DNA from: Humisphaera borealis | Lineage (GTDB): Bacteria > Planctomycetota > Phycisphaerae > Tepidisphaerales > Tepidisphaeraceae | Assembly (NCBI RefSeq): GCF_015169395.1 | Contig: NZ_CP063458.1 | Coordinates: 930,001-994,000, forward strand | DNA length: 64,000 nucleotides | Direction of reading: 5' to 3' | Shown here: in pieces, positions 1-64,000 of the stretch | How positions within the stretch are numbered: the first letter of the stretch is position 1 | How the letters are laid out: the number at the start of each line of letters is the position of its first letter | Translations under genes and position numbers: made by a program | The notes under the pieces: generated by a model | What the model saw: the letters and a program-made list of their open reading frames with translations, nothing else | What the model was told of the DNA's origin: nothing | Database searches by the model: none

Positions 1-1
1 C

Positions 2-730
2 ATCGCCGGGCCGGAATACGCAAGGAAGGTCGCCGAAACGATTGGAATTCCCGCGGTGGCGATCGCGGGAATCACAGAGGAGAACGTCAGTGAAGTTTTG
101 GCGACGGGGATCAGGGCCGTAGCGGTCAGCTCGGCGGTGCTGGGCGTGGATGATGTGAGAGTGGCGGCGGCAAGACTGAAAGAAAAGGTCAGGTCGGACG
201 AGTCCGTCTCCCCGGTGGGGCAGACATTCTTGTCTGCCGATTCAAGGGCACGGGCATTCTTGCCCGGCCCGGTTCCGAGCATGTCGGCCCTTGAAAAGCG
301 GCGTCGGCGACTCCCTCACTGGACCTTGGCAGGTTCTGCTTACTTCATCACCTTTCGCGTTGATAGCGGCGAATTGAGTGAAGCAGAGCGAACCATTGTC
401 CTGACGCACATCCGCGAAGGCCACGAAAAGTTCTACTTCTTGATCGGGACCGTGGTGATGCCGGATCATGTGCATGCAGTGCTCGAACCTATCGGTGGCG
501 TGACGCTGCCTCGCATCACCAAAGGCATGAAGGGCGTCTCTGCACGAAAGGTCAATTTGATACGCGGAGGCTCAGGCTCCGTATGGCAGGATGAGTCGTG
601 GGACCGAATACTTCGAGATCAGGATGAACTGGATGAGAAGCTGAAGTACATGCTCGACAATCCCGTTCGAAAGGGACTCGCTGAAGACGGCTGGAGCTAC
701 CCTTGGTGGCTCTTTATGGGTAAGAGATGA
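2..730 (+). CDS. thiE: ThiE C-terminus (5' end outside window), reading frame continues into RAYT
   Basis: The frame is open from base 2. The first 60 or so residues (IAGPEYARKVAETIGIPAVA, then AIAGITEENVSEVLATGIRA and VAVSSAVLG) match the C-terminal half of thiamine-phosphate synthase, the TIM-barrel enzyme that joins HMP-PP and HET-P in thiamine synthesis. The GGI/GIT..N and AVSSA phosphate-binding segments are visible. ThiE normally ends about where KEKVRSDES occurs (near base 205). Here no stop codon follows. The frame reads through two palindromic REP-like hairpins (212-266) and joins the RAYT gene in frame. I infer that a RAYT/REP insertion removed the original thiE stop. Whether the product is one fusion protein or RAYT restarts at the ATG at 281 cannot be told from sequence. 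Confidence 0.7.
   Translation: MAGPEYARKVAETIGIPAVAIAGITEENVSEVLATGIRAVAVSSAVLGVDDVRVAAARLKEKVRSDESVSPVGQTFLSADSRARAFLPGPVPSMSALEKRRRRLPHWTLAGSAYFITFRVDSGELSEAERTIVLTHIREGHEKFYFLIGTVVMPDHVHAVLEPIGGVTLPRITKGMKGVSARKVNLIRGGSGSVWQDESWDRILRDQDELDEKLKYMLDNPVRKGLAEDGWSYPWWLFMGKR
212..266 (+). repeat. Two REP-like hairpins upstream of the RAYT
   Basis: Hairpin 1 follows CCGGTGGG and has arms GGCAGACA and TGTCTGCC around TTCT. Hairpin 2 (251-266) has arms CGGGCA and TGCCCG around TTCT. Both are translated in the ThiE-RAYT frame as SPVGQTFLSA and RAFLPGP. The first recurs almost exactly at 743-769. Confidence 0.85.
281..730 (+). CDS. REP-associated tyrosine transposase (RAYT, Y1_Tnp family)
   Basis: 149 residues from the ATG at 281. 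The protein has the single-domain Y1/HUH transposase layout: an N-terminal basic stretch (EKRRRRLPHW), the beta strand AYFITFRV, the metal-binding HUH-like motif MPDHVHAV, and a C-terminal helix KYMLDNPVRKGL carrying the candidate catalytic tyrosine, followed by the usual aromatic WSYPWWLF end. RAYTs are single-copy domesticated relatives of the IS200/IS605 transposases and act on REP hairpins by single-strand cleavage. Hairpins of one family lie immediately 5' (212-266) and 3' (743-911), as expected for a RAYT and its cognate repeats. The same frame is open upstream into thiE, so the true start is uncertain. Confidence 0.85.
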   Translation: MSALEKRRRRLPHWTLAGSAYFITFRVDSGELSEAERTIVLTHIREGHEKFYFLIGTVVMPDHVHAVLEPIGGVTLPRITKGMKGVSARKVNLIRGGSGSVWQDESWDRILRDQDELDEKLKYMLDNPVRKGLAEDGWSYPWWLFMGKR

Positions 731-742
731 AGTGTGTGCATG

Positions 743-911
743 CCGGTGGGGCAGACATTCTTATCTGCCGCGGGCCCCCGACCCCGGCATTCCTGCCGGG
801 TTGAGCGGGACCGCAGCCGGACGGCGGTGGAGCTGTTTCGCATGACCTCGACCGGGCAGGAATGCCCGGCACTCGGCCATTCGAGGCAGGCAAGAATGCC
901 TGCCCCACCGG
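743..911 (+). repeat. REPIN: inverted pair of RAYT-associated palindromes
   Basis: The outer units are inverted copies: 743-769 (CCGGTGGGGCAGACATTCT and on) and 885-911 (ending GCCTGCCCCACCGG). Between them lie two more hairpins, 783-800 (CCCGGCA..TGCCGGG) and 852-869 (CCGGGCA..TGCCCGG). This is the doublet-in-inversion form of a REPIN. It starts 13 bp after the RAYT stop and ends about 40 bp before the murJ start, so it forms the 5' leader DNA of murJ. It can be read in the murJ frame, which would create a spurious N-terminal extension. Confidence 0.85.
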
Positions 912-952
912 AAGATCCCTGCGCGACCCGCGATGCCTCAATTCGGACACGG

Positions 953-2617
953 ATGTCCCAACCTTCCTCATTCCTTCGCCACGCCAAAGTCGTCGGCCTC
1001 CTCACGCTCGCGAGCCGGGTTCTGGGGCTGGGACGCGAGATTGTCTCGGCCCACTTTCTCGGGACCGGCCTGATCGCTTCGGCGTTTACTGTCGCGTTCA
1101 CCATTCCGAACCTCTTCCGAAAGCTCTTCGGCGAAGGGGCGCTGTCGGCGGCGTTTATTCCGCTTTACGCCAGGGCGGTGAAGGACGATCGGACCTCCGC
1201 CGCCGATTTCGCCGCGTCGGGCATCAACCTGCTCGTCGCGATCCTCCTGGCCATCACCATTCTTGGCGAACTTCTATTGGTGGGCATTCTGGCCCTTTGG
1301 CCGGGGCTGCGGGCGGACCACCTGCTTACGCTTCGCCTGACGGCGATCATGCTGCCGTACGTTCTGCTCATCTGCGGAATGGCGTTTCTCTCCGGCATCC
1401 TCCAAGTGCACCGCCGATTCGCCGCACCTGCGGCGGCGCCGATCCTGCTCAACCTCTGCCACATCGCCGTGCTGGTGATCGGGGCAGCGACGCTCGGGCT
1501 TAGCGGTCGAACCGATGACGATCGCGCCGCCGAGCTGCAAACCTCCCTCGTCTACTGGCTGGCGTTTGCCGTGCTCGTCGCCGGCGTGTTGCAGACCGCC
1601 ATCCTGCTGCCGAGCCTGCGTGCCGTCGGCTTTCGCTTCCGCCTGGCCGTCGGCCTCTGGACGCCGATGACCCGAAACATGTTCCGGCTGACCATTCCCG
1701 TCGCGCTGGGTGCCGGCGTCGTCCAGTTGTCGGTGCTGCTCGACCGAAGTCTGTCCACGTTGCTGATGGCCGGCGTCGATGCCGCCGGCAACCAGATCAC
1801 GCACTTCTCGATCTTCGGCCAGGTATTGCGTTATCCGATGGAAGCCGGCGCACCCGCCCGGCTGGCCGTCGCGCAGTTTATGTACCTCTTTCCGCTGGGC
1901 ATCTTCGCCACAGCTCTGGCAACGGCGATCTTTCCTTCGCTCAGCAGCGATGCGCTTGAAAAAGACCAGTCGAAGTTCAAAGCATCGCTTCGGCAGGGAA
2001 TCGAGGCAGCCTTGTGGGAAGGCATCCCCGCGAGTGTCGGACTGATTCTCGTCAGCGAACCGGCGATACGGCTACTGTTCCAACACGGCCAAATCACGGC
2101 CCACGATGCCGACCTGATTCGCCATTCGCTGATCTACTATGCCGCCGCGATCTGGGCCTTCTCGCTCCTGCAGATCACCAGCCGGGCGTTCTACGCCGTC
2201 CACGACACGGCCACCCCCCTCAAACTCGCCATTCTGAACCTGGTCATCAACCTGGCGGTCGAACTGCCGATGATCTGGGTGCTCGGCGAAGCCGGGATGG
2301 CCGTCGGTACGCTGGTGGCGTTCACCGTGCAGGCGATCTGGATGCTCCGGATTCTCGATCGCAGGGTCGGCGGGCTCGAACTTACGACCATCCTCCGCCC
2401 CGTCCTCAAGATGTTCGCCGCCACGGCTTTGATGACCCTGGTCTGCTGGGGCGTCAGCCGGTTGCCGATCTATCCGACCGGCGACCGCCGGTGGGTCTGG
2501 GCGGCACAACTCGCGATCCTGATCGTGGTCGGTGGTGCGGCCTATGGCGTTGGCTGCCGGCTGTTGGGCGTTACCGTGATGGACCACTTCCTGCCGCGAC
2601 GTTTCCGCCGAAGGTAG
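953..2617 (+). CDS. murJ: Lipid II flippase MurJ
   Basis: 554 residues from the ATG at 953, a normal MurJ length. It is a polytopic inner-membrane protein of the MOP/MviN family that flips lipid II for peptidoglycan synthesis. The N-terminal family signature is clear: LLTLASRVLGLGREIVSA, then AFTVAFTIPNLFRKLFGEGA and LSAAFIPLYARA. About 14 hydrophobic segments follow, including FPLGIFATALATAIFPSLS and the late FYAVHDTATPLKLA region typical of MurJ. An in-frame GTG at 734 would add 73 residues, but these are translated REPIN DNA, so the ATG at 953 (MSQPSSFLRHA) is chosen. The gene stands alone on the plus strand between the REPIN and ilvD. Confidence 0.9.
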   Translation: MSQPSSFLRHAKVVGLLTLASRVLGLGREIVSAHFLGTGLIASAFTVAFTIPNLFRKLFGEGALSAAFIPLYARAVKDDRTSAADFAASGINLLVAILLAITILGELLLVGILALWPGLRADHLLTLRLTAIMLPYVLLICGMAFLSGILQVHRRFAAPAAAPILLNLCHIAVLVIGAATLGLSGRTDDDRAAELQTSLVYWLAFAVLVAGVLQTAILLPSLRAVGFRFRLAVGLWTPMTRNMFRLTIPVALGAGVVQLSVLLDRSLSTLLMAGVDAAGNQITHFSIFGQVLRYPMEAGAPARLAVAQFMYLFPLGIFATALATAIFPSLSSDALEKDQSKFKASLRQGIEAALWEGIPASVGLILVSEPAIRLLFQHGQITAHDADLIRHSLIYYAAAIWAFSLLQITSRAFYAVHDTATPLKLAILNLVINLAVELPMIWVLGEAGMAVGTLVAFTVQAIWMLRILDRRVGGLELTTILRPVLKMFAATALMTLVCWGVSRLPIYPTGDRRWVWAAQLAILIVVGGAAYGVGCRLLGVTVMDHFLPRRFRRR

Positions 2618-2732
2618 CAGGGACGGCTCTGCTCCCCGAGACGCCGTCGGAATGGTTGGAATGACCCCGCGATCGACTGGCGTTTGGGGGTCTTAGACGA
2701 ACCCGCCCGTCCGCCGTATGATCCCTCCCCCT

Positions 2733-4448
2733 ATGTCTCAGCAACCGCTCAATCGCTATTCCGCCAAGATCACCCAGCCCGCCACGCAGGCCGCCAGCCA
2801 GGCAATGCTCATCGCCACCGGTATCTCCGGTGCCGATTTGAACAAGGCCCAGGTCGGCATCTGCTCGGTCTGGTACGAGGGCAACCCCTGCAACATGCAC
2901 CTGGCCGATCTCGGCATCGTGGTGAAGAAGGGCGTCGTCGAGGCGGGCCAGGTGGGCATGCGGTTCAACACCGTCGGCGTGAGCGACGGCATCTCGATGG
3001 GCACCGACGGCATGAGCTACTCGCTCGCCAGCCGCGACCTGATCGCCGACTCGATCGAAACTGTCATGGGCGCCCAGTGGTACGACGCGCTGATCGCGAT
3101 CCCCGGCTGCGACAAGAACATGCCCGGTACCGTGATGGCGATGGGCCGGCTCAACCGCCCGAGCATCATGGTCTACGGCGGCACCATCCGCGCCGGCTGC
3201 GCCACCCTCAAGGGCAAGGAAGAAAAGCTCGACGTCGTCTCGGCGTTTCAGTCGTACGGTCAGAGCCTGGCCGGGGCGATCACCGAAGACGAACGCAAGA
3301 CGATCATCGCCAAGAGCTGCCCCGGCGCCGGCGCGTGCGGCGGCATGTACACCGCCAACACGATGTCGTCGTTCATCGAGTGTCTCGGCCTGTCGCTGCC
3401 CTATAGCAGTTGTACGCCGGCCGAAGACCCCGACAAGCAGAAGGAATGCGTCGCCGCCGGCCACGCCGTCCGCAAGCTGATGGAACTCGATCTCAAGCCG
3501 CGCGACATCGTCACCAACCAGAGCTTCCGCAACGCGATGCGGCTGGCGATTGTGCTCGGCGGATCGACCAACGTCGTGCTGCACAGCATCGCGATGGCGC
3601 GGTCGTTCGGGCTCGAACTGAGCATCGACGACTGGCGGAAGATGAACGCCGAAACCCCGCTGCTTGCCGACCTCAAGCCGTCCGGCAAGTTCGTGATGGA
3701 AGACGTTCACGCCTACGGCGGCGTGCCCGCGGTGATGCGGATGCTGCTCGACGAGGGGTTGATCGACGGGTCCTGCATGACCGTCACCGGCAAGACGATC
3801 GCCGAGAACCTCAAGACGATCGCGCCGATCAAGCCGTTCGGCAACGGCCCCGGCCAGCAGCCGATCATTCGGCCGCTCAGCGATCCGTTGCAGAAGTCGG
3901 GGCACATCCTGATCCTTCGCGGCAACCTTGCGCCCGAAGGTGCGGTGGGCAAGATCACCGGCAAGGAAGGCACGCACTTCAGCGGGCCGGCGCGGGTGTT
4001 TGATTCTGAAGAAGACATGATCCATGGGCTGGAACAGAAGAAGATCCAGGCGGGAGACGTCGTCGTCATTCGCTACGAAGGCCCCAAGGGCGGCCCCGGC
4101 ATGCCGGAGATGCTCAGCCCGACGGCGTCGCTCGCCGGGTACGGGCTGGTCGGCAAGGTGGCGCTGATCACCGACGGCCGCTTCAGCGGCGGGTCGCACG
4201 GCTTCATCGTCGGCCATGTCGCCCCCGAAGCCGCCGACGGCGGACCGATCGCGCTGGTGCACGACGGCGACCGCATCAACATCGACGCCGCATCGCATGC
4301 GATCACGGTGGACATCGAGCCGTCCGAACTCGCCCGCCGCAAAAACGCCTGGGAGCCGCCCGCCCCCAAGGCCAACCGCGGCTACCTCGCGAAGTACATC
4401 CGCCTGGTGAAGAACGCGTCCGAAGGCTGCGTGACGGACGAGGCGTGA
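2733..4448 (+). CDS. ilvD: Dihydroxy-acid dehydratase
   Basis: 571 residues. It dehydrates 2,3-dihydroxy-isovalerate and -methylvalerate in branched-chain amino acid synthesis, using an Fe-S cluster and Mg2+. IlvD/Edd landmarks are present: NPCNMHL (cluster Cys53), [47 protein letters not shown], and the C-terminal [12 protein letters not shown] and VGHVAPEA signatures. A second ATG 15 bases upstream (2718) adds only MIPPP; neither has a convincing ribosome-binding site, so the start is uncertain by five codons. The 3' flank holds a large inverted repeat (4478-4646). Confidence 0.95.
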
Positions 4449-4477
4449 TGGCGAGTGCGTTATGGGAGCGCGTGCCC

Positions 4478-4646
4478 GGCTGTCCGTGACACGGGTTTCC
4501 AACCCGTGCGAGGTGCGTCGGAGTAGAAAAGCCGTCAATCTTCAGGGCGGCCGTTCTTCTTGCGTTTCAAAATAGCCAACTGAGGATGTACATCTGACGA
4601 CGCAGGCGCACCTCGCACGGGTTGGAAACCCGTGTCACGGACAGCC
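4478..4646. repeat. Inverted doublet with 40-bp identical arms
   Basis: Arm 1 (4478-4517) is the exact reverse complement of arm 2 (4607-4646), 89 bp apart. Each arm contains its own palindrome, CACGGGTTTCCAACCCGTG or its complement. The element fills the ilvD-hyuA gap and ends 19 bp before the hyuA ATG. It is a REPIN-like architecture of a sequence family different from the one beside the RAYT. Confidence 0.9.
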
Positions 4647-4665
4647 GATCGCGGCGCAACCGGTC

Positions 4666-6702
4666 ATGCCCAATCACGACAGTCTTAACCTGCGCATTGG
4701 TGTCGACGTCGGTGGAACGTTCACCGACCTGGTGGCGTTCGACGGGCAGACGCTGCGCGTCGTGAAGATTCCTTCCACGCCGCCGGAATTCCACCGCGCG
4801 GTCATCGCTGCCGTCGCGACGGCGGCGAGTGACGGCGGGGCGGCCGAAGCGATCGTTCACGGCTCCACCGTCGCCACCAACGCACTGCTCGAACGCAAGG
4901 GCGAGCCCGTCGCGTTCATCACCACCGAAGGCTTCCGAGACATGCTGCTGATCGGCCGCCAGAACCGGCCCGAGCTCTACGCGCTGCACGTTGTTCGCCC
5001 GGCACCGCTGACGGCGGAGGAAAACTGGTTCACTGTCCGCGATCGAGTCAGCGCCGCCGGTGACGTCGTCACGCCGCTCGACCACGCCGAGGTGGACGCG
5101 CTGGTGGCGACCATCCAATCGCGCGGACTGAAGCACGTCGCGGTCTGCCTCATCTACAGCTACGTCAACCCAGCCCACGAGCGACTGATCGCCGAGCGGT
5201 GCAAAGCGGCGGGGCTCACGGTTAGCCTCAGCAGCGACGTGCTGCCGGAATTTCGCGAGTACGAACGTGCGAGCACCACGGTCATCAATGCGGCGCTGCG
5301 GCCACGGGTGGAAGAGTACCTGACGAAGCTGGAATCGGGATTGGGTGGCATGGGCAAGCGTACTCGCTTGCCCGTGGCGGACGCCGACCCACAAGCCCAC
5401 GGGCAAGCGAGTACGCTTGCCCATGCCACCCCTTCACCCACTCCACTGCAGATTATGTCGTCAACGGGCGGCACCCTTTCTGTTGTCGAAGCCTCCGTCT
5501 CCGCCGCACGGTTGGTGCTTTCAGGTCCGGCGGGGGGCGTCATGGGCGCGCTGCTGATCGCCAAAGCCGCCGGGCTCGAGAACGTCATCACCTACGACAT
5601 GGGCGGCACCAGCACGGATGTCGCGACGATCGTGGGCGGCAAGCCGCAGTGGACGACCGACGGCGTCATCGACGGCCTGCCCATCCGCCTGCCGGCGCTG
5701 GACATCCATACTGTCGGCGCGGGGGGCGGGTCGATCGCGTCTCTCGACGCCGGTGGGGCGCTGCGCGTCGGGCCGAAATCCGCCGGCGCGATTCCCGGCC
5801 CCGCGTGCTACGGCCGCGGCGGCACCGAGCCGACCGTCACCGATGCCAACCTGATTCTCGGCCGAATCCCCGCCGACCGATTCGCCGGCGGGCAGATGCT
5901 CATCGATTCTACCCTGGCCGCAAGCGCGATCGCGCCGCTGGCGGCGGCGATGGGCAAGTCGGTCGAAGAGGCTGCCGACGGTATCGTCCGTGTCGCCGAA
6001 GAGAACATGAGCCGGGCTGTTCGCGCCGTCACCAGCCGGCGGGGGCTCGATCCGAAGGACTTCGCGCTGGTCAGTTTCGGCGGGGCGGGCGGGCTGCACG
6101 CGTGTGCGATCGCCGAGTCGCTGGAAATCCGGTCGGTCATCATTCCTCCCTACTGTGGCGTGCTGAGCGCGCTGGGCATGGTCGCCGCGCCACCCGTCGC
6201 CGACGTCTCCAAGACCGTTTTGCACCTGGGCGAAGGCCTCGACGACCACCGCCTGTATGCCGAGTACGGCCACCTGAACATGCTCGCTTCCGACCGGCTG
6301 CCGCAGGAGCAGCTCGCGGCGGTCGAGGCCTACGCTGACGTCCGCTTCAAAGGCCAGTCTTACGAGCTGACGGTGCCCGTCCGCGGGGCTGACCGTGAGC
6401 GGATCGAGCAGAGCTTTCGCGATGCCTACGCCGAGCGCTACGGCAGTCTGCCCAGCGGCCGGGCGATTGAGATCGTCACGCTGCGGCTGCGGCGGGTCGG
6501 CCGGGTCGCGCCGATCGAACTGCCCACCATCGACGCCGACAGCACGCCGGTCGCCGGCGGGTTCCGAACGAGGGAGCAGTTGCTGGCGGCCGGCCCTACA
6601 CCCGGCCCTTTTCTGCTGATCGACGACCAGTCGACTACGTTCATCCCCACCGGTTGGACGGCACAGTGTGACGGGCGGGGGATTGTCACATTGGGGCGAT
6701 AG
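4666..6702 (+). CDS. Hydantoinase/oxoprolinase family protein, HyuA-type, with in-frame repeat insertion
   Basis: 678 residues. Members are ASKHA-fold ATPases that cleave 5-oxoproline, N-methylhydantoin or related lactams. Visible motifs: N-terminal IGVDVGGTFTDLVAF (phosphate 1), HGSTVATNALLERKG, the central SGPAGGVMGA and YDMGGTSTDVA (second ATP-binding segment), and a C-terminal HyuA_C-like domain. Residues 227-255 are encoded by an 87-bp REP doublet (5344-5430), a multiple of three, placed in the variable loop just before the IMSSTGG segment; relatives go straight from the helix VEEYLTKLE to this strand. No HyuB subunit gene is adjacent, which argues for a stand-alone or distantly encoded partner. 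The substrate is not predictable. Confidence 0.85.
   Translation: MPNHDSLNLRIGVDVGGTFTDLVAFDGQTLRVVKIPSTPPEFHRAVIAAVATAASDGGAAEAIVHGSTVATNALLERKGEPVAFITTEGFRDMLLIGRQNRPELYALHVVRPAPLTAEENWFTVRDRVSAAGDVVTPLDHAEVDALVATIQSRGLKHVAVCLIYSYVNPAHERLIAERCKAAGLTVSLSSDVLPEFREYERASTTVINAALRPRVEEYLTKLESGLGGMGKRTRLPVADADPQAHGQASTLAHATPSPTPLQIMSSTGGTLSVVEASVSAARLVLSGPAGGVMGALLIAKAAGLENVITYDMGGTSTDVATIVGGKPQWTTDGVIDGLPIRLPALDIHTVGAGGGSIASLDAGGALRVGPKSAGAIPGPACYGRGGTEPTVTDANLILGRIPADRFAGGQMLIDSTLAASAIAPLAAAMGKSVEEAADGIVRVAEENMSRAVRAVTSRRGLDPKDFALVSFGGAGGLHACAIAESLEIRSVIIPPYCGVLSALGMVAAPPVADVSKTVLHLGEGLDDHRLYAEYGHLNMLASDRLPQEQLAAVEAYADVRFKGQSYELTVPVRGADRERIEQSFRDAYAERYGSLPSGRAIEIVTLRLRRVGRVAPIELPTIDADSTPVAGGFRTREQLLAAGPTPGPFLLIDDQSTTFIPTGWTAQCDGRGIVTLGR
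5344..5430. repeat. Inverted REP doublet inside hyuA
   Basis: Left unit 5344-5377 and right unit 5397-5430 are inverted copies separated by 19 bp. Each unit has the hairpin GGGCAAGCG / CGCTTGCCC around TACT (or its complement), with GGTGGCAT outside. The same unit recurs at 36372-36405 and 49359-49391. The doublet is read as GMGKRTRLPVADAD and PQAHGQASTLAHAT without breaking the frame. Confidence 0.9.
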
Positions 6703-6722
6703 AAGTTTCGCACAGGCAACCC

Positions 6723-6750
6723 GATTAGCGGTCGCATCGCAGCTGCACGC
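6723..6750 (+). repeat. Degenerate copy of the TTAGCGGTCGCACCGC repeat
   Basis: GATTAGCGGTCGCATCGCAG followed by CTGCACGC differs at four or five positions from the two matching 28-bp copies at 39846 and 59213. It lies just after the hyuA stop. Confidence 0.6.
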
Positions 6751-6808
6751 ATGGACGAGACGGAAGAGTGGGCCTGCGGGGACCGCTTATTGGATAGCGC
6801 GTTGCGAC

Positions 6809-8422
6809 TTACTCCGTCGGCCGTGTTGCCGGTCCGCCGTTGAGTTCCTCAATCCTTCCTTCCAGTTGCATCCAAGCTCCGATCAGCTCGTTGTTGTAGT
6901 GGTGGTCCTTTGCGTACTGCAGCAGCTCGCGAGCGCGCTGGATGTGGCCCAGCTCGATGTCGGCCGACGCCACCAGCACGTACGACCGCCAGTAGTTCGG
7001 CGCGGCCGCCACGCACGATTCGCCGATCTGCCTGGCCTCGGTCCATCTTCCCTGGCTGGCGTACTGCGCAAAGACGCCGCGATGCAACTGGACCGACTTC
7101 GGGTGTTCCTGGAGCGCGACGGCGTAGAGGGCAAGCGGGTCGTTCCAGCGGAGCGCGTAGGTGTACGTACGGAGCGATCCCAGTAGAAGCAGGGAAAGGA
7201 CTGCAATCACCGCCGTCCGTCGCCGGGCCATGCTGCCGGCGGCGAAGCGCGTGATCCCGATGCCCGCCAGCACCGCCAAGAACGCCGACGGCAGGAACAT
7301 CAGCCGCTCGGCCAGGATCGTCCCGATGATCGATGGCAGGTTGCTGACCACGCCGTACAGCTGCCCGGCCGCCAGCGTGCAGAACGCAACGGGCACGTCG
7401 CGACGTCGCAACGATCGGACGAGCAGGACTACCGAGCCGATGACCACCATCACGCCGACATAGAACCAGGGCTCGCTCCAGCGGACAGACGACCCGATCA
7501 CCTCTGCGCCGTAATCGACCGATAGTGTGCGCGGCCAGAGCAGCAACGCGGCGTAGCGGCCGAGGATGACCAGCGGCATCAGCCAGCGGTCGGCGCCGGT
7601 GCTCGCGACCATCGGGTTCAGTCCCCACTCGATCAGCGCCCGATCCCACGCCAGGGGAAGGATCGCCTCGCGGTAGAAGAAGTAGCCGGCGATCACGTAC
7701 ACCAGGCACATCGCCAGGATCACGCCAAGCCGTCGCTGCGATAGATCGGGCGTCGCGATCATCGCCGCAGGTGCCGGGTTTCGACGACGCCCGAGCCATT
7801 GCAGACCCGCGAGCATTGCCAGCAGCAGGGGGAAGAAGATGCCCTGCTCTTTAGACAGCAGCGCCGCGATGCAGCAAGCGACGATCGCCGCGACGCGCCG
7901 GGCGGTCAGCCGTTTGCCGACATACAGCGTCAAGCCGCCGATCGTCGCCAGGGCACACATCAGTTCTGCCCGGCCGACAATGCCGGCGACCGCTTCGACA
8001 TGAATGGGGTGAGCGGCAAACAGCAGGCCGGCGATCAAGCCGGGCCACCAGCCGGCAAGCCTTCGGGAAAACTCGGTGACCGCCGCCGCACACGCCGCCG
8101 CGAGCAGCCAGTTCACCAGGTGAAACGGCCAGGCCCGGTCGCCGGTCGTGTACGCCTGGAGGGCGTACGTCATGCTGGTGAGCGGGCGGAACAGCTTGTC
8201 GGCGCCTTCGGGAAAATACTGATCCGTCCAGAAGTAGCGCCAGCGGTCCGGCGATGCCAGCCTCGGGTCGTCGCGGGCGATGTACAGGTCGTCGTAGATG
8301 AACGTGCCGCCAAGCGTGACGGCGTAGAGCGCCAGCGACAACGCCGCCGCGACGAGCGCGGGCACTCGGCGACGTCGCCAGTGACTTACTCCATGCTGAT
8401 CTGACGTCACTGCTTCCGTCAC
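6809..8422 (-). CDS. TMTC-like polytopic membrane protein with C-terminal TPR-like region
   Basis: 537 residues from a GTG whose last two bases overlap the stop of the upstream gene (GTGA), suggesting translational coupling. The N-terminal half resembles TMTC/DUF1736 proteins and GT-C glycosyltransferases: TFIYDDLYIARDDPRL with the paired acidic residues of the first loop, DKLFRPLTSMTYALQ, WPFHLVNWLLAA, and LLFAAHPIHVEAVAGIVGRA. Roughly ten membrane segments follow. The last 100 residues (HPKSVQLHRGVFAQYASQGR and on) look like two or three TPR repeats. Inferred role: lipid-linked sugar transfer to exported proteins. The donor is unknown. Confidence 0.75.
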   Translation of the reverse strand: MTEAVTSDQHGVSHWRRRRVPALVAAALSLALYAVTLGGTFIYDDLYIARDDPRLASPDRWRYFWTDQYFPEGADKLFRPLTSMTYALQAYTTGDRAWPFHLVNWLLAAACAAAVTEFSRRLAGWWPGLIAGLLFAAHPIHVEAVAGIVGRAELMCALATIGGLTLYVGKRLTARRVAAIVACCIAALLSKEQGIFFPLLLAMLAGLQWLGRRRNPAPAAMIATPDLSQRRLGVILAMCLVYVIAGYFFYREAILPLAWDRALIEWGLNPMVASTGADRWLMPLVILGRYAALLLWPRTLSVDYGAEVIGSSVRWSEPWFYVGVMVVIGSVVLLVRSLRRRDVPVAFCTLAAGQLYGVVSNLPSIIGTILAERLMFLPSAFLAVLAGIGITRFAAGSMARRRTAVIAVLSLLLLGSLRTYTYALRWNDPLALYAVALQEHPKSVQLHRGVFAQYASQGRWTEARQIGESCVAAAPNYWRSYVLVASADIELGHIQRARELLQYAKDHHYNNELIGAWMQLEGRIEELNGGPATRPTE

Positions 8423-11400
8423 TTCTTCGCCGGCGGCGGGGTGCCGCCTTCCTTCAGGCTCGCCAGGTAGGCGATCAGGTCGGCGAACTCCTGCGGGCTC
8501 ATCGCCTGCTCCAGCCCCTCGGGCATTGCCGACAGTTCGCTGTGCTTGCGGGTTTTGACGTCTGCCTTCTTCACCACGATTCGGGCGGCGGTCGAGTCGT
8601 AGATCTCGATCTCGGCCTCGCTCTCCGACTTGACGATGCCGGCGATCACGTCGTCATCCTTCGTCTTGATGATCGTCTGCTGGAAGCCGTCGAAGATCTG
8701 CTTGCTCGGATAGACGACCGATTCGACAAGCTTGGCCCGGTCGTACTTCCCGCCGACGCCGACCAGGCTCGGGCCGATCAGGCCGCCTTCGTTTTGCACC
8801 GCCTGGTGGCACTTCATGCACGCCGCTGCCTGCCCGTTGAAAACGGCCTTGCCCTTGGCGGCGTCGCCGGGGTTGGCCATCGCGAATGCGGCGAAGGCGT
8901 CGGGCCCCTTGGCCGCGCCGCCAACCGCCGGGGCGAACTTCGGGTCGAACAGCTTGCTGGTTCGATCTTTCGCGTAGATCTCCTGTAGCACCACGATCGC
9001 CTCGGGCTTGATCTTGCCCTCGGCCAGCCGCTGCTCGATCAGCGGCAACGCCTCGGCCTTGATCTTCTCGACCGCACCGCGGGCGTCGCGGACAAACCCG
9101 CGGTTCTTGTCGGCCAGGGTGTTCAAGTAAACGTCGAGCGCCCGCACGTCAGGAATGCGGCTCAGCGCCTGCAGCCCGTCGCCGCTCACCTTCTTGGTCT
9201 GCACCGCCTCGACCATCGCCGGCACGGCGTCTTTCGCTTTCATCTGGCCGAGCGCGACGACGGCGTTCTTGCGAACGTCCGTTCGCTTGTCCTTCAGCGT
9301 CACGATCAGCGCTTCGATCGCCGTCTTGTCGTTGATCGATTGCAGCGCGTTGATCGCGCCGTTCCAGATCTGCGGCTCGGTCGCGGCAATGCGCTTGGCG
9401 ATCGCCGGCACGCCTTCCTTGGCCTTCAGGCTCCCCAGCGTGTCCATCGCCGGCTCGATGACCTCGGGCAACGCCGCGTTCTCGACCAGTGAAATCAGCA
9501 CGGGCACGGCGTCCTTCGCGCCGGCCTCGCGCAGGATGGCAATGGCATCGGGGATGAGGGCGGCGGGGGCCTTGGGGTCCTTCAGCACCGCCGTTGCCAG
9601 CTCGACCGCCTTGCCCGATTTCGCCGGCGTCAGCGCCTTGAGGATCAGCGTCCGGGTCTCGACGTCCTGCGCCTGCCCGAACAGGTTCACGAGCAACTCG
9701 GCGTTGCCGGGATCGGGCGCGATGACCATCGCCTTGACCGCCGCCGCTCTGACGGCCGGGTCGGCGTCTTTCGCGAGATCGCGGATCGCGTTGAGGACAG
9801 TCGTCGTGCCTTCCCAATCGACCACCTTTGGCGGCCGTGGATTGCCAACCGGTTGCGTGGCCCACCAGTTGCCGCCCCAGGGCTTGGGCTGGCGATGCAG
9901 ATCGGCCGCCGATAGCAAGGCGGTGGAACGGGCGACGGCAGGTTTGGTCTTGTCGAACGCGAGTTTCACGAGCGCGTCGACGAGCTTGGAGTCGTAGGTG
10001 TTCCGGAGGGCGTAGGTGACGTTGGCCCGGACGGCGTCGGAGTCGCCTTCAATCCCTGCAACGATCGCCGGCCAGGCGTCCGGGTTGGCTTTCCCAATGC
10101 GATGAAGCGCCGTGAACAGCGCGAAGCGGGCGAACAGATCCTTTTCCGAGTCCAGCGCCGTCAGGGCCGACGGCACGGCTTCGACCGAGCCCAGGCGGCC
10201 AAGGATCGTCGCCGCCTGAAAGCGGATCGCCGCGTCGGCATCGGCCAGGGCGGCCTTCAGGTCTCGTGCTGCCCAGGCAAGTCGCTCTTCGCCGATCAGT
10301 CGCATGATTTGTCGGCGAACGCTGGCATCGCAATTCTTGGCACCCACCAGTTCCGCGGCATCGCCGAGGATACGAATCCGAACCTTAGAGTCCGCCGGAT
10401 GCATGCCGTGGATCGCCCAGATCGCGTGCCAGCGGGCGGCGGGGCTGGCACCATTGTCCTGGATGATTGCTCCTAGTGCCTTGACCGTCTCGCCATCGCC
10501 CTTTTCCGCGAGCCGCCGCTGCGCCACCATCCGCACGCTCCGCGCCGGGTGCTTCAACCCTTCGATCAATTCCGCCGTCGTCGCATCGAACTTTTTCCCC
10601 ATCGCCGCTGGCACATACCATTCCGGTTTCGGCGTCGCGTGGTTCTTGCCGGTCCAGGTGACCTTGATCAGTCGGCCGACTTCCGGCTTCTTCTGGTGCC
10701 AGCCGCCGTAGCCCCAATCCGTCACCCAGAAGCCCAGACCGTCGGCGGTGATGTCGATGCCGAGCGGGCGCAGGTCGCCGCCGGGCGAGAGGAAGTCGGT
10801 CATCTGATCGACCTTGAACGTCCCGCTGTCGCGCGATACCTGGAAACGCTGGACCTTCCCCTTGCCCCAGTCGCAGTGAAACAGGTTGTCGCGGAACTCC
10901 GGCGGCAACGCGTCTTCGGTGTAGCCGATCGCGCCGCAGGGAGAGCCGCCGCCGTACTCGGCCATCCGCCAGAGCGTGTAGGGCTGGTACGGCTTCTCGG
11001 CCAGTCCGCCCTGCGGGGCCTTGCGGCTGTTGGGGTCGTTCTTGTTTTCGGGCGCTTTGTAGTCCCACGGATAGCCGTAGTAACCGCCGTCGACCATGTG
11101 GGTGAAGCGGGTCCACCAGCCGTGGCCGTCGTCGGTGTTGTCGTAGGTAAACTTTTCGTCCTCGCTGGTCATGGAGACGTCGAGGTGGTTGCGCGTGCCG
11201 GTGCTGTAGACTTCCAGCTTGGTGCCGTCGGGTTTGAAGCGCAGCAGCCCGCCGCCGGGCAGCTCAGCCTCGGACCCGTCGATGTTGCTCTTGGCACCCC
11301 ACACGCCGCGATCGCCGACCGCCATGTAGAAGTAACCGTCCATCGCCAGGCGGATTTGCGCCGGGATGTGGTCGTTCAGCCCGCCGATGGTCGGCTTGCC

Positions 11401-11850
11401 GGTCTGGTTGATGAGGTCCTTGCGGTTGGCGGCCTTGCCGTCGATGTCGTCGTAGACGCTGAGGATCGGGTACTGGTGGACGAAGACTTTGCCGTCGAGA
11501 TACGCCAGGCCAAAAACCGGATTGAGCTTGTCGGCCCAGACGGTGAGCTTGCCGTCGGGCCAGAGGCAGACGATGCGGTCGATCGGGTCTTTGCCGCCGT
11601 GGTTGTCGAGCGGGTCTTCGCCGATGAGCACCCGGCCGTCGGGCAGGGCACAGACGACCGAAGGCGATTCGATCTGCGGCGACAGCAGGACCGTCTCGAC
11701 CTTCCAACCTTCGGGGGCGACGGGGGGTTTGGGGTCTTTACGCAGTTCCAGCGCAGGCCGACCATCGGCTGGGGCGGCCTGGCCCCGGCTGATGGCAGGA
11801 ATCACGAGAACCGCAGCGAGCACGGCAAGGTTGCGAAGCATCGGGATCAT
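8419..11850 (-). CDS. PQQ-dehydrogenase-like / HEAT-repeat / cytochrome c protein of planctomycetes
   Basis: 1143 residues with an N-terminal signal peptide (MLRNLAVLAAVLVIPAISRG; an ATG at 11841 would give this more directly). Order of domains: a six-bladed glucose/sorbosone-dehydrogenase-like beta-propeller at about 45-410 (VVCALPDGRVLIGED, GLNDHIPAQIRLAMDGYFYM), a long run of HEAT-like repeats at about 430-960, and a C-terminal c-type cytochrome domain with haem motif CMKCH near residue 1011 followed by GGLIGPSLVGVGGKYDR and late Met ligand candidates. This matches the membrane-bound dehydrogenase families found mainly in the PVC group, thought to oxidise sugars in the periplasm and pass electrons to the attached haem. 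The TMTC-like gene is co-transcribed downstream. Confidence 0.85.
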   Translation of the reverse strand: MIPMLRNLAVLAAVLVIPAISRGQAAPADGRPALELRKDPKPPVAPEGWKVETVLLSPQIESPSVVCALPDGRVLIGEDPLDNHGGKDPIDRIVCLWPDGKLTVWADKLNPVFGLAYLDGKVFVHQYPILSVYDDIDGKAANRKDLINQTGKPTIGGLNDHIPAQIRLAMDGYFYMAVGDRGVWGAKSNIDGSEAELPGGGLLRFKPDGTKLEVYSTGTRNHLDVSMTSEDEKFTYDNTDDGHGWWTRFTHMVDGGYYGYPWDYKAPENKNDPNSRKAPQGGLAEKPYQPYTLWRMAEYGGGSPCGAIGYTEDALPPEFRDNLFHCDWGKGKVQRFQVSRDSGTFKVDQMTDFLSPGGDLRPLGIDITADGLGFWVTDWGYGGWHQKKPEVGRLIKVTWTGKNHATPKPEWYVPAAMGKKFDATTAELIEGLKHPARSVRMVAQRRLAEKGDGETVKALGAIIQDNGASPAARWHAIWAIHGMHPADSKVRIRILGDAAELVGAKNCDASVRRQIMRLIGEERLAWAARDLKAALADADAAIRFQAATILGRLGSVEAVPSALTALDSEKDLFARFALFTALHRIGKANPDAWPAIVAGIEGDSDAVRANVTYALRNTYDSKLVDALVKLAFDKTKPAVARSTALLSAADLHRQPKPWGGNWWATQPVGNPRPPKVVDWEGTTTVLNAIRDLAKDADPAVRAAAVKAMVIAPDPGNAELLVNLFGQAQDVETRTLILKALTPAKSGKAVELATAVLKDPKAPAALIPDAIAILREAGAKDAVPVLISLVENAALPEVIEPAMDTLGSLKAKEGVPAIAKRIAATEPQIWNGAINALQSINDKTAIEALIVTLKDKRTDVRKNAVVALGQMKAKDAVPAMVEAVQTKKVSGDGLQALSRIPDVRALDVYLNTLADKNRGFVRDARGAVEKIKAEALPLIEQRLAEGKIKPEAIVVLQEIYAKDRTSKLFDPKFAPAVGGAAKGPDAFAAFAMANPGDAAKGKAVFNGQAAACMKCHQAVQNEGGLIGPSLVGVGGKYDRAKLVESVVYPSKQIFDGFQQTIIKTKDDDVIAGIVKSESEAEIEIYDSTAARIVVKKADVKTRKHSELSAMPEGLEQAMSPQEFADLIAYLASLKEGGTPPPAKK

Positions 11851-11973
11851 GAGAATGGGTTCCGGCGAGAGAGCGACAACCGACAGTGGTCGACGGCTGT
11901 CCAGTGTACTCTGCCGGCGGCGGGTTGTTATCGGATCGTAGCAGGCGAGTGCAATTTCAAGGCAGGCGGTATC

Positions 11974-12384
11974 TCAGCCGGCAACCCTTCGGCGCAGGTC
12001 ATCGACCGAAGCCTTCCAGTCGTCGCCTGCCTGTCCTTCGTACCAGAGCTCTCGAAGTTCCGAATCGTCGTCCAGGATGCGGTCGATCGCCTTGAGGGCA
12101 CGGCGGATCAGCTTCGACGGGACTTTCTGGGGATGGTTTTCCACCCAGCGATCCACCGGCTCGGAAGCTGTGTCGCGCCGGCCCCAGTTGCCCTTTAGTC
12201 GGGCAATCACTTCGCACGCCGCGATCGCCGCCCCTGCGAAATCCATGGGAACGTAGTCGTCGCTCTCGGCAAGGAGTTCGTTGATCGCCTTGGCGACGAG
12301 AGACAAGTCCGAAACATCACCAAGTGTCGCGACAAAGTCGGCGGCGTCGTCATTGGCGAACGATTCGTGGCCCCAGGCACCCAT
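11974..12384 (-). CDS. DUF4259 domain protein
   Basis: 136 residues from the ATG at 12384, chosen because the family begins MGxWGxxxFxNDDAADF, seen here as MGAWGHESFANDDAADF. The rest is helical (LSLVAKAINELLAES, AAIAACEVIARLKG) and ends with WYEGQAGDDWKASVDDLRRRV. An in-frame GTG two codons upstream is possible. DUF4259 proteins are small, cytosolic and uncharacterised. The gene lies between the signal-peptide end of the PQQ protein and a strong hairpin. Confidence 0.75.
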   Translation of the reverse strand: MGAWGHESFANDDAADFVATLGDVSDLSLVAKAINELLAESDDYVPMDFAGAAIAACEVIARLKGNWGRRDTASEPVDRWVENHPQKVPSKLIRRALKAIDRILDDDSELRELWYEGQAGDDWKASVDDLRRRVAG

Positions 12385-12401
12385 AGGCACCCATCATACA
12401 A

Positions 12402-12440
12402 CCAGCCCCTTGCCATCGGTAAACCGAGGCAAGGGGCTGG
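12402..12440 (-). terminator. Strong hairpin, probable terminator of the minus-strand gene starting at 13413
   Basis: Arms CCAGCCCCTTGCC (12402-12414) and GGCAAGGGGCTGG (12428-12440) pair perfectly. An inner stem TCGGT/ACCGA extends them with one bulged base. On the minus strand the hairpin is followed by TTGTATG, a short T-rich tail. It sits 35 bp after the stop of the 12475-13413 gene. Confidence 0.65.
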
Positions 12441-12474
12441 GGTGCAAGAGAGACAACTCTTGTAACGGTGCGTT

Positions 12475-13413
12475 CTAGTTACGGGCGGCGTTCACCGATT
12501 CGACCGGGACGTCGTACATCGCCAGCAGCACGCGGTGCGCCACGATGCGATACGCCTCGTTGATGTCATCCGGCCAGCCCTGTGTGCCGACCTGGTTAAG
12601 GTGAGCAATCAGGTTTGCCGTCAGCTTCTGTCCGTCGATGTTGTCGGGCAGATCGAAGCGCCAGATGTCAGGCAGTTCGTGGATGAGCGACGCATCGACC
12701 GCCGGCAGTCCGTGGCCGGCCGGGTAGCGGGCGACCGCGACGTTGCGGCCCTTGTCGAGGTTCGTATCACCGCCGGCGGCCTTGTTCGTCTCGGTCGCCT
12801 GTTCGGCGGCGTTGACGGCAGGCTTCTTGGCGGCGGCCATCACGGCACCCACGTTCGGCTGCACGGGCCAGTTGCCGATCAGCGCCTTGGGGTCGCTGAT
12901 TTCGCCCTGGGCGACCACCACGTAGTTGTTGGTGCCGAAGACAACCTTTTCATCGAGGTCGAAGCTCTTGCCGTACTTTTCCTTCCAGCTTCGTTCCAGC
13001 GTCGCGACGCGATCGGTCAGCGGCTTCCAGTCGGGCTTGGTGTCCTTGTACTTGCTGATGCGATCACGGTCGGCATCGACCAGTCGGTTGACGATGTTGT
13101 CGAAGATGTCCTTGGACATCGACGCTTCGGTGACCGCTTCGAACGCGTTGCGGACGTCGCCTTCTTCCTTCAGGTCCTTCGGCGTGACGCCAGCGGGGAG
13201 CGCGAACGCCTTGGCCTCGGCGTTCTTCTCGACCTTGTCTGCAGTCTTGTCCACCGCGCGTTCGACACGCTCGGCAGCGCGATCGACCGCGTCCTCAGCC
13301 TTCTTGGCGGGCGTGGGCTCATCAGCGGTGATGGCCGGCTTCTGCTCCTGAGCCATCAACAGAGATCCGGTTGCCAAAGACGCCGCAATCATGAGAGATA
13401 AATGCTTACGCAT
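12475..13413 (-). CDS. Secreted protein of unknown function with N-terminal coiled region
   Basis: 312 residues from the ATG at 13413, which has a good ribosome-binding site (GGAGG seven bases upstream). A signal peptide MRKHLSLMIAASLATGSLLMA is followed by an acidic/basic heptad-like stretch (AEDAVDRAAERVERAVDKTA and on, about residues 38-62). The body has DVRNAFEAVTEASMSKDIFD and RNVAVARYPAGHGLPAVDAS, and ends with an alpha-helical ~70-residue domain (LIHELPDIWRFDLPDNIDG). I recognise no named family. The composition and leader imply a periplasmic or surface location. A strong terminator hairpin follows. Confidence 0.7.
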   Translation of the reverse strand: MRKHLSLMIAASLATGSLLMAQEQKPAITADEPTPAKKAEDAVDRAAERVERAVDKTADKVEKNAEAKAFALPAGVTPKDLKEEGDVRNAFEAVTEASMSKDIFDNIVNRLVDADRDRISKYKDTKPDWKPLTDRVATLERSWKEKYGKSFDLDEKVVFGTNNYVVVAQGEISDPKALIGNWPVQPNVGAVMAAAKKPAVNAAEQATETNKAAGGDTNLDKGRNVAVARYPAGHGLPAVDASLIHELPDIWRFDLPDNIDGQKLTANLIAHLNQVGTQGWPDDINEAYRIVAHRVLLAMYDVPVESVNAARN

Positions 13414-13803
13414 GTAAAATCCTCCGTGTAAAGAGAGTGAAACTGTTCTCGCCACGGGGATCGAAGAAACAAACCGCGAGCCTGCGGTCGTGCCGCAAGG
13501 TCATGAAATCAATCTCATGGCAGACGACGCCTGAACCTGGTTTTTCAGAGCGTGCTCAAGCGGAGTGAAGAGATGGAGGGACACTCGGGCGTACCGACCG
13601 CTGATTGTTGTACCGAGGGTGATGACGCAATCCTCACGGCCGCTTATTGCAGCCCGGGCGTACGGCACGGTTCGGCCGACAGACTGTCGGACATGATGCG
13701 TCGATGTGTGTAGGGCGGCGTGGGCAAGGGACAAGCGGGCGACCTGCGCGGATCGCGTTGGTGGCAGGCGATTGCGAATCGGCGAGGCCGGACGGGTCCG
13801 GTG
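13414..13803. other. 390-bp non-coding gap
   Basis: This stretch separates two minus-strand genes. Open frames in it are short and show no family signature. It must carry the promoter of the 12475-13413 gene; no clear -10/-35 or -24/-12 pair was identified. Confidence 0.5.
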
Positions 13804-15147
13804 CTACTCGTCGATCCACTTGACCATCATCATCTGAGGCTGGTGAAACTTTGATTTGTCGGGAAACGCGACGCTCGCCTGCTCGATCGACTCGATGTAG
13901 CTCTTGTAGGCGGCCGCATTGCCGTATCGCGGTGCGAAACCCCGCGTGCCCACGATGAGGTAGTCGCCGCTGCGGGTGCGCAGGTTCGGGCGGCCGATCT
14001 CGATGGTGCAGGGGATGCCGGCACCATTCAGAAAGTCGCGCACGTCCAGCGCCCACTGCTGCTGGCTGGGTCCGTACGATTCAATGACGCAGTAGTTCAG
14101 CCCGGGGTCGCGCTTCGACAGGCCATTCACCACCGGCGAATCGACGAAGACCGCGTCACCGGCGCGCACCGTGGTGCTGCCATTCACCGACGGCGATGCG
14201 CCGGCCATCGCGCTGCCCGGGATGCGCTCGGCGGCCATTCGGGCGTCGCCACCGGGGACGGCCTTGGTGCCGCGAGGGTCCAGCACACCGGGCTGAACCG
14301 GTCCACTCTTGATCTCCGGCGTTGATGGGACACGGGCAGTGGGGGCACCCGTCTTCTTACCGGCGATGTAAGCGAGCCCGACCACCACAAGCGTTGCCAC
14401 AACGCCGATCGCGACCGTCTGGAATCGCACCTTGAGCGTGACTTCCTGGCGGTCGCGGTCGATGGCGACCTGATTGCCCGGCTTGGGCGAAGAGTCGTTT
14501 TCAGAGCGGGTCACCGACAACCCGGCGACCTGGGACGACGAACCAGCGCCTCCGCGGGATGCTGCGGTGGCCCGGGGCACCGCCTGTCGCAGCGTAGGCA
14601 CCGGCGGCGCTTCGTCATCCTGCGACTCATCCACGAAAACCTGTTCGGGGTTCGGGGCGATCGCAGGTGCGGGAGTTGAGACGGACTGCCGCGCGCTGCG
14701 CGAAGCGAGCGTCACCGCGGTGATACCGGCCGTGGGGTCTGTCGGGTCTAACGCAGGGGGAGCGGACTCGTCCGATGTAGCAGTGGAACCGGCCCGCTTT
14801 TCCATCAGGGCGGCGAACCACTTGCGAGTCACCGTGAAAATGGCAGGCGTGCCCAATGGCTTGAGCTGCGAATGCCCCGGTGGCGGTGCATAGGAGCGGC
14901 CTGCCGCTGTTGCCGAAGTGTGACCCTCGGATGAACTGCGGGCGCTACTGGTTGGTGGACTACTGCTTTGGGTGTGACCACCCTGGGTGTGACCGCTCTG
15001 GGGGTGGCTACTTTGCGATGCTCCACCTTGAGCGTTGCCGCTCTGGGTGGCGCCGCCTTGCAGCGAGATGCCCTGGCGTTCCAGCGCCTTCTGCTGGGCG
15101 GCTCGCATGACTTCAAATAGGGCGGTGGAGTTCTTGCGCTTGGCCAT
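13804..15147 (-). CDS. Single-pass membrane protein with Gln/Ser/Gly-rich repeats and a conserved C-terminal domain
   Basis: 447 residues from the ATG at 15147 (MAKRKNSTALFEVMRAAQQ). Residues 25-60 form a pentapeptide array of the form Q-[SG]-[GS]-x-x (QSGNA QGGAS QSSHP QSGHT QGGHT), a 15-bp tandem repeat at DNA level. One transmembrane helix (VAIGVVATLVVVGLAYIAG) lies near residue 245. The C-terminal ~105 residues (LNYCVIESYGPSQQQWALDV, GIPCTIEIGRPNLRTRSGDY) have the alpha/beta look of a SPOR-like domain, with YGNAAAYKSYIESIE as a helix. The amino terminus is short and cytosolic-looking, so the C-terminal domain would be periplasmic. A role in peptidoglycan binding is inference only. Confidence 0.65.
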   Translation of the reverse strand: MAKRKNSTALFEVMRAAQQKALERQGISLQGGATQSGNAQGGASQSSHPQSGHTQGGHTQSSSPPTSSARSSSEGHTSATAAGRSYAPPPGHSQLKPLGTPAIFTVTRKWFAALMEKRAGSTATSDESAPPALDPTDPTAGITAVTLASRSARQSVSTPAPAIAPNPEQVFVDESQDDEAPPVPTLRQAVPRATAASRGGAGSSSQVAGLSVTRSENDSSPKPGNQVAIDRDRQEVTLKVRFQTVAIGVVATLVVVGLAYIAGKKTGAPTARVPSTPEIKSGPVQPGVLDPRGTKAVPGGDARMAAERIPGSAMAGASPSVNGSTTVRAGDAVFVDSPVVNGLSKRDPGLNYCVIESYGPSQQQWALDVRDFLNGAGIPCTIEIGRPNLRTRSGDYLIVGTRGFAPRYGNAAAYKSYIESIEQASVAFPDKSKFHQPQMMMVKWIDE

Positions 15148-15406
15148 CCGTGACCTACCCTTCAAGTGTGCGACACGCTGACGTGACTAACGACAACGCG
15201 CCGCTGACGACCGGCATCCATGCCAGTCTTGAGTTCCCCGTAACCTGCCTCAGCCATTGCTACGGCTGACACCTTGCTCTCACATTACCTTCCATGGTTC
15301 GGGCCGCTCCATATTTCCATAGCGTCCCGCCGGGCAAAAGTGTACGAGTTGGCAATCCGGGACGCAACAGCGAACCCAATGTTTACCCAGAACTTACACG
15401 CCCTAC

Positions 15407-15429
15407 AAACCTGACAGGCGGTCAGGTTT
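15407..15429. promoter_or_regulatory. Perfect 9-bp dyad in divergent intergenic region
   Basis: AAACCTGAC and GTCAGGTTT are exact inverted arms with a 5-nt spacer (AGGCG). The dyad lies in the 431-bp gap between the divergent genes at 15147 (minus) and 15579 (plus), 150 bp before the latter. No T-run follows, so an operator is more likely than a terminator. Nothing else was recognised in this gap. Confidence 0.5.
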
Positions 15430-15578
15430 CCGCCCCTTACCCGGCCTTGGCACATTACACAGTCGACCCGGTAAGGCGCTCAATCGTATGTCGGACCGGT
15501 GATTGTCCGTATGTGTTCGACGCCGCGAAGCCCGGTTTACCGAGGCGACGCCGGCCCCGAGGTTGTCCCGGAGTTTCC

Positions 15579-16616
15579 ATGAGTCGGCCACTGATGCAGC
15601 GCCCGGTGATGGACCCCCTGTTCCTGCAGGAGTTGCAGGCCCCACCGGGGAAACGCCGATGGGTCGCCTGCGCGGCCCGGGGGCTTCGCTGGGTGGCCCG
15701 GAAGCTCCTGAGCCAGCCGCTGACGCTGCGCCGGGACAAGCTCAAGTTCGCCGGCGACAGCCGGGGCAGCCGCTGGGCCTGGGGCGTGGCATACCGCCTG
15801 CTCTTTGCGCCGCTCGCGATGGCATTGGTCGCCGGCGTGCTGGTGTTCAGTGGCACTCACCCGCAGGCGGCAATCGCCAACGGCGACCCCGCGTCCTTTG
15901 GTGTCTACTACGACCCGGTCGAGTTCGCCAGCGGCGACGGCACTCGGCTGACCGGCTGGCTGGTTCCGGTCGTCGATGCCCGCCGCGTCCTGCTACACAA
16001 GGACCGCCTGCTCCATCAGAAACATCCGGCGGTTGTGCTGGTCCACGATCACGGCCAGTCGCCGGCGCAAATGCTCCCGCTGATCGCACCGCTGCACGAA
16101 GAAGGCATCGTCGTGCTGGCGGTCGGCCTGCGCGGCGTCGGCACGGTGGACCGCGCCCCCCAGACCTTCGGCCTCGACGAATCGATGGACGTCAAGGCCG
16201 CCGTCAATCTGCTTCGGGGTCGCCCGTTTGTGGACGACAGCCGGATCGCCGTCATCGGCCTGGGTACCGGCGCCAACGCCGTACTGCTGGCGGCGGAGAA
16301 GGACGAGAAGCTGTTCGCGATTGTGCTCGCCGATCCGATCGTTAGCGCCGATGAGGTCGTCGCTTCCCGGCTGGGACCCGATGCGTTCGGCCTCCGCTGG
16401 ATGCAGCCACTGACCAAATGGGCGTTCGAAATCGGCTACCGGCAGGATGTCGATGAAATCAGCCTGAACCAGCACACCACGGTCTTAACGACGCGCAAGG
16501 TGCTGCGTGTGCAGAAGGCGACGATCGAGAACCGCCTGATGGCCGCCCCGACCGAGGAGATCCGCAAGTTCTGCCGCGAGACGCTGCGGCCATGGGATCA
16601 TGATGTGAAGCCGTAA
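15579..16616 (+). CDS. Alpha/beta-hydrolase-fold protein with N-terminal membrane anchor; nucleophile position altered
   Basis: 345 residues from the ATG at 15579 (MSRPLMQRPVMDPLFLQE). A membrane helix near residues 80-100 (LLFAPLAMALVAGVLVFSG) anchors a periplasmic or cytosolic hydrolase domain: VVLVHDHGQSPAQMLPL (oxyanion-hole strand), IVVLAVGLRGVGTVD, DVKAAVNLLRGRPFVDDSRI, and the elbow VIGLGTGANAVLLA. In active members the elbow is G-x-S-x-G. Here it reads G-L-G-T-G, so the serine is replaced by glycine. The protein may be a catalytically dead relative or use another residue. It converges on the phospholipase gene with a 9-bp gap. Confidence 0.75.
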   Translation: MSRPLMQRPVMDPLFLQELQAPPGKRRWVACAARGLRWVARKLLSQPLTLRRDKLKFAGDSRGSRWAWGVAYRLLFAPLAMALVAGVLVFSGTHPQAAIANGDPASFGVYYDPVEFASGDGTRLTGWLVPVVDARRVLLHKDRLLHQKHPAVVLVHDHGQSPAQMLPLIAPLHEEGIVVLAVGLRGVGTVDRAPQTFGLDESMDVKAAVNLLRGRPFVDDSRIAVIGLGTGANAVLLAAEKDEKLFAIVLADPIVSADEVVASRLGPDAFGLRWMQPLTKWAFEIGYRQDVDEISLNQHTTVLTTRKVLRVQKATIENRLMAAPTEEIRKFCRETLRPWDHDVKP

Positions 16617-16625
16617 GGGAGGCGG

Positions 16626-17915
16626 TCAGGGTTTGATCAGGAGCGGCTCGGCCCAGATCGCATAGTTGCTTTTGGGCTCCGATCCGCGCGAAGTCAGCGA
16701 GAGCTTCAACTCGGCTACACCGCTGATGTCGCAGTCGAAGGCGTGGGCCGGTTCGGTACCGGCGACGATTGCCGACGCAAGCGTCTTTCCATCGCCGATG
16801 ACCGCGAACTCAACCTTGCCCTTTTCGCCGAGTTGCGGATGGAGTCCGCCAAGAACGGAAAAGCGGGCATACGTCCCCCTGGGCAGATGGAACATCAGGG
16901 ACTTGCCCATGCCTGCGCTGACGCCATTAGTGAACTCGCGTTCGGCAGTGCCGTCGCCGTCCGAGACGCGCAGCCGCAGCGGCATTGCCTTCTTTCCCTC
17001 GGCCAGAATGACGCCGGACCGCGCATGTCCCCAGTGAGGCGAACTGTAAAACTGCGACTGGGGGTAGTAGAGGCTCGCCGCTTCAAGCGGAAAGAACCCG
17101 CCGATCGCTACACGCCTGAGTGACTTCTGCTCGGCCTCATCGAACCGCTCGGCGCCGAGACAAAGAATCGTGTACATCGCATCGGCGACGACCTGTGCGT
17201 CCACTTTTGCGGCTTTGATCTGCCAGCTCTCGACGCGTTTTGCGTCGTCGGCGTATAGCGCCTGGATGATCGGCAGGGTCGTCGATCGTGCGTTGAGAAT
17301 GCCGTCGTGGATGCGGTGCAGCAAGCGCCAGGAGGCTTCGTCGACCGTCGTCCCCAGCAGCGCGGGCTTGTAGTCTGCGAGGGTGACGGCAAACGTTCCG
17401 TTCTCGACCGGACCATGAAGCAACTGGTCCTTCATCGCATCGGGCGGCGGCATGAACTGCTGAAGCAGGGTGAACATGTTGTCGCCGGGCATCGTGTGGG
17501 ACGGGCTGCCGTAATCTTCGATCTGGTGGCAGATCGTGCCCATGTAGCGGGCGGCGTCCTTCACGTTTTTGGCTCGAAGCGCGTCGACCGCCTTGCCCAT
17601 AAAATAGCGCAGCGTCTGCAGGTTCTCCGGCTGCTGTGCCGGCAGGTGCAGATTGAGCAGGTAGACCTCGGCCCTTCCCTCGATCATCGCAAAGCGGGCG
17701 TTAGGGCGGTCCGTAAAGACGTTGTCTGGAATCATGCAGTACTTGCCGGCCAGCGGGGCAAGCTCGTCGCCGAGTAACTGCTGCTGCCAGGGCGGGAGTA
17801 CCTCAAGCGCGGCTTTGGTGATGGCCAGATGCGGCTCGCCCCATGCGAAAGCGGACCCGGCAGGTAGGGCGATCGCGGCCAGAAATAGAAGCCTGAGCAG
17901 ATTGAATCGAATCAT
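16626..17915 (-). CDS. Zinc-dependent phospholipase C / S1-P1 nuclease-like protein with NPCBM domain
   Basis: 429 residues with signal peptide (LLFLAAIALPAGSAFA). The mature N-terminus would be WGEPH, matching the Trp that ligates zinc through its amino group in phospholipase C and P1-type enzymes. HQIEDYGSPSH supplies the H-x3-D-x5-H-type zinc ligands, and LNLHLPAQQPENLQTLRYFM fits the helical fold. Residues about 325-428 are an NPCBM-like carbohydrate-binding beta-sandwich (FSVLGGLHPQLGEKGKVEFA, SGVAELKLSLTSRG). I infer a secreted zinc hydrolase targeted to glycans. The substrate class (phospholipid or nucleic acid) is not settled. Confidence 0.75.
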   Translation of the reverse strand: MIRFNLLRLLFLAAIALPAGSAFAWGEPHLAITKAALEVLPPWQQQLLGDELAPLAGKYCMIPDNVFTDRPNARFAMIEGRAEVYLLNLHLPAQQPENLQTLRYFMGKAVDALRAKNVKDAARYMGTICHQIEDYGSPSHTMPGDNMFTLLQQFMPPPDAMKDQLLHGPVENGTFAVTLADYKPALLGTTVDEASWRLLHRIHDGILNARSTTLPIIQALYADDAKRVESWQIKAAKVDAQVVADAMYTILCLGAERFDEAEQKSLRRVAIGGFFPLEAASLYYPQSQFYSSPHWGHARSGVILAEGKKAMPLRLRVSDGDGTAEREFTNGVSAGMGKSLMFHLPRGTYARFSVLGGLHPQLGEKGKVEFAVIGDGKTLASAIVAGTEPAHAFDCDISGVAELKLSLTSRGSEPKSNYAIWAEPLLIKP

Positions 17916-17948
17916 CGGATCCTGATTGTACCGCAGGTAGAAATGAAG

Positions 17949-17991
17949 CCGCAGCCCGCGGGCAGTGCTCGCGGGCTGCGGTTGGGTTTTT
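17949..17991. terminator. GC-rich hairpin with T-run
   Basis: CCGCAGCCCGCG and CGCGGGCTGCGG pair perfectly over a 9-nt loop and are followed on the plus strand by TTGGGTTTTT. It lies between the end of the giant surface protein gene and the start of the phospholipase gene, both on the minus strand. The T-run favours the plus direction; on the minus strand the tail is CTTCATTT. It probably still insulates the two genes. Confidence 0.6.
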
Positions 17992-18043
17992 GCAATCGAC
18001 TCTACGCTCGCAGGCGAATCCTGCTGAGCGTAGCGGCTGAAGG

Positions 18044-21088
<3,045 letters not shown>

Positions 21089-21214
21089 AGCCAATCCTCG
21101 TTCTGCCGCTGCCCGGACGTCTGTCGCCCCGGCAAGGGACTTCTGTTGAATCGGGCATGGCTCGTTGCCTGCCTCGCTTCAACAAAGTAAGGATTTCTCG
21201 AGTTCTTCAGCCTG

Positions 21215-21349
21215 ACTGCAAACATTGCAGGGAACAGGCTTTCCAAGCCCCAAGTCGAGGGAAAGCCCTGATGTCAGGGCTCGATTGCAGCGACGATGAT
21301 AACCATTTGGCCGATTCCCTACGGAGGACCCCCTGCAATGTTTGCAGGG
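21215..21349. promoter_or_regulatory. Two matching dyads in divergent promoter region
   Basis: CTGCAAACATTGCAG (21217-21231) and CTGCAATGTTTGCAG (21333-21347) are reverse complements of each other. Each is itself a dyad, CTGCAA-N3-TTGCAG, and each is flanked by GGG/CCC. They lie 116 bp apart in the 335-bp gap between the divergent surface-protein and sensor-kinase genes. A third dyad, AGCCCTGA-TG-TCAGGGCT (21264-21281), sits between them. The spacing is close to 11 helical turns, which suits cooperative binding with looping. The binding protein is unknown. Confidence 0.55.
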
Positions 21350-21423
21350 TAGAATTGAAGTTTGCCCATGCGGATTACCCTCATCCCGTCGGCGTATGAC
21401 TTCTTTCGCTTGGTCGGCGGTGA

Positions 21424-23055
21424 ATGATGAACCTTAAAACCCAGTTCTTCCTCTGGTGTTCGCTTCTACTGCTGGGCGTGCTGTGCCTCGGCGGGTTCAG
21501 CGTCTGGTCGCTGGAGGCGATGTCGCGATCGTCGCGCGCCGCTACCGCGTCCTACGCGGCGCAGGATCGCGCCGAATCCACCGTGACCAAGGTCGCCTGG
21601 CTGCGCGACAGTTTCCGTGGCACCGAGCCACGCACTTCGGACGACCGGCAGTACTTCGCCTCGGTGCGACAGGAAATCACCGAGATTATCGGCCACCTTC
21701 GCCAGTCGGCGCAGGTCGACCACGGCGACGCTGCGGCCGAACTGCAATTGAGCGACGCGCTTCAGGAGCATCTGGAATCGGCGGCTCGCCATGCGGGCGT
21801 GGGCGAGTCATCGGAGGGTTCCGGTACCCCGGTTCCCCTCAACCGGATGGCAGCGGGTGACATCAAGCGATCGGCCGAAGAACTGGAACGGCTTCGGCAA
21901 TCGCTCACTGCAACGACGAAAACGTCCTCCGCCGCGGCCCGGCATCATCTGGTCGTCTCCTCACAACAGCTTTCGAGCTGGGTGACCGCGGCGTATGTAC
22001 TCCTGGCGATCGTGACGGCGGCGTCGGTCGCGATTTTTGTCAAACAGTATCGATCGCTGGTTCGCCCTCTTTACGTCTTGCGGGGCGAGATGCAGCGCAG
22101 TGCCGCCCGCGAGTTTCGAGAGGAAGTCCGACCGGCCGGTCAGCGGGAGTTCCGCGATATCGCCGGCTTTTTCAACGGGCTGGCCCGCGACCTGGCCGAA
22201 CTTTACCGGGATCTGGAGAACAAGGTCATCGCCCGCAGCCGCGAACTGGTCCGCTCCGAACGCCTGGCGAGCGTTGGGTTTCTCGCCGCAGGGGTGGCCC
22301 ATGAAATCAACAACCCGCTGAGCATCATCTCCGGATACGCGGAACTGGCGGCCAACGGATTGCGGCGGGTCATGCTAGATGAAGGCGACATGGACTCATC
22401 GGCGTCCGGCGGGGGTTCTGAGGCCGAGGCCGAAGCACTTGCCGCGGCACTGGATGCGCAAACCATCATCCGCGACGAAGCCTTCAGGTGTAAGGAGATC
22501 ACGAGCCGATTGCTGTCCCTGGCACGCGGCGGGACCGATGAGCGAAAGCCGCTCTGCCTCGACGACGTCGCCCGCCAGGTCGCCGTGCTCACCAAGGGTC
22601 TAAAGAACTACAACGACCGAAATGTGCTGGTCGATTTCCGGCCGTCCGACGTGCTCGATGTGGTCGCCAATCCCACCGAGATCAAGCAAGTGCTGCTGAA
22701 CCTGACCATCAATGCCTTGGAAGCCGTATCGCCCGGTACCGGGCAGGTCAGGATCGCGGGCAAGCGGGCCGGCGAGTGGGTGGAGCTGTCGGTCGAAGAC
22801 AACGGAAAAGGGATGTCCCGCGAGACACTCGAGCATGTCTTCGAACCCTTTTTCACCGCCAAACGCGGCGTCGGCGAGCCGGGAACGGGGCTGGGGCTGT
22901 CGATCACGCACGCGATCATTGAGAACCACGGCGGCCGGATCAGCGCCGAAAGCGCGGGCGTCGGCCGCGGCAGCCGGTTCATTCTCCGCCTGCCGGCCCT
23001 CGTCCGTGCCGTTGCGGCAGCGGCGGCCGTGACGGCAGTGGTGAACCCGCTCTGA
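21424..23055 (+). CDS. Membrane sensor histidine kinase (NtrB-like)
   Basis: 543 residues. TM1 (FFLWCSLLLLGVLCLGGFSV) and TM2 (AAYVLLAIVTAASVAIFV, near 190) enclose a ~150-residue helical periplasmic sensor. A HAMP-like linker follows (VRPLYVLRGEMQ), then HisKA with the phospho-acceptor in GVAHEINNPLSIISGYAEL, and HATPase_c with N box (LLNLTINALEAV), G1 (VEDNGKGM), F box (FEPFFTAKR) and G2 (GTGLGLSI). Two ATG codons in tandem (21424, 21427) could start it. It is followed after 28 bp by its likely response regulator. Confidence 0.9.
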   Translation: MMNLKTQFFLWCSLLLLGVLCLGGFSVWSLEAMSRSSRAATASYAAQDRAESTVTKVAWLRDSFRGTEPRTSDDRQYFASVRQEITEIIGHLRQSAQVDHGDAAAELQLSDALQEHLESAARHAGVGESSEGSGTPVPLNRMAAGDIKRSAEELERLRQSLTATTKTSSAAARHHLVVSSQQLSSWVTAAYVLLAIVTAASVAIFVKQYRSLVRPLYVLRGEMQRSAAREFREEVRPAGQREFRDIAGFFNGLARDLAELYRDLENKVIARSRELVRSERLASVGFLAAGVAHEINNPLSIISGYAELAANGLRRVMLDEGDMDSSASGGGSEAEAEALAAALDAQTIIRDEAFRCKEITSRLLSLARGGTDERKPLCLDDVARQVAVLTKGLKNYNDRNVLVDFRPSDVLDVVANPTEIKQVLLNLTINALEAVSPGTGQVRIAGKRAGEWVELSVEDNGKGMSRETLEHVFEPFFTAKRGVGEPGTGLGLSITHAIIENHGGRISAESAGVGRGSRFILRLPALVRAVAAAAAVTAVVNPL

Positions 23056-23083
23056 TGCCGCGTCGTAACCATCTGGAGCTGAC

Positions 23084-23767
23084 GTGAAACTTCAACCCGG
23101 CAATGACAACTTCGACACCCCGCACGTCGCCTCGACCGGACGTGACGTCCTGGTCGTCGAAGACGAGTATCGCATCCGTGAAATGCTGGCCAAAGCGTTG
23201 AAGGAGATGGGCTTTACCGGCACGTTCGCCTCTTCGGCCGAGGCTGGTGCCAAGCTGCTCGCCCAGCGATCGTTCGACTTTCTCATCCTGGATCTGAATC
23301 TTCCGGGCAAGGGCGGGATCGCGTTCCTCGAGGCGTTGCGTCGCGATCATCACGATCTGCAGGTCATCATCCTGACAGGGTTCGGCGATCTCGAAGCGGC
23401 CCGCGCCGCCATCCACCTGGATGTGGTGGAGTTCCTGACCAAGCCTTGTGCCCTGGGAACGCTGGAAGTCGCGCTGGATCGCGCCAGTAAGCGACGTCGC
23501 GGCCAGGTCATCGCGGAACGTGCGGCGGCGGAGGAACGGGCACCCACTTTCGCGCAGGAGCCGGCACGGCCTGTGATGACGTCTTCCAGTCACGAGGCTG
23601 CGGTCGCCGACGGCGGTTCGATGGAGGAGCTCGAACAGAAGCACATCCTGCATGTGCTCGAGAAGCATAGGGGAAACCGCACTGCCGCCGCGGCCGAATT
23701 GGGTATTAGCATCCGGAAGCTGTATTACCGGTTGGGTCAGTATCAGAAGCAGGGATTACTTTCATGA
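23084..23767 (+). CDS. Response regulator, receiver plus Fis-type HTH (ActR/RegA/PrrA-like)
   Basis: 227 residues from a GTG. The receiver domain is complete: acidic pair EDE after VLVVE, phospho-acceptor in [13 protein letters not shown], Thr in IILTGFG and Lys in FLTKPC. A linker rich in Ala/Glu follows, then a C-terminal Fis-like helix-turn-helix ([35 protein letters not shown]). The layout is that of the RegA/ActR redox regulators, which bind DNA through the Fis HTH without an AAA+ domain. Its stop overlaps the ATG of the next gene (ATGA), so all three genes probably form one operon. Confidence 0.9.
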
Positions 23768-24690
23768 AGTCCACCCGCGCCTCCTGCATCTTGCCATCGC
23801 ATTGCCTTATGGTGCGGTCGTCCGCACTGGGCTCGCGTCAGCGTTGGATGGTAGGGTTCACCCTGGTCGAGCTTCTGGTGGTTATTGGAATCATCGCCTT
23901 GATGATTTCAATTCTGCTTCCGAGCCTTGGTCGCGCCAGGGAACAGGCCACGCGTATCCGGTGTGCCGCGAATCTGCGGCAACTCGGACTGGCGATGCAG
24001 ACGTACAGTCTGGCCGAGCCCAACGGCAGCTACCCTCGCACAAAGTACGACCCGAGCAAAAAGCAGATGCTGCTTGATAACGCCGGCTATCTCGTCCCGG
24101 CGACTTTTGGCAATTCAGGATACGTCGGGGAGAACAACGTGCCGGCGAGCTTATTCTTGCTGATGAAAACGCAGAAGCTTTCGCCGCAGATGTTCCTCTG
24201 CCCCGCGACTGAAGGCGTCGCCTACCCGGAAGACCCGAAGCAATCGAGCAACTGGAAAACGATCCCGCTGCAGATGACCTATTCGCTGGCATCGGCGTTT
24301 CCGTCGGCGGCGAGCCCGGCAACGTCGCGACTGCAGTGGAAGAACACCTTGGGGGCCGAGTTTGCCCTGATCGCCGACATTAACCCCGGCACCCGGGGCG
24401 GAACGAATCCACCGAACAACACCGTCGCCCCTCCGCATACCGCAAGCCCGTCCGCCATGGCCGCTGCCAACTCCAACAATCACGGGAATACCGGCCAGAA
24501 TGTGCTTTACGCCGACGGCCACGCCGAGTTTCAGAACACGCCCTATGCCGGCGAGTTTCGCAGTAACGGCATTCGCGATCACATCTACACCGCCGGCACC
24601 GGCGACGGGGGTATCACCAGCGAGTTGGCGATGCCGGTGGATGCACACGACTCTGTATTACTCCCGACGGACGATCCGGGTGGGAAGTAG
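23764..24690 (+). CDS. Prepilin-like (type II secretion/type IV pilin) protein, DUF1559-like
   Basis: 308 residues. After a 30-residue leader the protein has a prepilin peptidase/methylation motif [19 protein letters not shown] with Glu at +5, then [20 protein letters not shown]. This start and the C-terminal segment [18 protein letters not shown] (H-x-n-DG type tail) mark the large planctomycete family of pseudopilin-like proteins. The leader is unusually long for a prepilin; an internal ATG at 23809 or 23848 ([15 protein letters not shown]) would shorten it. The gene overlaps the response regulator by four bases, which hints that the two-component system controls a pilus-like or secretion component. 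Confidence 0.85.
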
Positions 24691-24773
24691 CCGGGAGCAT
24701 GTCATCAGGATGCCGGTGTGACCGCCCGGCTCGACGAGCTTAACGCGTTGCCCAACTCAGGGGTCGAAGGCGG

Positions 24774-26186
24774 TCACTCGATCTGCCGAAGCTGCAGTGA
24801 ATCGATGACCTTCCCGTGTGCCAACGCGTTGGTGATCACTACCAGCCAGGTGCCGCGATCGCACCAACTCCGTCTCTTGAGGTACTTCAAGGCGTTCTGG
24901 ATCGTCTCTTCGGGGTCGTCGCTGAAGGGCATCAGGAATGGCTCGACGCCCCAGGGCAGCAGCAACTGGCGGAAGAGCGCCTCGTCATCAGTGAAGGCGT
25001 AGATCGGCACGCCGATCGGCCGCAGCGCCCCAAGTGTGTAGGCCAAAAATCCGCTGCGGGTAAACACCACGATCCCCGACTGCCCCAGTTCCTGTGCCAA
25101 TACTGCGGCGGAACGGAGCATCTTGCTCTTGGGCTCGGTCAACTTGATCGCGTCGTTCATCCCGCGGACTTCGACCGGCTCAGTGCTCTTGACGATGTTC
25201 TTCAGCACCTCCACGCACTCGAGTGGATACAGACCTGTCGTGGTCTCGCCCGACAACATGACCGCATCGGCCCGCTCGCGGACGGCGTTGCTGACGTCGG
25301 AAATCTCAGCCCGCGTCGGCATCGGAGCGCTGATCATCGATTCCAGCAGGTGCGTGGCGATGATGACCGGCTTGCCCTCGGCGAGGCAGTTGTCGACGAT
25401 CCGCCGCTGCACCAGCGGCAGCACGTGGTAGTCGATTTCGATGCCCAGGTCGCCGCGGGCGACCATCACCGCGTCGGTCACCTTCACGATCGCTTCGAGG
25501 TTTCGCAGGCCGCTCTGGTCTTCGATCTTGGCGACGATCCGGGCTCTGGAACCGAGGCTGTCGAGCAGCGCCCGCAGGACCAGGATGTCGTCGCTTCGGC
25601 GGACGAACGAAAGTGCGTAAAAGTCGATCCCCGCGGCGACGCCGGCGCGGATATCCCGCTCGTCCTTCTCGGTCAGCGACGGAAGGTTGACATCAACCCC
25701 GGGCAGATTGATATGTCGGCGGGAGCCGAGCTTGCCCGGCGTGAGCACGCGACACAGCACGTGCGTTTCGTCTTTCGAGAGCACTTCAAGCCTTAGCAGC
25801 CCGCTGTCCACCAGGACCGTGGAGCCGACGGCGACATCCCCCGGGAGGCCGGGGTAATTGACGATCACACCCGTCACGCCGGGGGTTGGTGTTTCGGTGT
25901 AGAACTCGAACTCATCACCGATGTTGAGTTCGATCGCCTCGGGAACCGGGCCGGTACGAATCTCCGGGCCCTTGACGTCCATCATGACCGCGACTTGGCG
26001 CTGCAGCTGTGACGATACGCTGCGAATGCGTGCGACCAGCGACTGCACCCATTCGCCGGTGCCATGTGCCATGTTCAACCGGATGACATCGACCCCGAGG
26101 TTGATGATCTGCGAGAGCTTCTGTTCGCTTTCCGTGGCAGGTCCAACGGTGGCGACAATCTTCGTGTGTCTGTAGTAACCGCGCAT
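24774..26186 (-). CDS. pyk: Pyruvate kinase
   Basis: 470 residues from the ATG at 26186 (MRGYYRHTKIVATVGPA). It transfers phosphate from phosphoenolpyruvate to ADP, the last step of glycolysis. Landmarks: TKIVATVGPATES, DVIRLNMAHG, MMDVKGPEIRTG, RIVAKIEDQSGLRNLEAI (the usual IE lysine segment), VARGDLGIEI, KPVIIATHLLESM (usually ATQMLESM) and the C-terminal ADAVMLSGETTTGLYPLECV. An open frame extends 55 codons further upstream without homology, so the internal ATG is used. The gene converges on the prepilin gene. Confidence 0.93.
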   Translation of the reverse strand: MRGYYRHTKIVATVGPATESEQKLSQIINLGVDVIRLNMAHGTGEWVQSLVARIRSVSSQLQRQVAVMMDVKGPEIRTGPVPEAIELNIGDEFEFYTETPTPGVTGVIVNYPGLPGDVAVGSTVLVDSGLLRLEVLSKDETHVLCRVLTPGKLGSRRHINLPGVDVNLPSLTEKDERDIRAGVAAGIDFYALSFVRRSDDILVLRALLDSLGSRARIVAKIEDQSGLRNLEAIVKVTDAVMVARGDLGIEIDYHVLPLVQRRIVDNCLAEGKPVIIATHLLESMISAPMPTRAEISDVSNAVRERADAVMLSGETTTGLYPLECVEVLKNIVKSTEPVEVRGMNDAIKLTEPKSKMLRSAAVLAQELGQSGIVVFTRSGFLAYTLGALRPIGVPIYAFTDDEALFRQLLLPWGVEPFLMPFSDDPEETIQNALKYLKRRSWCDRGTWLVVITNALAHGKVIDSLQLRQIE

Positions 26187-26459
26187 GAATGTCCACTTCG
26201 GATGGTGCCGGGGCGAGGAATGGCCCCGGAGGAGCGCGGCGGATGGTTCCGTGGAGATTAACAGAGTCCCCGGGAACCGCAAATTGCGACAAGAACTTGT
26301 TCGCTGAATCCGAACAAACTCCCCGCGCAGCCCTGATATGCTGTCGATCACCGGGCGGCCCTGGCGGACAGGCAGCGACTTCAGGGCTCGACAGGACGTC
26401 GCACCGCAGATCTTTGTTCTTGTAGATTCGAACCTTCGCCCACTTCGACGGTATCACCG

Positions 26460-29400
26460 ATGATGAGATTCGCCGCTCTCTTTTTCACAGTACTGGCTCT
26501 GACGTGCTCCACCACCCGGGCGACGACCGCCGCAGAATCGCCATCGCCCGGCGACCTTGAGTTCTTCGAGAACAAGATCCGCCCTGTGCTGATCGAGCGG
26601 TGCTACAAGTGCCATTCGCACAAGGAAGGCAAGGACAAGGGAGGCCTTTATCTTGACAGCCGGGCTGCGTTGCTGGCCGGCGGCGATAACGGGCCGTCGA
26701 TCGTTGCCGGGGACCCCGGCAAGTCGAAGCTGATCGAAGCGATCGCGTACAAGAACGTCGATCTTCAGATGCCGCCGAAGGGAAAGCTTTCCGAGCAGCA
26801 GGTCGCTGACTTCACAGAATGGGTCAAACGCGGCGCACCTTGGCCGGCCGAGCAAGGGACGGTGGTCGCCAAGCCGAGTTCGAACTTCGACATCGCGCAG
26901 CGAAAGGCCGACCACTGGGCGTGGCAACCGGTCAAGCCAGTGGCGCCGCCGACGGTCAAAGATGCGTCCTGGCCGGCGGGGGACATCGACCGGTTCATCT
27001 TGGCGAAGCTCGAGGCAAAGGATCTGAAGCCGGCCGAGCAGGCCGACCGCCGAACGCTCATCCGCCGGGCGAGTTTCGCGATCACCGGCCTTCCGCCGAC
27101 AGTGGACGAGGTCGAAGCATTTGTAGCCGATGCTTCGCCGAACGCGTTTGAGAAAGTGGTCGATCGCCTGCTGGCGTCGCCGCACTTCGGCGAGCGATGG
27201 GCGCGGCACTGGCTCGATCTTGTCCGCTACGCCGAGACACGCGGCCACGAGTTCGATCATGCCATTGATGGCGCGTTTCAGTACCGCGACTACGTCATCC
27301 GGGCCTTCAACGCCGATGTGCCTTACGACCAGTTCGTCGTCGAGCACATCGCCGGCGATCTGTTGGAGAAACCCCGGACAGGCCGCTCGGGGGAGGTCAA
27401 CGAATCGATCCTGGCGACGGGTTTCTGGTTTCTCGGCGAATGGGTGCACTCGCCCGTCGATATCCGCCAGGACGAGACCGACCGCGTTGACAACCAGATT
27501 GACGTCATGGGCAAGACGTTCCTCGGGCTCACCATCGGCTGCGCCCGCTGCCACGATCACAAGTTCGACGCGATCAAGGACGAAGACTATTACGCGCTCG
27601 CCGGCTTCCTGCATTCGAGCAGCTACCGCGATGTGGCGTTCGAGAATGACACCTTCAACCGCGGCGTTGTGGGGAAGCTGGCCGAGATTGATAGCCAGAC
27701 CCGGGCGAAGCTGCGAGCCGAGTTGGCGCGCGCCACGCAGCCGACCGCCGACCGACTGAACGCGTATCTCGCGGCCGCGGTCGCCCAGCTTCGCGATGCC
27801 AATGCAAAGCCGCCGGCCGATCTCAACCCGAGGATCGTTGCTACGTGGCGAGGAGAACTGCAGAGGGCCAAGACGGCGGCACACCCGCTGTTCGTGCTGG
27901 CATCAATCGCCCGGCTGAATCCGCCGGCGACGACAGAACAGGTATCCAAGGCGCTCGCCGAACTGGCGACGCCGGCGGCCGGGCAGGCCGCCATCACGGT
28001 TGTTGACTACGGCGCGGTTGCGCCGGGGCAATGGATCGCCGACGGTTTTGCGTTCGGTACCCAGCCACCTTCGTCCGCGGATTTCCGGATTGGTGCCGCT
28101 GACGCGCCGGTCGCAAAAGTCTTTGACGGCGCGACCGCCAGCAGTGACGCCGCCGGGACCAACGCCACCGGCGCCGATTTGCCCGGCTTGATCCGCACGC
28201 CGACGTTCCTGATCACCAAGCCGAAGCTGAGCATGCTCGTCCGCGGCAACGGCAAGGCGTTCATTTGCATCGATTCCCACCGGATGGTCCGCGGTCCGTT
28301 GCACGGCGTTTCGAACCAGCAAATCAAGGCCCCGGATTGGCAAATCAAAGCCGTCGATCTGAGCGGCTACATCGGTCAGCGGGCCCATATCGAGTTCGAG
28401 GCCGCCGGTCAGTCGTCGCTGGACATCCGGTTCGTTAAGCTCGGGGATACGGCAGAAGTACTGCCGACGCTGGGCGGATCGGTCGCCCGCGCCATCGGCG
28501 ACCGTGTGACCAGCGTGGACGGCGTCGCAGGGGCCATGGCAGCCCAATTGACGCAAGCATGGCACGTCATCGCCAAGGCGACCGGACCCGCACCAGCCCA
28601 CGCCGCACTCGCCGACTGGCTCTGGCAGAAGCCCGCACTTCTCGGCTACGACGACGCCGCGAAAGAACGCGTGTCGGCAATCCTCGCCGACCACGCCAAG
28701 AACCGTCAGCCGATCCGCTCTCAGTTCAAACTGTCCGCCACCGCGATGGCGATGCTCGACGGCACCGGCTTCGACGAGCGCCTGCTGATCCGCGGCCTGC
28801 ACAAGACGCCCGGCGACGTCATCCCTCGGCGGTTTCTCGAAGCGCTCGACGGCCCGGCGCCGATGAAGATCGATCGCGGCTCCGGCCGGCTGCAACTGGC
28901 GCAGAAAATCGCCAGCGGCGATAACCCGCTCACCAGTCGGGTGATGGTTAACCGCGTCTGGCATCACCTCTTCGGCCGGGGCATTGTGGCGAGCACCGAC
29001 AACTTCGGTCAGCTCGGGGATCGGCCGACGCACCCGGAGCTGCTCGACCACCTCGCCGCCGAGTTTGTGAAAGACGGCTGGTCAACCAAGCGGCTGATCC
29101 GCCGGCTCATCCTGACACGCACCTGGCAGATGAGCAGCCGTGAGACAGGAGTCGCGACGACTGCCGACCCGCAAAACCTTCTGCTGCACCGATCGAATCT
29201 CCAGCGACTGGAAGGCGAGGCGATTCGCGACCAGATGCTTGCGATCTCCGGCCGGCTCGACCCGAAACTGTTCGGGCCGAGTGTCGACGTCTACCTGACC
29301 GACTTCATGGAAGGCCGTGGCCGCCCCGGCAGGAGCGGCCCGATGGACGGTGCCGGCCGCCGGAGCATCTACACCGCCATCCGCCGAAACTTCCTCCCGC

Positions 29401-29768
29401 CAATGATGCTGGCGTTCGACATGCCCATCCCGTTTAACGCGATGGGCAAGCGCAGCGCGTCGAACGTGCCGGCTCAGGCACTGATCCTGATGAATGATCC
29501 GTTCGTCGTCGAACAGGCCACGCTCTGGGCCAAGGCCGTACTTGCCGACGAGAAGCTTGCCACCGCCGACCAGCGAATTGACCGGATGTACCGAATGGCG
29601 TTCGCGCGCCCGCCGTCTCCGACGGAAGTCGCCGATGCCAATGCGTTCCTTCAGCAGCAGGCGGCAGAACTGGGAATCGATCAGGAGAAGCGCGCGAACG
29701 ACATTCGTACCTGGGCCGATCTGGCGCATGTACTGATGAACGTGAAGGAGTTCATTTACGTACCGTGA
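26460..29768 (+). CDS. DUF1549/DUF1553 protein with planctomycete cytochrome c domain
   Basis: 1102 residues with signal peptide ([19 protein letters not shown]). Domain order: Planctomycete cytochrome C (PSCyt1-type) with haem motif CYKCH at residues 48-52 and a downstream [11 protein letters not shown] Met ligand; DUF1549 (PSCyt2) at about 165-380 ([59 protein letters not shown] with a second CxxCH); a central beta-sandwich insert at about 520-660; and DUF1553 (PSD1) at about 820-1080 ([35 protein letters not shown]). The family is abundant in planctomycetes and is usually paired with DUF1501, as here. Function is unproven; association with polysaccharide degradation is proposed for relatives. 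Confidence 0.9.
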   Translation: [1102 protein letters not shown]

Positions 29769-29808
29769 CACCGGGTCCTTCGGAGTACCCCTGGAGACAG
29801 TCGGGTAT

Positions 29809-29888
29809 TCCTGGGACCGCCGAGCGCCTGCTCGGCTCTTTGAATCTGTTTGGTGTTCGTGCCGAGCAAGCGCTCGGCGGTCCCAGGA
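29809..29888. repeat. Inverted doublet between the DUF1549 and DUF1501 genes
   Basis: TCCTGGGACCGCCGAGCG at 29809 and its reverse complement CGCTCGGCGGTCCCAGGA ending at 29888 form outer arms. Each unit also contains an inner stem of the type GCCGAGC..GCTCGGC. The pair is 24 nt apart and sits between two genes that belong to one functional unit. Confidence 0.8.
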
Positions 29889-29960
29889 GTCGTTCGGAAC
29901 ATCGAAGACGTTTCCCGTGACGAGCCATAGGAACGTCAAAATTGCTCAAGGCACCGTCCA

Positions 29961-31403
29961 ATGACACACCACTGCCAACGCTTCGTCGCTCCCGCACTTT
30001 CCCGCCGTGACATGCTTCGCAACTGCGCCAGCGGGTTCGGCGCGGTGGCGCTGTCGGCGCTGCTGAACGACCGCGCCTTTGCCGCCGATACCGTGCCAAC
30101 GCCCGGCGGCAGCCCGATGGCGGCGCGGGCTTCGCACTTCCCGGCCAAATGCCGCAACGTCATCTTCCTTTACATGGACGGCGGTCCCTCGCAGGTCGAT
30201 ACCTTCGACCCCAAGCCCATGCTGACCCGCGACCACGGCCAGCCCTTCAAGATGAAGATGGAGCCGACGCAGTTCGCCAACAACGGCAACACGCTCGGCT
30301 CGCCCTGGGCGTTCAAACCCGGTGGAACGTGCGGCACGCCGGTGTCGGACCTCTTTCCGCATGTCCGCGAGTTGATGGACGATATCGCCGTCGTGCGGTC
30401 GATGACCTCGGCGTTCTCCGAGCACACCAACGCCAATTACTTTCTGCATACCGGCTCCGGCCTGCAGGGCCGGCCGAGCATGGGAGCCTGGTTCACCTAC
30501 GGTCTGGGCAGCGAGTGCCAGAACCTGCCGGGGTTCGTCGTCCTCAATGGCGGGCTGATTCCGCCGGGCGGGCTCGACAACTTCAACAGCGGCTTCCTGC
30601 CGGCATCGTACCAGGGATCGGTTTTCAAGCCGGCCAAACAGCCGGTGGCGAACGTCACGCCGCTGGAGGCCCGGCCCGAGCTTCAGCGCGGCAAGCTCGC
30701 GCTGATGAACAAACTTGACGCCGGCGCGGCACAACGCATGGGCAAGCAGGACGCACTGGAGTCGGCGATCGCCAACTACGAGCTGGCGTTCCGCATGCAG
30801 TCGGCGGTGCCTGAACTAATGGACCTGACGGGCGAGTCGGCGGCGACCAAGACGCTCTACGGTCTGGACGCGACCTACGACAAAACCCGGACGTTCGGCC
30901 TCGAATGCCTGATCGCCCGTCGGTTGATCGAGCGGGGCGTGAGGTTCATTGAGCTGACCGTCCCCAACACCGGCAATGACCGCTGGGACCAGCACAAGGA
31001 GCTCAAAAAGGGGCACGAGCAGAATTCGGCCGCGGTGGATCAACCGATCGCCGGCCTGCTGAAGGATCTCAAGAGCCGGGGTCTGCTCTCCAGCACGCTG
31101 GTGGTCTTCGCCGGCGAGTTCGGGCGCACGCCTTTCGCGCAGGGTGCCGACGGCCGCGACCACAACCCGTTCGGGTTCAGCGTCTGGATGGCCGGCGGCG
31201 GCGTCAAAGGCGGCACCGTCTACGGCGCGACCGACGACTACGGCTACAAAGCCGTCGACGGCAAGTGCCAGATCCACGACCTGCACGCGACCATGCTGCA
31301 CCTCCTGGGCCTCGACCACAAAAAGGTCACCTACCGCTGGGGCGGCCGCGACATGCGGCTGACGGACGTTCATGGCGAGCTGATCACGCCGATCCTGGCG
31401 TGA
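29961..31403 (+). CDS. DUF1501 protein (Tat-exported, sulfatase-like fold)
   Basis: 480 residues. A twin-arginine leader (SRRDMLRNCASGFGAVALSALL) is followed by the family body: FLYMDGGPSQVDTFDPKP, FPHVRELMDDIAVVRSM, HTNANYFLHTG, GARFIE-type RGVRFIELTVPNTGNDRWDQH, LVVFAGEFGRTPFAQGADGRDHN and DLHATMLHLLGLDHKKVTYRW. The metal-site layout (D in YMDGG, D/H in DGRDHN) is that of the alkaline phosphatase/sulfatase superfamily. It is the standard partner of DUF1549/DUF1553 proteins. The 192-bp gap between them holds an inverted repeat, so co-transcription is likely but not certain. Confidence 0.9.
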   Translation: MTHHCQRFVAPALSRRDMLRNCASGFGAVALSALLNDRAFAADTVPTPGGSPMAARASHFPAKCRNVIFLYMDGGPSQVDTFDPKPMLTRDHGQPFKMKMEPTQFANNGNTLGSPWAFKPGGTCGTPVSDLFPHVRELMDDIAVVRSMTSAFSEHTNANYFLHTGSGLQGRPSMGAWFTYGLGSECQNLPGFVVLNGGLIPPGGLDNFNSGFLPASYQGSVFKPAKQPVANVTPLEARPELQRGKLALMNKLDAGAAQRMGKQDALESAIANYELAFRMQSAVPELMDLTGESAATKTLYGLDATYDKTRTFGLECLIARRLIERGVRFIELTVPNTGNDRWDQHKELKKGHEQNSAAVDQPIAGLLKDLKSRGLLSSTLVVFAGEFGRTPFAQGADGRDHNPFGFSVWMAGGGVKGGTVYGATDDYGYKAVDGKCQIHDLHATMLHLLGLDHKKVTYRWGGRDMRLTDVHGELITPILA

Positions 31404-31455
31404 CGCCCTCTGCCCCGAGTACGGGGTAGAGGTGACAAGAGTCGGAGACGGACAC

Positions 31456-33012
31456 TCATCCGGCTTTCAGTTTCGCAATCTGCTCGGCCACCTTCGCCAG
31501 ATCCGCCTCAAACTCTCCGCGTGACTTGGCCCGAAGTGCCTCGTCGGGGATGCGAAGCAATGCCGAAGGATGGATGGTCGCCATCGTCCACGGCGACCAT
31601 TCGGTCTTCATTACGTCTCCGCGCCGCTGGGTGACACGGAAGTCGCGACCGAGCAATGTCTGCGCCGCCGTCGATCCGAGGCAAACGAGAATCTGCGGCC
31701 GCACCACCTCGATCTCACGTACCAGCCACGGCTGACATGCCGAAACTTCACGGCTGCTCGGCTTAGCGTGAATTCGCCGCGTGCCGCGTGGCTCGAACTT
31801 GAAGTGCTTGACCGAGTTGGTCACGTAGCACTCGTCGCGGATGATGCCGACCTGCTGAAGCACCTCGTCCAGCAATTGCCCGGCCGGCCCGACGAACGGC
31901 CGGCCCTGGCGGTCTTCCTGATCGCCGGGCTGTTCGCCGACGAACATGACCATCGCGTCGTGCGGTCCTTCGCCAAAGACGACTTGTGAGCCGATATCGC
32001 ACAGGTCGCAGCCGCGACAGTTCTTGGACGCTTCGGCGAGCACCTTCAGGCTGCGCGACTGGGGAATGAACGGCTCGGCCGTCCAGGGAAACGTGGCGGC
32101 CTTGCCAGCGGGGAGGCCACTCGCGTACGTCTCCGGCGACGTTGATGCACTGTACAGATCTCCGGCAGCAGCGTCTCCAGGCCTTGCCGATCCGCTGCTG
32201 CGGGGGCCGCTGCCCGGCCGGGCGTTTTCTCTCGATTTTCTGGTCATTTCCTCAACCCTTCTTGGTGCTTCGGCGAGCAGATCGGGAATGAGCTGCGTCT
32301 CCGGAAGCGTGGACCAATGCCGGACGGGCAGCTCTTTCTTCATCGCGGCGATCTTGATTCTGGCGGGGTTGAAAATGTTCGCGTAATAGGTCCGCCAGAG
32401 GGACTCTAGCTCGTCCGCTTGCGGTGCCTGCGACTGCGGCACGCCGGGACCGAAATGCAGCGTGTGCCCGTCCCACGCGACCGAATCATCTGGCGTCAGG
32501 ATCGTCCACCGCATCGCCGCGAACCGGCCGCGGAAGAACGGTGCCGTCAGGCGAACGATGTAGTGGTCCGGCCGGTGCCAGGCGACGAAATGTTCTTCGC
32601 CCGATTCGGCCGGCACCTGTCGGAAGCGCACGAAAGCGGTCATCTTATGGCGGTCGCGGCGGACGTCGCGCTCCATCGCGCCCAGTTGATAAACGTCGTC
32701 GTCGGTCACCCGCTCCAGCAGTTCCGGCTCGCCGTGCGTCAGACGCCAGAGTGTTCGATAGAGCAGGTTCCAGCGATCGGGGTCGCGATGACAGGCGACC
32801 TTGCTCGCCAGGTCGAGGTACTCGCGTGGCACCCGGGTCTGTGCAGCCGGCTGCGACGAAACCGGTGGGGTGAGCGCGGTGTTCGACAGCAGCGACGGCT
32901 CATCCTCACGATCGAGCCAGAGAATCTGGGGTGGCGAGATCTGACCAGCGAGCATCTGCCGGGCTAGGTCGCGCCAGCGGTCGAAGTCTCGGTCGGTCGT
33001 GAGCTGGTACAT
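31456..33012 (-). CDS. DUF4130-UdgX fusion: uracil-DNA-binding glycosylase-superfamily protein
   Basis: 518 residues. The ATG at 33012 is preceded by GGAGGGG nine bases upstream and is preferred to a GTG at 33042 that overlaps the upstream stop. The N-terminal ~240 residues (TDRDFDRWRDLARQMLAGQI, LWRLTHGEPELLERVTDDDV) form DUF4130. The C-terminal ~190 residues are family 4-like uracil-DNA glycosylase: four Cys for a 4Fe-4S cluster (CRGCDLC and later C), motif A FVGEQPGDQEDRQGRPFVGPAG, and the UdgX-specific R-loop GTRRIHAKP. UdgX from Mycobacterium uses the His of this RRIH loop to form a covalent bond with uracil in DNA. Motif B is HPSALLR. Paired with a radical SAM gene. Confidence 0.88.
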   Translation of the reverse strand: MYQLTTDRDFDRWRDLARQMLAGQISPPQILWLDREDEPSLLSNTALTPPVSSQPAAQTRVPREYLDLASKVACHRDPDRWNLLYRTLWRLTHGEPELLERVTDDDVYQLGAMERDVRRDRHKMTAFVRFRQVPAESGEEHFVAWHRPDHYIVRLTAPFFRGRFAAMRWTILTPDDSVAWDGHTLHFGPGVPQSQAPQADELESLWRTYYANIFNPARIKIAAMKKELPVRHWSTLPETQLIPDLLAEAPRRVEEMTRKSRENARPGSGPRSSGSARPGDAAAGDLYSASTSPETYASGLPAGKAATFPWTAEPFIPQSRSLKVLAEASKNCRGCDLCDIGSQVVFGEGPHDAMVMFVGEQPGDQEDRQGRPFVGPAGQLLDEVLQQVGIIRDECYVTNSVKHFKFEPRGTRRIHAKPSSREVSACQPWLVREIEVVRPQILVCLGSTAAQTLLGRDFRVTQRRGDVMKTEWSPWTMATIHPSALLRIPDEALRAKSRGEFEADLAKVAEQIAKLKAG

Positions 33013-33038
33013 CGAATCCCCTCCGAAACACTCGGTTG

Positions 33039-34292
33039 TCACACTTCTCCGGTCCGCGCCGACCCGGCCGCCGCGAACAACTCCAGCTGCACGTGCGGCG
33101 TTACCACGCGATGAGCCAGGTCGTCCCGATCGATTCGCAGCGCCTCGGGATTGTGGTCGGCGGTGATGACGAACGCCCGAATCCGCCGCATCGGCGCTCG
33201 CAGCTTCGCCAGGTCGTCCAGACGGATGCTCTGGTGCCGGCGAATCTGGATAATTCGATCGACATTCCGCACGCCGAGCCCCGGAATGCGAAGTAGCAAT
33301 TCGCGCGGCGCCTTGTTCAGGTCCACCGGAAATCGATCACGATTCCGCAGCGCCCACGACAGCTTGGGGTCCATCTCCAGCGACAGATTCGGTTCGGCGG
33401 CCGTCGTGAGTTCATTGACGCCGAACCCGTAAAACCGAATTAGCCAGTCGGACTGGTACAGCCGGTGTTCGCGGATGAGCGGCGGCGGTTCCGGGGGCAG
33501 GCGGTCGTCGCCGTGAGGGATCGGACTGTACGCCGAGTAATACACCCGCCGCAGGCGGTGCCGCCTGTAAAGGGCGTCGGCGGTCTGCAGGATCTGCCCG
33601 TCGGTGCTGGCCGTCGCGCCGACGATCATCTGCGTGCTCTGTCCGGCGGGGGCGAACTTCGGTGCGCTCTTGTGTTTTCGCACCTCTTCGCCGGACGCAA
33701 GAATCTGCCCGGCCATCTCCTGCATCGTCTTCTCGATCTGCTGTCGCGATTTTTCCGGCGCGAGTCGATCAAGATCTTCCTGCGTGGGCAGTTCCACATT
33801 AGCGCTCAGTCGATCGGCGACCAGGCCGGCCCGCTCAATCAACTCCGGCGAGGCCCCGGGAACGGTCTTGAGATGGATGTAGCCGTTGAAGTTCTCCTGG
33901 TATCGAAGCAACCGGGCGACCTCGATCAACTGCTCCATCGTGTAGTCGACCGACCGAATGATCCCGCTGCTGAGGAATAGCCCTTCGATGTAGTTGCGCT
34001 TGTAGAACTCGATTGTGAGGTGTGCGACCTCGGCCGGCGTAAACCGCGCCCGTGGCGTGTCGCTGGTTACGCGATTGACACAGAACTGGCAGTCGTAAAT
34101 GCAGTAGTTGGTCAGCAGGATCTTGAGCAGCGAAACACACCGGCCATCCGGCGTGTAGCTGTGGCAGATGCCGATTTTCGTCGTGTCGCCCAGTTGCGTG
34201 CCGTCGTTCCGCCGACGCGATCCGGAGCTGGCGCACGAGGCATCGTACTTGGCGGCATCGGCGAGAATGGCGAGCTTTTGACGCAGTTCCAT
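33039..34292 (-). CDS. Radical SAM/HhH putative DNA modification or repair protein
   Basis: 417 residues from the ATG at 34292 (MELRQKLAILADAAKYDASC). The radical SAM cluster motif CIYDCQFC (C-x3-C-x2-C; Cys64, 68, 71) is intact, and RVTSDTPRARFTPAEVAHL follows. The C-terminal third has a helix-hairpin-helix (LLRIPGLGVRNVDRIIQI) that suggests DNA binding. This is the conserved partner of DUF4130 proteins in many genomes, annotated as a putative DNA modification/repair radical SAM protein. Here it lies directly upstream of the DUF4130-UdgX gene, 26 bp from its ATG, so the two are almost certainly co-expressed. Confidence 0.88.
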   Translation of the reverse strand: MELRQKLAILADAAKYDASCASSGSRRRNDGTQLGDTTKIGICHSYTPDGRCVSLLKILLTNYCIYDCQFCVNRVTSDTPRARFTPAEVAHLTIEFYKRNYIEGLFLSSGIIRSVDYTMEQLIEVARLLRYQENFNGYIHLKTVPGASPELIERAGLVADRLSANVELPTQEDLDRLAPEKSRQQIEKTMQEMAGQILASGEEVRKHKSAPKFAPAGQSTQMIVGATASTDGQILQTADALYRRHRLRRVYYSAYSPIPHGDDRLPPEPPPLIREHRLYQSDWLIRFYGFGVNELTTAAEPNLSLEMDPKLSWALRNRDRFPVDLNKAPRELLLRIPGLGVRNVDRIIQIRRHQSIRLDDLAKLRAPMRRIRAFVITADHNPEALRIDRDDLAHRVVTPHVQLELFAAAGSARTGEV

Positions 34293-34445
34293 CCGTGGAA
34301 GCCTTTCTCGTTGCCCGCATGACCGGTCACAAAACGACAACTAAAGTATATCCAAACTTATCGCTAACGGCCGGATAAGAATCGGGTTTCAAGGGAAATG
34401 AAAGCGCCGTGCTGCGCCACTGGTCGCGACGTTACACTTGGCGTC

Positions 34446-35150
34446 ATGCAACCGCTCCTCCCTGATGAATGCCGTGTGCTCGGCGTGCTCATCGAAAAGC
34501 AGATGACCACGCCGGACCAGTACCCGCTCACGCTCAATGCGATCGTGAACGGATCGAACCAGAAGAACAACCGCTTTCCCGTGCTCGAGATGGACGACGA
34601 CCAAGCCTACGCCGCGACCGAAGGATTGCGACAGAAGGGACTGGTGGTGGTCGTGGAGCAATCCGGGGCGCGGGTGTCGAAGTACAAACACACCGCCGCC
34701 GAGAAGCTCGACTGCCGGCCGGCGGAGTTGGCGCTGCTCGCCGAGCTGCTGATGCGCGGTCCGCAGTCGGCGGGGGAACTGCGGAGCCGAGCGTCGCGAA
34801 TGCAGCCATTCGAATCGCTCCCTTCGACGGAGGGATTCCTGCGGTCGCTGATGGAGCGGGCCGAGCCGCTGGTGCGCCGGCTGCCGCCGGCACCGGGTAC
34901 GCGTGCAGAAAAGTACGCCCAACTGTTGTGCCCCGATGCCCACCCGATTGATGCAATGGCCGTCGCCGCGGGCGCGATCGTCGCCGCCGAAACGGCGCGA
35001 TCCTCCGCCGATATGCCCGCCAGCAGTTCGGCGGATGCCGAGCTGGTGAATCGCGTCGCCGCACTTGAAAGCGAGGTCGCAGCCCTGAAGGCCGCCCTGA
35101 GCCGACTGGCAGCGGAAATCGGAGCCGCAGACCCCATCGCGGGAGTCTGA
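34446..35150 (+). CDS. YceH family protein (DUF480)
   Basis: 234 residues from the ATG at 34446 (MQPLLPDECRVLGVLIEKQM). The family signature is well kept: TTPDQYPLTLNAIVNGSNQKNNR, PVLEMDDDQA, RVSKYKHT, LAELLMRGPQSAGELRSRASRM and LPPAPGTRAEKYAQLL. The fold is two winged-helix domains. Residues 175-234 form an extra tail with a short coiled coil (VNRVAALESEVAALKAALSR). The function of YceH is unknown; it is cytosolic and possibly DNA-binding. The gene is divergent from the radical SAM gene. Confidence 0.88.
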   Translation: MQPLLPDECRVLGVLIEKQMTTPDQYPLTLNAIVNGSNQKNNRFPVLEMDDDQAYAATEGLRQKGLVVVVEQSGARVSKYKHTAAEKLDCRPAELALLAELLMRGPQSAGELRSRASRMQPFESLPSTEGFLRSLMERAEPLVRRLPPAPGTRAEKYAQLLCPDAHPIDAMAVAAGAIVAAETARSSADMPASSSADAELVNRVAALESEVAALKAALSRLAAEIGAADPIAGV

Positions 35151-35215
35151 ACCTGCCTGACGCAGGACGAGGAAGCAGCCGAGGCCTGGTTGCGTTTACG
35201 GCGGCAGTTCCGCCA

Positions 35216-35686
35216 TCAAGCGTGACCGGCGTTGACACCAAGCGCTTGCAGTACCACCCACGCCATCAGTACGCCTCGGGCCGTCCACATCGCGGTTCGC
35301 AGCCAATTGGTCCGTACCAGTGTTTGGCAGGCGGATGCGTCAAAGCCGCGAGACAGGATGTCGTGCTTGGGCACCTGCAGGAACGCCGTCGAAAGCCAGA
35401 GCAGGGCGGCCAGGCCGACACCAGTCCACGCGGCCCACGTTGGTAGCGCCGCATGTGGCCGAACCAGCAGCAGGACGGCCGTCGACATCTCCACCAGCAT
35501 CGCCGGTCCGACGGCGAGCGTGGTGAAGCGAGTATGCCGGCGGTGGTAGTCGCAGAACCGATCGGCGCCCACCTGTGGAAACTGCGCGTAGTGAACAACC
35601 TGCACGAACCAGATCAGCCCGACCATGTACCAGGTGCTCGCAAGATTTAAGACCAGCAGCAGCGACGGGATTTCCATGGCCGGCAT
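35216..35686 (-). CDS. Four-helix integral membrane protein, unknown function
   Basis: 156 residues with four hydrophobic segments: LLVLNLASTWYMVGLIWFV, LAVGPAMLVEMSTAVLLLV, WTGVGLAALLWLSTAFLQV and a C-terminal MWTARGVLMAWVVLQAL. The conserved features WxVQ.VHYAQFPQVG and the Glu in PAMLVEM recall a small uncharacterised membrane family found in many bacteria. A second ATG at 35677 is an equally good start. It stands alone and converges on yceH. Confidence 0.65.
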   Translation of the reverse strand: MPAMEIPSLLLVLNLASTWYMVGLIWFVQVVHYAQFPQVGADRFCDYHRRHTRFTTLAVGPAMLVEMSTAVLLLVRPHAALPTWAAWTGVGLAALLWLSTAFLQVPKHDILSRGFDASACQTLVRTNWLRTAMWTARGVLMAWVVLQALGVNAGHA

Positions 35687-35754
35687 TGTAGGGCAGCTTT
35701 CAACGCATCACACCGGCCGCTAAACTCCCGACCCCTTACGAATTGGAGCGACAC

Positions 35755-36171
35755 ATGAGCAGCGATATCCGTATTTCCGTCACCGACCGTTTCGGCCGTC
35801 AGACCGCCAGCAGCGGCAGCAAGTGGGAGCCGATCATGGGCTATTCCCGCGCCGTCCGCAGCGGCAACTTCATCGCCGTCACCGGCACGGTCGGCGTCAG
35901 CGCCGATGGCTCCTATTCCAAGAGCCTCGGCGACCAGACCCGCCGCAGCCTGATGATCATCCGCGCCGCAATCGAAGCCCTCGGCGGCAAGATGGAACAG
36001 GTCATCCGCACGCGCATGTTCGTGACGGATGTCAGCAAGTGGGAGGAAGTCGCCCGCGTACACGGCGAAGTCTTCGGCGAAATCCGCCCGGCGACAAGCA
36101 TCCTGGAAGTGGCAAAGCTGATCGACGGCGACGCGCAGATTGAGATCGAGGCGGATGTGATTGTGGGCTGA
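35755..36171 (+). CDS. Rid (YjgF/YER057c/UK114) family protein without the RidA arginine
   Basis: 138 residues from the ATG at 35755, with GGAG seven bases upstream. The chorismate-mutase-like fold is recognisable: GYSRAVRSGNFIAVTGTVGV, IIRAAIEALGGKMEQVIRTR, FVTDVSKWEEVARVHGEVFG and IEIEADVIV. RidA enamine/imine deaminases have a catalytic Arg in the segment PARxxxEV. Here it reads PATSILEV, so the arginine is replaced by Thr. That points to one of the Rid subfamilies lacking deaminase activity. The partner or substrate is unknown. Confidence 0.85.
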   Translation: MSSDIRISVTDRFGRQTASSGSKWEPIMGYSRAVRSGNFIAVTGTVGVSADGSYSKSLGDQTRRSLMIIRAAIEALGGKMEQVIRTRMFVTDVSKWEEVARVHGEVFGEIRPATSILEVAKLIDGDAQIEIEADVIVG

Positions 36172-36182
36172 CAATAGTCGCG

Positions 36183-36330
36183 TGCCATGCCCACGCCGGG
36201 CCATGACACTTGAAGACTGATGGTCCTCCCGCGTGGGCGTGTGTAGGTTGATTTCGGCCGCAGAGCACATGCCCACGCGAGAGTGTCTCGCGGAACTTGA
36301 AGCCCATCTCTCGGAGTGGGCATGTCACAA
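36183..36330. repeat. Four-core palindromic element, copy 1
   Basis: Core octamers alternate in orientation: GCCCACGC (36189), GCGTGGGC (36231), GCCCACGC (36271) and a degenerate GAGTGGGC (near 36314). Start-to-start spacing is 42, 40 and 43 nt. The outer units read GTGCCATGCCCACG and GTGGGCATGTCAC. The same architecture occurs at 58657-58810. Confidence 0.85.
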
Positions 36331-36371
36331 AAGACGAAACCGTTGCCCGAGGGGAAGTCCGACAGCATCCG

Positions 36372-36405
36372 CCACGGGCAAGCGAGTACGCTTGCACATG
36401 CCACC
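36372..36405 (+). repeat. Single REP of the GGGCAAGCG family
   Basis: CCACGGGCAAGCGAGTACGC, then TTGCACATGCCACC: one mismatch to the right unit of the hyuA insertion at 5397-5430. It lies 30 bp from the purF stop and has no inverted partner nearby. Confidence 0.85.
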
Positions 36406-36434
36406 CAAACTGAGCCGCGGATCGGCACGATCCG

Positions 36435-37892
36435 CTAGAACATCTTCAGCTGATCCCGCTCGAAGTAGAACTTGCTCTGCGGCTGGTCGATCGGGATCTT
36501 GTAGTGCCCGCTCCAGCAAGCCGAGCAGTAGTCCTTCGGCTGGCCGCGCATGCACGCGGCCATGCCTTCGAGCGACAGGTACGCCAGGCTGTCGACCTCC
36601 AGGAAGTCGGCGACTTCCTGCACGGTGCGGTTGTAGGCGATCAGTTCCTGGTTGGTGGGGAAGTCGATGCCGTAGAAACAGGGATGGCGGATCGGCGGGC
36701 AACTGACGCGAAGGTGGATCTCTTTCGCGCCGGCCCGGCGAATGGCGCGCATCTTGGAGCGCGTCGTCGTCCCGCGGACGACCGAGTCTTCCACGATTAC
36801 CACGCGCTTGTCGCGCACCACGTCTGGAATGATATTCAGCTTCACCGCGACGGCTTTATCGCGCGCGGCCTGGCCGGGGAGGATGAATGTTCGGCCGACG
36901 AAGCGGTTGGGGACGATGCCTTCTTCAAAGTCGATCTTGCTTTCCTTCGAGAAACCCAGCGCCGCCGACCGGCCGCTGTCGGGCATCGGCATGACGAAGT
37001 CGGCCTTCACCGGTGCTTCGCGGGCGAGTTGGCGGCCCATCGCCTCGCGGGTGATGTGCACGTTCTGCCCGAAGATCTTGCTCGCGGGGTTGCTGAAGTA
37101 GACGTGCTCGAACATGCACTGGGCCAGTTCGGGCGCGGGCACATCGTATTTGCGGGTGCTGACGCCGCTGTCGTCGATGCGGACGATCTCCGCAGGCTCG
37201 ATATCGCGGACGTACTCTGCGTCGATCGCGTCGAAGGCGCACGTCTCACTTGCGACACACCAGTGGCCTTCCCTTGTGCGGCCGAGGGCCAGCGGACGGA
37301 TGCCGTACGGGTCGCGGCAGGCCTCGATGCGGTCGGGGAAGAGGAACAGCAGGCTGAACGCACCCTGCAGATGCTTTAGAACGTGGATCAGCGGATCGGC
37401 CTTGCTGGCATGGCTCGGCTTGGCCAGCAGGTGGACGATGATCTCGGTGTCGGTCGTGCTCTGGAAGATGTGCCCGTGGGCTTCATATTCCTTGCGCAGC
37501 AGTTGAGCATTGATGAGGTTGCCGTTGTGCGCCACGGCGACCGGGCCGAGGGAGAACTCTCTCAGCAGCGGCTGCGCGTTGGCGAGCTTGCTGCTACCGG
37601 TGGTGCTGTAGCGCACGTGCCCGATCGCGCCGGTGCCGGCGAGTTCTTCCCGCAGCATGCGCGGCGTGAACACCTGGCTGACTAGGCCCATGCCTGTATG
37701 GCCATTCAAATCCTTGCCATCGGTGACGGCAATGCCGGCGGATTCCTGACCTCGGTGCTGCTGCGCGAACAGCCCGGTGTAGGTGATCTGCGCCGCTTCC
37801 TTCGGGCCCCAGATGCCGAAGACGCCGCATTTTTCTTTCTTCTCGTATTCATCGAGAAGACTGTCTTCAAGCACGGTGAGCGGAACGCTCAA
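36435..37892 (-). CDS. purF: Amidophosphoribosyltransferase
   Basis: 485 residues. It catalyses the first committed step of purine synthesis, converting PRPP and glutamine to phosphoribosylamine. The nucleophile is Cys22 in EKKEKCGVFG, after a 21-residue propeptide, as in the Bacillus-type enzyme. The Fe-S ligands of that type are present (CMFEHVYF, a later Cys, and DYCSACW near the end). Other landmarks: QQHRGQESAG, GHVRYSTTG, HNGNLIN, DSGRSAALGFS and the PRPP loop VVIVEDSVVRGTTTRSK. The start is taken as a TTG at 37892 with GGAG nine bases upstream; no ATG lies between the upstream stop and the catalytic Cys in a useful position. Confidence 0.93.
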   Translation of the reverse strand: MSVPLTVLEDSLLDEYEKKEKCGVFGIWGPKEAAQITYTGLFAQQHRGQESAGIAVTDGKDLNGHTGMGLVSQVFTPRMLREELAGTGAIGHVRYSTTGSSKLANAQPLLREFSLGPVAVAHNGNLINAQLLRKEYEAHGHIFQSTTDTEIIVHLLAKPSHASKADPLIHVLKHLQGAFSLLFLFPDRIEACRDPYGIRPLALGRTREGHWCVASETCAFDAIDAEYVRDIEPAEIVRIDDSGVSTRKYDVPAPELAQCMFEHVYFSNPASKIFGQNVHITREAMGRQLAREAPVKADFVMPMPDSGRSAALGFSKESKIDFEEGIVPNRFVGRTFILPGQAARDKAVAVKLNIIPDVVRDKRVVIVEDSVVRGTTTRSKMRAIRRAGAKEIHLRVSCPPIRHPCFYGIDFPTNQELIAYNRTVQEVADFLEVDSLAYLSLEGMAACMRGQPKDYCSACWSGHYKIPIDQPQSKFYFERDQLKMF

Positions 37893-37965
37893 GGGAATCT
37901 CCAGTGAGGCTGACCCGATGAGTCGGCCTCGCAAACAAATGGACCCGGTCAAGCTACGCAAAACG

Positions 37966-38583
37966 TCAGAATGTATCGCCCTTCGGTCGGGCAGGGAAAA
38001 GTTCGTTCAAGACGATCGTGGCGGTCGGCATGGCGACCGGCGAAATCACGTCATCCGGTGACAGTATCTGTCTATCGGTATAGCTCGCGTCCGGCGGGGT
38101 GTCGCGATCCCAATGGCTCGTCGAGTTCCATTGCGGCGTCCGGTGAACCTCTAAAGCGCGTTCTCGCAGATTTAGAATCCAATACTCTGGCACATCAGCA
38201 GCCGCATAGTACGCCGCTTTCCGCCGATCGAGGTAAAGGGACGAATCGGCGATTTCCACGATCAGTCGTGCGGTCGAAGGGTGCTGCGAATAGTCGTTGG
38301 GCGTTCCGAGGACAACGGCGATATCGGGTTCGGGCTCGGATGTGCCGTCTTCCAAGTCGAGAGGCATCTGCGGGCGAATCCAGTACTTGTCCACTGTGAA
38401 CACTGGACGCAACGCGATGTCCACCAAGCTGATCGCCACGCTATGCCAATTGCCTTGGCCTGCCATCTCGTAGATCTCCCCACTCAGCAACAGCGCACGC
38501 TTACCCCGGAACCACCCCAGATCGGCCATCTGGTAGTATTCGTCTCGAGTCCAACGTTTGATTCTGGGTTCGAGCAACTTCAT
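37966..38583 (-). CDS. Uma2 family (DUF820) restriction-endonuclease-fold protein
   Basis: 205 residues from the ATG at 38583 (MKLLEPRIKRWTRDEYYQMA). The family core is visible: LLSGEIYEMAGQGNWHSVAI, PEPDIAVVLG (the acidic residue of the PD-(D/E)xK site), LIVEIADSSLYLDRRKAAYY (ExxD..xxK), and VPEYWILNLRERALEVHR. Uma2 genes are greatly expanded in planctomycetes and cyanobacteria. Their function is unknown and they may be mobile. It shares the minus strand with purF, 73 bp upstream of its start. Confidence 0.85.
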   Translation of the reverse strand: MKLLEPRIKRWTRDEYYQMADLGWFRGKRALLLSGEIYEMAGQGNWHSVAISLVDIALRPVFTVDKYWIRPQMPLDLEDGTSEPEPDIAVVLGTPNDYSQHPSTARLIVEIADSSLYLDRRKAAYYAAADVPEYWILNLRERALEVHRTPQWNSTSHWDRDTPPDASYTDRQILSPDDVISPVAMPTATIVLNELFPARPKGDTF

Positions 38584-38728
38584 GATGAGCCAGCTACGAA
38601 TCAAAGCCACGCGAACGTCGACTGCCGATTATAACCGCGATTCACTCACCCCTCCAGTAATGCCTCGGCTATCATCGGTCTCAGGAACGACCCTAACCAT
38701 GACGCACCTCTCCGCCCATTAAGCACTT

Positions 38729-39823
38729 ATGCGAGGAAAGCCGAAGAAAGCATCTCGCGAGAAGGACTTCACCAGTCGGTATCTGACCGGCGATTTTGAC
38801 GAAGACCGCGTCGAACAGAACGAAACCTTCAGCGAACGCAACAAGACGCAGCAGCACGACAGGATGGTGAAAACCGCCGCGCTGCGAGAAGAACAATCGG
38901 GCATCGATTTCGAAACCTTGCCTATCGGGGAAGTCATCCAGGTGTTCTCGCTGTTCAGCGAAGTTGCTTATCAGGGCAAAACCTACCTTTGCGTCATTCG
39001 GCGAACGCTCACTCGCACCACGAATACATTCGTCGTGGTGGGGGACTTTGTTCGTTTCCGAATCGAGACCGAGCGCGGTGCGCCGTTGGTCGAAGGTGGC
39101 CCCGCGACAGCCGACCTGCAACCGGAAGGTGTGGTCGAACAGATCATGCCGCGCAAGTCGATGCTGACCCGCGCCGACAGTTTCAAAGGGACGACGCAGC
39201 ATCCCATCATCGCCAACGCCGACCAAGTACTGATCGTCGCCAGCATCCGCCAGCCTTACGTGAAGTGGGGGTTGATCGACCGTATGCTGATCGCCGCCAA
39301 GGCGGGGGGCCTGAAGCCGATCGTTTGCCTGAACAAGGTCGACTTGGCAAAGCCCGAAGACGACGGCAAGGTTCCCGATGACCTGGCCGAGGCCAACGAA
39401 GTGCTCGCCCACTACGCCACGATGGACGTCGGCATCTGCCGGACCAGCGTGGATGCCGCGATCGGCCTGGAAGAGATGCGCGACCTGCTGGCCAACCGCA
39501 TCACCGTGCTGGCAGGGCACAGCGGCGTAGGCAAAAGCAGCCTGATCCGCGCGATCGAACCCACGCTCGATCTTCGTGTCGGCATCGTCAGCCGGTACAC
39601 CGATAAGGGCCGGCATACCACGACGTCCGCCCGGCGGTATCCGCTCACCATCGGCGGGGCGGTCGTTGATACGCCGGGCGTGAAGCAGTTCGGCCTGTGG
39701 GGCGTGACGCGCGAGAACCTGGAAGAGTTCTTTCCCGACATCACCTCGGGGAATGCGCCCGACTGGCGCAAGCTCAGTTATCGCCGCATTCTCGAATCGC
39801 TGCCGGAACCGGGCTATACCTGA
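38729..39823 (+). CDS. rsgA: Ribosome small subunit-dependent GTPase A, zinc finger missing
   Basis: 364 residues. RsgA is a circularly permuted GTPase that helps mature the 30S subunit. An N-terminal lysine-rich extension of about 60 residues precedes the OB-fold. The permuted GTPase motifs are G4 (VCLNKVDLAK), G5 (RTSVDAAIGL), G1 (LAGHSGVGKSSLIRAI), G2 (KGRHTTT) and G3 (VVDTPGVKQF). The family normally ends with a zinc-binding C-x5-C-x-H-x5-C segment after the EEFFPDI stretch. Here the protein runs EEFFPDITSGNAPDWRKLSY and then RRILESLPEP to its end with no Cys, so about 25 residues are deleted in frame. The remaining tail matches the usual end of the protein. Confidence 0.9.
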   Translation: MRGKPKKASREKDFTSRYLTGDFDEDRVEQNETFSERNKTQQHDRMVKTAALREEQSGIDFETLPIGEVIQVFSLFSEVAYQGKTYLCVIRRTLTRTTNTFVVVGDFVRFRIETERGAPLVEGGPATADLQPEGVVEQIMPRKSMLTRADSFKGTTQHPIIANADQVLIVASIRQPYVKWGLIDRMLIAAKAGGLKPIVCLNKVDLAKPEDDGKVPDDLAEANEVLAHYATMDVGICRTSVDAAIGLEEMRDLLANRITVLAGHSGVGKSSLIRAIEPTLDLRVGIVSRYTDKGRHTTTSARRYPLTIGGAVVDTPGVKQFGLWGVTRENLEEFFPDITSGNAPDWRKLSYRRILESLPEPGYT

Positions 39824-39845
39824 CGCAACCATGTCCGTGCCGATC

Positions 39846-39873
39846 GTTTAGCGGTCGCACCGCAGGTGCACTC
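39846..39873 (+). repeat. TTAGCGGTCGCACCGC repeat, intact copy
   Basis: GTTTAGCGGTCGCACCGCAG followed by GTGCACTC. Identical over 28 bp to 59213-59240. It contains the small dyad GCACC-GCA-GGTGC. It lies between rsgA and the serine hydrolase gene. Confidence 0.85.
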
Positions 39874-39945
39874 TTGGTCGTGATGTCCTGGCTGGAGTGT
39901 CGATTCGCCCCTGAATTTCCGTAGCTACTCAAATCGCTTACGTCC

Positions 39946-41061
39946 ATGCCGACCGACCCGAACGACCCGCAATCCCTCCCCCGCACGACGGCCGTCATCG
40001 ACGAATGGGCCGCGACCGGTCATCACATCGGTGCGCAGGTCTATGTCTCGATCGATGCGAAACCGATCGCCGACTTCGCACTCGGTCTGGCCCGGCCGGC
40101 AATCGGCGATGCCGCACCTGTGCCGATGACGCGGGATACCCTCATGCTCTGGCTGTCGGCCAGTAAGCCGTTCGCGGCGGTCGCGCTGGCCCAGCTTCGC
40201 GAGAAAGCGTTGCTCGACTTTGACGACCCCGTCGTCAAGTTCATCCCCGAGTTTGCCGCCCACGGCAAAGACCGCATCACCCTCACACACCTTCTGACCC
40301 ACACGGCAGGGCTTCGCTTTATTGAGCTCGGCTGGCCGGAAACGCCTTGGGATCAGATCGTCGCGACGATCTGTGCCGCCCAGATCGAGCCCGGCTGGAT
40401 CGTCGGCGAGAAAGCCGGCTACAGCCCGTTTGCAAGCTGGTTCATCCTGGCCGAGGTGGTGCAGCGCCTGGACCCCGGTCGCAGAACCTATTCCGACTAC
40501 TGTCGCGACGAGATCTTTCTTCCCCTGCGCATGACCGACACCTGGCTGGCAATGCCGCCGGAGCGTTACCGTGACTACGGCGATCGAATCGGCGTGATGA
40601 TGAACACCTACAAGAAGCCGATGGAGCCGGCGGGGCTCGATACGGAGGTCGCCGCTGCCAACTGTCGTCCCAGCGGCGGCGGACGCGGCCCGGCCTGGCA
40701 GCTCGGCCGGTTCTACGAAGGGCTTCTGTCGTCCGCCATTCTTCAGCCTGCGTCGCTCGAAAAGCTCATCACGCCACACCGGGTCGGCCTGTTCGATCAC
40801 ACGTTCCGCAGCACGATGGACTGGAGCCTGGGGTTCAATACCAATTCGTCCCGATACGGCCCCGACACCGTCCCTTACGGCTACGGCACCAGCGCCGGCC
40901 CCCGCGCTTTCGGCCATGGCGGCGCGCAGAGCACCTGCGCCTTCGCCGACCCCGACCGTGGCCTGGTCGCGGTCATCACCTGGAACGGTCAATGCGGGGA
41001 ACCGTCACATCATCGAAGACTGAAAGCGACATTGGTCGCGTTAGAGAACGACATCGGCTGA
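39946..41061 (+). CDS. Serine hydrolase of the beta-lactamase/class C family
   Basis: 371 residues, no signal peptide evident. The catalytic S-x-x-K lies in LWLSASKPFAAVAL (Ser-Ala-Ser-Lys), the Y-x-S/N motif in AGYSPFASWF, and the third motif in FGHGGAQST in place of KTG. The HLLTHTAGL and MTDTWLAMPPERY segments are typical of the EstB/LACTB esterase-like branch rather than of true beta-lactamases. It is therefore probably a cytosolic esterase or peptidase. A dispersed palindrome at 39846 lies just upstream. Confidence 0.85.
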   Translation: MPTDPNDPQSLPRTTAVIDEWAATGHHIGAQVYVSIDAKPIADFALGLARPAIGDAAPVPMTRDTLMLWLSASKPFAAVALAQLREKALLDFDDPVVKFIPEFAAHGKDRITLTHLLTHTAGLRFIELGWPETPWDQIVATICAAQIEPGWIVGEKAGYSPFASWFILAEVVQRLDPGRRTYSDYCRDEIFLPLRMTDTWLAMPPERYRDYGDRIGVMMNTYKKPMEPAGLDTEVAAANCRPSGGGRGPAWQLGRFYEGLLSSAILQPASLEKLITPHRVGLFDHTFRSTMDWSLGFNTNSSRYGPDTVPYGYGTSAGPRAFGHGGAQSTCAFADPDRGLVAVITWNGQCGEPSHHRRLKATLVALENDIG

Positions 41062-41326
41062 AGCGTGTCCGGTCGCGGCACTTGACGCGAAAGGCGCGGC
41101 AGTCATTCACATCCGATCAGCGCCCAGTCCTGTCGATTGTGCGCCTTTCTACCGCACGGTACACTCGCGCAGTCAGTGCCAGAGGGAGCATGTTTTGCGG
41201 AGGTGGGCGTCCACCGCGGTTCTCTCCATTGGCGACGAGCTTGGCATCGTAAAATCAACAGGACGATGATTCTTCGGCGGTGGTGTTTCCCATCCGTTCC
41301 CCAAGGGTTGTTTGAATCGAGCAGAT

Positions 41327-42382
41327 ATGGCCACGGAAGAACATCTCGACACCCAGAACCGATCAACCTCAACTGAGCAGCCTATCTCTGTCGTCGTTCC
41401 GTGCTTCAACGAAAAAGACGTCATTCGTGTCACTCACCAACGCCTGTCCAGCACGTTAAGCGAGATCGGACATGCGTTCGAGATCATCTACGTGGACGAC
41501 GGCAGCCGCGACACGACTCTCGAGATCCTGCGCGAGATGCAGTTGGCGGACTCGAATGTGAGGGTCGTGGCACTTTCGCGAAACTTTGGCCACCAGGTCG
41601 CGGTTACGGCGGGGGTATCCAACGCGCGCGGGGAGGCGGTTATTCTCATTGACGCGGATCTACAGGATCCTCCCGAGGTCATCGTCGAGATGGTGCGCCT
41701 TTGGCGTACCGGTGTGGATGTCGCCTATGGCCAGCGAACCGACCGACCAGGCGAAACCGCATTTAAGCGATTTACTGCGAAACTCTTCTACCGTCTGATT
41801 AACCGCATGTCTGACGTGTCGATACCGGTCGATACGGGGGATTTCAGGCTCATGAGTCGTCGCGTTGTCGATGCGCTATTGTCGATGCCGGAGCGAGATC
41901 GCTTCGTTCGCGGAATGGTCAGTTGGGTGGGATTTCGCCAGGTCGCCGTCCCATACCGGCGGGAACCGCGCTTCGCAGGCGAAAGCAAATACCCAATCCT
42001 GAAGATGGTGCGTTTCGCGACCGATGGCCTGCTGTCGTTTTCACTAACACCCTTGCGCGTTTCGACAGGGATAGGCTTTGCTGCGGCCGTGCTTGCAGCT
42101 TTCGGCATTCTCTACGCATTGATCCTGAGGCTATTCACCAACGTATGGGTCAGCGGATGGACGCTGCTGTTCATTGCGGTGCTCTTCTTCAGTGGTGTCC
42201 AACTTCTGTCGGTGGGCATCATCGGCGAGTATCTCGGGCGAGTGTATCGCGAAGTCAAACGCCGGCCGCTGTTTCTGGTCGGCGAGAGGCTTGGTTTCGA
42301 CCCCGATAGCCACGCCAACACGTCGCGGCAGGCTACCGTGGCCTCGCGTCAGGAACATGCGATCGACACGCGCCAGAGCTGA
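41327..42382 (+). CDS. Polyprenyl-phosphate glycosyltransferase, GT2 (DPM1/GtrB/ArnC-like)
   Basis: 351 residues from the ATG at 41327; an in-frame TTG at 41312 is less likely. The GT2 domain has ISVVVPCFNEKDVI, FEIIYVDDGSRDTT, VALSRNFGHQVAVTAGV, LIDADLQDPPEVI (DxD-like) and GDFRLMSRRVVDAL. Two C-terminal membrane helices (IGFAAAVLAAFGILYALIL, WTLLFIAVLFFSGVQLLSV) and the final GEYLGRVYREVKRRPLFLV are those of undecaprenyl-phosphate sugar transferases. The 265-bp region upstream shows no gene. It begins the glycan cluster. Confidence 0.9.
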   Translation: MATEEHLDTQNRSTSTEQPISVVVPCFNEKDVIRVTHQRLSSTLSEIGHAFEIIYVDDGSRDTTLEILREMQLADSNVRVVALSRNFGHQVAVTAGVSNARGEAVILIDADLQDPPEVIVEMVRLWRTGVDVAYGQRTDRPGETAFKRFTAKLFYRLINRMSDVSIPVDTGDFRLMSRRVVDALLSMPERDRFVRGMVSWVGFRQVAVPYRREPRFAGESKYPILKMVRFATDGLLSFSLTPLRVSTGIGFAAAVLAAFGILYALILRLFTNVWVSGWTLLFIAVLFFSGVQLLSVGIIGEYLGRVYREVKRRPLFLVGERLGFDPDSHANTSRQATVASRQEHAIDTRQS

Positions 42383-42456
42383 TCGATGGTGAGCAGGTTG
42401 GGCTAGAAAGCATTCGCTGCCGAGACGTAATCACCCAATACATCTGAGATGACCTT

Positions 42457-43800
42457 ATGAACTCTATCGACCGCGGATCAGGTGATCCGGTAGTTGTAAT
42501 CGGCGGGGGGTTTTCCGGACTTTCCGCAGCATTGGAATTGGCCAAATCTGGAATTCCCGTCACTGTGCTGGAGGCCGACAGCACTCCCGCGGGACTTGCC
42601 GGCACGTTTGACGTCAATGGGCAGCGCGTCGAGAAGTTCTACCATCACTGGTTCACGAATGACGCACACATCATCGATCTGGTTAACGAACTGGGCGTCA
42701 CCGATCAGGTCATCCATCGCCCGACGAGAACAGGGCTCTACTTCGCAAACACGACTTTTCGCCTCAGTCGTCCTCTGGACGTTCTAAAGTTCAAGCCGCT
42801 CGCAATGATCGATCGAATTCGCCTCGGCTTGCTCGTTCTCAAGGCGAGGAAAGTGAAAGACTGGCGGCAACTCGAAGGCGTTACCGCTGCTGAATGGCTT
42901 ATTCAGTTGGCCGGACCGAAGGTTTACGAGGTGGTTTGGGAACCGCTGCTCAAGGGGAAGTTCGGATCGGTGGCCGACGAGATTTCCGCAGTATGGTTTT
43001 GGAACAAGCTCAAGCTGCGGGGGGGCAGCAGAGGCAAAGGGGGGGGCGAAGTGCTGGCTTACTACCGGGGCGGGTTCGCTGCACTTGCCGATCGGATGGC
43101 CGAACGCATCATCCAACTTGGTGGGCATGTCGAGTGTAATGCCCGAGTCACCGGAATCACTTCCGCAGGCGGCGCTGTAACCGGCGTCGTTGCGGGCGAT
43201 CGAGTGTTTCCCGCCCGCGCGGTCATCGCGACGCCGGCGCTGCCCATTATTGCCGACTTGTTGAAAGGTCATGTCGCTGAGGCCTTCTCCGCGAGCCTCG
43301 GGAAGATCCGCTATCTCGCGAATATCTGCCTGGTGCTCGGCTTGGACAGAAGTCTGTCAGACACCTACTGGCTGAATGTGAACGACCCCCAATTCCCTTA
43401 CGTCGGCGTGATCGAGCACACCAACTTCGAGCCAGCGGCGAGCTACGGGGGGCGACACATTGTCTATCTTTCGAAGTATTTGCCCGAGGATGCAGAGCTT
43501 TACCGCATGCGTGATGCCGACGTGCTCGCCTTCAGCCTGCCCCATCTGAAGCGGATGTTTCCTAAGTTCGACAAAAGTTGGGTGAAGGAACATCACGTGT
43601 GGCGAGCCCGATATGCACAGCCGATCGTCGAACGGCACTATGGCGCCATGATTCCCCCGGCCGGCACACCCTTGTCGGGCTTCCACATCGCAACAATGGC
43701 GCAGGTGTACCCGGAAGACCGGGGAACAAACTACGCAGTCCGGGAAGGCCGAGCGATCGGCAGAGACGTTGCGAGAAGTCTGGGAGAAAGTCCTCGGTGA
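42457..43800 (+). CDS. FAD-dependent amine-oxidase/desaturase-like oxidoreductase
   Basis: 447 residues. The N-terminal Rossmann fold binds FAD (VVVIGGGFSGLSAALELAKS, then VTVLEAD). The second half has GGFAALADRMAERIIQLGGH and RAVIATPALPIIADLL, and ends GTNYAVREGRAIGRDVARSL, as in protoporphyrinogen-oxidase/UDP-galactopyranose-mutase-like NAD(P)/FAD proteins that accompany GT2 and GT39 genes. The YHHWFTND segment is common to this subgroup. The gene is 74 bp after GT2 and overlaps the next open frame, so an operon is likely. Its substrate, perhaps a lipid-linked sugar or polyprenol, is unknown. Confidence 0.85.
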   Translation: MNSIDRGSGDPVVVIGGGFSGLSAALELAKSGIPVTVLEADSTPAGLAGTFDVNGQRVEKFYHHWFTNDAHIIDLVNELGVTDQVIHRPTRTGLYFANTTFRLSRPLDVLKFKPLAMIDRIRLGLLVLKARKVKDWRQLEGVTAAEWLIQLAGPKVYEVVWEPLLKGKFGSVADEISAVWFWNKLKLRGGSRGKGGGEVLAYYRGGFAALADRMAERIIQLGGHVECNARVTGITSAGGAVTGVVAGDRVFPARAVIATPALPIIADLLKGHVAEAFSASLGKIRYLANICLVLGLDRSLSDTYWLNVNDPQFPYVGVIEHTNFEPAASYGGRHIVYLSKYLPEDAELYRMRDADVLAFSLPHLKRMFPKFDKSWVKEHHVWRARYAQPIVERHYGAMIPPAGTPLSGFHIATMAQVYPEDRGTNYAVREGRAIGRDVARSLGESPR

Positions 43801-43862
43801 CGCACGGCCAGTACCCTCTGGATCCAGAGTCGCTTGTCCATCTGCCGGTAACGAGGGAAACA

Positions 43863-45362
43863 ATGCCGCAAGCCGCCGAGATTAGCGTCGCCGAAACTGA
43901 CGTCGAGAAGCCTGCCCCTCCTGACTCCAGGCCCGGATGGAATTGGTTTCTGCTTCTGGCCGTTGTTTGGCTGGCCGTAAATCTGCTGACCGCCGACCGC
44001 AGCCCGTCCGTTTGGCAGGATGAGGTCTCTTATTCCGACCCCGGCATCAATCTGGCGACAGGCCGAGGGTGGACGTCCACAGCGTGGCCATTTCAGTCAC
44101 GCGATGAGTTCTTCTGTTCCAATGTCCCGCTGCACCCGCTCGCGCTGGCCGGCTGGGTACGGATCTTCGGCTGGAGCCCGACGGCGGTCCGCTCCCTGAA
44201 CTATGCATTCGTGCTGCTCGCGGCGGCCGTCCTTTGGCAATCGCTCTATCGGTCGGGAATCGTGAGATCGATAGGAGCGCGCCTCGGGACGACCGCTTTG
44301 CTGTTCGGCACGGTCGGAATGGCGTTCTGCTTCCGCAGCGGACGTCCGGACATGATCGCATTTGTCCTGATTGCCATCATTTTCTCGATCGCCGTCGCAG
44401 ATCGGGACCGGCTGTCACCGCTGCGTATGCTCGTCGCATCTGTATTGATCCCGCTGGCCGCGCTCCAAGCGTTGCCTTATGTCGCGTTCCTGGGAATCGT
44501 CGGGTTTCTCGCCAACAGAAGGTATTTCTTTAGAGTTGCGCTGGTCGGCGCCGGGTGCGTGCTTGGCCTTGGCGGATGGTTTGCGTTTCTCCAGTCGAAA
44601 GGGCTCTGGCCACGGTTCTGGGGTGCCGTAACTGGCGCGTCCCATAGCGGCGGCGGTATCACGACGCGGATCGCAGAGGCGATTGCCGGAGTCACGGAGG
44701 ACGCGAGCGCACACGTGCTGGCTGCCGCACTGATCGTCTTTCTGATTCTTCGGCTGCGACATATGGGGCTGGCCGGCCTGAAGCTGCGCGAGCCCGCGGT
44801 CGTGGGCCTCGTCCTCGGGCTTGGCGTGCCCGCGTTCGTCGGCTTTGCCGGAAAGTTTCCCATCTACTACGCATGGATGAAACTGGCGCCGATGGCAGTG
44901 TGTGTTATGGCGGCGTGGGAACGGGAATGCGCCACGCCGCGTTCACGCCAGTGGTTGTCGCACGCGACGGTTGCATTTGCGCTGCTCGCCGCGGCCGCAT
45001 GGCCCCTACGGATGGCCGTCACCGTATGGGAGTGGCGTCAGCGAGACTACGCCCCGGTACAAGCCTTCTGCACGGCACAGGTCACTCCCGCCGACTACGT
45101 GGTCTGCGACTACCAGGCTTATTATCCCGTCAAGCGCCAGGCCGCGATGACGTTTGTCTACAACTATATTCCGGCCATGAGCAAGGCGGATAAGGCAGCA
45201 GCGACCGTATTGATCATCGATCCGAAGGACGCCGCTGAGGTCATTGCAGGAATCGGTGGCACTTGGACACTGACGGCTGAGTACAGGAACGACACAAGGT
45301 CCGGGCAGGCGGTTCAAGGCGTTGCCAAGCTCTACAAGCTCAGCGTATATCGCCGTGCTTAA
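43863..45362 (+). CDS. ArnT/PMT-like membrane glycosyltransferase (GT39/GT83, GT-C fold)
   Basis: 499 residues from the ATG at 43863, which has GAGG seven bases upstream. A GTG at 43797 overlapping the upstream stop is an alternative. Around eleven hydrophobic segments. The first periplasmic loop carries the catalytic acidic pair (WQDEVSYSDPGINLA), and CSNVPLHPLALAGWVRIFG follows as in Dol/Und-P-sugar-dependent transferases. Together with the Und-P glycosyltransferase GT2 it would transfer sugars from the lipid carrier to a glycan, lipid A or protein. Acceptor unknown. Confidence 0.8.
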   Translation: MPQAAEISVAETDVEKPAPPDSRPGWNWFLLLAVVWLAVNLLTADRSPSVWQDEVSYSDPGINLATGRGWTSTAWPFQSRDEFFCSNVPLHPLALAGWVRIFGWSPTAVRSLNYAFVLLAAAVLWQSLYRSGIVRSIGARLGTTALLFGTVGMAFCFRSGRPDMIAFVLIAIIFSIAVADRDRLSPLRMLVASVLIPLAALQALPYVAFLGIVGFLANRRYFFRVALVGAGCVLGLGGWFAFLQSKGLWPRFWGAVTGASHSGGGITTRIAEAIAGVTEDASAHVLAAALIVFLILRLRHMGLAGLKLREPAVVGLVLGLGVPAFVGFAGKFPIYYAWMKLAPMAVCVMAAWERECATPRSRQWLSHATVAFALLAAAAWPLRMAVTVWEWRQRDYAPVQAFCTAQVTPADYVVCDYQAYYPVKRQAAMTFVYNYIPAMSKADKAAATVLIIDPKDAAEVIAGIGGTWTLTAEYRNDTRSGQAVQGVAKLYKLSVYRRA

Positions 45363-45394
45363 CCATGCAGGTTGAGAGCGATCCGCGGGACTCG

Positions 45395-45454
45395 AGCACC
45401 CTGGTGAACAGGGACAGGAAAGTCACCTGTCATGGCATCACTGGCTCGGCCGGG
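45395..45454 (+). pseudogene. Relic of the sucD 5' end
   Basis: Twenty codons read STLVNRDRKVTCHGITGSAG, against [20 protein letters not shown] at codons 2-21 of sucD at 47142-47201 (15 of 20 identical). The frame then loses similarity (RRRAVRKRGR). A start codon for this frame would be the ATG at 45365, 10 codons upstream, with no homology. Third-position differences show an old duplication. The remaining 284-bp gap from 45363 to 45646 holds nothing else I recognise. Confidence 0.8.
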
Positions 45455-45646
45455 CGTCGCCGCGCGGTGAGGAAGCGCGGCAGATCACCGCCGACTGGCC
45501 GGTTCCGGGGATTCGCGAGGTCATCCAATCTGAACGCTAAATGCAAGGGCGGTGATCCGCCGTCGTCCACCCCATTTTCGCCGGCACTATAGAGCACGGG
45601 ATCGGTTCCGGTTCGATATCGGACAGGCGAAGCGACCGATAGCGCA

Positions 45647-47056
45647 TCAATCATCCGACGGAGGGGCATTGTTCACCGCCGTCCGCGGCTTTCGCGGCTG
45701 TAGCCGCAGATTCGCGGCGATGTCATACTTCTGCCTTTCTGCACGAGGACTATCCGGATCCCTTTCGCGGCCTTCGTCATCTTCGCCGTCCCGGGCAACG
45801 CTGTAGATCATGGGACGGTCTCCTGTCGCAACATACCGAAGGCGAGCGCCGCGCGTCATGGGGTCTGTAGGTAGAAGGGTGAGGAACGACGGCAAAAGTT
45901 CATCCAGTGATTCAGGGAGCCGGCCCTGCTTTATCTCGTACCATCTCACCGCCAGAGCGACCGCTGCGACACGACCGTTGGCGATTGCTTCGAAGTGTTG
46001 TTCTGCGACACTCGTTACGTTTGGAAGCAACATGGCGAGAAGAACTGACTCGTCGATTTCAGGCGGTTGGGCGGGCAGGTTGGCCTTCATATCCAGTACA
46101 TTGCCGTGAGTCGCCGCCGATCGCGCTGATTGCATGTAACGGATGAAAGCACGGCCGGATGCGCCGTGATCTTCCGGAAACAATCGCGTCCGTACCGCGT
46201 TCAGCACACCGGTCCGCTTACGCTCAAACTCCTCCGGATTTGGGTAAGTCAGCGCAGATTCCGTCACGCCGATTTGCATAACGAGTTCGCTATCGATCGC
46301 GCGACGCAATCCGATGGCTGTTTGTGATTCGTCGAGTAGCAACGCGATCAGCGCCCTGACCTGGGCTGCGCCTGCTTCCCCTTTGCCATCTCCGATCGCC
46401 AACGCCGGCAAAAATGACATCAGTGTCTGGCATGCCGAAGTACGTGCACTGTTGGCAATCAGATGGCCAACGAACGTCGGCGAGTATTCTAGCTTGTCTG
46501 CGATCATGACGATCGCATGTACCCTCTCGATAGCAGCGTCGTACCGCTGATTGGATGCATCAACAAGTGCTTCGCCCCGCAACTGGCTGATGAGATTCCG
46601 CATTTGAAGAAGGTGCGGAAGAAGCGTGTCCAAAAGCTGAGGCTGATACTGAATCTGCCAATCCAGGCCTGCTTTGGACAAAGCATTCGCGACCAGTCGA
46701 TCCACCTCCAGACGATCTGCCAAGAGCGGTTCCAACGACTTTTTCTCGTCGTTCCGCAAGGGAAAGCCGAGTTCGAGCTTTCCCCAAGCGTCTTCCTCTC
46801 GATCGTACTGCGTTGCTTTTGCGGCAGCGAGCAGGTCGACCGCGGCGTTGTTCTCGATCGGGACGGGCGTCAGACGCAGGTCCGCAGTGGATACTGCCTG
46901 GCCAAGCGATCGCAATTCTTCAACCTGCACGCGAAAGAGTTCGGCGGACCTGGCGAGTTGATAGCGGTGCAGTGCTGGCGGCACTAATACAAGCCCTGCA
47001 AGGAGGAGGACCAACAGAAGGGCACCAATCCATCGCTTGCGGTTTCGTTTCGACAT
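45647..47056 (-). CDS. Membrane-anchored planctomycete protein, unknown function
   Basis: 469 residues; the ATG at 47056 has GGGAGG ten bases upstream. One N-terminal anchor ([20 protein letters not shown]) is followed by a large helical domain ([57 protein letters not shown]) and a C-terminal segment [42 protein letters not shown]. The last resembles the C-terminal part of GspG-like pseudopilin proteins, which is widespread in planctomycetes. It lies between the sucD relic and sucD on the opposite strand. Confidence 0.7.
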
Positions 47057-47138
47057 GGCGACCTCCCAAGTACTTCAGGCGGGGGTCCACGGTCACCCCT
47101 TGCCCCAGTTCCCCGCTCATCATACCCTCTGCCCACCC

Positions 47139-48044
47139 ATGAGCATCCTCGTCAACAAGGACACGAAAGTCATCTGTCAAGGCATCACCGGCTCGGCCGG
47201 GGCATTCCATACCAAAGGGTGCCTCGACTACGGCACCAAGATGGTAGGCGGCGTCACGCCCGGCAAGGGCGGGCAGAAGGACGCCAACGGCCTGCCGATC
47301 TTCGACACCGTCCACCAGGCCGTGAAGGCGACCGGGGCCGACGCGACAATGATATTTGTTCCGCCGCCGTTCGCGGCCGACGCGATCATGGAAGCCGCCG
47401 ACGCCGGCATCCGCGTGATCGTCGCGATCACCGAGGGCATCCCCGTCCTCGACATGGTCAAGGCCAAGACCTTTCTCGACGGCTACCCGCAGTCGGTGCT
47501 CATCGGACCGAACTGCCCCGGCGTCATCACGCCCGGCGAGTGCAAGATCGGCATCATGCCCGGCTACATCCACCTGCCGGCCAAGCAGGCCAAGAGCGGC
47601 AAGAAGGTCGGCATCATCTCGCGCTCCGGCACGCTGACGTACGAAGCGGTGTGGCAGTGCGCCAGCCGCAACATCGGCCAGACGACGGCCGTCGGCATCG
47701 GCGGCGACCCGATCAAGGGGCTGAACTACATCGAACTGCTGGGCATGTTCCAGAACGACCCGGAGACCGACGCGATCGTGATGATCGGTGAGATCGGCGG
47801 CAGCGACGAGAGCGAGGCCGCCGCCTGGGCCAAGAAGAACGTGACCAAGCCGATGGTGGCATTCATCGCCGGCCGGACCGCGCCGCCGGGTAAGCGCATG
47901 GGCCACGCCGGCGCGATCATCAGCGGCGGCGAAGACACGGCCGAGGCCAAGACTGCGGCCCTGACAGCAGCCGGCATCACCGTCGCCGAGAGCCCGGCGA
48001 CCATCGGCGAAGAGATGGCGAAGCTGCTTGGCGTGAAGGGTTAA
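47139..48044 (+). CDS. sucD: Succinyl-CoA synthetase alpha subunit
   Basis: 301 residues from the ATG at 47139 ([18 protein letters not shown]). It binds CoA and carries the phosphohistidine of the TCA-cycle enzyme that makes ATP or GTP. Landmarks: [84 protein letters not shown], and the active-site His in [17 protein letters not shown]. The beta subunit gene sucC, normally just upstream, is absent from this window. An unrelated gene in opposite orientation is in its place. Confidence 0.95.
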
Positions 48045-48050
48045 GCCGTT

Positions 48051-50723
48051 CTAAGCGGTCGTTGTCCCACCGAAGTACAATCCACCCCCGGCCGAACCGC
48101 TGAGCAGCCGTTCGGCCGGTTTGCTGCGCAGCAGCCCTCGCCACTGCAATGCGAACAGGATCAGAAGGCACAGCACTGCCGCGTTGATGTGCGTCGCGGC
48201 GACGAGATCGACATTCAGGTAGAGGATCAACCAGAGTACGACTCCCGGCCCGACGATCGACCGGGTCCAACCGAGCCCCGACAGCAACGCCACGGGGATC
48301 ACCATCAGCAGCAGGTCGTAGTCCATGAAGTAGGGGGCGCACAACGGCATCGCGGTGAACGCAAGTGCGATGACGCGCTGACGATTGGCGGAGGGGGCGA
48401 CGGCGTTTGATGACCCGGCGGTGTGGCATCGCACCCGCCAGGCGGCCCAACCGACCAGTAGCACGATCGCGACCGATACGACATGGCCGACGACGACCGC
48501 GACGCGCGACTCCACGCCGAGGAGTGCCCGCAGCGCAGCAGTCGGCGTCATCTGCCGGCCCCAGTTGTATCCCGGGTGAAGCTGCAACAGCCCGGCCTGC
48601 TGCGGAACCTGGGTGAGGAACTGCCACGTCAGGCCCGGCGAGAGCAACTCGCCGGCGGCCAGCAGCGCGAGCGATGTGAGCAGCATGCCCGCCAGGGCGC
48701 GACGCCCTTCGAGCATCCAGAGGGCAATGCCGACGGTGATCGCGAGTTGCGGCTTGAGCGACAGCAGTCCGATCAGCATTCCGGCGATCAGGACGTACCC
48801 GCGACGCCAGGCAACGAGAGCCGCCGTGAGGATGGCGAGGGAGATGAATGTGTTCTGCTGGTGCTCGACTGCGAGCAGAAACGGACAGCTCGTGATCGCC
48901 GCAATTCCAAGGAGCAGTGCCGGCCGCCGGTCAGGAATCCATCGGAGAATGATGCCCAGTGCGGCTGTCGCCAGGGCGGCGTTCAGGCCGATCCAGACGA
49001 GCAGGGCTGCGCGGTAGGGCATCAGCGCGAGCGGCGCAAACACGGCGGCGAAACCCGGCGGGTTGATCCACAGCGACTGCGAGACCTCGTTCGTCAGGTT
49101 CTGCTGGTCGATGATCGGCCGGGCCGTCGCGCGGATGACCTCGGCGTCGTACATCGCGCCTGCGCGTCCCTCGACGACCAGTCGCCCGGCGACGTAGGTG
49201 GGCAAAAGGTCGTGGCCGAATGTGAGCGGCTTCGCGCGGTCCAATACCCCGGCGGCGACGGCCATCGGGATGGCGATGGACGCTGCTGCCAATGAAAGCA
49301 TCGTAGCGCGACCCAGGAAGGAGCAGCGACGGTGCGGTGTTGGAGCGTCCGTTGATTGGGTGGCATGGGCAAGCGTACTCGCTTGCCCGTGATCGTTCGG
49401 CGATCGCGCGAACCACGGGCCTGCGCCGAGGTTTCGCAGTGACCCAAAGAATCGCGCCGACATCAGCAGCACAATCACACTGACGCCTGTCGCGTCGGCA
49501 ACGGCAGCGTTGAAATACATCCAGGCGTAGACGGCAGCCCACCCGGCGATCAGCCAGCGGTCGCCGGGCTGTCGGCCGGCTTGCATTCGTTCCGCTGCCA
49601 GCAGCACCGCCGGCACCGTCAGCAGGAGCAGGTCGTAGTCCATGTAGTAGGGCATCAGCAGCGGTGATGCTGCGATGGTCGCGGCGAGCAGGCTGTCGCG
49701 CGATCGACTCGAGGTCCTCTTCGTGACGCTTCGTGCCCTTTGTGCCTTCGTGGTGAATACGCTTAGCGTGAACGCTTTGCAGAGCGGGCCGACCAGCATC
49801 GCTGCGACAACAACAGCGCCAATCATCCAGAGCACGGTGACGATCGCCGGATTCGGCCCGCCCGTGCGGCCGGTGATGAGCAGTCGCCAGAAGCCGAGGA
49901 ACGTCGTCTGCCGTTCCCACGGGTAGGGGCGATCGGTTCGCAGATAGGGGAGCAGGCCGGGAAGCTTGTGGAGGTAATCGCCGATCGCTCCGGGCATGAA
50001 GGCGAGCGTCGCGGCCAGAAGAACAGCCGACGTGACGATCATCCCCGCGATCGCCCGGCGGCCGAGCGTGCACACCAGCGCGCCGCAGACGATAACGGCC
50101 AGTTGCGGCTTGAACAGCAGCAGTGCACCCACGGCGCCGGCGGCGAAGGCGCGGTCGGATCGGGCTAGCGTGATCGCGCTGCAGAGAATCAGCAGCGACA
50201 GAAACGTGTTCTGCTGGCACGCCATCGCCTGCAAGGCGGGCATCGAGACGACGACCAGGGCGGCGATGATCGCGCCGTCCCTCGGTCGGCGTTTATCCGC
50301 CGGCAGCATGCGGTAGAGCAGCACGATGGCCGCCGAGAGTATCAGCAGGTTCGCGGCGAACCAGGTCCACAGCGCCGCTCTATACGGCAACGCCGACAGC
50401 GGAACGAACATCGCGGCGTAGAATGGCGGATTGAGCCAGGGGCCGGTTCGGCCGTGCTGTTCGAGGCCCGCCTGAACTCGCAGTTGCGATTGGAATCGCT
50501 CGGCGGCGGGATAGTCGGTCAGCAGTTCGGTGCGGCCTTCACGAACGAAAGTGCCGGCCATGTAAGACGGCACCAGGTCATCGCCGAAGAGGTGCGCAAA
50601 TGGCGAAGTCTCCGGCCCGCCCAGGTGCAACGCAGCGGCGATGGAAATCACCAGCACTACCATCGCAAACGCCGCCAGTTGCAGGCGGTCGCGCAGGGTG
50701 CGAGGTTGACGGGTGGTCAGCAC
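48051..50723 (-). CDS. Fused tandem GT87 (DUF2029) mannosyltransferase-like protein
   Basis: 890 residues, about twice the usual GT87 length. Residues 1-430 and 455-880 are each a full GT-C-type unit with the same order of motifs: LVPSYMAGTFVREGRTELLTD versus LLPTYVAGRLVVEGRAGAMYD, WLNPPFYAAMFVPLSALPYRAALW versus WINPPGFAAVFAPLALMPYRAALL, HQQNTFISL-type segments, and MPYYMDYDLLLLTVPAVLLA versus APYFMDYDLLLMVIPVALLS. The 25-residue linker is encoded by a REP (49359-49391, HGQASTLAHAT). The enzyme would use polyprenyl-phosphate sugars. A third unit follows in the next gene. Confidence 0.85.
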   Translation of the reverse strand: MLTTRQPRTLRDRLQLAAFAMVVLVISIAAALHLGGPETSPFAHLFGDDLVPSYMAGTFVREGRTELLTDYPAAERFQSQLRVQAGLEQHGRTGPWLNPPFYAAMFVPLSALPYRAALWTWFAANLLILSAAIVLLYRMLPADKRRPRDGAIIAALVVVSMPALQAMACQQNTFLSLLILCSAITLARSDRAFAAGAVGALLLFKPQLAVIVCGALVCTLGRRAIAGMIVTSAVLLAATLAFMPGAIGDYLHKLPGLLPYLRTDRPYPWERQTTFLGFWRLLITGRTGGPNPAIVTVLWMIGAVVVAAMLVGPLCKAFTLSVFTTKAQRARSVTKRTSSRSRDSLLAATIAASPLLMPYYMDYDLLLLTVPAVLLAAERMQAGRQPGDRWLIAGWAAVYAWMYFNAAVADATGVSVIVLLMSARFFGSLRNLGAGPWFARSPNDHGQASTLAHATQSTDAPTPHRRCSFLGRATMLSLAAASIAIPMAVAAGVLDRAKPLTFGHDLLPTYVAGRLVVEGRAGAMYDAEVIRATARPIIDQQNLTNEVSQSLWINPPGFAAVFAPLALMPYRAALLVWIGLNAALATAALGIILRWIPDRRPALLLGIAAITSCPFLLAVEHQQNTFISLAILTAALVAWRRGYVLIAGMLIGLLSLKPQLAITVGIALWMLEGRRALAGMLLTSLALLAAGELLSPGLTWQFLTQVPQQAGLLQLHPGYNWGRQMTPTAALRALLGVESRVAVVVGHVVSVAIVLLVGWAAWRVRCHTAGSSNAVAPSANRQRVIALAFTAMPLCAPYFMDYDLLLMVIPVALLSGLGWTRSIVGPGVVLWLILYLNVDLVAATHINAAVLCLLILFALQWRGLLRSKPAERLLSGSAGGGLYFGGTTTA
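49359..49391. repeat. REP of the GGGCAAGCG family inside the fused GT87 gene
   Basis: The left unit of the hyuA doublet recurs here exactly (GGTGGCATGGGCAAGCGTAC, then TCGCTTGCCCGTG). It is translated on the minus strand as DHGQASTLAHATQ in the junction between the two GT87 halves. Confidence 0.9.
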
Positions 50724-50753
50724 AACGGATCGAAGGTAGGGGCATTGCGCGTA

Positions 50754-52118
50754 TCAGGCCGCACGGGCGAACGTCGGTCGTTCCTGTGGTTCCTGCATCG
50801 CGGCGGTGGCTTCAGTTATCGATCGCTTCGGCCACGCCACGGAGCACATCAGCACCGCCAGCACCGGCACCACGGGGTTGACGCGGGTGTGCTCGGCGAA
50901 GTCCGCGTTGATCAGCAGGATCGCGTACACCATCGGAGCCAGGACCAGCGTCGCCCGGTCGAGCGATCGACTGCCGGTGATGGTGCCGTCGGTCATCTTC
51001 ATCGCCGCCAGCAGGACCGCCGGCACGGCGAGCATGAGCAGGTCGTAATCGAAGTAGAACGGCATCACGAGCGGGGTCGCCAGGAACGTGGCGGCGATCA
51101 GGCGGTCGCGATTCACCGGGGATTTTCGATCGGTCGTGTCGAACGGGTTCAGGACCTTCGCCGCCGGCGTCAGTCGCAGCAGCAGCACGGCGATTGCCGC
51201 GGTGCAGATGGCCGTCAGAAGCGTCGTCATCGCACTGGGCGGGCCGATCTCGGTCCCCTGCAGCAGCAGTCGCCAGAAGGCTTTAAGGGTGGCGTGGCGT
51301 TCCCACAGGTAGACGCTTTGTTCCTGCACGAACCGCACGTTCTGCGGCATGCGGCTGAGGAAGTCGCCGAGCGCACCTGGAAGGGTTAACAGGGTGACGG
51401 CTAGCAGCGAAGCACCGGTGATCGCCATTCCCAGCATCGCCCGCCAGCCGAGGGCGAGGGTCATCATCCCGCCGAGCACGACGGCGTGCTGCGGTTTGTA
51501 CGCCATCAGCCCGGCGACGACGCCCGCAAGGATCGGCCGATCCGCACGCCACGCGGTGACGGCGAGCGTGACGATGAGCAGCGACGTGCACGCATTCTGG
51601 CCGTGCGACAGGGCGTGAATGAACGGGATCGACAGCACCATCAGTGCCGGCACCAGTGCCCAGGTCCGCCAACCGGAACCGGCGGGCAGCATGCGAACGA
51701 GCAGCCAGCAACTGACGGCGGCACAGAGGGCATTGAACGCCACCCAGACCGCCGTCGCCGTGCCGAACGACAGCTTCGCGAGCGGCGCAAAGACCCACGC
51801 GTAGAACGGCGGATTCCACCAGGGGCCCAGCGCGTGGCCGAGGTTCACGCCGTTCTTCGCGGCGATCTCGTCCTGGTACGCCTTGACGGCCTTGAGGTCG
51901 AACAGGTCGCGATGACGTCCCTCGGCAACGAAGTGGCCGCCGGTGTAGAACGCGATAAAGTCGAGCGCGATGACGTCGCCGGACGTCTTCGCGGCGGGGG
52001 GGGCTGCGGCGCGCCGGGCGGCTTCCATGCCGGCGACGATCGCCAGGAACAGCGCGACACCCGCGACGAGCAGCCAGAGGCGTCTTCGGTACGAACTGCG
52101 GCGTAAAGCCGGAAACAT
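50754..52118 (-). CDS. GT87 (DUF2029) membrane glycosyltransferase-like protein
   Basis: 454 residues from the ATG at 52118 (MFPALRRSSYRRRLWLLV); a GTG at 52145 is possible. It has the same arrangement as each half of the neighbouring fused gene: ALDFIAFYTGGHFVAEGRHRD, WNPPFYAWVFAPLAKLSFG, SHGQNACTSLLIVTLAVTAW, LMAYKPQHAVVLGGMM and MPFYFDYDLLMLAVPAVLLA, with about ten membrane segments. The gene starts the minus-strand group and runs toward the fused gene with a 30-bp gap, so the three units probably arose by tandem duplication. Confidence 0.85.
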   Translation of the reverse strand: MFPALRRSSYRRRLWLLVAGVALFLAIVAGMEAARRAAAPPAAKTSGDVIALDFIAFYTGGHFVAEGRHRDLFDLKAVKAYQDEIAAKNGVNLGHALGPWWNPPFYAWVFAPLAKLSFGTATAVWVAFNALCAAVSCWLLVRMLPAGSGWRTWALVPALMVLSIPFIHALSHGQNACTSLLIVTLAVTAWRADRPILAGVVAGLMAYKPQHAVVLGGMMTLALGWRAMLGMAITGASLLAVTLLTLPGALGDFLSRMPQNVRFVQEQSVYLWERHATLKAFWRLLLQGTEIGPPSAMTTLLTAICTAAIAVLLLRLTPAAKVLNPFDTTDRKSPVNRDRLIAATFLATPLVMPFYFDYDLLMLAVPAVLLAAMKMTDGTITGSRSLDRATLVLAPMVYAILLINADFAEHTRVNPVVPVLAVLMCSVAWPKRSITEATAAMQEPQERPTFARAA

Positions 52119-52216
52119 GAGGGTGGGTGCAGTATCGATGTTCACGACATCGGATGTTTATGACGGGTGGGTTAGATGTACGGGTAAGGATTAACCGAAA
52201 GTTCAAGCGATCGATT

Positions 52217-52678
52217 CTACGTTCCGCGTGAACGTTCCTCACGATACGACTCTGAGCGAGTTAGCTCCTGAAGCAGCCACTCACTGAAGTGCGACGCGAC
52301 GCGCTCGATGGGACCCATCCCCTCAACGCATTGGAAAACCGCAGGATCTTCACCGTCCTCAGTTAGGAAGAAGTGGCAGGCAAAGCCTTGATGTACCAGG
52401 AATACAAACGCGTCTTGGGGGAGTTCGACCTTCTCATGCGAGGCAATTCTCTCCCCCGCACGCTGCAAATCTGCGAGATCGTCGTCAATCGAGTAATGGG
52501 ATCCCGCTAACGCCTCGCACTCGTACCCGGCGATGCGGAGGAACGCCCGATAAGCCGCTGGGAACACTACGCCAAGCTGCTGCTCCAAATCACGAACGCT
52601 CCATTCGTCACAAGGTGACCCGCTCAGACCGCGCGCCGTAAACACTGTGACAAAGGAGTCGGTGACAGGATCGGTCAT
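52217..52678 (-). CDS. SMI1/KNR4 (SUKH-1) family protein
   Basis: 153 residues from the ATG at 52678. The SUKH core is visible as WSVRDLEQQLGVVFPAAYRA, FLRIAGYECEALAGSHYSID, and AFVFLVHQGFACHFFLTEDG with the acidic strand DPAVFQCVEG, ending SHFSEWLLQELTRSE. SUKH proteins often neutralise contact-dependent or polymorphic toxins, but free-standing members also occur. No toxin gene is next to it: the neighbours are the GT87 genes and an ABC ATPase. An immunity role is therefore unproven here. Confidence 0.8.
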   Translation of the reverse strand: MTDPVTDSFVTVFTARGLSGSPCDEWSVRDLEQQLGVVFPAAYRAFLRIAGYECEALAGSHYSIDDDLADLQRAGERIASHEKVELPQDAFVFLVHQGFACHFFLTEDGEDPAVFQCVEGMGPIERVASHFSEWLLQELTRSESYREERSRGT

Positions 52679-52714
52679 AGCAGGGCCTCATTGCTACCCT
52701 CATTCGCTGCATCG

Positions 52715-53446
52715 TCATTTCGAGGAGATCGGCATCGCTGGGAGTGCGTTCATCCGGACATCCTGCTCCGACGACAGGTCGCTCAATACCCGCCCGTCCT
52801 TCATGCGAACTACGCGCTTGGCATGCCGTGCCACGTCGGGCTCGTGCGTGACCATGATGATCGTCTGGCCCGAGCGGTGCAGGTCTTCGAAGAGCGCTAG
52901 GATCTCATCGCTCGTTCGGCTGTCGAGGTTGCCGGTCGGTTCGTCGGCGAGCAGGATCGCCGGGTCGTTGATCAGCGCCCGCGCGATCGCCACCCTCTGC
53001 CGCTGACCGCCGGATAGCTGGTTGGGCCGGTGCTTCATGCGATCGGCAAGGCGGACCTTGGTCAGCGCGGCCCTGGCGCGGGCCGACCGCCCCCACCAGC
53101 CGGTGCGGCTGTAGAGCAGGGGAAGCTCGACATTCTTCAGCGCCGTCAGACGGGGCATCAGTTCGAAGCTCTGGAAGATGAAGCCGATGCGGTCATTGCG
53201 AACGCGGGCGAGTGCCGCAGCGCCCATGCGGGTGACGTCATTGCCGTCGAGCTCGTAGGTGCCGTGCGTCGGGCGGTCGAGGCAGCCGAGGATGTTCATC
53301 AGCGTGCTCTTGCCCGAGCCGCTGGTGCCCATGATCGCGACGTACTCGTTCTGCTCGACAGTCAGACTGACACCATCGAGGGCGCGGATCTGCTCCTCGC
53401 CGACGACGTAGTGCTTGTGGATGTCGGTCAGGCGGATGACGGGCAC
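52715..53446 (-). CDS. ABC transporter ATP-binding protein, MacB/LolD type
   Basis: 243 residues from a GTG two bases after the adaptor stop. Walker A is [12 protein letters not shown], the Q-loop [12 protein letters not shown], the signature [15 protein letters not shown], Walker [14 protein letters not shown] and the switch His [12 protein letters not shown]. The N-terminal [21 protein letters not shown] is characteristic of the MacB/LolD/FtsE subgroup of lipoprotein-release and efflux ATPases. The FtsX-like permease that should complete the unit does not follow; the next gene is SMI1/KNR4. It may lie elsewhere in the genome. Confidence 0.9.
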
Positions 53447-53448
53447 GG

Positions 53449-54966
53449 TTAAGTCGTAAGGATGACGGATGAAGGGTGAAGGATGAACAGGGACGACGTT
53501 TCGGGTCGCGTGGATGGGACGGTTGCGGGCATCGTTGCGGGATTCGTCGTCGGCAGGGTCGCCGGCATGATCGCGGGAATCTTGGGAGCGACGTCCTGCT
53601 TCTTGACCTCCTGCCCGTTGGTCATCGTATCGAGCGCCTTGTAAGGGCCGCTGATGATCAGGTCGCCGGCTTTCAGCCCCGACAGGATCAGCGTGTGCGT
53701 CTCATCGCTCGCCCCTGGCTTCACGGGGGTCGCGACGGCCTTGCCGTTGACGTATCGGTAGACGATCGCGACGAACGCCTTGTCCTTCTCGATCTCCGGC
53801 GCGTTCTTCGCCTCGGCAGGCAACTGATCCACCGGCCGGCCGAGCACCGACTGGCTCGGCACACGAATGCCGCTGTGCCGGTTGGTTTCGATGTCGGCGT
53901 CGGCGTTGAGGCCGGTCGGGATGCGCCGTCCGTCGGTCTTCAGCAGGATCTTCGCCTCGTAATAGTTCGCGCCTTCGGTGGTGCGCGAATTGGAAGCCGT
54001 CGGATCGGCCTTGGCGAGCGCGACGGATTCGACCGTGCCTTCGAACGTCTCGTCCCGGTACGCCTGGATGCGGACGGTCGCCTTCTGCCCCGGTTTGACG
54101 GCGGCGATGTTGGCTTCGTCGATCCGCGCGACCATCAGCATCTGCGACAGGTCGGCGACTTCCATGATCGTCGACCCGACGCTGCCCTGAATGCCCGGCA
54201 CCACCTGCTCGCCAACTTCCGCTTTCAGCTTCGTGATCACGCCGTCGATCGGCGACGTGATGACGGTATACGCCAGTTCGTCGCGGGCCTTGGCGATGTC
54301 GGCGTCGGACGCTTCCTGCTGGTGCAGCAGCACCTGAAGGTTCTGCTCCTCGGATTTCAGTGTCTCCTGCGCACCCAGGTATTGGGCAAGGATGTCTTCG
54401 TAATGGGCCTGTGCGGTGTCGGCTTCCGACTGCGAGATATCCTTCGTTATCGCCAGCTCGCGCTTCTTGTTCATGTCGCGCTGGGCATCGGCCAGTTGCG
54501 CCTTGGTCCCATTGAGCTGTGCCCGCTGGGCGGCGATCCGCAGTTCGTTCACCTTCAATTGGGCCGCCTGCGCCTTGGATCGCGCTTCGGCCGACCGCAA
54601 CGCCGACTCCAGGTCCTTCGCATCCAGCCGCACCAGGAGCTGATCCTGGCTGGGCTGCGTTGTGCCCGGCGGGGTTCGTCGGACGGTGTCACCCTGGATG
54701 TGCGGCAGTTCGGCGATTCGCGCCGCCACGCGCGAGCTGATCGACACCTTCGTCCGCGGCTGGATTTCCCCGGGCACGCTGATCATCTCGACCAGCGGGC
54801 CCGACACGACCGGCTCCACCCGGACCGTCTCCTGGCCGGTGTCGTTGGCCATCGCGTTGCGACTGATGACCATGCCGACGCCCACCAGGGTTCCGACCAC
54901 CAGCAGGACGCACACAATGACTATGATGGCGATCTTCAATGGGGTGCTCACAAACTCCGCGACCAC
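53449..54966 (-). CDS. Efflux periplasmic adaptor (MacA/HlyD-like membrane-fusion protein)
   Basis: 505 residues. A GTG start with GGGGAGG close upstream; a GTG at 54951 ([10 protein letters not shown]) is an alternative. One membrane anchor ([21 protein letters not shown]) is followed by lipoyl/barrel parts ([20 protein letters not shown]), a long coiled coil ([20 protein letters not shown] to about residue 235), [20 protein letters not shown] (second lipoyl half) and a beta-barrel ([20 protein letters not shown]). The last 40 residues are Thr/Pro-rich ([20 protein letters not shown]) and end in LFILHPSSV, coded by a short GGATGAAGG-type direct repeat near 53460. It pairs with the ATPase downstream. 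Confidence 0.88.
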
Positions 54967-55044
54967 GACCCTCCCCGGCGCTCACCGGCGATTGCGTCCA
55001 CCGTGAGTGACCGGAACATGCCGGGAGTTTAACCGGAGCGGCGT

Positions 55045-55149
55045 TCATTTCTTCTCCGGCGTCTCCGATTTAGGCGTTTCCGATTTTGCGGCGTCTGGCT
55101 TGGGCGCATCCTTTGGCGCGTCCGGCTTCACTTCATCCTTTGGTTTCTC
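55045..55149 (-). other. In-frame continuation after the amber codon
   Basis: Reading on from the TAG gives EKPKDEVKPDAPKDAPKPDA and AKSETPKSETPEKK, then TGA at 55045-55047. The Lys/Pro/Asp/Glu-rich pattern continues the tail before the stop (PAKDGPAKDAKKD). Either a GAG, AAG or CAG codon has mutated to TAG or the stop is read through. Confidence 0.8.
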
Positions 55150-56109
55150 CTAGTCCTTCTTCGCGTCTTTCGCAGGACCGTCCTTTGCGGGCTCGTCACG
55201 CAGCGGCACCTTGAGCTCGTCGAGCGCCTTCTCGCGGCGCTGCTCCATCTCCTTCAACTGCTTCTGCTGCACGTCCTGCTGTTTCGCCCGCAGCTGCTCG
55301 ATCTGCTCGATAATCTTCGCCCTGTGCTCGGCGGGAATGTTGGGGTCTTCCTGCAGCTTCTCCAGCACCTTCTCCATCGCCTTCACCTGCGCTTCGGCGA
55401 CCTTCTGTTCAACCTGAACACCGCCGGCGAAACCCCGGGGATTTCCGCCGTTGATGAAGACCTGGCCCTGAAATCCGGCATTGCCCCCCAGCTGGATGGT
55501 GAACGCGCCGCCCGGCCCGCCGTTGTTGTACTTCTCGTAAAGCGCGAACGCCTCCGGGTTTTCCTTCTTCAGCTCGTCGGCGTCCTTGGCTCTGTAGGTT
55601 TCGGTGACGGGCTTGTCGTCTTCAACGCCGGTCACGTCGAGGACGATGCCCTCGGGCCCCTGGCGGATCTTGATCTTGTAGCCGTTGTCGTCGACATCGA
55701 CATTCCGCTGCCCGTTCACCATCGACACGCTGACGCTCTGGCGATGGGCGTTGCCGTCCTTCGCCGGGGCGGCGGGGGGGAGACGACGCTCGGCCTTGCG
55801 GATCAGGCTGCGCACCCGGGCGCGAACCTCGGGGTCGTCGGCGTCCTTCGATTGCTTGAGTGTCGGCACGGCCGACTTGCCCAGCTCCAGCAGCTTCTTC
55901 GAAGCCGCTTCGCGTATTGCCGGTTCACCGCTCCCGAGCTGGTCGATCAGCGCCACCACGGCCGGGTCCACCGGCTGCGGCTTTTCCGCTGCCGGCTGCA
56001 CGTCCGGCGCCGGGGCGGCAGGGGCCTTGTCCACGTCTGCCGCCCGCACCCCGGCGGTCGCGAGGCCCAGGAGTGTGAAACCCGTCAACGCCAATCGAAA
56101 CGTGCGCAT
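55150..56109 (-). CDS. Secreted HEAT-like/charged protein ending at an in-frame amber codon
   Basis: 319 residues from the ATG at 56109, with AAGGA six bases upstream. Signal peptide MRTFRLALTGFTLLGLATAG. Residues 40-120 resemble a HEAT/ARM-like helical pair (VVALIDQLGSGEPAIREAAS, VPTLKQSKDADDPEVRARVR), the middle is a beta-rich part (QSVSVSMVNGQRNVDVDDN), and the end is a long charged helix (HRAKIIEQIEQLRAKQQDVQ) with the tail DEPAKDGPAKDAKKD. The TAG stop at 55150-55152 is followed in the same frame by 34 more codons of the same composition. See the separate entry. Confidence 0.75.
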   Translation of the reverse strand: MRTFRLALTGFTLLGLATAGVRAADVDKAPAAPAPDVQPAAEKPQPVDPAVVALIDQLGSGEPAIREAASKKLLELGKSAVPTLKQSKDADDPEVRARVRSLIRKAERRLPPAAPAKDGNAHRQSVSVSMVNGQRNVDVDDNGYKIKIRQGPEGIVLDVTGVEDDKPVTETYRAKDADELKKENPEAFALYEKYNNGGPGGAFTIQLGGNAGFQGQVFINGGNPRGFAGGVQVEQKVAEAQVKAMEKVLEKLQEDPNIPAEHRAKIIEQIEQLRAKQQDVQQKQLKEMEQRREKALDELKVPLRDEPAKDGPAKDAKKD

Positions 56110-56402
56110 GTTCGTTCCTTTCTGATCTAGATATTCGGGAGCACTGCCGATCGGCAATGCCGTGCCATCTAGGACGCTTCCCGACGCAATTTCCAACAGC
56201 GCCATGCAATTGATTGCCCGAGGCACACAGCGTCGCGATCGCAGCCGGCCGGCGCGGCGGAATGGGTCTCGATTCGGTGGCCAGATTTAATAGGATTCTG
56301 ACCGAAATCCTGATGGCCTATCGACAAAAGCGACGCTAGTGTACCACGCCCGGTCGCGGAGCGGCCGGCATTCTCAGTGAAGCCCCTCGGCACGGAGCCC
56401 AA

Positions 56403-58574
56403 TTGCAGTTCCAGAACCGGTCGCAGACGACCGCCCTTCAACCCACAGTCGAGCAACTGGAATCGCGGCGGCTTTGCGCCGTGAATCCCACCGTGGTGGA
56501 CGTCGCGGTCTACTACACGCCCGCCGCCCGCAACAGCGTCGGCGGGGTCGAGAACCTTTCGCATCGTCTCGATCGCGCGATCGCCGATACCAACGTCATC
56601 CTCGCCAACAGCCGCATCGACGCGACCGTCCGCCTCGTCTGGTTCGGCGAGACCTCGTACAAGGAATCCGGCACCCTCGCGACCGATCTCGGCCGGCTGC
56701 AGAACCCTGCCGACGGATACCTCGATGCGGTGCATGCCCAACGCACCAGCCGCGGGGCCGACCTGGTTCATCTGCTGGTCGCCGACGGCGACGACGGCGG
56801 CCGGGCCTACCAGTTGGACGACCCCTCCAAGTCCTGGTCGGAGTTCGGTTTCGCCGTCTCGCAGGCACGCTATACCAATATCGAGTACATCTTCGCCCAC
56901 GAGACCATGCACAACAGCGGTGCCGGTCACGATGACACCGACACCGGCAAACGCCAGATCCCTTACGCTTACGGCCTGGGCGTCAAGACCGGCACGCAGA
57001 CCGTTCACACCCTGATGGGACCGGGCACCCGACTGCCGTACCTGTCGAGTCCGGACCTGAGCTGGCGTGGCCAGCCCCTCGGTATCGCGGCGGGTTCGAC
57101 GCAGGCGGCGCGTCTCGGACACGCGGCCGACAACGCCCGCGTGGTTCGCGAGTTCCTGCCCCGCGTCGCCGCTCACCGCTCCACCTTCGTCACCGACGCC
57201 ACGCCGCCCGCCGCCCGCCTGATACAGTCCTGGGTCGATAGCTCCGGCAAAACACTCAGCATCCAGGTGGCACTGGCCGACGATTCGGCGATCAACGTCA
57301 GCACGCTCGGCAACACCGACCTGCGAATCACCGGGCCCAACGGCTTCAGCAAGGCCGCCACCTTTGCCGCCGTCGATCGCGCCACCAACGGGTCGCAGCG
57401 ACTCGCCCGCTACAAGGTAGACCTGACCGGCTACCCCGCCGACCCCGCGCTCTATACCGCCACCCTCAACAGCGGGCAGATCGCCGACATTGGCGGTCGC
57501 ACGGTCGCCGGGGGCACGCTCGGGCTTTCAGGGGGCGTTACCCGCTTCGGCGACCGCGCGGGGCCCAATCTGCAGACGTCCCTCGAACTGGGCGCCGTCG
57601 ACGGCATGAGCCGCGTCATCACCGACGGCATCGGCGACGTCGATCCCCTCAACTTCTACCGGTTCTCGCTCAAGACCGCCGGCACGATCACTGCCCGCCT
57701 CGCCGGCCTCTCCGACAACGCGAACCTCTTCCTGGTGAAGGACACCGACGCCAACGGCGAAGTCGATTCCGGCGAAATGCTGGCATCGAGCACCAACGCC
57801 GGCACGTCGGTCGAGCAGGTCAGCCGGTCGCTGTCGGCGGGGGTGTATTACCTCTGGGTCACGCCCGCCGGCGGGGCGGTCACGAATTACACCCTGTCGC
57901 TCAAGGCAACAGCCGCTGGTCCGGGGTCGCCCCCCAGCCAACCCCCGCCCACGGTCAATGGCAGCATCCGCGGGCTCGCCTGGCGCGACAACAATGCCAA
58001 CGGCGTGCAGGACAGCTGGGAAATCGGCCTGTCCGGGTGGTCCGTGTATGCCGACGTCAACGGCAACGGCGTCTACGACTCGGCCGACGCCCGCGCGACG
58101 ACCGATTCGACCGGTGCCTACACGCTGACCAGCCTGCCGCCCGCAAACTACACCGTTCGTTCGATCGATCAGTCCGGCTATCGCCGAACCACACCGGCTT
58201 CGACCAGCGTCGCCGTCGCGGCGGGGCAGTCGGTTATTGGCATCAACTTCGGGCATACGCCTCGCGTGCTAATCAGCGGCGTCGTCTACACCGACACCAA
58301 CCGCAATCAGGTCCGCGACGCCGCCGAAACCGGGCAGGGGGGCTGGACCGTCTATCGCGATGCCAACAATAACAGTCGGTTCGACGCCGGCGAATCCGCC
58401 TCGGTCACCGATGCCTCCGGCTACTGGTCCATCAAAGACGCACTGCCCGGAACGTTCGTCGTGCGACTGATCGCCCGCCCCGGCTACAGCAGTGCCCCCG
58501 GCGGCTGGACGCTCGACCTCACGTCCGGACAAACATCCACCGGAAGAAACTTCGGCGTTCGAGCCGGGGCCTGA
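56403..58574 (+). CDS. Secreted metzincin-type metalloprotease with PPC and SdrD-B-like domains
   Basis: 723 residues from a TTG with GGAG nine bases upstream; no ATG is suitably placed. The N-terminus carries the export-type motif VEQLESRRLCA. The protease domain (about 30-240) has the zinc site HETMHNSGAGHD, i.e. HExxHxxGxxHD of the metzincin clan, and a downstream Met-turn candidate HTLMGPG. Then follow an Ig-like region (about 258-380), a PPC domain (about 400-505, LNFYRFSLKTAGTITARLAG) and two SdrD-B-type repeats (LAWRDNNANGVQDSWEIGLS, VVYTDTNRNQVRDAAETGQG) with Ca2+-binding character. It is probably an extracellular protease. Confidence 0.85.
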   Translation: MQFQNRSQTTALQPTVEQLESRRLCAVNPTVVDVAVYYTPAARNSVGGVENLSHRLDRAIADTNVILANSRIDATVRLVWFGETSYKESGTLATDLGRLQNPADGYLDAVHAQRTSRGADLVHLLVADGDDGGRAYQLDDPSKSWSEFGFAVSQARYTNIEYIFAHETMHNSGAGHDDTDTGKRQIPYAYGLGVKTGTQTVHTLMGPGTRLPYLSSPDLSWRGQPLGIAAGSTQAARLGHAADNARVVREFLPRVAAHRSTFVTDATPPAARLIQSWVDSSGKTLSIQVALADDSAINVSTLGNTDLRITGPNGFSKAATFAAVDRATNGSQRLARYKVDLTGYPADPALYTATLNSGQIADIGGRTVAGGTLGLSGGVTRFGDRAGPNLQTSLELGAVDGMSRVITDGIGDVDPLNFYRFSLKTAGTITARLAGLSDNANLFLVKDTDANGEVDSGEMLASSTNAGTSVEQVSRSLSAGVYYLWVTPAGGAVTNYTLSLKATAAGPGSPPSQPPPTVNGSIRGLAWRDNNANGVQDSWEIGLSGWSVYADVNGNGVYDSADARATTDSTGAYTLTSLPPANYTVRSIDQSGYRRTTPASTSVAVAAGQSVIGINFGHTPRVLISGVVYTDTNRNQVRDAAETGQGGWTVYRDANNNSRFDAGESASVTDASGYWSIKDALPGTFVVRLIARPGYSSAPGGWTLDLTSGQTSTGRNFGVRAGA

Positions 58575-58585
58575 CGGGCGACCCG

Positions 58586-58888
58586 GAGAACACGAAGGCG
58601 CGAAGGCACGAAGAAGGCACGAAGAAAAAGCCAGGCTTTGTCTGAAAACCTGATTGGTGTGCCATGCCCACGCCTGGATATCACTTTTGAATCGAGAGAG
58701 GCTCTGCCGCGTGGGCATGCGATCACGCGGAACTGTGTCGCCCGCACATGCCCACGCGGGGGACAGTTCTAGAGGTCCAATGCCGCAGCCCGGCGTGGGC
58801 ATGGCACACCACTTTTCAGACAGAGCCTGACAAAGAGGGGTGCCCGGGCCTTCGCGACCTCTTCGCGGCTTCGCGCCTTCGTGTTCTC
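58586..58888. repeat. Nested inverted repeats; outer arms of the ACACGAAGG family
   Basis: GAGAACACGAAGGCGCGAAG (58586-58605) is the exact reverse complement of CTTCGCGCCTTCGTGTTCTC (58869-58888). They enclose the four-core element and fill most of the 348-bp gap between two genes. Confidence 0.85.
58657..58810. repeat. Four-core palindromic element, copy 2
   Basis: Core octamers GCCCACGC (58666), GCGTGGGC (58709), GCCCACGC (58750) and GCGTGGGC (58793) alternate in orientation. Start-to-start spacing is 43, 41 and 43 nt. Outer units are GTGTGCCATGCCCACGCC and its complement, and the pairing extends outward, with two small gaps, to AGGCTTTGTCTGAAAA (58633-58648). Copy 1 is at 36183-36330. Confidence 0.9.
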
Positions 58889-58922
58889 TTCACTTCGGAC
58901 TGCCGGCAACGCGACTCGCGCA

Positions 58923-60227
58923 TCAATCTGCTTGCCGATTCCGCCCTGTCTTGCCGGTCTTTGGTTCGCGGCGAAAAGTGCCGAACGAACCCGCGACGCC
59001 ATTGCCGAACGAACCCGACGCAAGGGTACTGAAGGCACCCATCGCCCGCGTCCCTTCCCGCCCCGACAAGTCTGTTTTGTCCGCCCGGTCTGTTTTCCCC
59101 ACCACGTCTGTTTTCCCCGCCACCTCTGTTTTGCCGAACGAACCCGGCGCGAGCGTCCGTGTCGAACCCGGCTCCGGCAATCCGGCTTCCGCCCGACCCT
59201 CGCCCCGCGCCGGTTTAGCGGTCGCACCGCAGGTGCACTCCGACCGCACCCCCTTCGATGTGCCGACGGATGACGACGCACCGCCCGATTCCGCTTCACA
59301 AACGTTGGGTGTCACCTCACAAACCTCGGCAGGCGACTGCTCGCGTGCGGCTGTACCCCGGCCGTGGGGATTGAGCCCCTGCAACAGCCGAAGTTCGCGC
59401 AGGCAGGCCCGCAGCGATCGTTCCAACCGGGTTTCGTAGCGTTGCACGCGGTCGAACACGCCGTCGTCCGCCGCGCCGATCAGTTCATAGATCAGGTCGC
59501 CGAGCGCGCCCAGTTCCAGGTCCGGGTCGCCACGGGCTTCGCGCCGGCCGCCGTGGATTTGCGCTTCGATGACCGGAATGCGCCGCAGTTTCCACGCCAT
59601 CTCCGCGGCCCGCTCGGCGAGATTTTTCTGCACCGTTCCGACGGCGTGCAGCTCGCGCCGGTAGTCGTCCACAAACGCCTCGTACTCGGCCGGGTCTTCG
59701 TCCGGCGTCAGCAGGCCGCGGGCACAAAGCCCGTGTCGCAGCGCGTTCAGCCGGGACTGCGCCTTGCCTTCGTCGGTGACCGGCCCGCGCGACTTGGCGC
59801 CGTTCACCTTCGCCTGCTCGGACCGCGACAGCCGAGGCGAAGCGACCGGCGGCGTAGCGACCGGCGGCGGGGCGTCGGACGGTGGGGCGGTGAGCGGCGG
59901 GGCGGCGACTGCTGGAGCGGTGACTGGCGAGGCGGTGACTGGTGGCGGCGCAGCGGCAGTGGTGCCGGCCGGAGGCGGGGCGGACATGCCGGTCGCAACG
60001 GCCCCACCGGCCGGAGCGCTCGCAGCGGCACCGGCCTGCCCCGCCACGCGTAGCTTCACGGGCTTCACACCCGCCACCGGCAGGGCCGTCGTACACCCCG
60101 GCCAGTGCCGCCGGGCTTCAGGCGGCAGGGCCGAAAGAATCGCGGCGAGCTGCGACTCGGAAAACGACGATGGACCCGCCGCGAACGCCGCGCACGAACC
60201 GTTCGAGGACGCAAAAGTAACAGACAT
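58923..60227 (-). CDS. NGAKSRGP-motif protein with low-complexity flanks
   Basis: 434 residues; the ATG at 60227 has AAGGAG nine bases upstream. After an Ala/Pro-rich linker (VTASPVTAPAVAAPPL) comes the signature AKVNGAKSRGPVTDEGKAQSRLNALRHGLCA, known from many planctomycete and acidobacterial hypothetical proteins, and a helical body (EYEAFVDDYRRELHAVGTVQ, AAEMAWKLRRIPVIEAQIHG). The C-terminus repeats a GKTE/GKTD unit (GKTEVAGKTDVVGKTD) and SFG..VAGSFG units. A dispersed repeat (59213-59240) is translated here as SECTCGATAK. The function is unknown; the NGAKSRGP core looks like a nucleic-acid-binding region, which is inference. Confidence 0.7.
   Translation of the reverse strand: MSVTFASSNGSCAAFAAGPSSFSESQLAAILSALPPEARRHWPGCTTALPVAGVKPVKLRVAGQAGAAASAPAGGAVATGMSAPPPAGTTAAAPPPVTASPVTAPAVAAPPLTAPPSDAPPPVATPPVASPRLSRSEQAKVNGAKSRGPVTDEGKAQSRLNALRHGLCARGLLTPDEDPAEYEAFVDDYRRELHAVGTVQKNLAERAAEMAWKLRRIPVIEAQIHGGRREARGDPDLELGALGDLIYELIGAADDGVFDRVQRYETRLERSLRACLRELRLLQGLNPHGRGTAAREQSPAEVCEVTPNVCEAESGGASSSVGTSKGVRSECTCGATAKPARGEGRAEAGLPEPGSTRTLAPGSFGKTEVAGKTDVVGKTDRADKTDLSGREGTRAMGAFSTLASGSFGNGVAGSFGTFRREPKTGKTGRNRQAD
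59213..59240 (+). repeat. TTAGCGGTCGCACCGC repeat inside a coding region
   Basis: Identical over 28 bp to the copy at 39846-39873. It lies in the coding strand's complement of the NGAKSRGP protein and is read as SECTCGATAK without disturbing the frame. Confidence 0.85.
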
Positions 60228-60479
60228 GGGAGTCTCCTTTCCCCGCCGACGTGCGGCGGGCCTGGTTGCCATGTTTGTATTTTGTACGGTATGCGGAAAT
60301 TGTCCAGAAGAATCCGGGTTCGCGGTGCCCTTTTCGGTCCGACCAGCCAGCAGATGAACGCCAAGACGCCAAAGCGCCAAGAATCCCAATGCCGCCTCTG
60401 ATCGTCCTTGGCTTCTCCGCGGCTTGGCGTTCATCTCATTCTTCGGCCCGACCGCATAGGTCTCCGGAATACCATGGTG

Positions 60480-60770
60480 TCAGCGCGAAGTTCCACACTC
60501 AGGGCAGCGGACTGGTGACGCTCGCATGTCGTACCCGCAGGTGAGGCAGAGTCCTTGTTCGCGGCGAAGCGTGCGAATCTCATCCGGCGTACGGACTCTC
60601 CACCGGCGGACGTATGAATTGATGATCGAGTAGAGCAAGAGCAGCGGGCGGCGACGGAGGAGACGGCAACTCGGCCTTTTGCATGCAACCCCGGTATGCC
60701 AATGCCAGAAGCAGGAGAGTGGTCCGCATATCGCGGGATTCTTCCGGAGGTCGCGAGCGGGCGGGAACAT
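60480..60770 (-). pseudogene. Zinc-ribbon protein remnant fused to a duplicated P460 5' end
   Basis: The last ~45 codons read SYVRRWRVRTPDEIRTLRRE, then CLTCGYDMRASPVRCPECGT. This is the C-terminal zinc ribbon (CxxCGYDxR...RCPECG) of a planctomycete family whose intact member starts at 60833. Upstream of codon ~45 the DNA is a copy of the start of the cytochrome P460 gene in another frame (60643-60814). That copy still begins MRTTLLLLALAYRGCMQKAE but its frame runs out after about 45 codons. So both the ribbon gene and the P460 copy are truncated at this junction. Confidence 0.65.
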
Positions 60771-60814
60771 CTCAGTGGCGGCAGTTGGTGGGGTTGTTTG
60801 AGTGAACTTCCCGC
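60643..60814. repeat. Left half of split duplication (copy B)
   Basis: It matches 62142-62313 at a constant offset of 1499, with scattered substitutions. It spans the P460 lipoprotein start and its upstream DNA (ATCGCGGGATTCT, then GCGGGCGGGAACATCTCAGT). The match stops at CTTCCCGC (60814). The adjacent sequence of the intact copy continues at 61458. Confidence 0.85.
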
Positions 60815-60832
60815 AGGGTATGCTATCGAGCG

Positions 60833-61459
60833 ATGCTTCGCCGCTTGTTCATGTTCCTGTCGGCGCTTTCCGTGGTAGTTTGCCTGGCAACGTCCGCGAT
60901 GTGGCTAAGGAGTTACGGCCACAAAGATTCGGTCTCAATGTGGCCAACACCGTTCCGCGGCGTGTGCGTTACATCTTGGGAAGGACAAATCCTGTGGAAG
61001 GGCAGGACAGAGGCATTCAATGCTTACCATCCACGACGCGAGTCGGAAGTTGCGACTATTCCGTACGCAAATCTCGGCGACGACACCTTGATGGTCGACG
61101 TGTTCCTATCGGAGAACAGTATTCGTGAGTGGGAATTCTTCGATAGAAGCCGGTCCGGTTTTCTCTCCAAGTTGGGGATCGATTGGGCCAGCGCTGAGCG
61201 TAATCATCCCGGGATGGGAATCCCGGACTGGGACCGGCGCTACTGGGTTTGGTATGCCGCGACTCGGCACCAGACGTTGGTCGTGGTGACTTCAATCCTT
61301 CCGATGGCATGGTTCATCGGCGTGTGGCGCAGGCGGCGATTGCGATCGCGGATCGGTCTCTGTCCGACCTGCAGCTACGATTTGCGTGCCTCGCCCGAAC
61401 GGTGTCCGGAGTGCGGGACGACGGTCGGCGGGAAGGGCATCTGCAGGGGTGGGCGATGA
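60833..61459 (+). CDS. Two-helix membrane protein with C-terminal zinc ribbon
   Basis: 208 residues. An N-terminal membrane helix (LFMFLSALSVVVCLATSAMW) leads to an extracytoplasmic domain (VSMWPTPFRGVCVTSWEGQI, DWDRRYWVWYAATRHQTLVV) and a second helix (TLVVVTSILPMAWFIGVW), followed by basic residues and a cytosolic ribbon GLCPTCSYDLRASPERCPEC with four Cys for zinc. This layout is a common planctomycete family of unknown function. The CDS coincides almost exactly with a 643-bp segment (60815-61457) that interrupts a duplicated block. Confidence 0.75.
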   Translation: MLRRLFMFLSALSVVVCLATSAMWLRSYGHKDSVSMWPTPFRGVCVTSWEGQILWKGRTEAFNAYHPRRESEVATIPYANLGDDTLMVDVFLSENSIREWEFFDRSRSGFLSKLGIDWASAERNHPGMGIPDWDRRYWVWYAATRHQTLVVVTSILPMAWFIGVWRRRRLRSRIGLCPTCSYDLRASPERCPECGTTVGGKGICRGGR

Positions 61460-61571
61460 AATTGCGACCTCGCTGATGGGGTTGAGCCGGGCGCACGGGG
61501 CTCCGGCGTACCGGCGACCCTTGGCACAATCATTGACCTAAACATCGTCGGTTTTCGACCCCGGCGGGGTC
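61458..61571. repeat. Right half of split duplication (copy B)
   Basis: GAAATTGCGACCTCGCTGAT and on matches 62314-62427 at a constant offset of 856, with a few substitutions, as far as CGACCCCGGCGG. In copy A the two halves are contiguous. Confidence 0.85.
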
Positions 61572-61581
61572 ATAGCGATTA

Positions 61582-61608
61582 GCCGGGGGTCGCGCAGCGC
61601 ACCCCCGG
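61582..61608. repeat. GC-rich hairpin downstream of the P460 gene
   Basis: CCGGGGGT (61583-61590) and ACCCCCGG (61601-61608) pair around CGCGCAGCGC. It is 48 bp after the P460 stop on the minus strand. No T-run follows, so it could be a REP-type palindrome or a weak terminator. Confidence 0.5.
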
Positions 61609-61655
61609 TGTGGTGCGATAATGCCGACGACCCTGGAAGGGTCGCAGCCCCGCGG

Positions 61656-62228
61656 CTACCGATTGGCCCACCAAGTCCCGAAAATATGGTCTCGCGTCGC
61701 CCCGCCGGCGTGGCATCGAACGCACGTGGCGATGCGTCCCGACTCGACCTTGTCCGATCCTTTTGCGACGTAGAAATACTCCCAGTCGCCGCCGGCGGGG
61801 TCGTAGCCGGCGGGCCGCTTGATCATCCCGCCGAGGCCGGCGTGCTCCCAACCGGGGTCGGCAGGGCCCTTGCCGGCCGGGCCGTCGGCCGCGAGTTTCT
61901 CCTTCACGACGACCGATCCCACAGGGTACGCGGCCGCCGATACGTCGTACGCCTTGGCCGCGCCTTCGTTCATGTAGACGCGGATCGCGTGGTTGGCACG
62001 GGAGTCTGGAACGACAAATGTAGACGAGTCGCAGTTCACCACGATTGGTGAGATCCTTTTCGATGGGGTCATGAGGGTCATGTGCCCCATCGTTTGGTAT
62101 TCGCGGGCGACCACTCGGGCGTCGGGCTGCGGCGTGGATTGAGCGGGCGGCGACGGAGGAGACGGCCGCTCGGCCTTTTGCATACAACCCGGCGACGCCA
62201 ATGCCAGAAGCAGGAGAGTGGTCCGCAT
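61656..62228 (-). CDS. Cytochrome P460-like c-type lipoprotein
   Basis: 190 residues. The lipobox LALASPGC puts the mature Cys at position 15. The body has the P460 layout: REYQTMGHMTLMTPSKRISP, IRVYMNEGAAKAYDVSAAAY, YPVGSVVVKEKLAADGP, WEYFYVAKGSD, and the haem motif CVRCHAG near the C-terminus. P460 proteins oxidise hydroxylamine or bind nitric oxide; many planctomycete members have no demonstrated activity. The protein should be lipid-anchored in the periplasm. Its 5' end is duplicated 1.5 kb away. Confidence 0.85.
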   Translation of the reverse strand: MRTTLLLLALASPGCMQKAERPSPPSPPAQSTPQPDARVVAREYQTMGHMTLMTPSKRISPIVVNCDSSTFVVPDSRANHAIRVYMNEGAAKAYDVSAAAYPVGSVVVKEKLAADGPAGKGPADPGWEHAGLGGMIKRPAGYDPAGGDWEYFYVAKGSDKVESGRIATCVRCHAGGATRDHIFGTWWANR

Positions 62229-62427
62229 ATCGCGGGATTCTACCGGACATGGCGAGCGGGCGGGAACATCTCAGTGTCGGCAGTTGGTGGGGTTGGTCGG
62301 GTGAGCTTCCCGCGAAATTGCGACCTCGCTGATGGGGTTGAGCCGGGCGCACGGGTCTCCGGAGTACCGGCGACCCGTGGCACCAACATTGACCTAAACG
62401 TCGTCCGTTTTCGACCCCGGCGGCGTC
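62142..62427. repeat. Intact duplication block (copy A)
   Basis: This contiguous block holds the P460 start, its promoter region and about 110 bp further upstream. Its two halves match 60643-60814 and 61458-61571 and join at CTTCCCGC/GAAATTG. Confidence 0.85.
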
Positions 62428-62737
62428 ACGGGGACTCGCCGCGTTGAGCCGCAAGTGCCATTTGGACGTCGGCAGGTTGGACGAAACCAAGCCTCATGAT
62501 CACTTCGCCCATCAAGCCGCCGTGCTTTCTTTGATACACCAACGCCATGACGACTTGCTCGCGTGAGACTTTGCCCATCCTGACCAGCACGCGTCCCAGC
62601 GGACGACCCTTGAGCTGGTCGGGCGTCGAAATGTCGGATGAGACCGCGGGCCTTCCGAGAAGACTCCGGCCGGGTGATGGCCGGATGCCGACCGGGTTGT
62701 CGGGATTGACGGGGTATTGGATGCGTTCCCAGAACAT
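62426..62737 (-). CDS. Small protein with GspE/MshE N-terminal-like motifs
   Basis: 103 residues from the ATG at 62737. LKGRPLGRVLVRMGKVSREQ, VVMALVYQRKHGGLMGEVIM and LGFVQPADVQMALAAQRGE form the repeated LG-x-LVRxGKVxxxQVxxAL pattern of the N-terminal (MshEN/T2SSE_N) domain of type II secretion and pilus ATPases. Such modules bind c-di-GMP in MshE. Here the domain is free-standing, with a 35-residue N-terminal leader. c-di-GMP binding is inference. Confidence 0.7.
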   Translation of the reverse strand: MFWERIQYPVNPDNPVGIRPSPGRSLLGRPAVSSDISTPDQLKGRPLGRVLVRMGKVSREQVVMALVYQRKHGGLMGEVIMRLGFVQPADVQMALAAQRGESP

Positions 62738-62864
62738 TGCTGCTGGATTGTAGCGATGATTCGAGTCTGAATGCCCTACTCGATTCCGCCCTGGTCGAAC
62801 TTAACATAACATGGATTATCGGACGTGGCAGGGGGATTTGATCCGGGAAAAGGGGGCTTCGGCG

Positions 62865-63344
62865 TCATCCGCTGATCGGCCCTGGCCATTGCAGATTCCA
62901 GCCGGTCTGCGTCAAAAACTCTCGCACCTTCCGACCCGTGAACAACTTGTACTCAATGTTGATCCCCACCTCGCCCGCACGCAGCCAGAGCAGATTGCTG
63001 AATCGCGGATGCACGATGACGTCGATCGCCGGGCGGCCCACCTTCACGACCATTCCGTAGTCTGACGGCTTGGTCACCGGCCAGTCAGGGTGCTCTCGGA
63101 TTTCGCTCGGAAGCGAAGCGTAGTTCGACGCAGTTCGCTTTTCTTCGAAGACGGCCGCCAGTTCAAAAACACCGATAATGAGGTCCAGCACACCGTTCGA
63201 TGTAGTGCCTGTGCCACCCGGCAGGCTTGTATCGATGGTTGCATAACCCAGCAGATAGATTGCGTCGGCCGAGGCAATTACCAGACCCTTCCCCGGTACA
63301 CCCTTGAAGGCGTAGTTCTTCCCGATCGCCATGAACTTCTTCAC
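62865..63344 (-). CDS. Conserved-looking small protein, unknown function
   Basis: 159 residues from a GTG with AAAGGTG eight bases upstream; an ATG four codons later is the alternative. No signal peptide is clear. Segments such as YAFKGVPGKGLVIASADAIY, IIGVFELAAVFEEKRTASNY, YGMVVKVGRPAIDVIVHPRF and LLWLRAGEVGINIEYKLFTG alternate strands and helices, like a PH-like or YcxB-type fold. I do not recognise a named family. It is divergent from the binding-protein gene at 63536. Confidence 0.6.
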   Translation of the reverse strand: MKKFMAIGKNYAFKGVPGKGLVIASADAIYLLGYATIDTSLPGGTGTTSNGVLDLIIGVFELAAVFEEKRTASNYASLPSEIREHPDWPVTKPSDYGMVVKVGRPAIDVIVHPRFSNLLWLRAGEVGINIEYKLFTGRKVREFLTQTGWNLQWPGPISG

Positions 63345-63535
63345 GCTGCACCTTTAAGCTGGATATCCCCGTCAATCCGGATGCCTGTCGAAGATAACCG
63401 CGGGTTGACATCGCACCAAACAGAATCGGAACGAGCCGCGCGGGGCGGGATGAGCCAATTTCCCCCGCTTGTCGCCGCTGCAATTCCCGTTACCCTCTCC
63501 AGACCACCCGCCGCCGCCCGCTGGAGTCTGAAATC

Positions 63536-64000
63536 ATGTACACCCTCGTCTGCCCAGCCAGTCCGCGTCTGCGGCTGCTGGCGATCACGCTGTTGGTCCT
63601 GGCGACGGCATCTGCATGCGACCGCCCGCCCACCGGGTCGACCACTCAGCCGGCGGCTCGCACCTTGGTTGTCGGCACCGAGCCGACGTTTCCGCCGTTC
63701 GAGGCCCGTGGCGAAAAGGGCGACTTTGTCGGGTTCGACATCGACCTGGTCCGTGCCATCGGCGCCAAGGCTGGTTTCAACGTCCAGTTCAAGGACCTGG
63801 GGTTTGACGCGCTGATCCCGGCCCTGAACGCCGGCCAGATCGATGTCATCGCGTCGGCGATGTCCATTACAGACGAACGCAAGAACGCCGTCGATTTCTC
63901 GGACCCGTACGTGGAGGCGGGCCTGGTGATCGCGGTGCGGCAAAACGAGCAGGGCGTTCGCAACGCCGAAACGCTGGTCGGCAAGACGCTCGCCGTGCAA
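63536..64000 (+). CDS. Amino-acid ABC transporter substrate-binding lipoprotein (3' end outside window)
   Basis: The frame is open from the ATG at 63536 to the window edge, 155 codons. A signal peptide with lipobox LATASAC is followed by RTLVVGTEPTFPPFEARGEK, GDFVGFDIDLVRAIGAKAGF, VQFKDLGFDALIPALNAGQI, DVIASAMSITDERKNAVDFS and DPYVEAGLVIAVRQN. These are the family 3 (glutamine/arginine/histidine-type) extracellular solute-binding motifs. About 100 further residues are expected beyond the edge, and a permease gene probably follows. Confidence 0.9.
   Translation, partial: MYTLVCPASPRLRLLAITLLVLATASACDRPPTGSTTQPAARTLVVGTEPTFPPFEARGEKGDFVGFDIDLVRAIGAKAGFNVQFKDLGFDALIPALNAGQIDVIASAMSITDERKNAVDFSDPYVEAGLVIAVRQNEQGVRNAETLVGKTLAVQ

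Follow-up and report, generated by a model that had tools for sequence, protein, structure and literature searches.

At two places in a 64,000-nucleotide stretch of the Humisphaera borealis genome (the window: positions 930001-994000 of a single contig of 7,189,892 bp), a short octamer and its complement alternate four times at nearly constant distances. What kind of element has such a plan, and how does it spread? At 58666-58800 the octamers GCCCACGC/GCGTGGGC are exact at all four positions (58666+, 58709-, 58750+ and 58793-), separated by 43, 41 and 43 nt. At 36189-36320, cores at 36189+, 36231- and 36271+ are followed, at a distance of about 43 nt, by a fourth (GAGTGGGC, from 36314) with one mismatch. 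Alternating cores in chains of at least three, with 30-50 nt from one to the next, appeared in none of 200 dinucleotide shuffles of the window. The arrangement, first noticed in a sequence-only reading of this DNA, is real.

Layout of the four-core elements

The repeat proper extends past the octamers, its outer ends consisting of a tag followed by CATGCCCACGC (36180-36330; 58657-58809). The first element (36180..36330) lies between convergent genes, a RidA/L-PSP-type gene on the plus strand (35743-36171) and a purF-like glutamine-amidotransferase gene on the minus strand (36435-37961). Its half A (36180..36241, +) has the tag GCGTGC and a stem CATGCCCACGC...GCGTGGGCGTG; a spacer (36242..36267) separates it from half B, an inverted unit (36268..36330, -) with a degenerate outer core and the tag TTGTGA. 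The second element (58657..58809) is found downstream of a metallopeptidase/SdrD_B gene (56403-58574, +). Here half A (58657..58719, +) and the inverted half B (58747..58809, -) each consist of a GTGTGC tag and a hairpin, on either side of a spacer (58720..58746). Both window copies, the only two examined for annotation, are intergenic.

A count over the whole genome gave 99 occurrences of the wider motif CATGCCCACG and 11 of its reversed control. The repeat, here called family 1, comprises 18 dispersed full-length copies with four recognisable cores, including both window elements, and three partial copies, of which one retains three cores and the other two are single units. Distances between ATGCCCACG cores in the 18 copies are 45.9 ± 0.4, 37.9 ± 0.7 and 45.9 ± 0.7 nt (46/38/46). 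Random spacing or core number, which the sequence-only reading had named as the outcome speaking against it, was not seen among these copies, all spacings having an SD below 1. The same reading held that spacing is kept while the DNA between cores is poorly conserved; the first half of the statement stands, and the second needs softening, the inter-core DNA being less conserved yet alignable, with a mean pairwise identity of 66%.

Read from their outer ends, halves A and B are one homologous unit of 62-63 nt in inverted orientation; the family 1 element is therefore an inverted dimer. Within the 63-nt unit, the tag at the 5' end is GTGTGC or GGGTGC, and an 11-bp stem CATGCCCACGC...GCGTGGGCATG encloses a loop of about 35 nt. 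Its consensus begins G(T/G)GTGCCATGCCCACGC and finishes with CCCGCGTGGGCATG; the roughly 35 nt in between often have TTCGA at their centre. A spacer of 26 nt joins the two units. Single units fold on one strand through a core 1-core 2 stem; a strand of the whole element folds strongly, and preferentially as nested 1-4/2-3 pairing. Bertels and Rainey describe the same two folds for REPINs, one a long hairpin and the other clover-shaped (PMC3116915).

A second, more abundant repeat shares the genome. Its heads, GGGTGSCATGSSC, number 179 against 1 in the control, mostly as doublets of 89-94 bp (GGGTGSCATGGGC-NNNN-GTAC-NNNN-GCCCGTGG-spacer-inverse), with a minority of 40-bp single hairpins. In the window it is found at 5343-5431, at 49358-49430 and, as a degenerate copy beside the first four-core element, at 36370-36405; other copies sit within other inverted repeats (TGCTCTGTCACACC, GAGGGTGTAGCGCA).

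Strong folding, and the position of both window copies after gene ends and between convergent reading frames, would fit selection of each copy where it now stands, as a structured RNA or as a transcription terminator working in both directions; in other bacteria, repetitive extragenic palindromes (REPs) are known to affect the ends of mRNAs. However, a scan of the element gave no Rfam match above the gathering score, no T run follows the stems, the copies are dispersed among unrelated genes, and the hairpins are associated with a transposase clade (see below). We consider this origin quite improbable. As a secondary effect, such a role is compatible with the REP doublet explanation developed below.

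Four-core plans in other Planctomycetota

A search of 391 other genomes sampled from the phylum gave no match to the half-element pattern at family 1 spacing. Of 120 genomes from the class, 15 contain tag and core together (GGTGSCATGCCCACG), and a scan of named genomes with GGTGSCATGCCCACG gave matches in a Pirellulales bacterium (SJ322), Planctomycetes bacterium Pan216, a groundwater Planctomycetota MAG and Phycisphaerales RYN_430, the last being the same-genus genome G001. Four-core layouts in relatives are 46/42/47 in G001, 20/29/20 and 20/30/20 in G044 and G453, 15/21/15 in SJ322 and 17/6/17 in G463, with single hairpins elsewhere. The layouts differ between lineages, and spacing is thus lineage-specific. 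Judged from these sequences, the rule kept across relatives is that the distance from core 1 to core 2 equals that from core 3 to core 4, forming two equal hairpins with their tags outward.

These layouts bear on the proposal that a period near four helical turns places all cores on one face of the DNA. An array of double-stranded sites for a dimeric DNA-binding protein would account for the near-invariant spacing within the genome, cores 1 and 3 lying 84 bp, or about 8 helical turns, apart. Relatives, however, keep four cores with a core 1-core 3 distance of 49, 36 or 23 bp, single-hairpin forms exist, and stems covary between families with no single sequence kept. The helical phasing does not survive the 20/29/20, 15/21/15 and 17/6/17 nt plans, and we see almost no chance that such an array explains the element. 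The sequence-only reading had offered a protein array or a folded single strand; its one-face array fails, and its folded single strand comes close to the explanation that we prefer.

Two features of related genomes were noted in passing. In the same-genus MAG (G001:C699, L082, about 280-752), a truncated integron-integrase-like gene adjoins the four-core element, and its frame runs into the element. The gene prompted the idea of an integron attC site, which was rejected as no attC features were found: attC sites also have four cores folding as nested pairs on one strand, whereas family 1 has no IntI-type boxes, its cores are far apart and it is linked to Y1 genes. We take the gene fragment to be incidental. 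In Pan216 (L118, L120-L122, L124, L125), units of 29-30 nt that each contain CATGCCCACGC form tandem arrays, and these terminate in one full hairpin with a GGGTGC tag.

A RAYT clade flanked by hairpins with the same tag

The weaker-scoring Y1 genes of these genomes form a clade of REP-associated tyrosine transposases (RAYTs), with the HUH motif and the motifs conserved in RAYTs (MP[EN]HVH, FWQ.GGG[YF]DRN and YIHxNPVRRGL). All seven aligned members match the NCBIfam model REP_Tyr_transpos (NF047646), two scanned singly exceed its cut-off, and the best PDB match is TnpArep (4er8). In G044 the RAYT gene (C179:1124-1693) lies exactly between two GGGTGGCATGCCCACGC hairpins with the CATGCCCACGC core, tags outward, which are of the same type as the repeats of that genome. 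Beside the RAYT of G493, on one side only, stand three CATGCCCACGC units with long loops, whose 49-50 nt spacing resembles that of family 1. In H. borealis itself, a clade RAYT (1060211-1060777) is bracketed exactly by a pair of inverted second-family REPs (GGGTGSCATG), tags outward. No RAYT bracketed by family 1 was found in its own genome, nor any RAYT relic near the family 1 copies there.

The association was assessed with a mechanical test that looked up to 250 nt from a Y1 gene for GTG[CG]C-tagged hairpins with the tag outward. In a set of genomes selected in part for carrying the motif, such hairpins flank 16 of 18 clade loci and 5 of 34 other Y1 loci. In an independent sample of the phylum they flank 20 of 29 clade loci versus 2 of 26 others (Fisher p = 4.5e-6); the loci include some paralogues, making the counts not fully independent. 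Other tags are much rarer beside clade and other Y1 genes alike. Strong Y1/IS200 genes were rejected as partners, having TAG-tagged hairpins beside them instead. In other genomes (L149, L150, L171, L147), TAG-tagged hairpins (for example TAGCCCACGGCGTAAGCCGTGGG) stand on both sides of strong Y1/RAYT genes; a TAG-tagged REP system and a GTG[CG]C-tagged one coexist in the same genomes. The window has a weak Y1_Tnp match of its own (440-601, 22.8 bits), in a long open frame at its left edge, and no tagged hairpins were seen beside it.

An alignment was made of the tags and stems from 14 REPs, the majority lying in clade RAYT flanks; its stem part (A2) was trimmed manually to the 8 bp adjoining the tag. 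In this 8-bp stem 93.8% of cells are paired and 7 of 8 pairs have changed on both sides. The covariation score is 0.602 versus 0.223 after shuffling, and a sliding control drops to 24-48% paired. The tag (GTG, then C or G) stays constant while the stem varies, a combination that, at the level of sequence comparison, is the signature of a structure recognised through its tag and shape.

The doublet plan in relatives, together with a RAYT clade bracketed by GTG[CG]C hairpins whose stems covary, leads us to interpret the four-core element, with a probability of roughly 0.87, as a REP doublet of the REPIN/BIME type, a non-autonomous relative of units whose spacer is a RAYT gene. From what is observed (the repeat family, its layout, the covarying stem and the association of this type of tag with a single RAYT clade), a mechanism can be proposed in which the RAYT, a Y1 (HUH) transposase, would bind tag and hairpin on single-stranded DNA, cut the doublet and copy it into new intergenic sites. 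Action of TnpAREP on single strands is established in vitro (PMC8266576). Because of its lower identity and the failure to find a cognate RAYT, we infer that family 1 has long been present in this genome. Its own RAYT may have been lost; alternatively, the single clade RAYT present, partner of the second family and of the same tag, may serve both families.

Like the REPINs and BIMEs of the RAYT (TnpAREP) system (Bertels and Rainey 2011, PMC3116915; Nunvar 2010, PMC2817692), family 1 consists of inverted REPs, each a tagged imperfect palindrome capable of forming a hairpin, around a near-constant spacer, in many dispersed non-autonomous copies. REPIN palindromes also flank a RAYT gene, as hairpins with the CATGCCCACGC core do on both sides in G044 and on one side in G493. 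With this layout already described, and hairpins of the same family bracketing the RAYT of G044, the view that no element of this form is known does not hold. The unit measures 63 nt and the doublet 153 nt versus typical REPs of 20-40 bp. Some points count against the REP doublet: the loops, at about 35 nt, far exceed those of described REPs; the tag, mostly GTGC, sometimes GTGG, and followed by CA, is not the canonical GT[AG]G (PMC6006769); the genome yielded no RAYT bracketed by family 1; and neither an empty site nor a target duplication was established for the copies. Family 1 hence falls outside the GTAG-tagged super-family as defined by GT[AG]G. The GTAG- and CGTC-tagged super-families (Di Nocera 2013, PMC3733652) resemble it in having tagged stem-loops, commonly as dimers, and a REPtron structure, and they too occur in Planctomycetes, where many tyrosine transposases of R. 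baltica are noted as flanked (PMC3733652); the family 1 tag is neither GTAG nor CGTC. TIRtrons/TIRYT and TnpAREP subclasses likewise have Y1 genes between inverted repeats, some of them palindromic, some subclasses have atypical secondary structures, and class 3 includes Planctomycetes (PMC3733652; PMC6006769). As described, however, class 3 has the tag CnGA and the motifs NHVH / YV..EQ, whereas the clade studied here, with MP[EN]HVH, FWQ and YIHxNP, is nearer class 2.

Features that appear new are the tag, which is GTGSC and not GTAG, the great length of the loops, and the outer 17-bp inverted repeats that enclose one subfamily (next section). No description of a GTGC tag was found in the literature searched, mostly open-access main texts, and an earlier description is possible. 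Somewhat better than even, in our estimate, are the odds that Planctomycetota harbour a third phylum-wide super-family of tagged REPs (GTG[CG]C-A, beside GTAG and CGTC), each version having its own RAYT from the one clade, with stems free to change and the tag kept, some being long-looped and captured in larger inverted-repeat elements. The REP doublet explanation itself extends the RAYT-REPIN system to a clade whose guide tag differs, and accounts for a conspicuous planctomycete repeat by an ordinary mechanism. If, as proposed in PMC8266576, the tag selects the cleavage dinucleotide, cuts would be predicted at GC for GTGC tags and at CC for GTGG tags.

Outer inverted repeats and composite copies

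Inverted repeats of 17 bp resembling AGGCTCTGTCTCAAAAC lie 7-8 nt outside the doublet in 11 of the 18 full-length copies. These 11 form a subfamily, with 76% identity among themselves and 60% to the remaining copies; tag-to-tag and TIR-to-TIR versions thus coexist in this genome. The second window element belongs to this composite subfamily: its left outer repeat, AGGCTTTGTCTGAAAAC (58633..58649, +), stands 7 nt outside the doublet and the right one (58812..58828, -) reads AGGCTCTGTCTGAAAAG on the minus strand. At 6202889-6202935 there is a reduced copy made of a TIR pair and GTGTGCCA, without the four cores.

A different reading takes AGGCTCTGTCTCAAAAC as the true end of a MITE of a DDE transposon and the four cores as internal palindromic filler. 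The fixed distance of the outer repeat from the doublet, the coherence of the subfamily and the lone TIR pair at 6202889-6202935 all favour it. Yet the outer repeat is missing from 7 of the 18 full-length copies, from the same-genus copy and from the other genomes seen; no complete parent transposon with AGGCTCTGTCTCAAAAC ends was found in the genome, and no target duplication was seen by eye at the copies. A MITE would also leave the RAYT association of the same hairpins unexplained. We regard this reading as unlikely, though less so than the other alternatives. The outer repeats also count against the REP doublet explanation, suggesting that part of the spread of the larger subfamily may be due to another transposase. 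Under that explanation, a REPIN would have been captured in a small inverted-repeat element, and the larger subfamily probably spread as a composite of about 200 bp.

Flanking inverted repeats around the copies show no significant general enrichment overall and are confined to individual cases. The second window element is enclosed by a longer imperfect inverted repeat of the TTCGCGCCTTCGTGTTCTC type (58586-58624 and 58850-58888); similarly, the reduced copy at 6202889 is surrounded by a CTCCGTG-type repeat resembling it.

Follow-up and report, generated by a model that had tools for sequence, protein, structure and literature searches.

In the window analysed here, a 64,000-nucleotide stretch of the Humisphaera borealis genome, a gene on the minus strand reads GAC-TAG at 55152..55150 and then continues in the same frame through exactly 34 sense codons to a TGA at 55047..55045 (Table 1). 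An earlier sequence-only reading of this DNA had reported an amber codon followed by 34 in-frame codons up to a TGA, and both its coordinates and its codon count are exact. It offered two explanations, a very recent nonsense mutation or the programmed read-through of a secreted protein's tail. We favor, with a probability of roughly 0.77, an ordinary nonsense mutation, wherein a single base change created an amber codon within a disordered tail that is dispensable. As a nonsense mutation the event would be unexceptional, adding one more bacterial stop codon in a place where many codons sit one step from a stop.

Table 1. Features of the amber-terminated gene, its neighbors and an IS630-type transposase. 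Positions are those of the window unless a locus is named.
Feature	Position	Strand	Basis or remarks
Putatively truncated gene, 319 residues + TAG	55150..56109	minus	start ATG at 56109
Amber stop TAG, context GAC-TAG-GAG	55150..55152	minus	sequence
Putative post-TAG tail, 34 in-frame sense codons, EKPKDEVKPDAPKDAPKPDAAKSETPKSETPEKK	55048..55149	minus	frame reading; compositional outlier
TGA, presumed former stop	55045..55047	minus	sequence
Imperfect 15-base tandem repeat, KSETP twice	55058..55086	minus	1.9 copies, period 15
HlyD-type membrane-fusion protein, downstream neighbor	53449..54966	minus	HlyD_D23, 55.5 bits
ABC transporter ATPase, next neighbor	52715..53446	minus	ABC_tran, 122.8 bits
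IS630-type transposase	L121 5412-5909 (genome C1 about 1286411-1286908)
IS630-type transposase, G005 copy	L176 1501-1995

Neither Pfam nor NCBIfam gave a match to the 319-residue protein. Its layout consists of an N-terminus that by eye resembles a signal peptide, a short HEAT-like helical part, a beta domain, long C-terminal helices and a disordered tail. The protein had been called secreted, which is plausible, the basis being this signal-peptide-like N-terminus as read by eye. In a structure model built from a four-sequence alignment (mean pLDDT 61.7), helices fall within residues 49-106, residues 123-174 form the beta domain, long helices occupy 233-299, and everything from 301 onward is disordered. 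Residues 301-354 have pLDDT values of 34-37 in blocks of ten on either side of the TAG, and disorder is thus predicted both before and after the amber position. A fold search with the model gave no matches at E <= 0.001, and the weak best matches above that threshold were mostly HEAT-type helical repeats. A simple scan for a terminator between the gene and its downstream neighbor found none.

To place the tail among other post-stop sequences, we drew a survey sample from this genome. It comprised the window and a further 120 stretches of 20 kb, 2.464 Mb in all or about one third of the 7.19 Mb contig, and 1631 genes were called in it by a simple in-house script based on open reading frames and codon usage, and not taken from annotation. 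For 1609 of these genes the post-stop frame closes within the sampled stretch; in 733 of them it stays open for at least 34 codons, and openness of this length is by itself unremarkable in a GC-rich genome. It is the composition of the tail that stands far outside the distribution. Its fraction of K, D, E and P residues is 0.735, as compared with a mean of 0.184 (sd 0.070), ranking first among the 733 extensions with the runner-up at 0.44. When the bases of the tail were shuffled 200,000 times, 87,666 of the shuffles were open and none reached this fraction. A version of the survey covering 2.064 Mb compared extensions of at least 15 codons, not overlapped by another called gene, with the 20 residues that close their own genes; here too the tail ranks first, of 482, for similarity in composition (0.816, the next being 0.739). 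Codon log-odds are +6.2 in frame, with the five remaining frames between -2.9 and -19.7; on codon log-odds alone the tail is not exceptional, as some other extensions score above it. Taken by composition, shuffles and survey rank, the post-TAG sequence reads as an in-frame continuation of the protein. Because the composition is far outlying, and not because the frame is open, we consider that the 34 codons past the TAG were very probably coding until recently.

These figures bear directly on a reading in which the TAG is an old, true stop and the codons beyond it are non-coding, resembling the tail either fortuitously or because the tail was duplicated across the stop. Open runs of 34 codons are indeed common after stops, as counted above, but the composition is unmatched in any of the open shuffles or in the 732 other extensions, and both listed self-matches lie inside the tail, neither spanning the TAG. 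An old stop of this kind is extremely unlikely. Elsewhere, the 75 codons that follow the TAG of L096 17928-19910 (minus) look by eye like a signal-peptide start fused to a sulfatase-like C-terminus, and are perhaps the remnant of a deleted gene.

The tail has a repetitive character of its own. Internal repeats lie in register with the codons at offsets of 27 and 15, and a score as high as theirs arose in 1 of 300 base shuffles and in 8 of 300 shuffles of codon order. The two copies of KSETP are encoded by AAA TCG GAA ACG CCT and AAA TCG GAG ACG CCG and differ at two sites, both synonymous third positions. This is a weak hint that the tail may have been translated after the duplication, and it counts as a point against a nonsense mutation insofar as continuing translation of the tail would be equally consistent with these two differences. 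GC3 is 0.62 after the TAG versus 0.85 in the preceding 34 codons. We rejected this drop as a clock for the mutation; it is uninformative, given that the three gene tails richest in K, D, E and P in the sample have a GC3 of 0.68 and that GC3 is at or below 0.62 in 42 of 498 genes.

A nonsense mutation would have proceeded as follows. In the ancestral gene, a disordered tail of some 54 residues would have followed the long C-terminal helix and run as far as the TGA at 55047. A single base substitution would have turned a sense codon into the TAG at 55152, the candidate ancestral codons being CAG, AAG and GAG, each one step away. RF1 would then end the protein 34 residues early, with leakage no greater than the background of any stop codon. 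Truncation would probably be tolerated because the part lost is low in complexity and predicted to be disordered, and the sequence past the TAG would not yet have drifted from coding composition. The tail is an easy place for such a mutation because a single base change would turn 16 of its 34 codons into a stop (TAG in 10 cases), versus 93 of 319 codons in the gene body. From these 16 sites we roughly estimate that about 0.13 substitutions per site would leave the frame an even chance of still being open. The proposal of a very recent nonsense mutation can thus be separated into its parts: a nonsense mutation fits everything found, while "very recent" is only loosely bounded. The sense codon in the ancestor, the tolerance of the loss and its recency are all three things that we infer, and no relative carrying a sense codon there turned up in our searches.

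One wrong base in the assembly would give exactly the same picture. Under this explanation, a base-call or assembly error lies at 55150-55152, and the real gene has a sense codon there and runs to the TGA. Against this, the assembly consists of a single 7.19 Mb contig that looks closed, and single-base substitution errors in assemblies of this kind are rare. We regard such an error as improbable.

Relatives with the same C-terminus were sought at two levels. None was found in 26 order-level genomes (E <= 0.001) or in 397 class-level genomes (E <= 1e-8; drawn from a larger group), and two further scans of genome contigs found no relative with this tail. Three order-level homologues (in G015, G021 and G023) share 29-33% identity with it in the aligned region, which is mainly N-terminal. 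These HEAT/beta/PDZ proteins of related planctomycetes (L008, L009 and L010) have N-terminal helices and a beta domain as in the window protein. In two of these, L009 and L010, a PDZ domain follows the long helix, whereas the window protein has its K/P/D tail at that place; the sequence of L008 is cut by the end of its contig. G005, the only other member of the genus in the order search and 65% complete, gave no match to the gene and none to its HlyD neighbor. HlyD homologues with 47-56% identity are present in G021, G023 and G015, and no relative of the gene was found within 1.5 kb of them on either side.

Functional read-through would have some ribosomes decode UAG by a near-cognate tRNA, yielding a second isoform with a charged tail of 34 residues. 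The frame and composition kept intact past the TAG would be expected of such a gene. In-frame stops surrounded by sequence under purifying selection have been reported in bacteria, in the cases of a 2021 study (PMC7918605) in whose worked example Paenibacillus species carry either TAG or CAG. As in those cases, the stop of the window gene lies inside a frame that reads as coding on both sides. Unlike them, it lies near the end of the gene, in a disordered tail, and while the stops in that study were backed by orthologues in at least two genomes together with dN/dS, no orthologue of the tail was found here.

The termination machinery argues in the opposite direction. TAG is a normal terminator in this genome, ending 28% of the called genes (458 of 1631, alongside 886 with TGA and 287 with TAA). 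The tRNA search returned 78 Rfam places, 70 of them above the cut-off. ARAGORN, run on L035-L064 and L070-L109, the loci holding these 70 above-cut-off places, identified no CTA (CUA) anticodon, and none was seen by eye in the one above-cut-off place that ARAGORN missed (4478890-4478942) or in the weak places. The check for an amber suppressor tRNA gene, called for by the sequence-only reading, was thus negative. No pyrrolysyl-tRNA synthetase was found, the best PylS match scoring 21.6 bits against a cut-off of 178.15. RF1 is the best reading of L065, which scores 399.2 bits, just under the cut-off of 400 (NF001859), and 389-390 bits against a cut-off of 423 (TIGR00019), versus only 213 bits with the RF2 model; RF2 is present as a separate gene. 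Stimulatory RNA structure is common at programmed read-through sites, though not obligatory. The RNA around the TAG is less structured than every one of 200 shuffles (z +2.29), and we rejected RNA structure as a read-through signal here. Because the tRNA, PylS, RF1, TAG-usage and RNA-folding results are all negative for read-through, near-cognate leakage, common to any stop codon, is the only route left past the UAG. Programmed read-through accordingly gained no positive support, and functional read-through of the tail is in our judgment unlikely.

Two groups of tRNA-like sequences were observed during this search. A cluster of about 15 tRNA genes at L071 8732-10583 (genome C1 4478731-4480582) consists of tRNAs that score below most of the scattered tRNAs of the genome and whose anticodons largely repeat theirs; it resembles an additional set of tRNAs, perhaps a mobile one. 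In L091, two weak tRNA-like matches lie close together (genome C1 3975149-3975314 and 3975456-3975543), one of which extends over 166 bases, as though its anticodon loop were interrupted.

Sequence context offers a further point on both sides of the read-through question. GAC-TAG-G ends only three called genes in 2.46 Mb, and two of these, the tail gene and an IS630-type transposase, have a coding-like continuation. That the transposase of the same genome shares this context, and that its G005 relative has a stop at the same codon with a dN/dS of 0.28 below it, favors read-through. The third gene, L209, is a counter-example, as it has only a non-coding-looking extension of 11 codons; the context was also singled out post hoc, and we rejected it as a read-through context. 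A broader proposal, that the genus may read through stops in contexts such as GAC-UAG-G to produce long and short secreted isoforms and a full-length IS630 transposase, seems to us very unlikely. Should the tail be read through after all, it would represent a rare case of a bacterial chromosomal gene with functional UAG read-through, from a phylum that has received little study.

The transposase itself (L121, DDE_3) has the strongest coding-like post-TAG continuation in the survey. Its TAG, which in G000 shares the GAC-TAG-G context of the tail gene, comes directly after a conserved MD motif (VLIMD-TAG-AGWHKS), the aspartate of which we take to be the second catalytic residue. The copy in G005, a genome of the same genus, is 72% identical in amino acids and has a TAA at the very codon where L121 has TAG. 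Other relatives carry CAG (among them nine copies in G074), CGC or a glycine codon at this position. When the two stop-bearing copies are compared, dN/dS is 0.19 above the stop and 0.28 below. This pattern may mean that nonsense mutations struck this codon twice, or that an old stop here is read through. A run of CCCCCTTTTTG occurs where the transposase frame changes in both G000 (L121 5340-5365) and G005 (L176, before the match at 1501), and it is also kept in the nine G074 copies (L184, L187 and L189-L195). We propose this run as a candidate slippage site, of the kind known for IS630 elements, in which frameshifting is described in PMC5009743.
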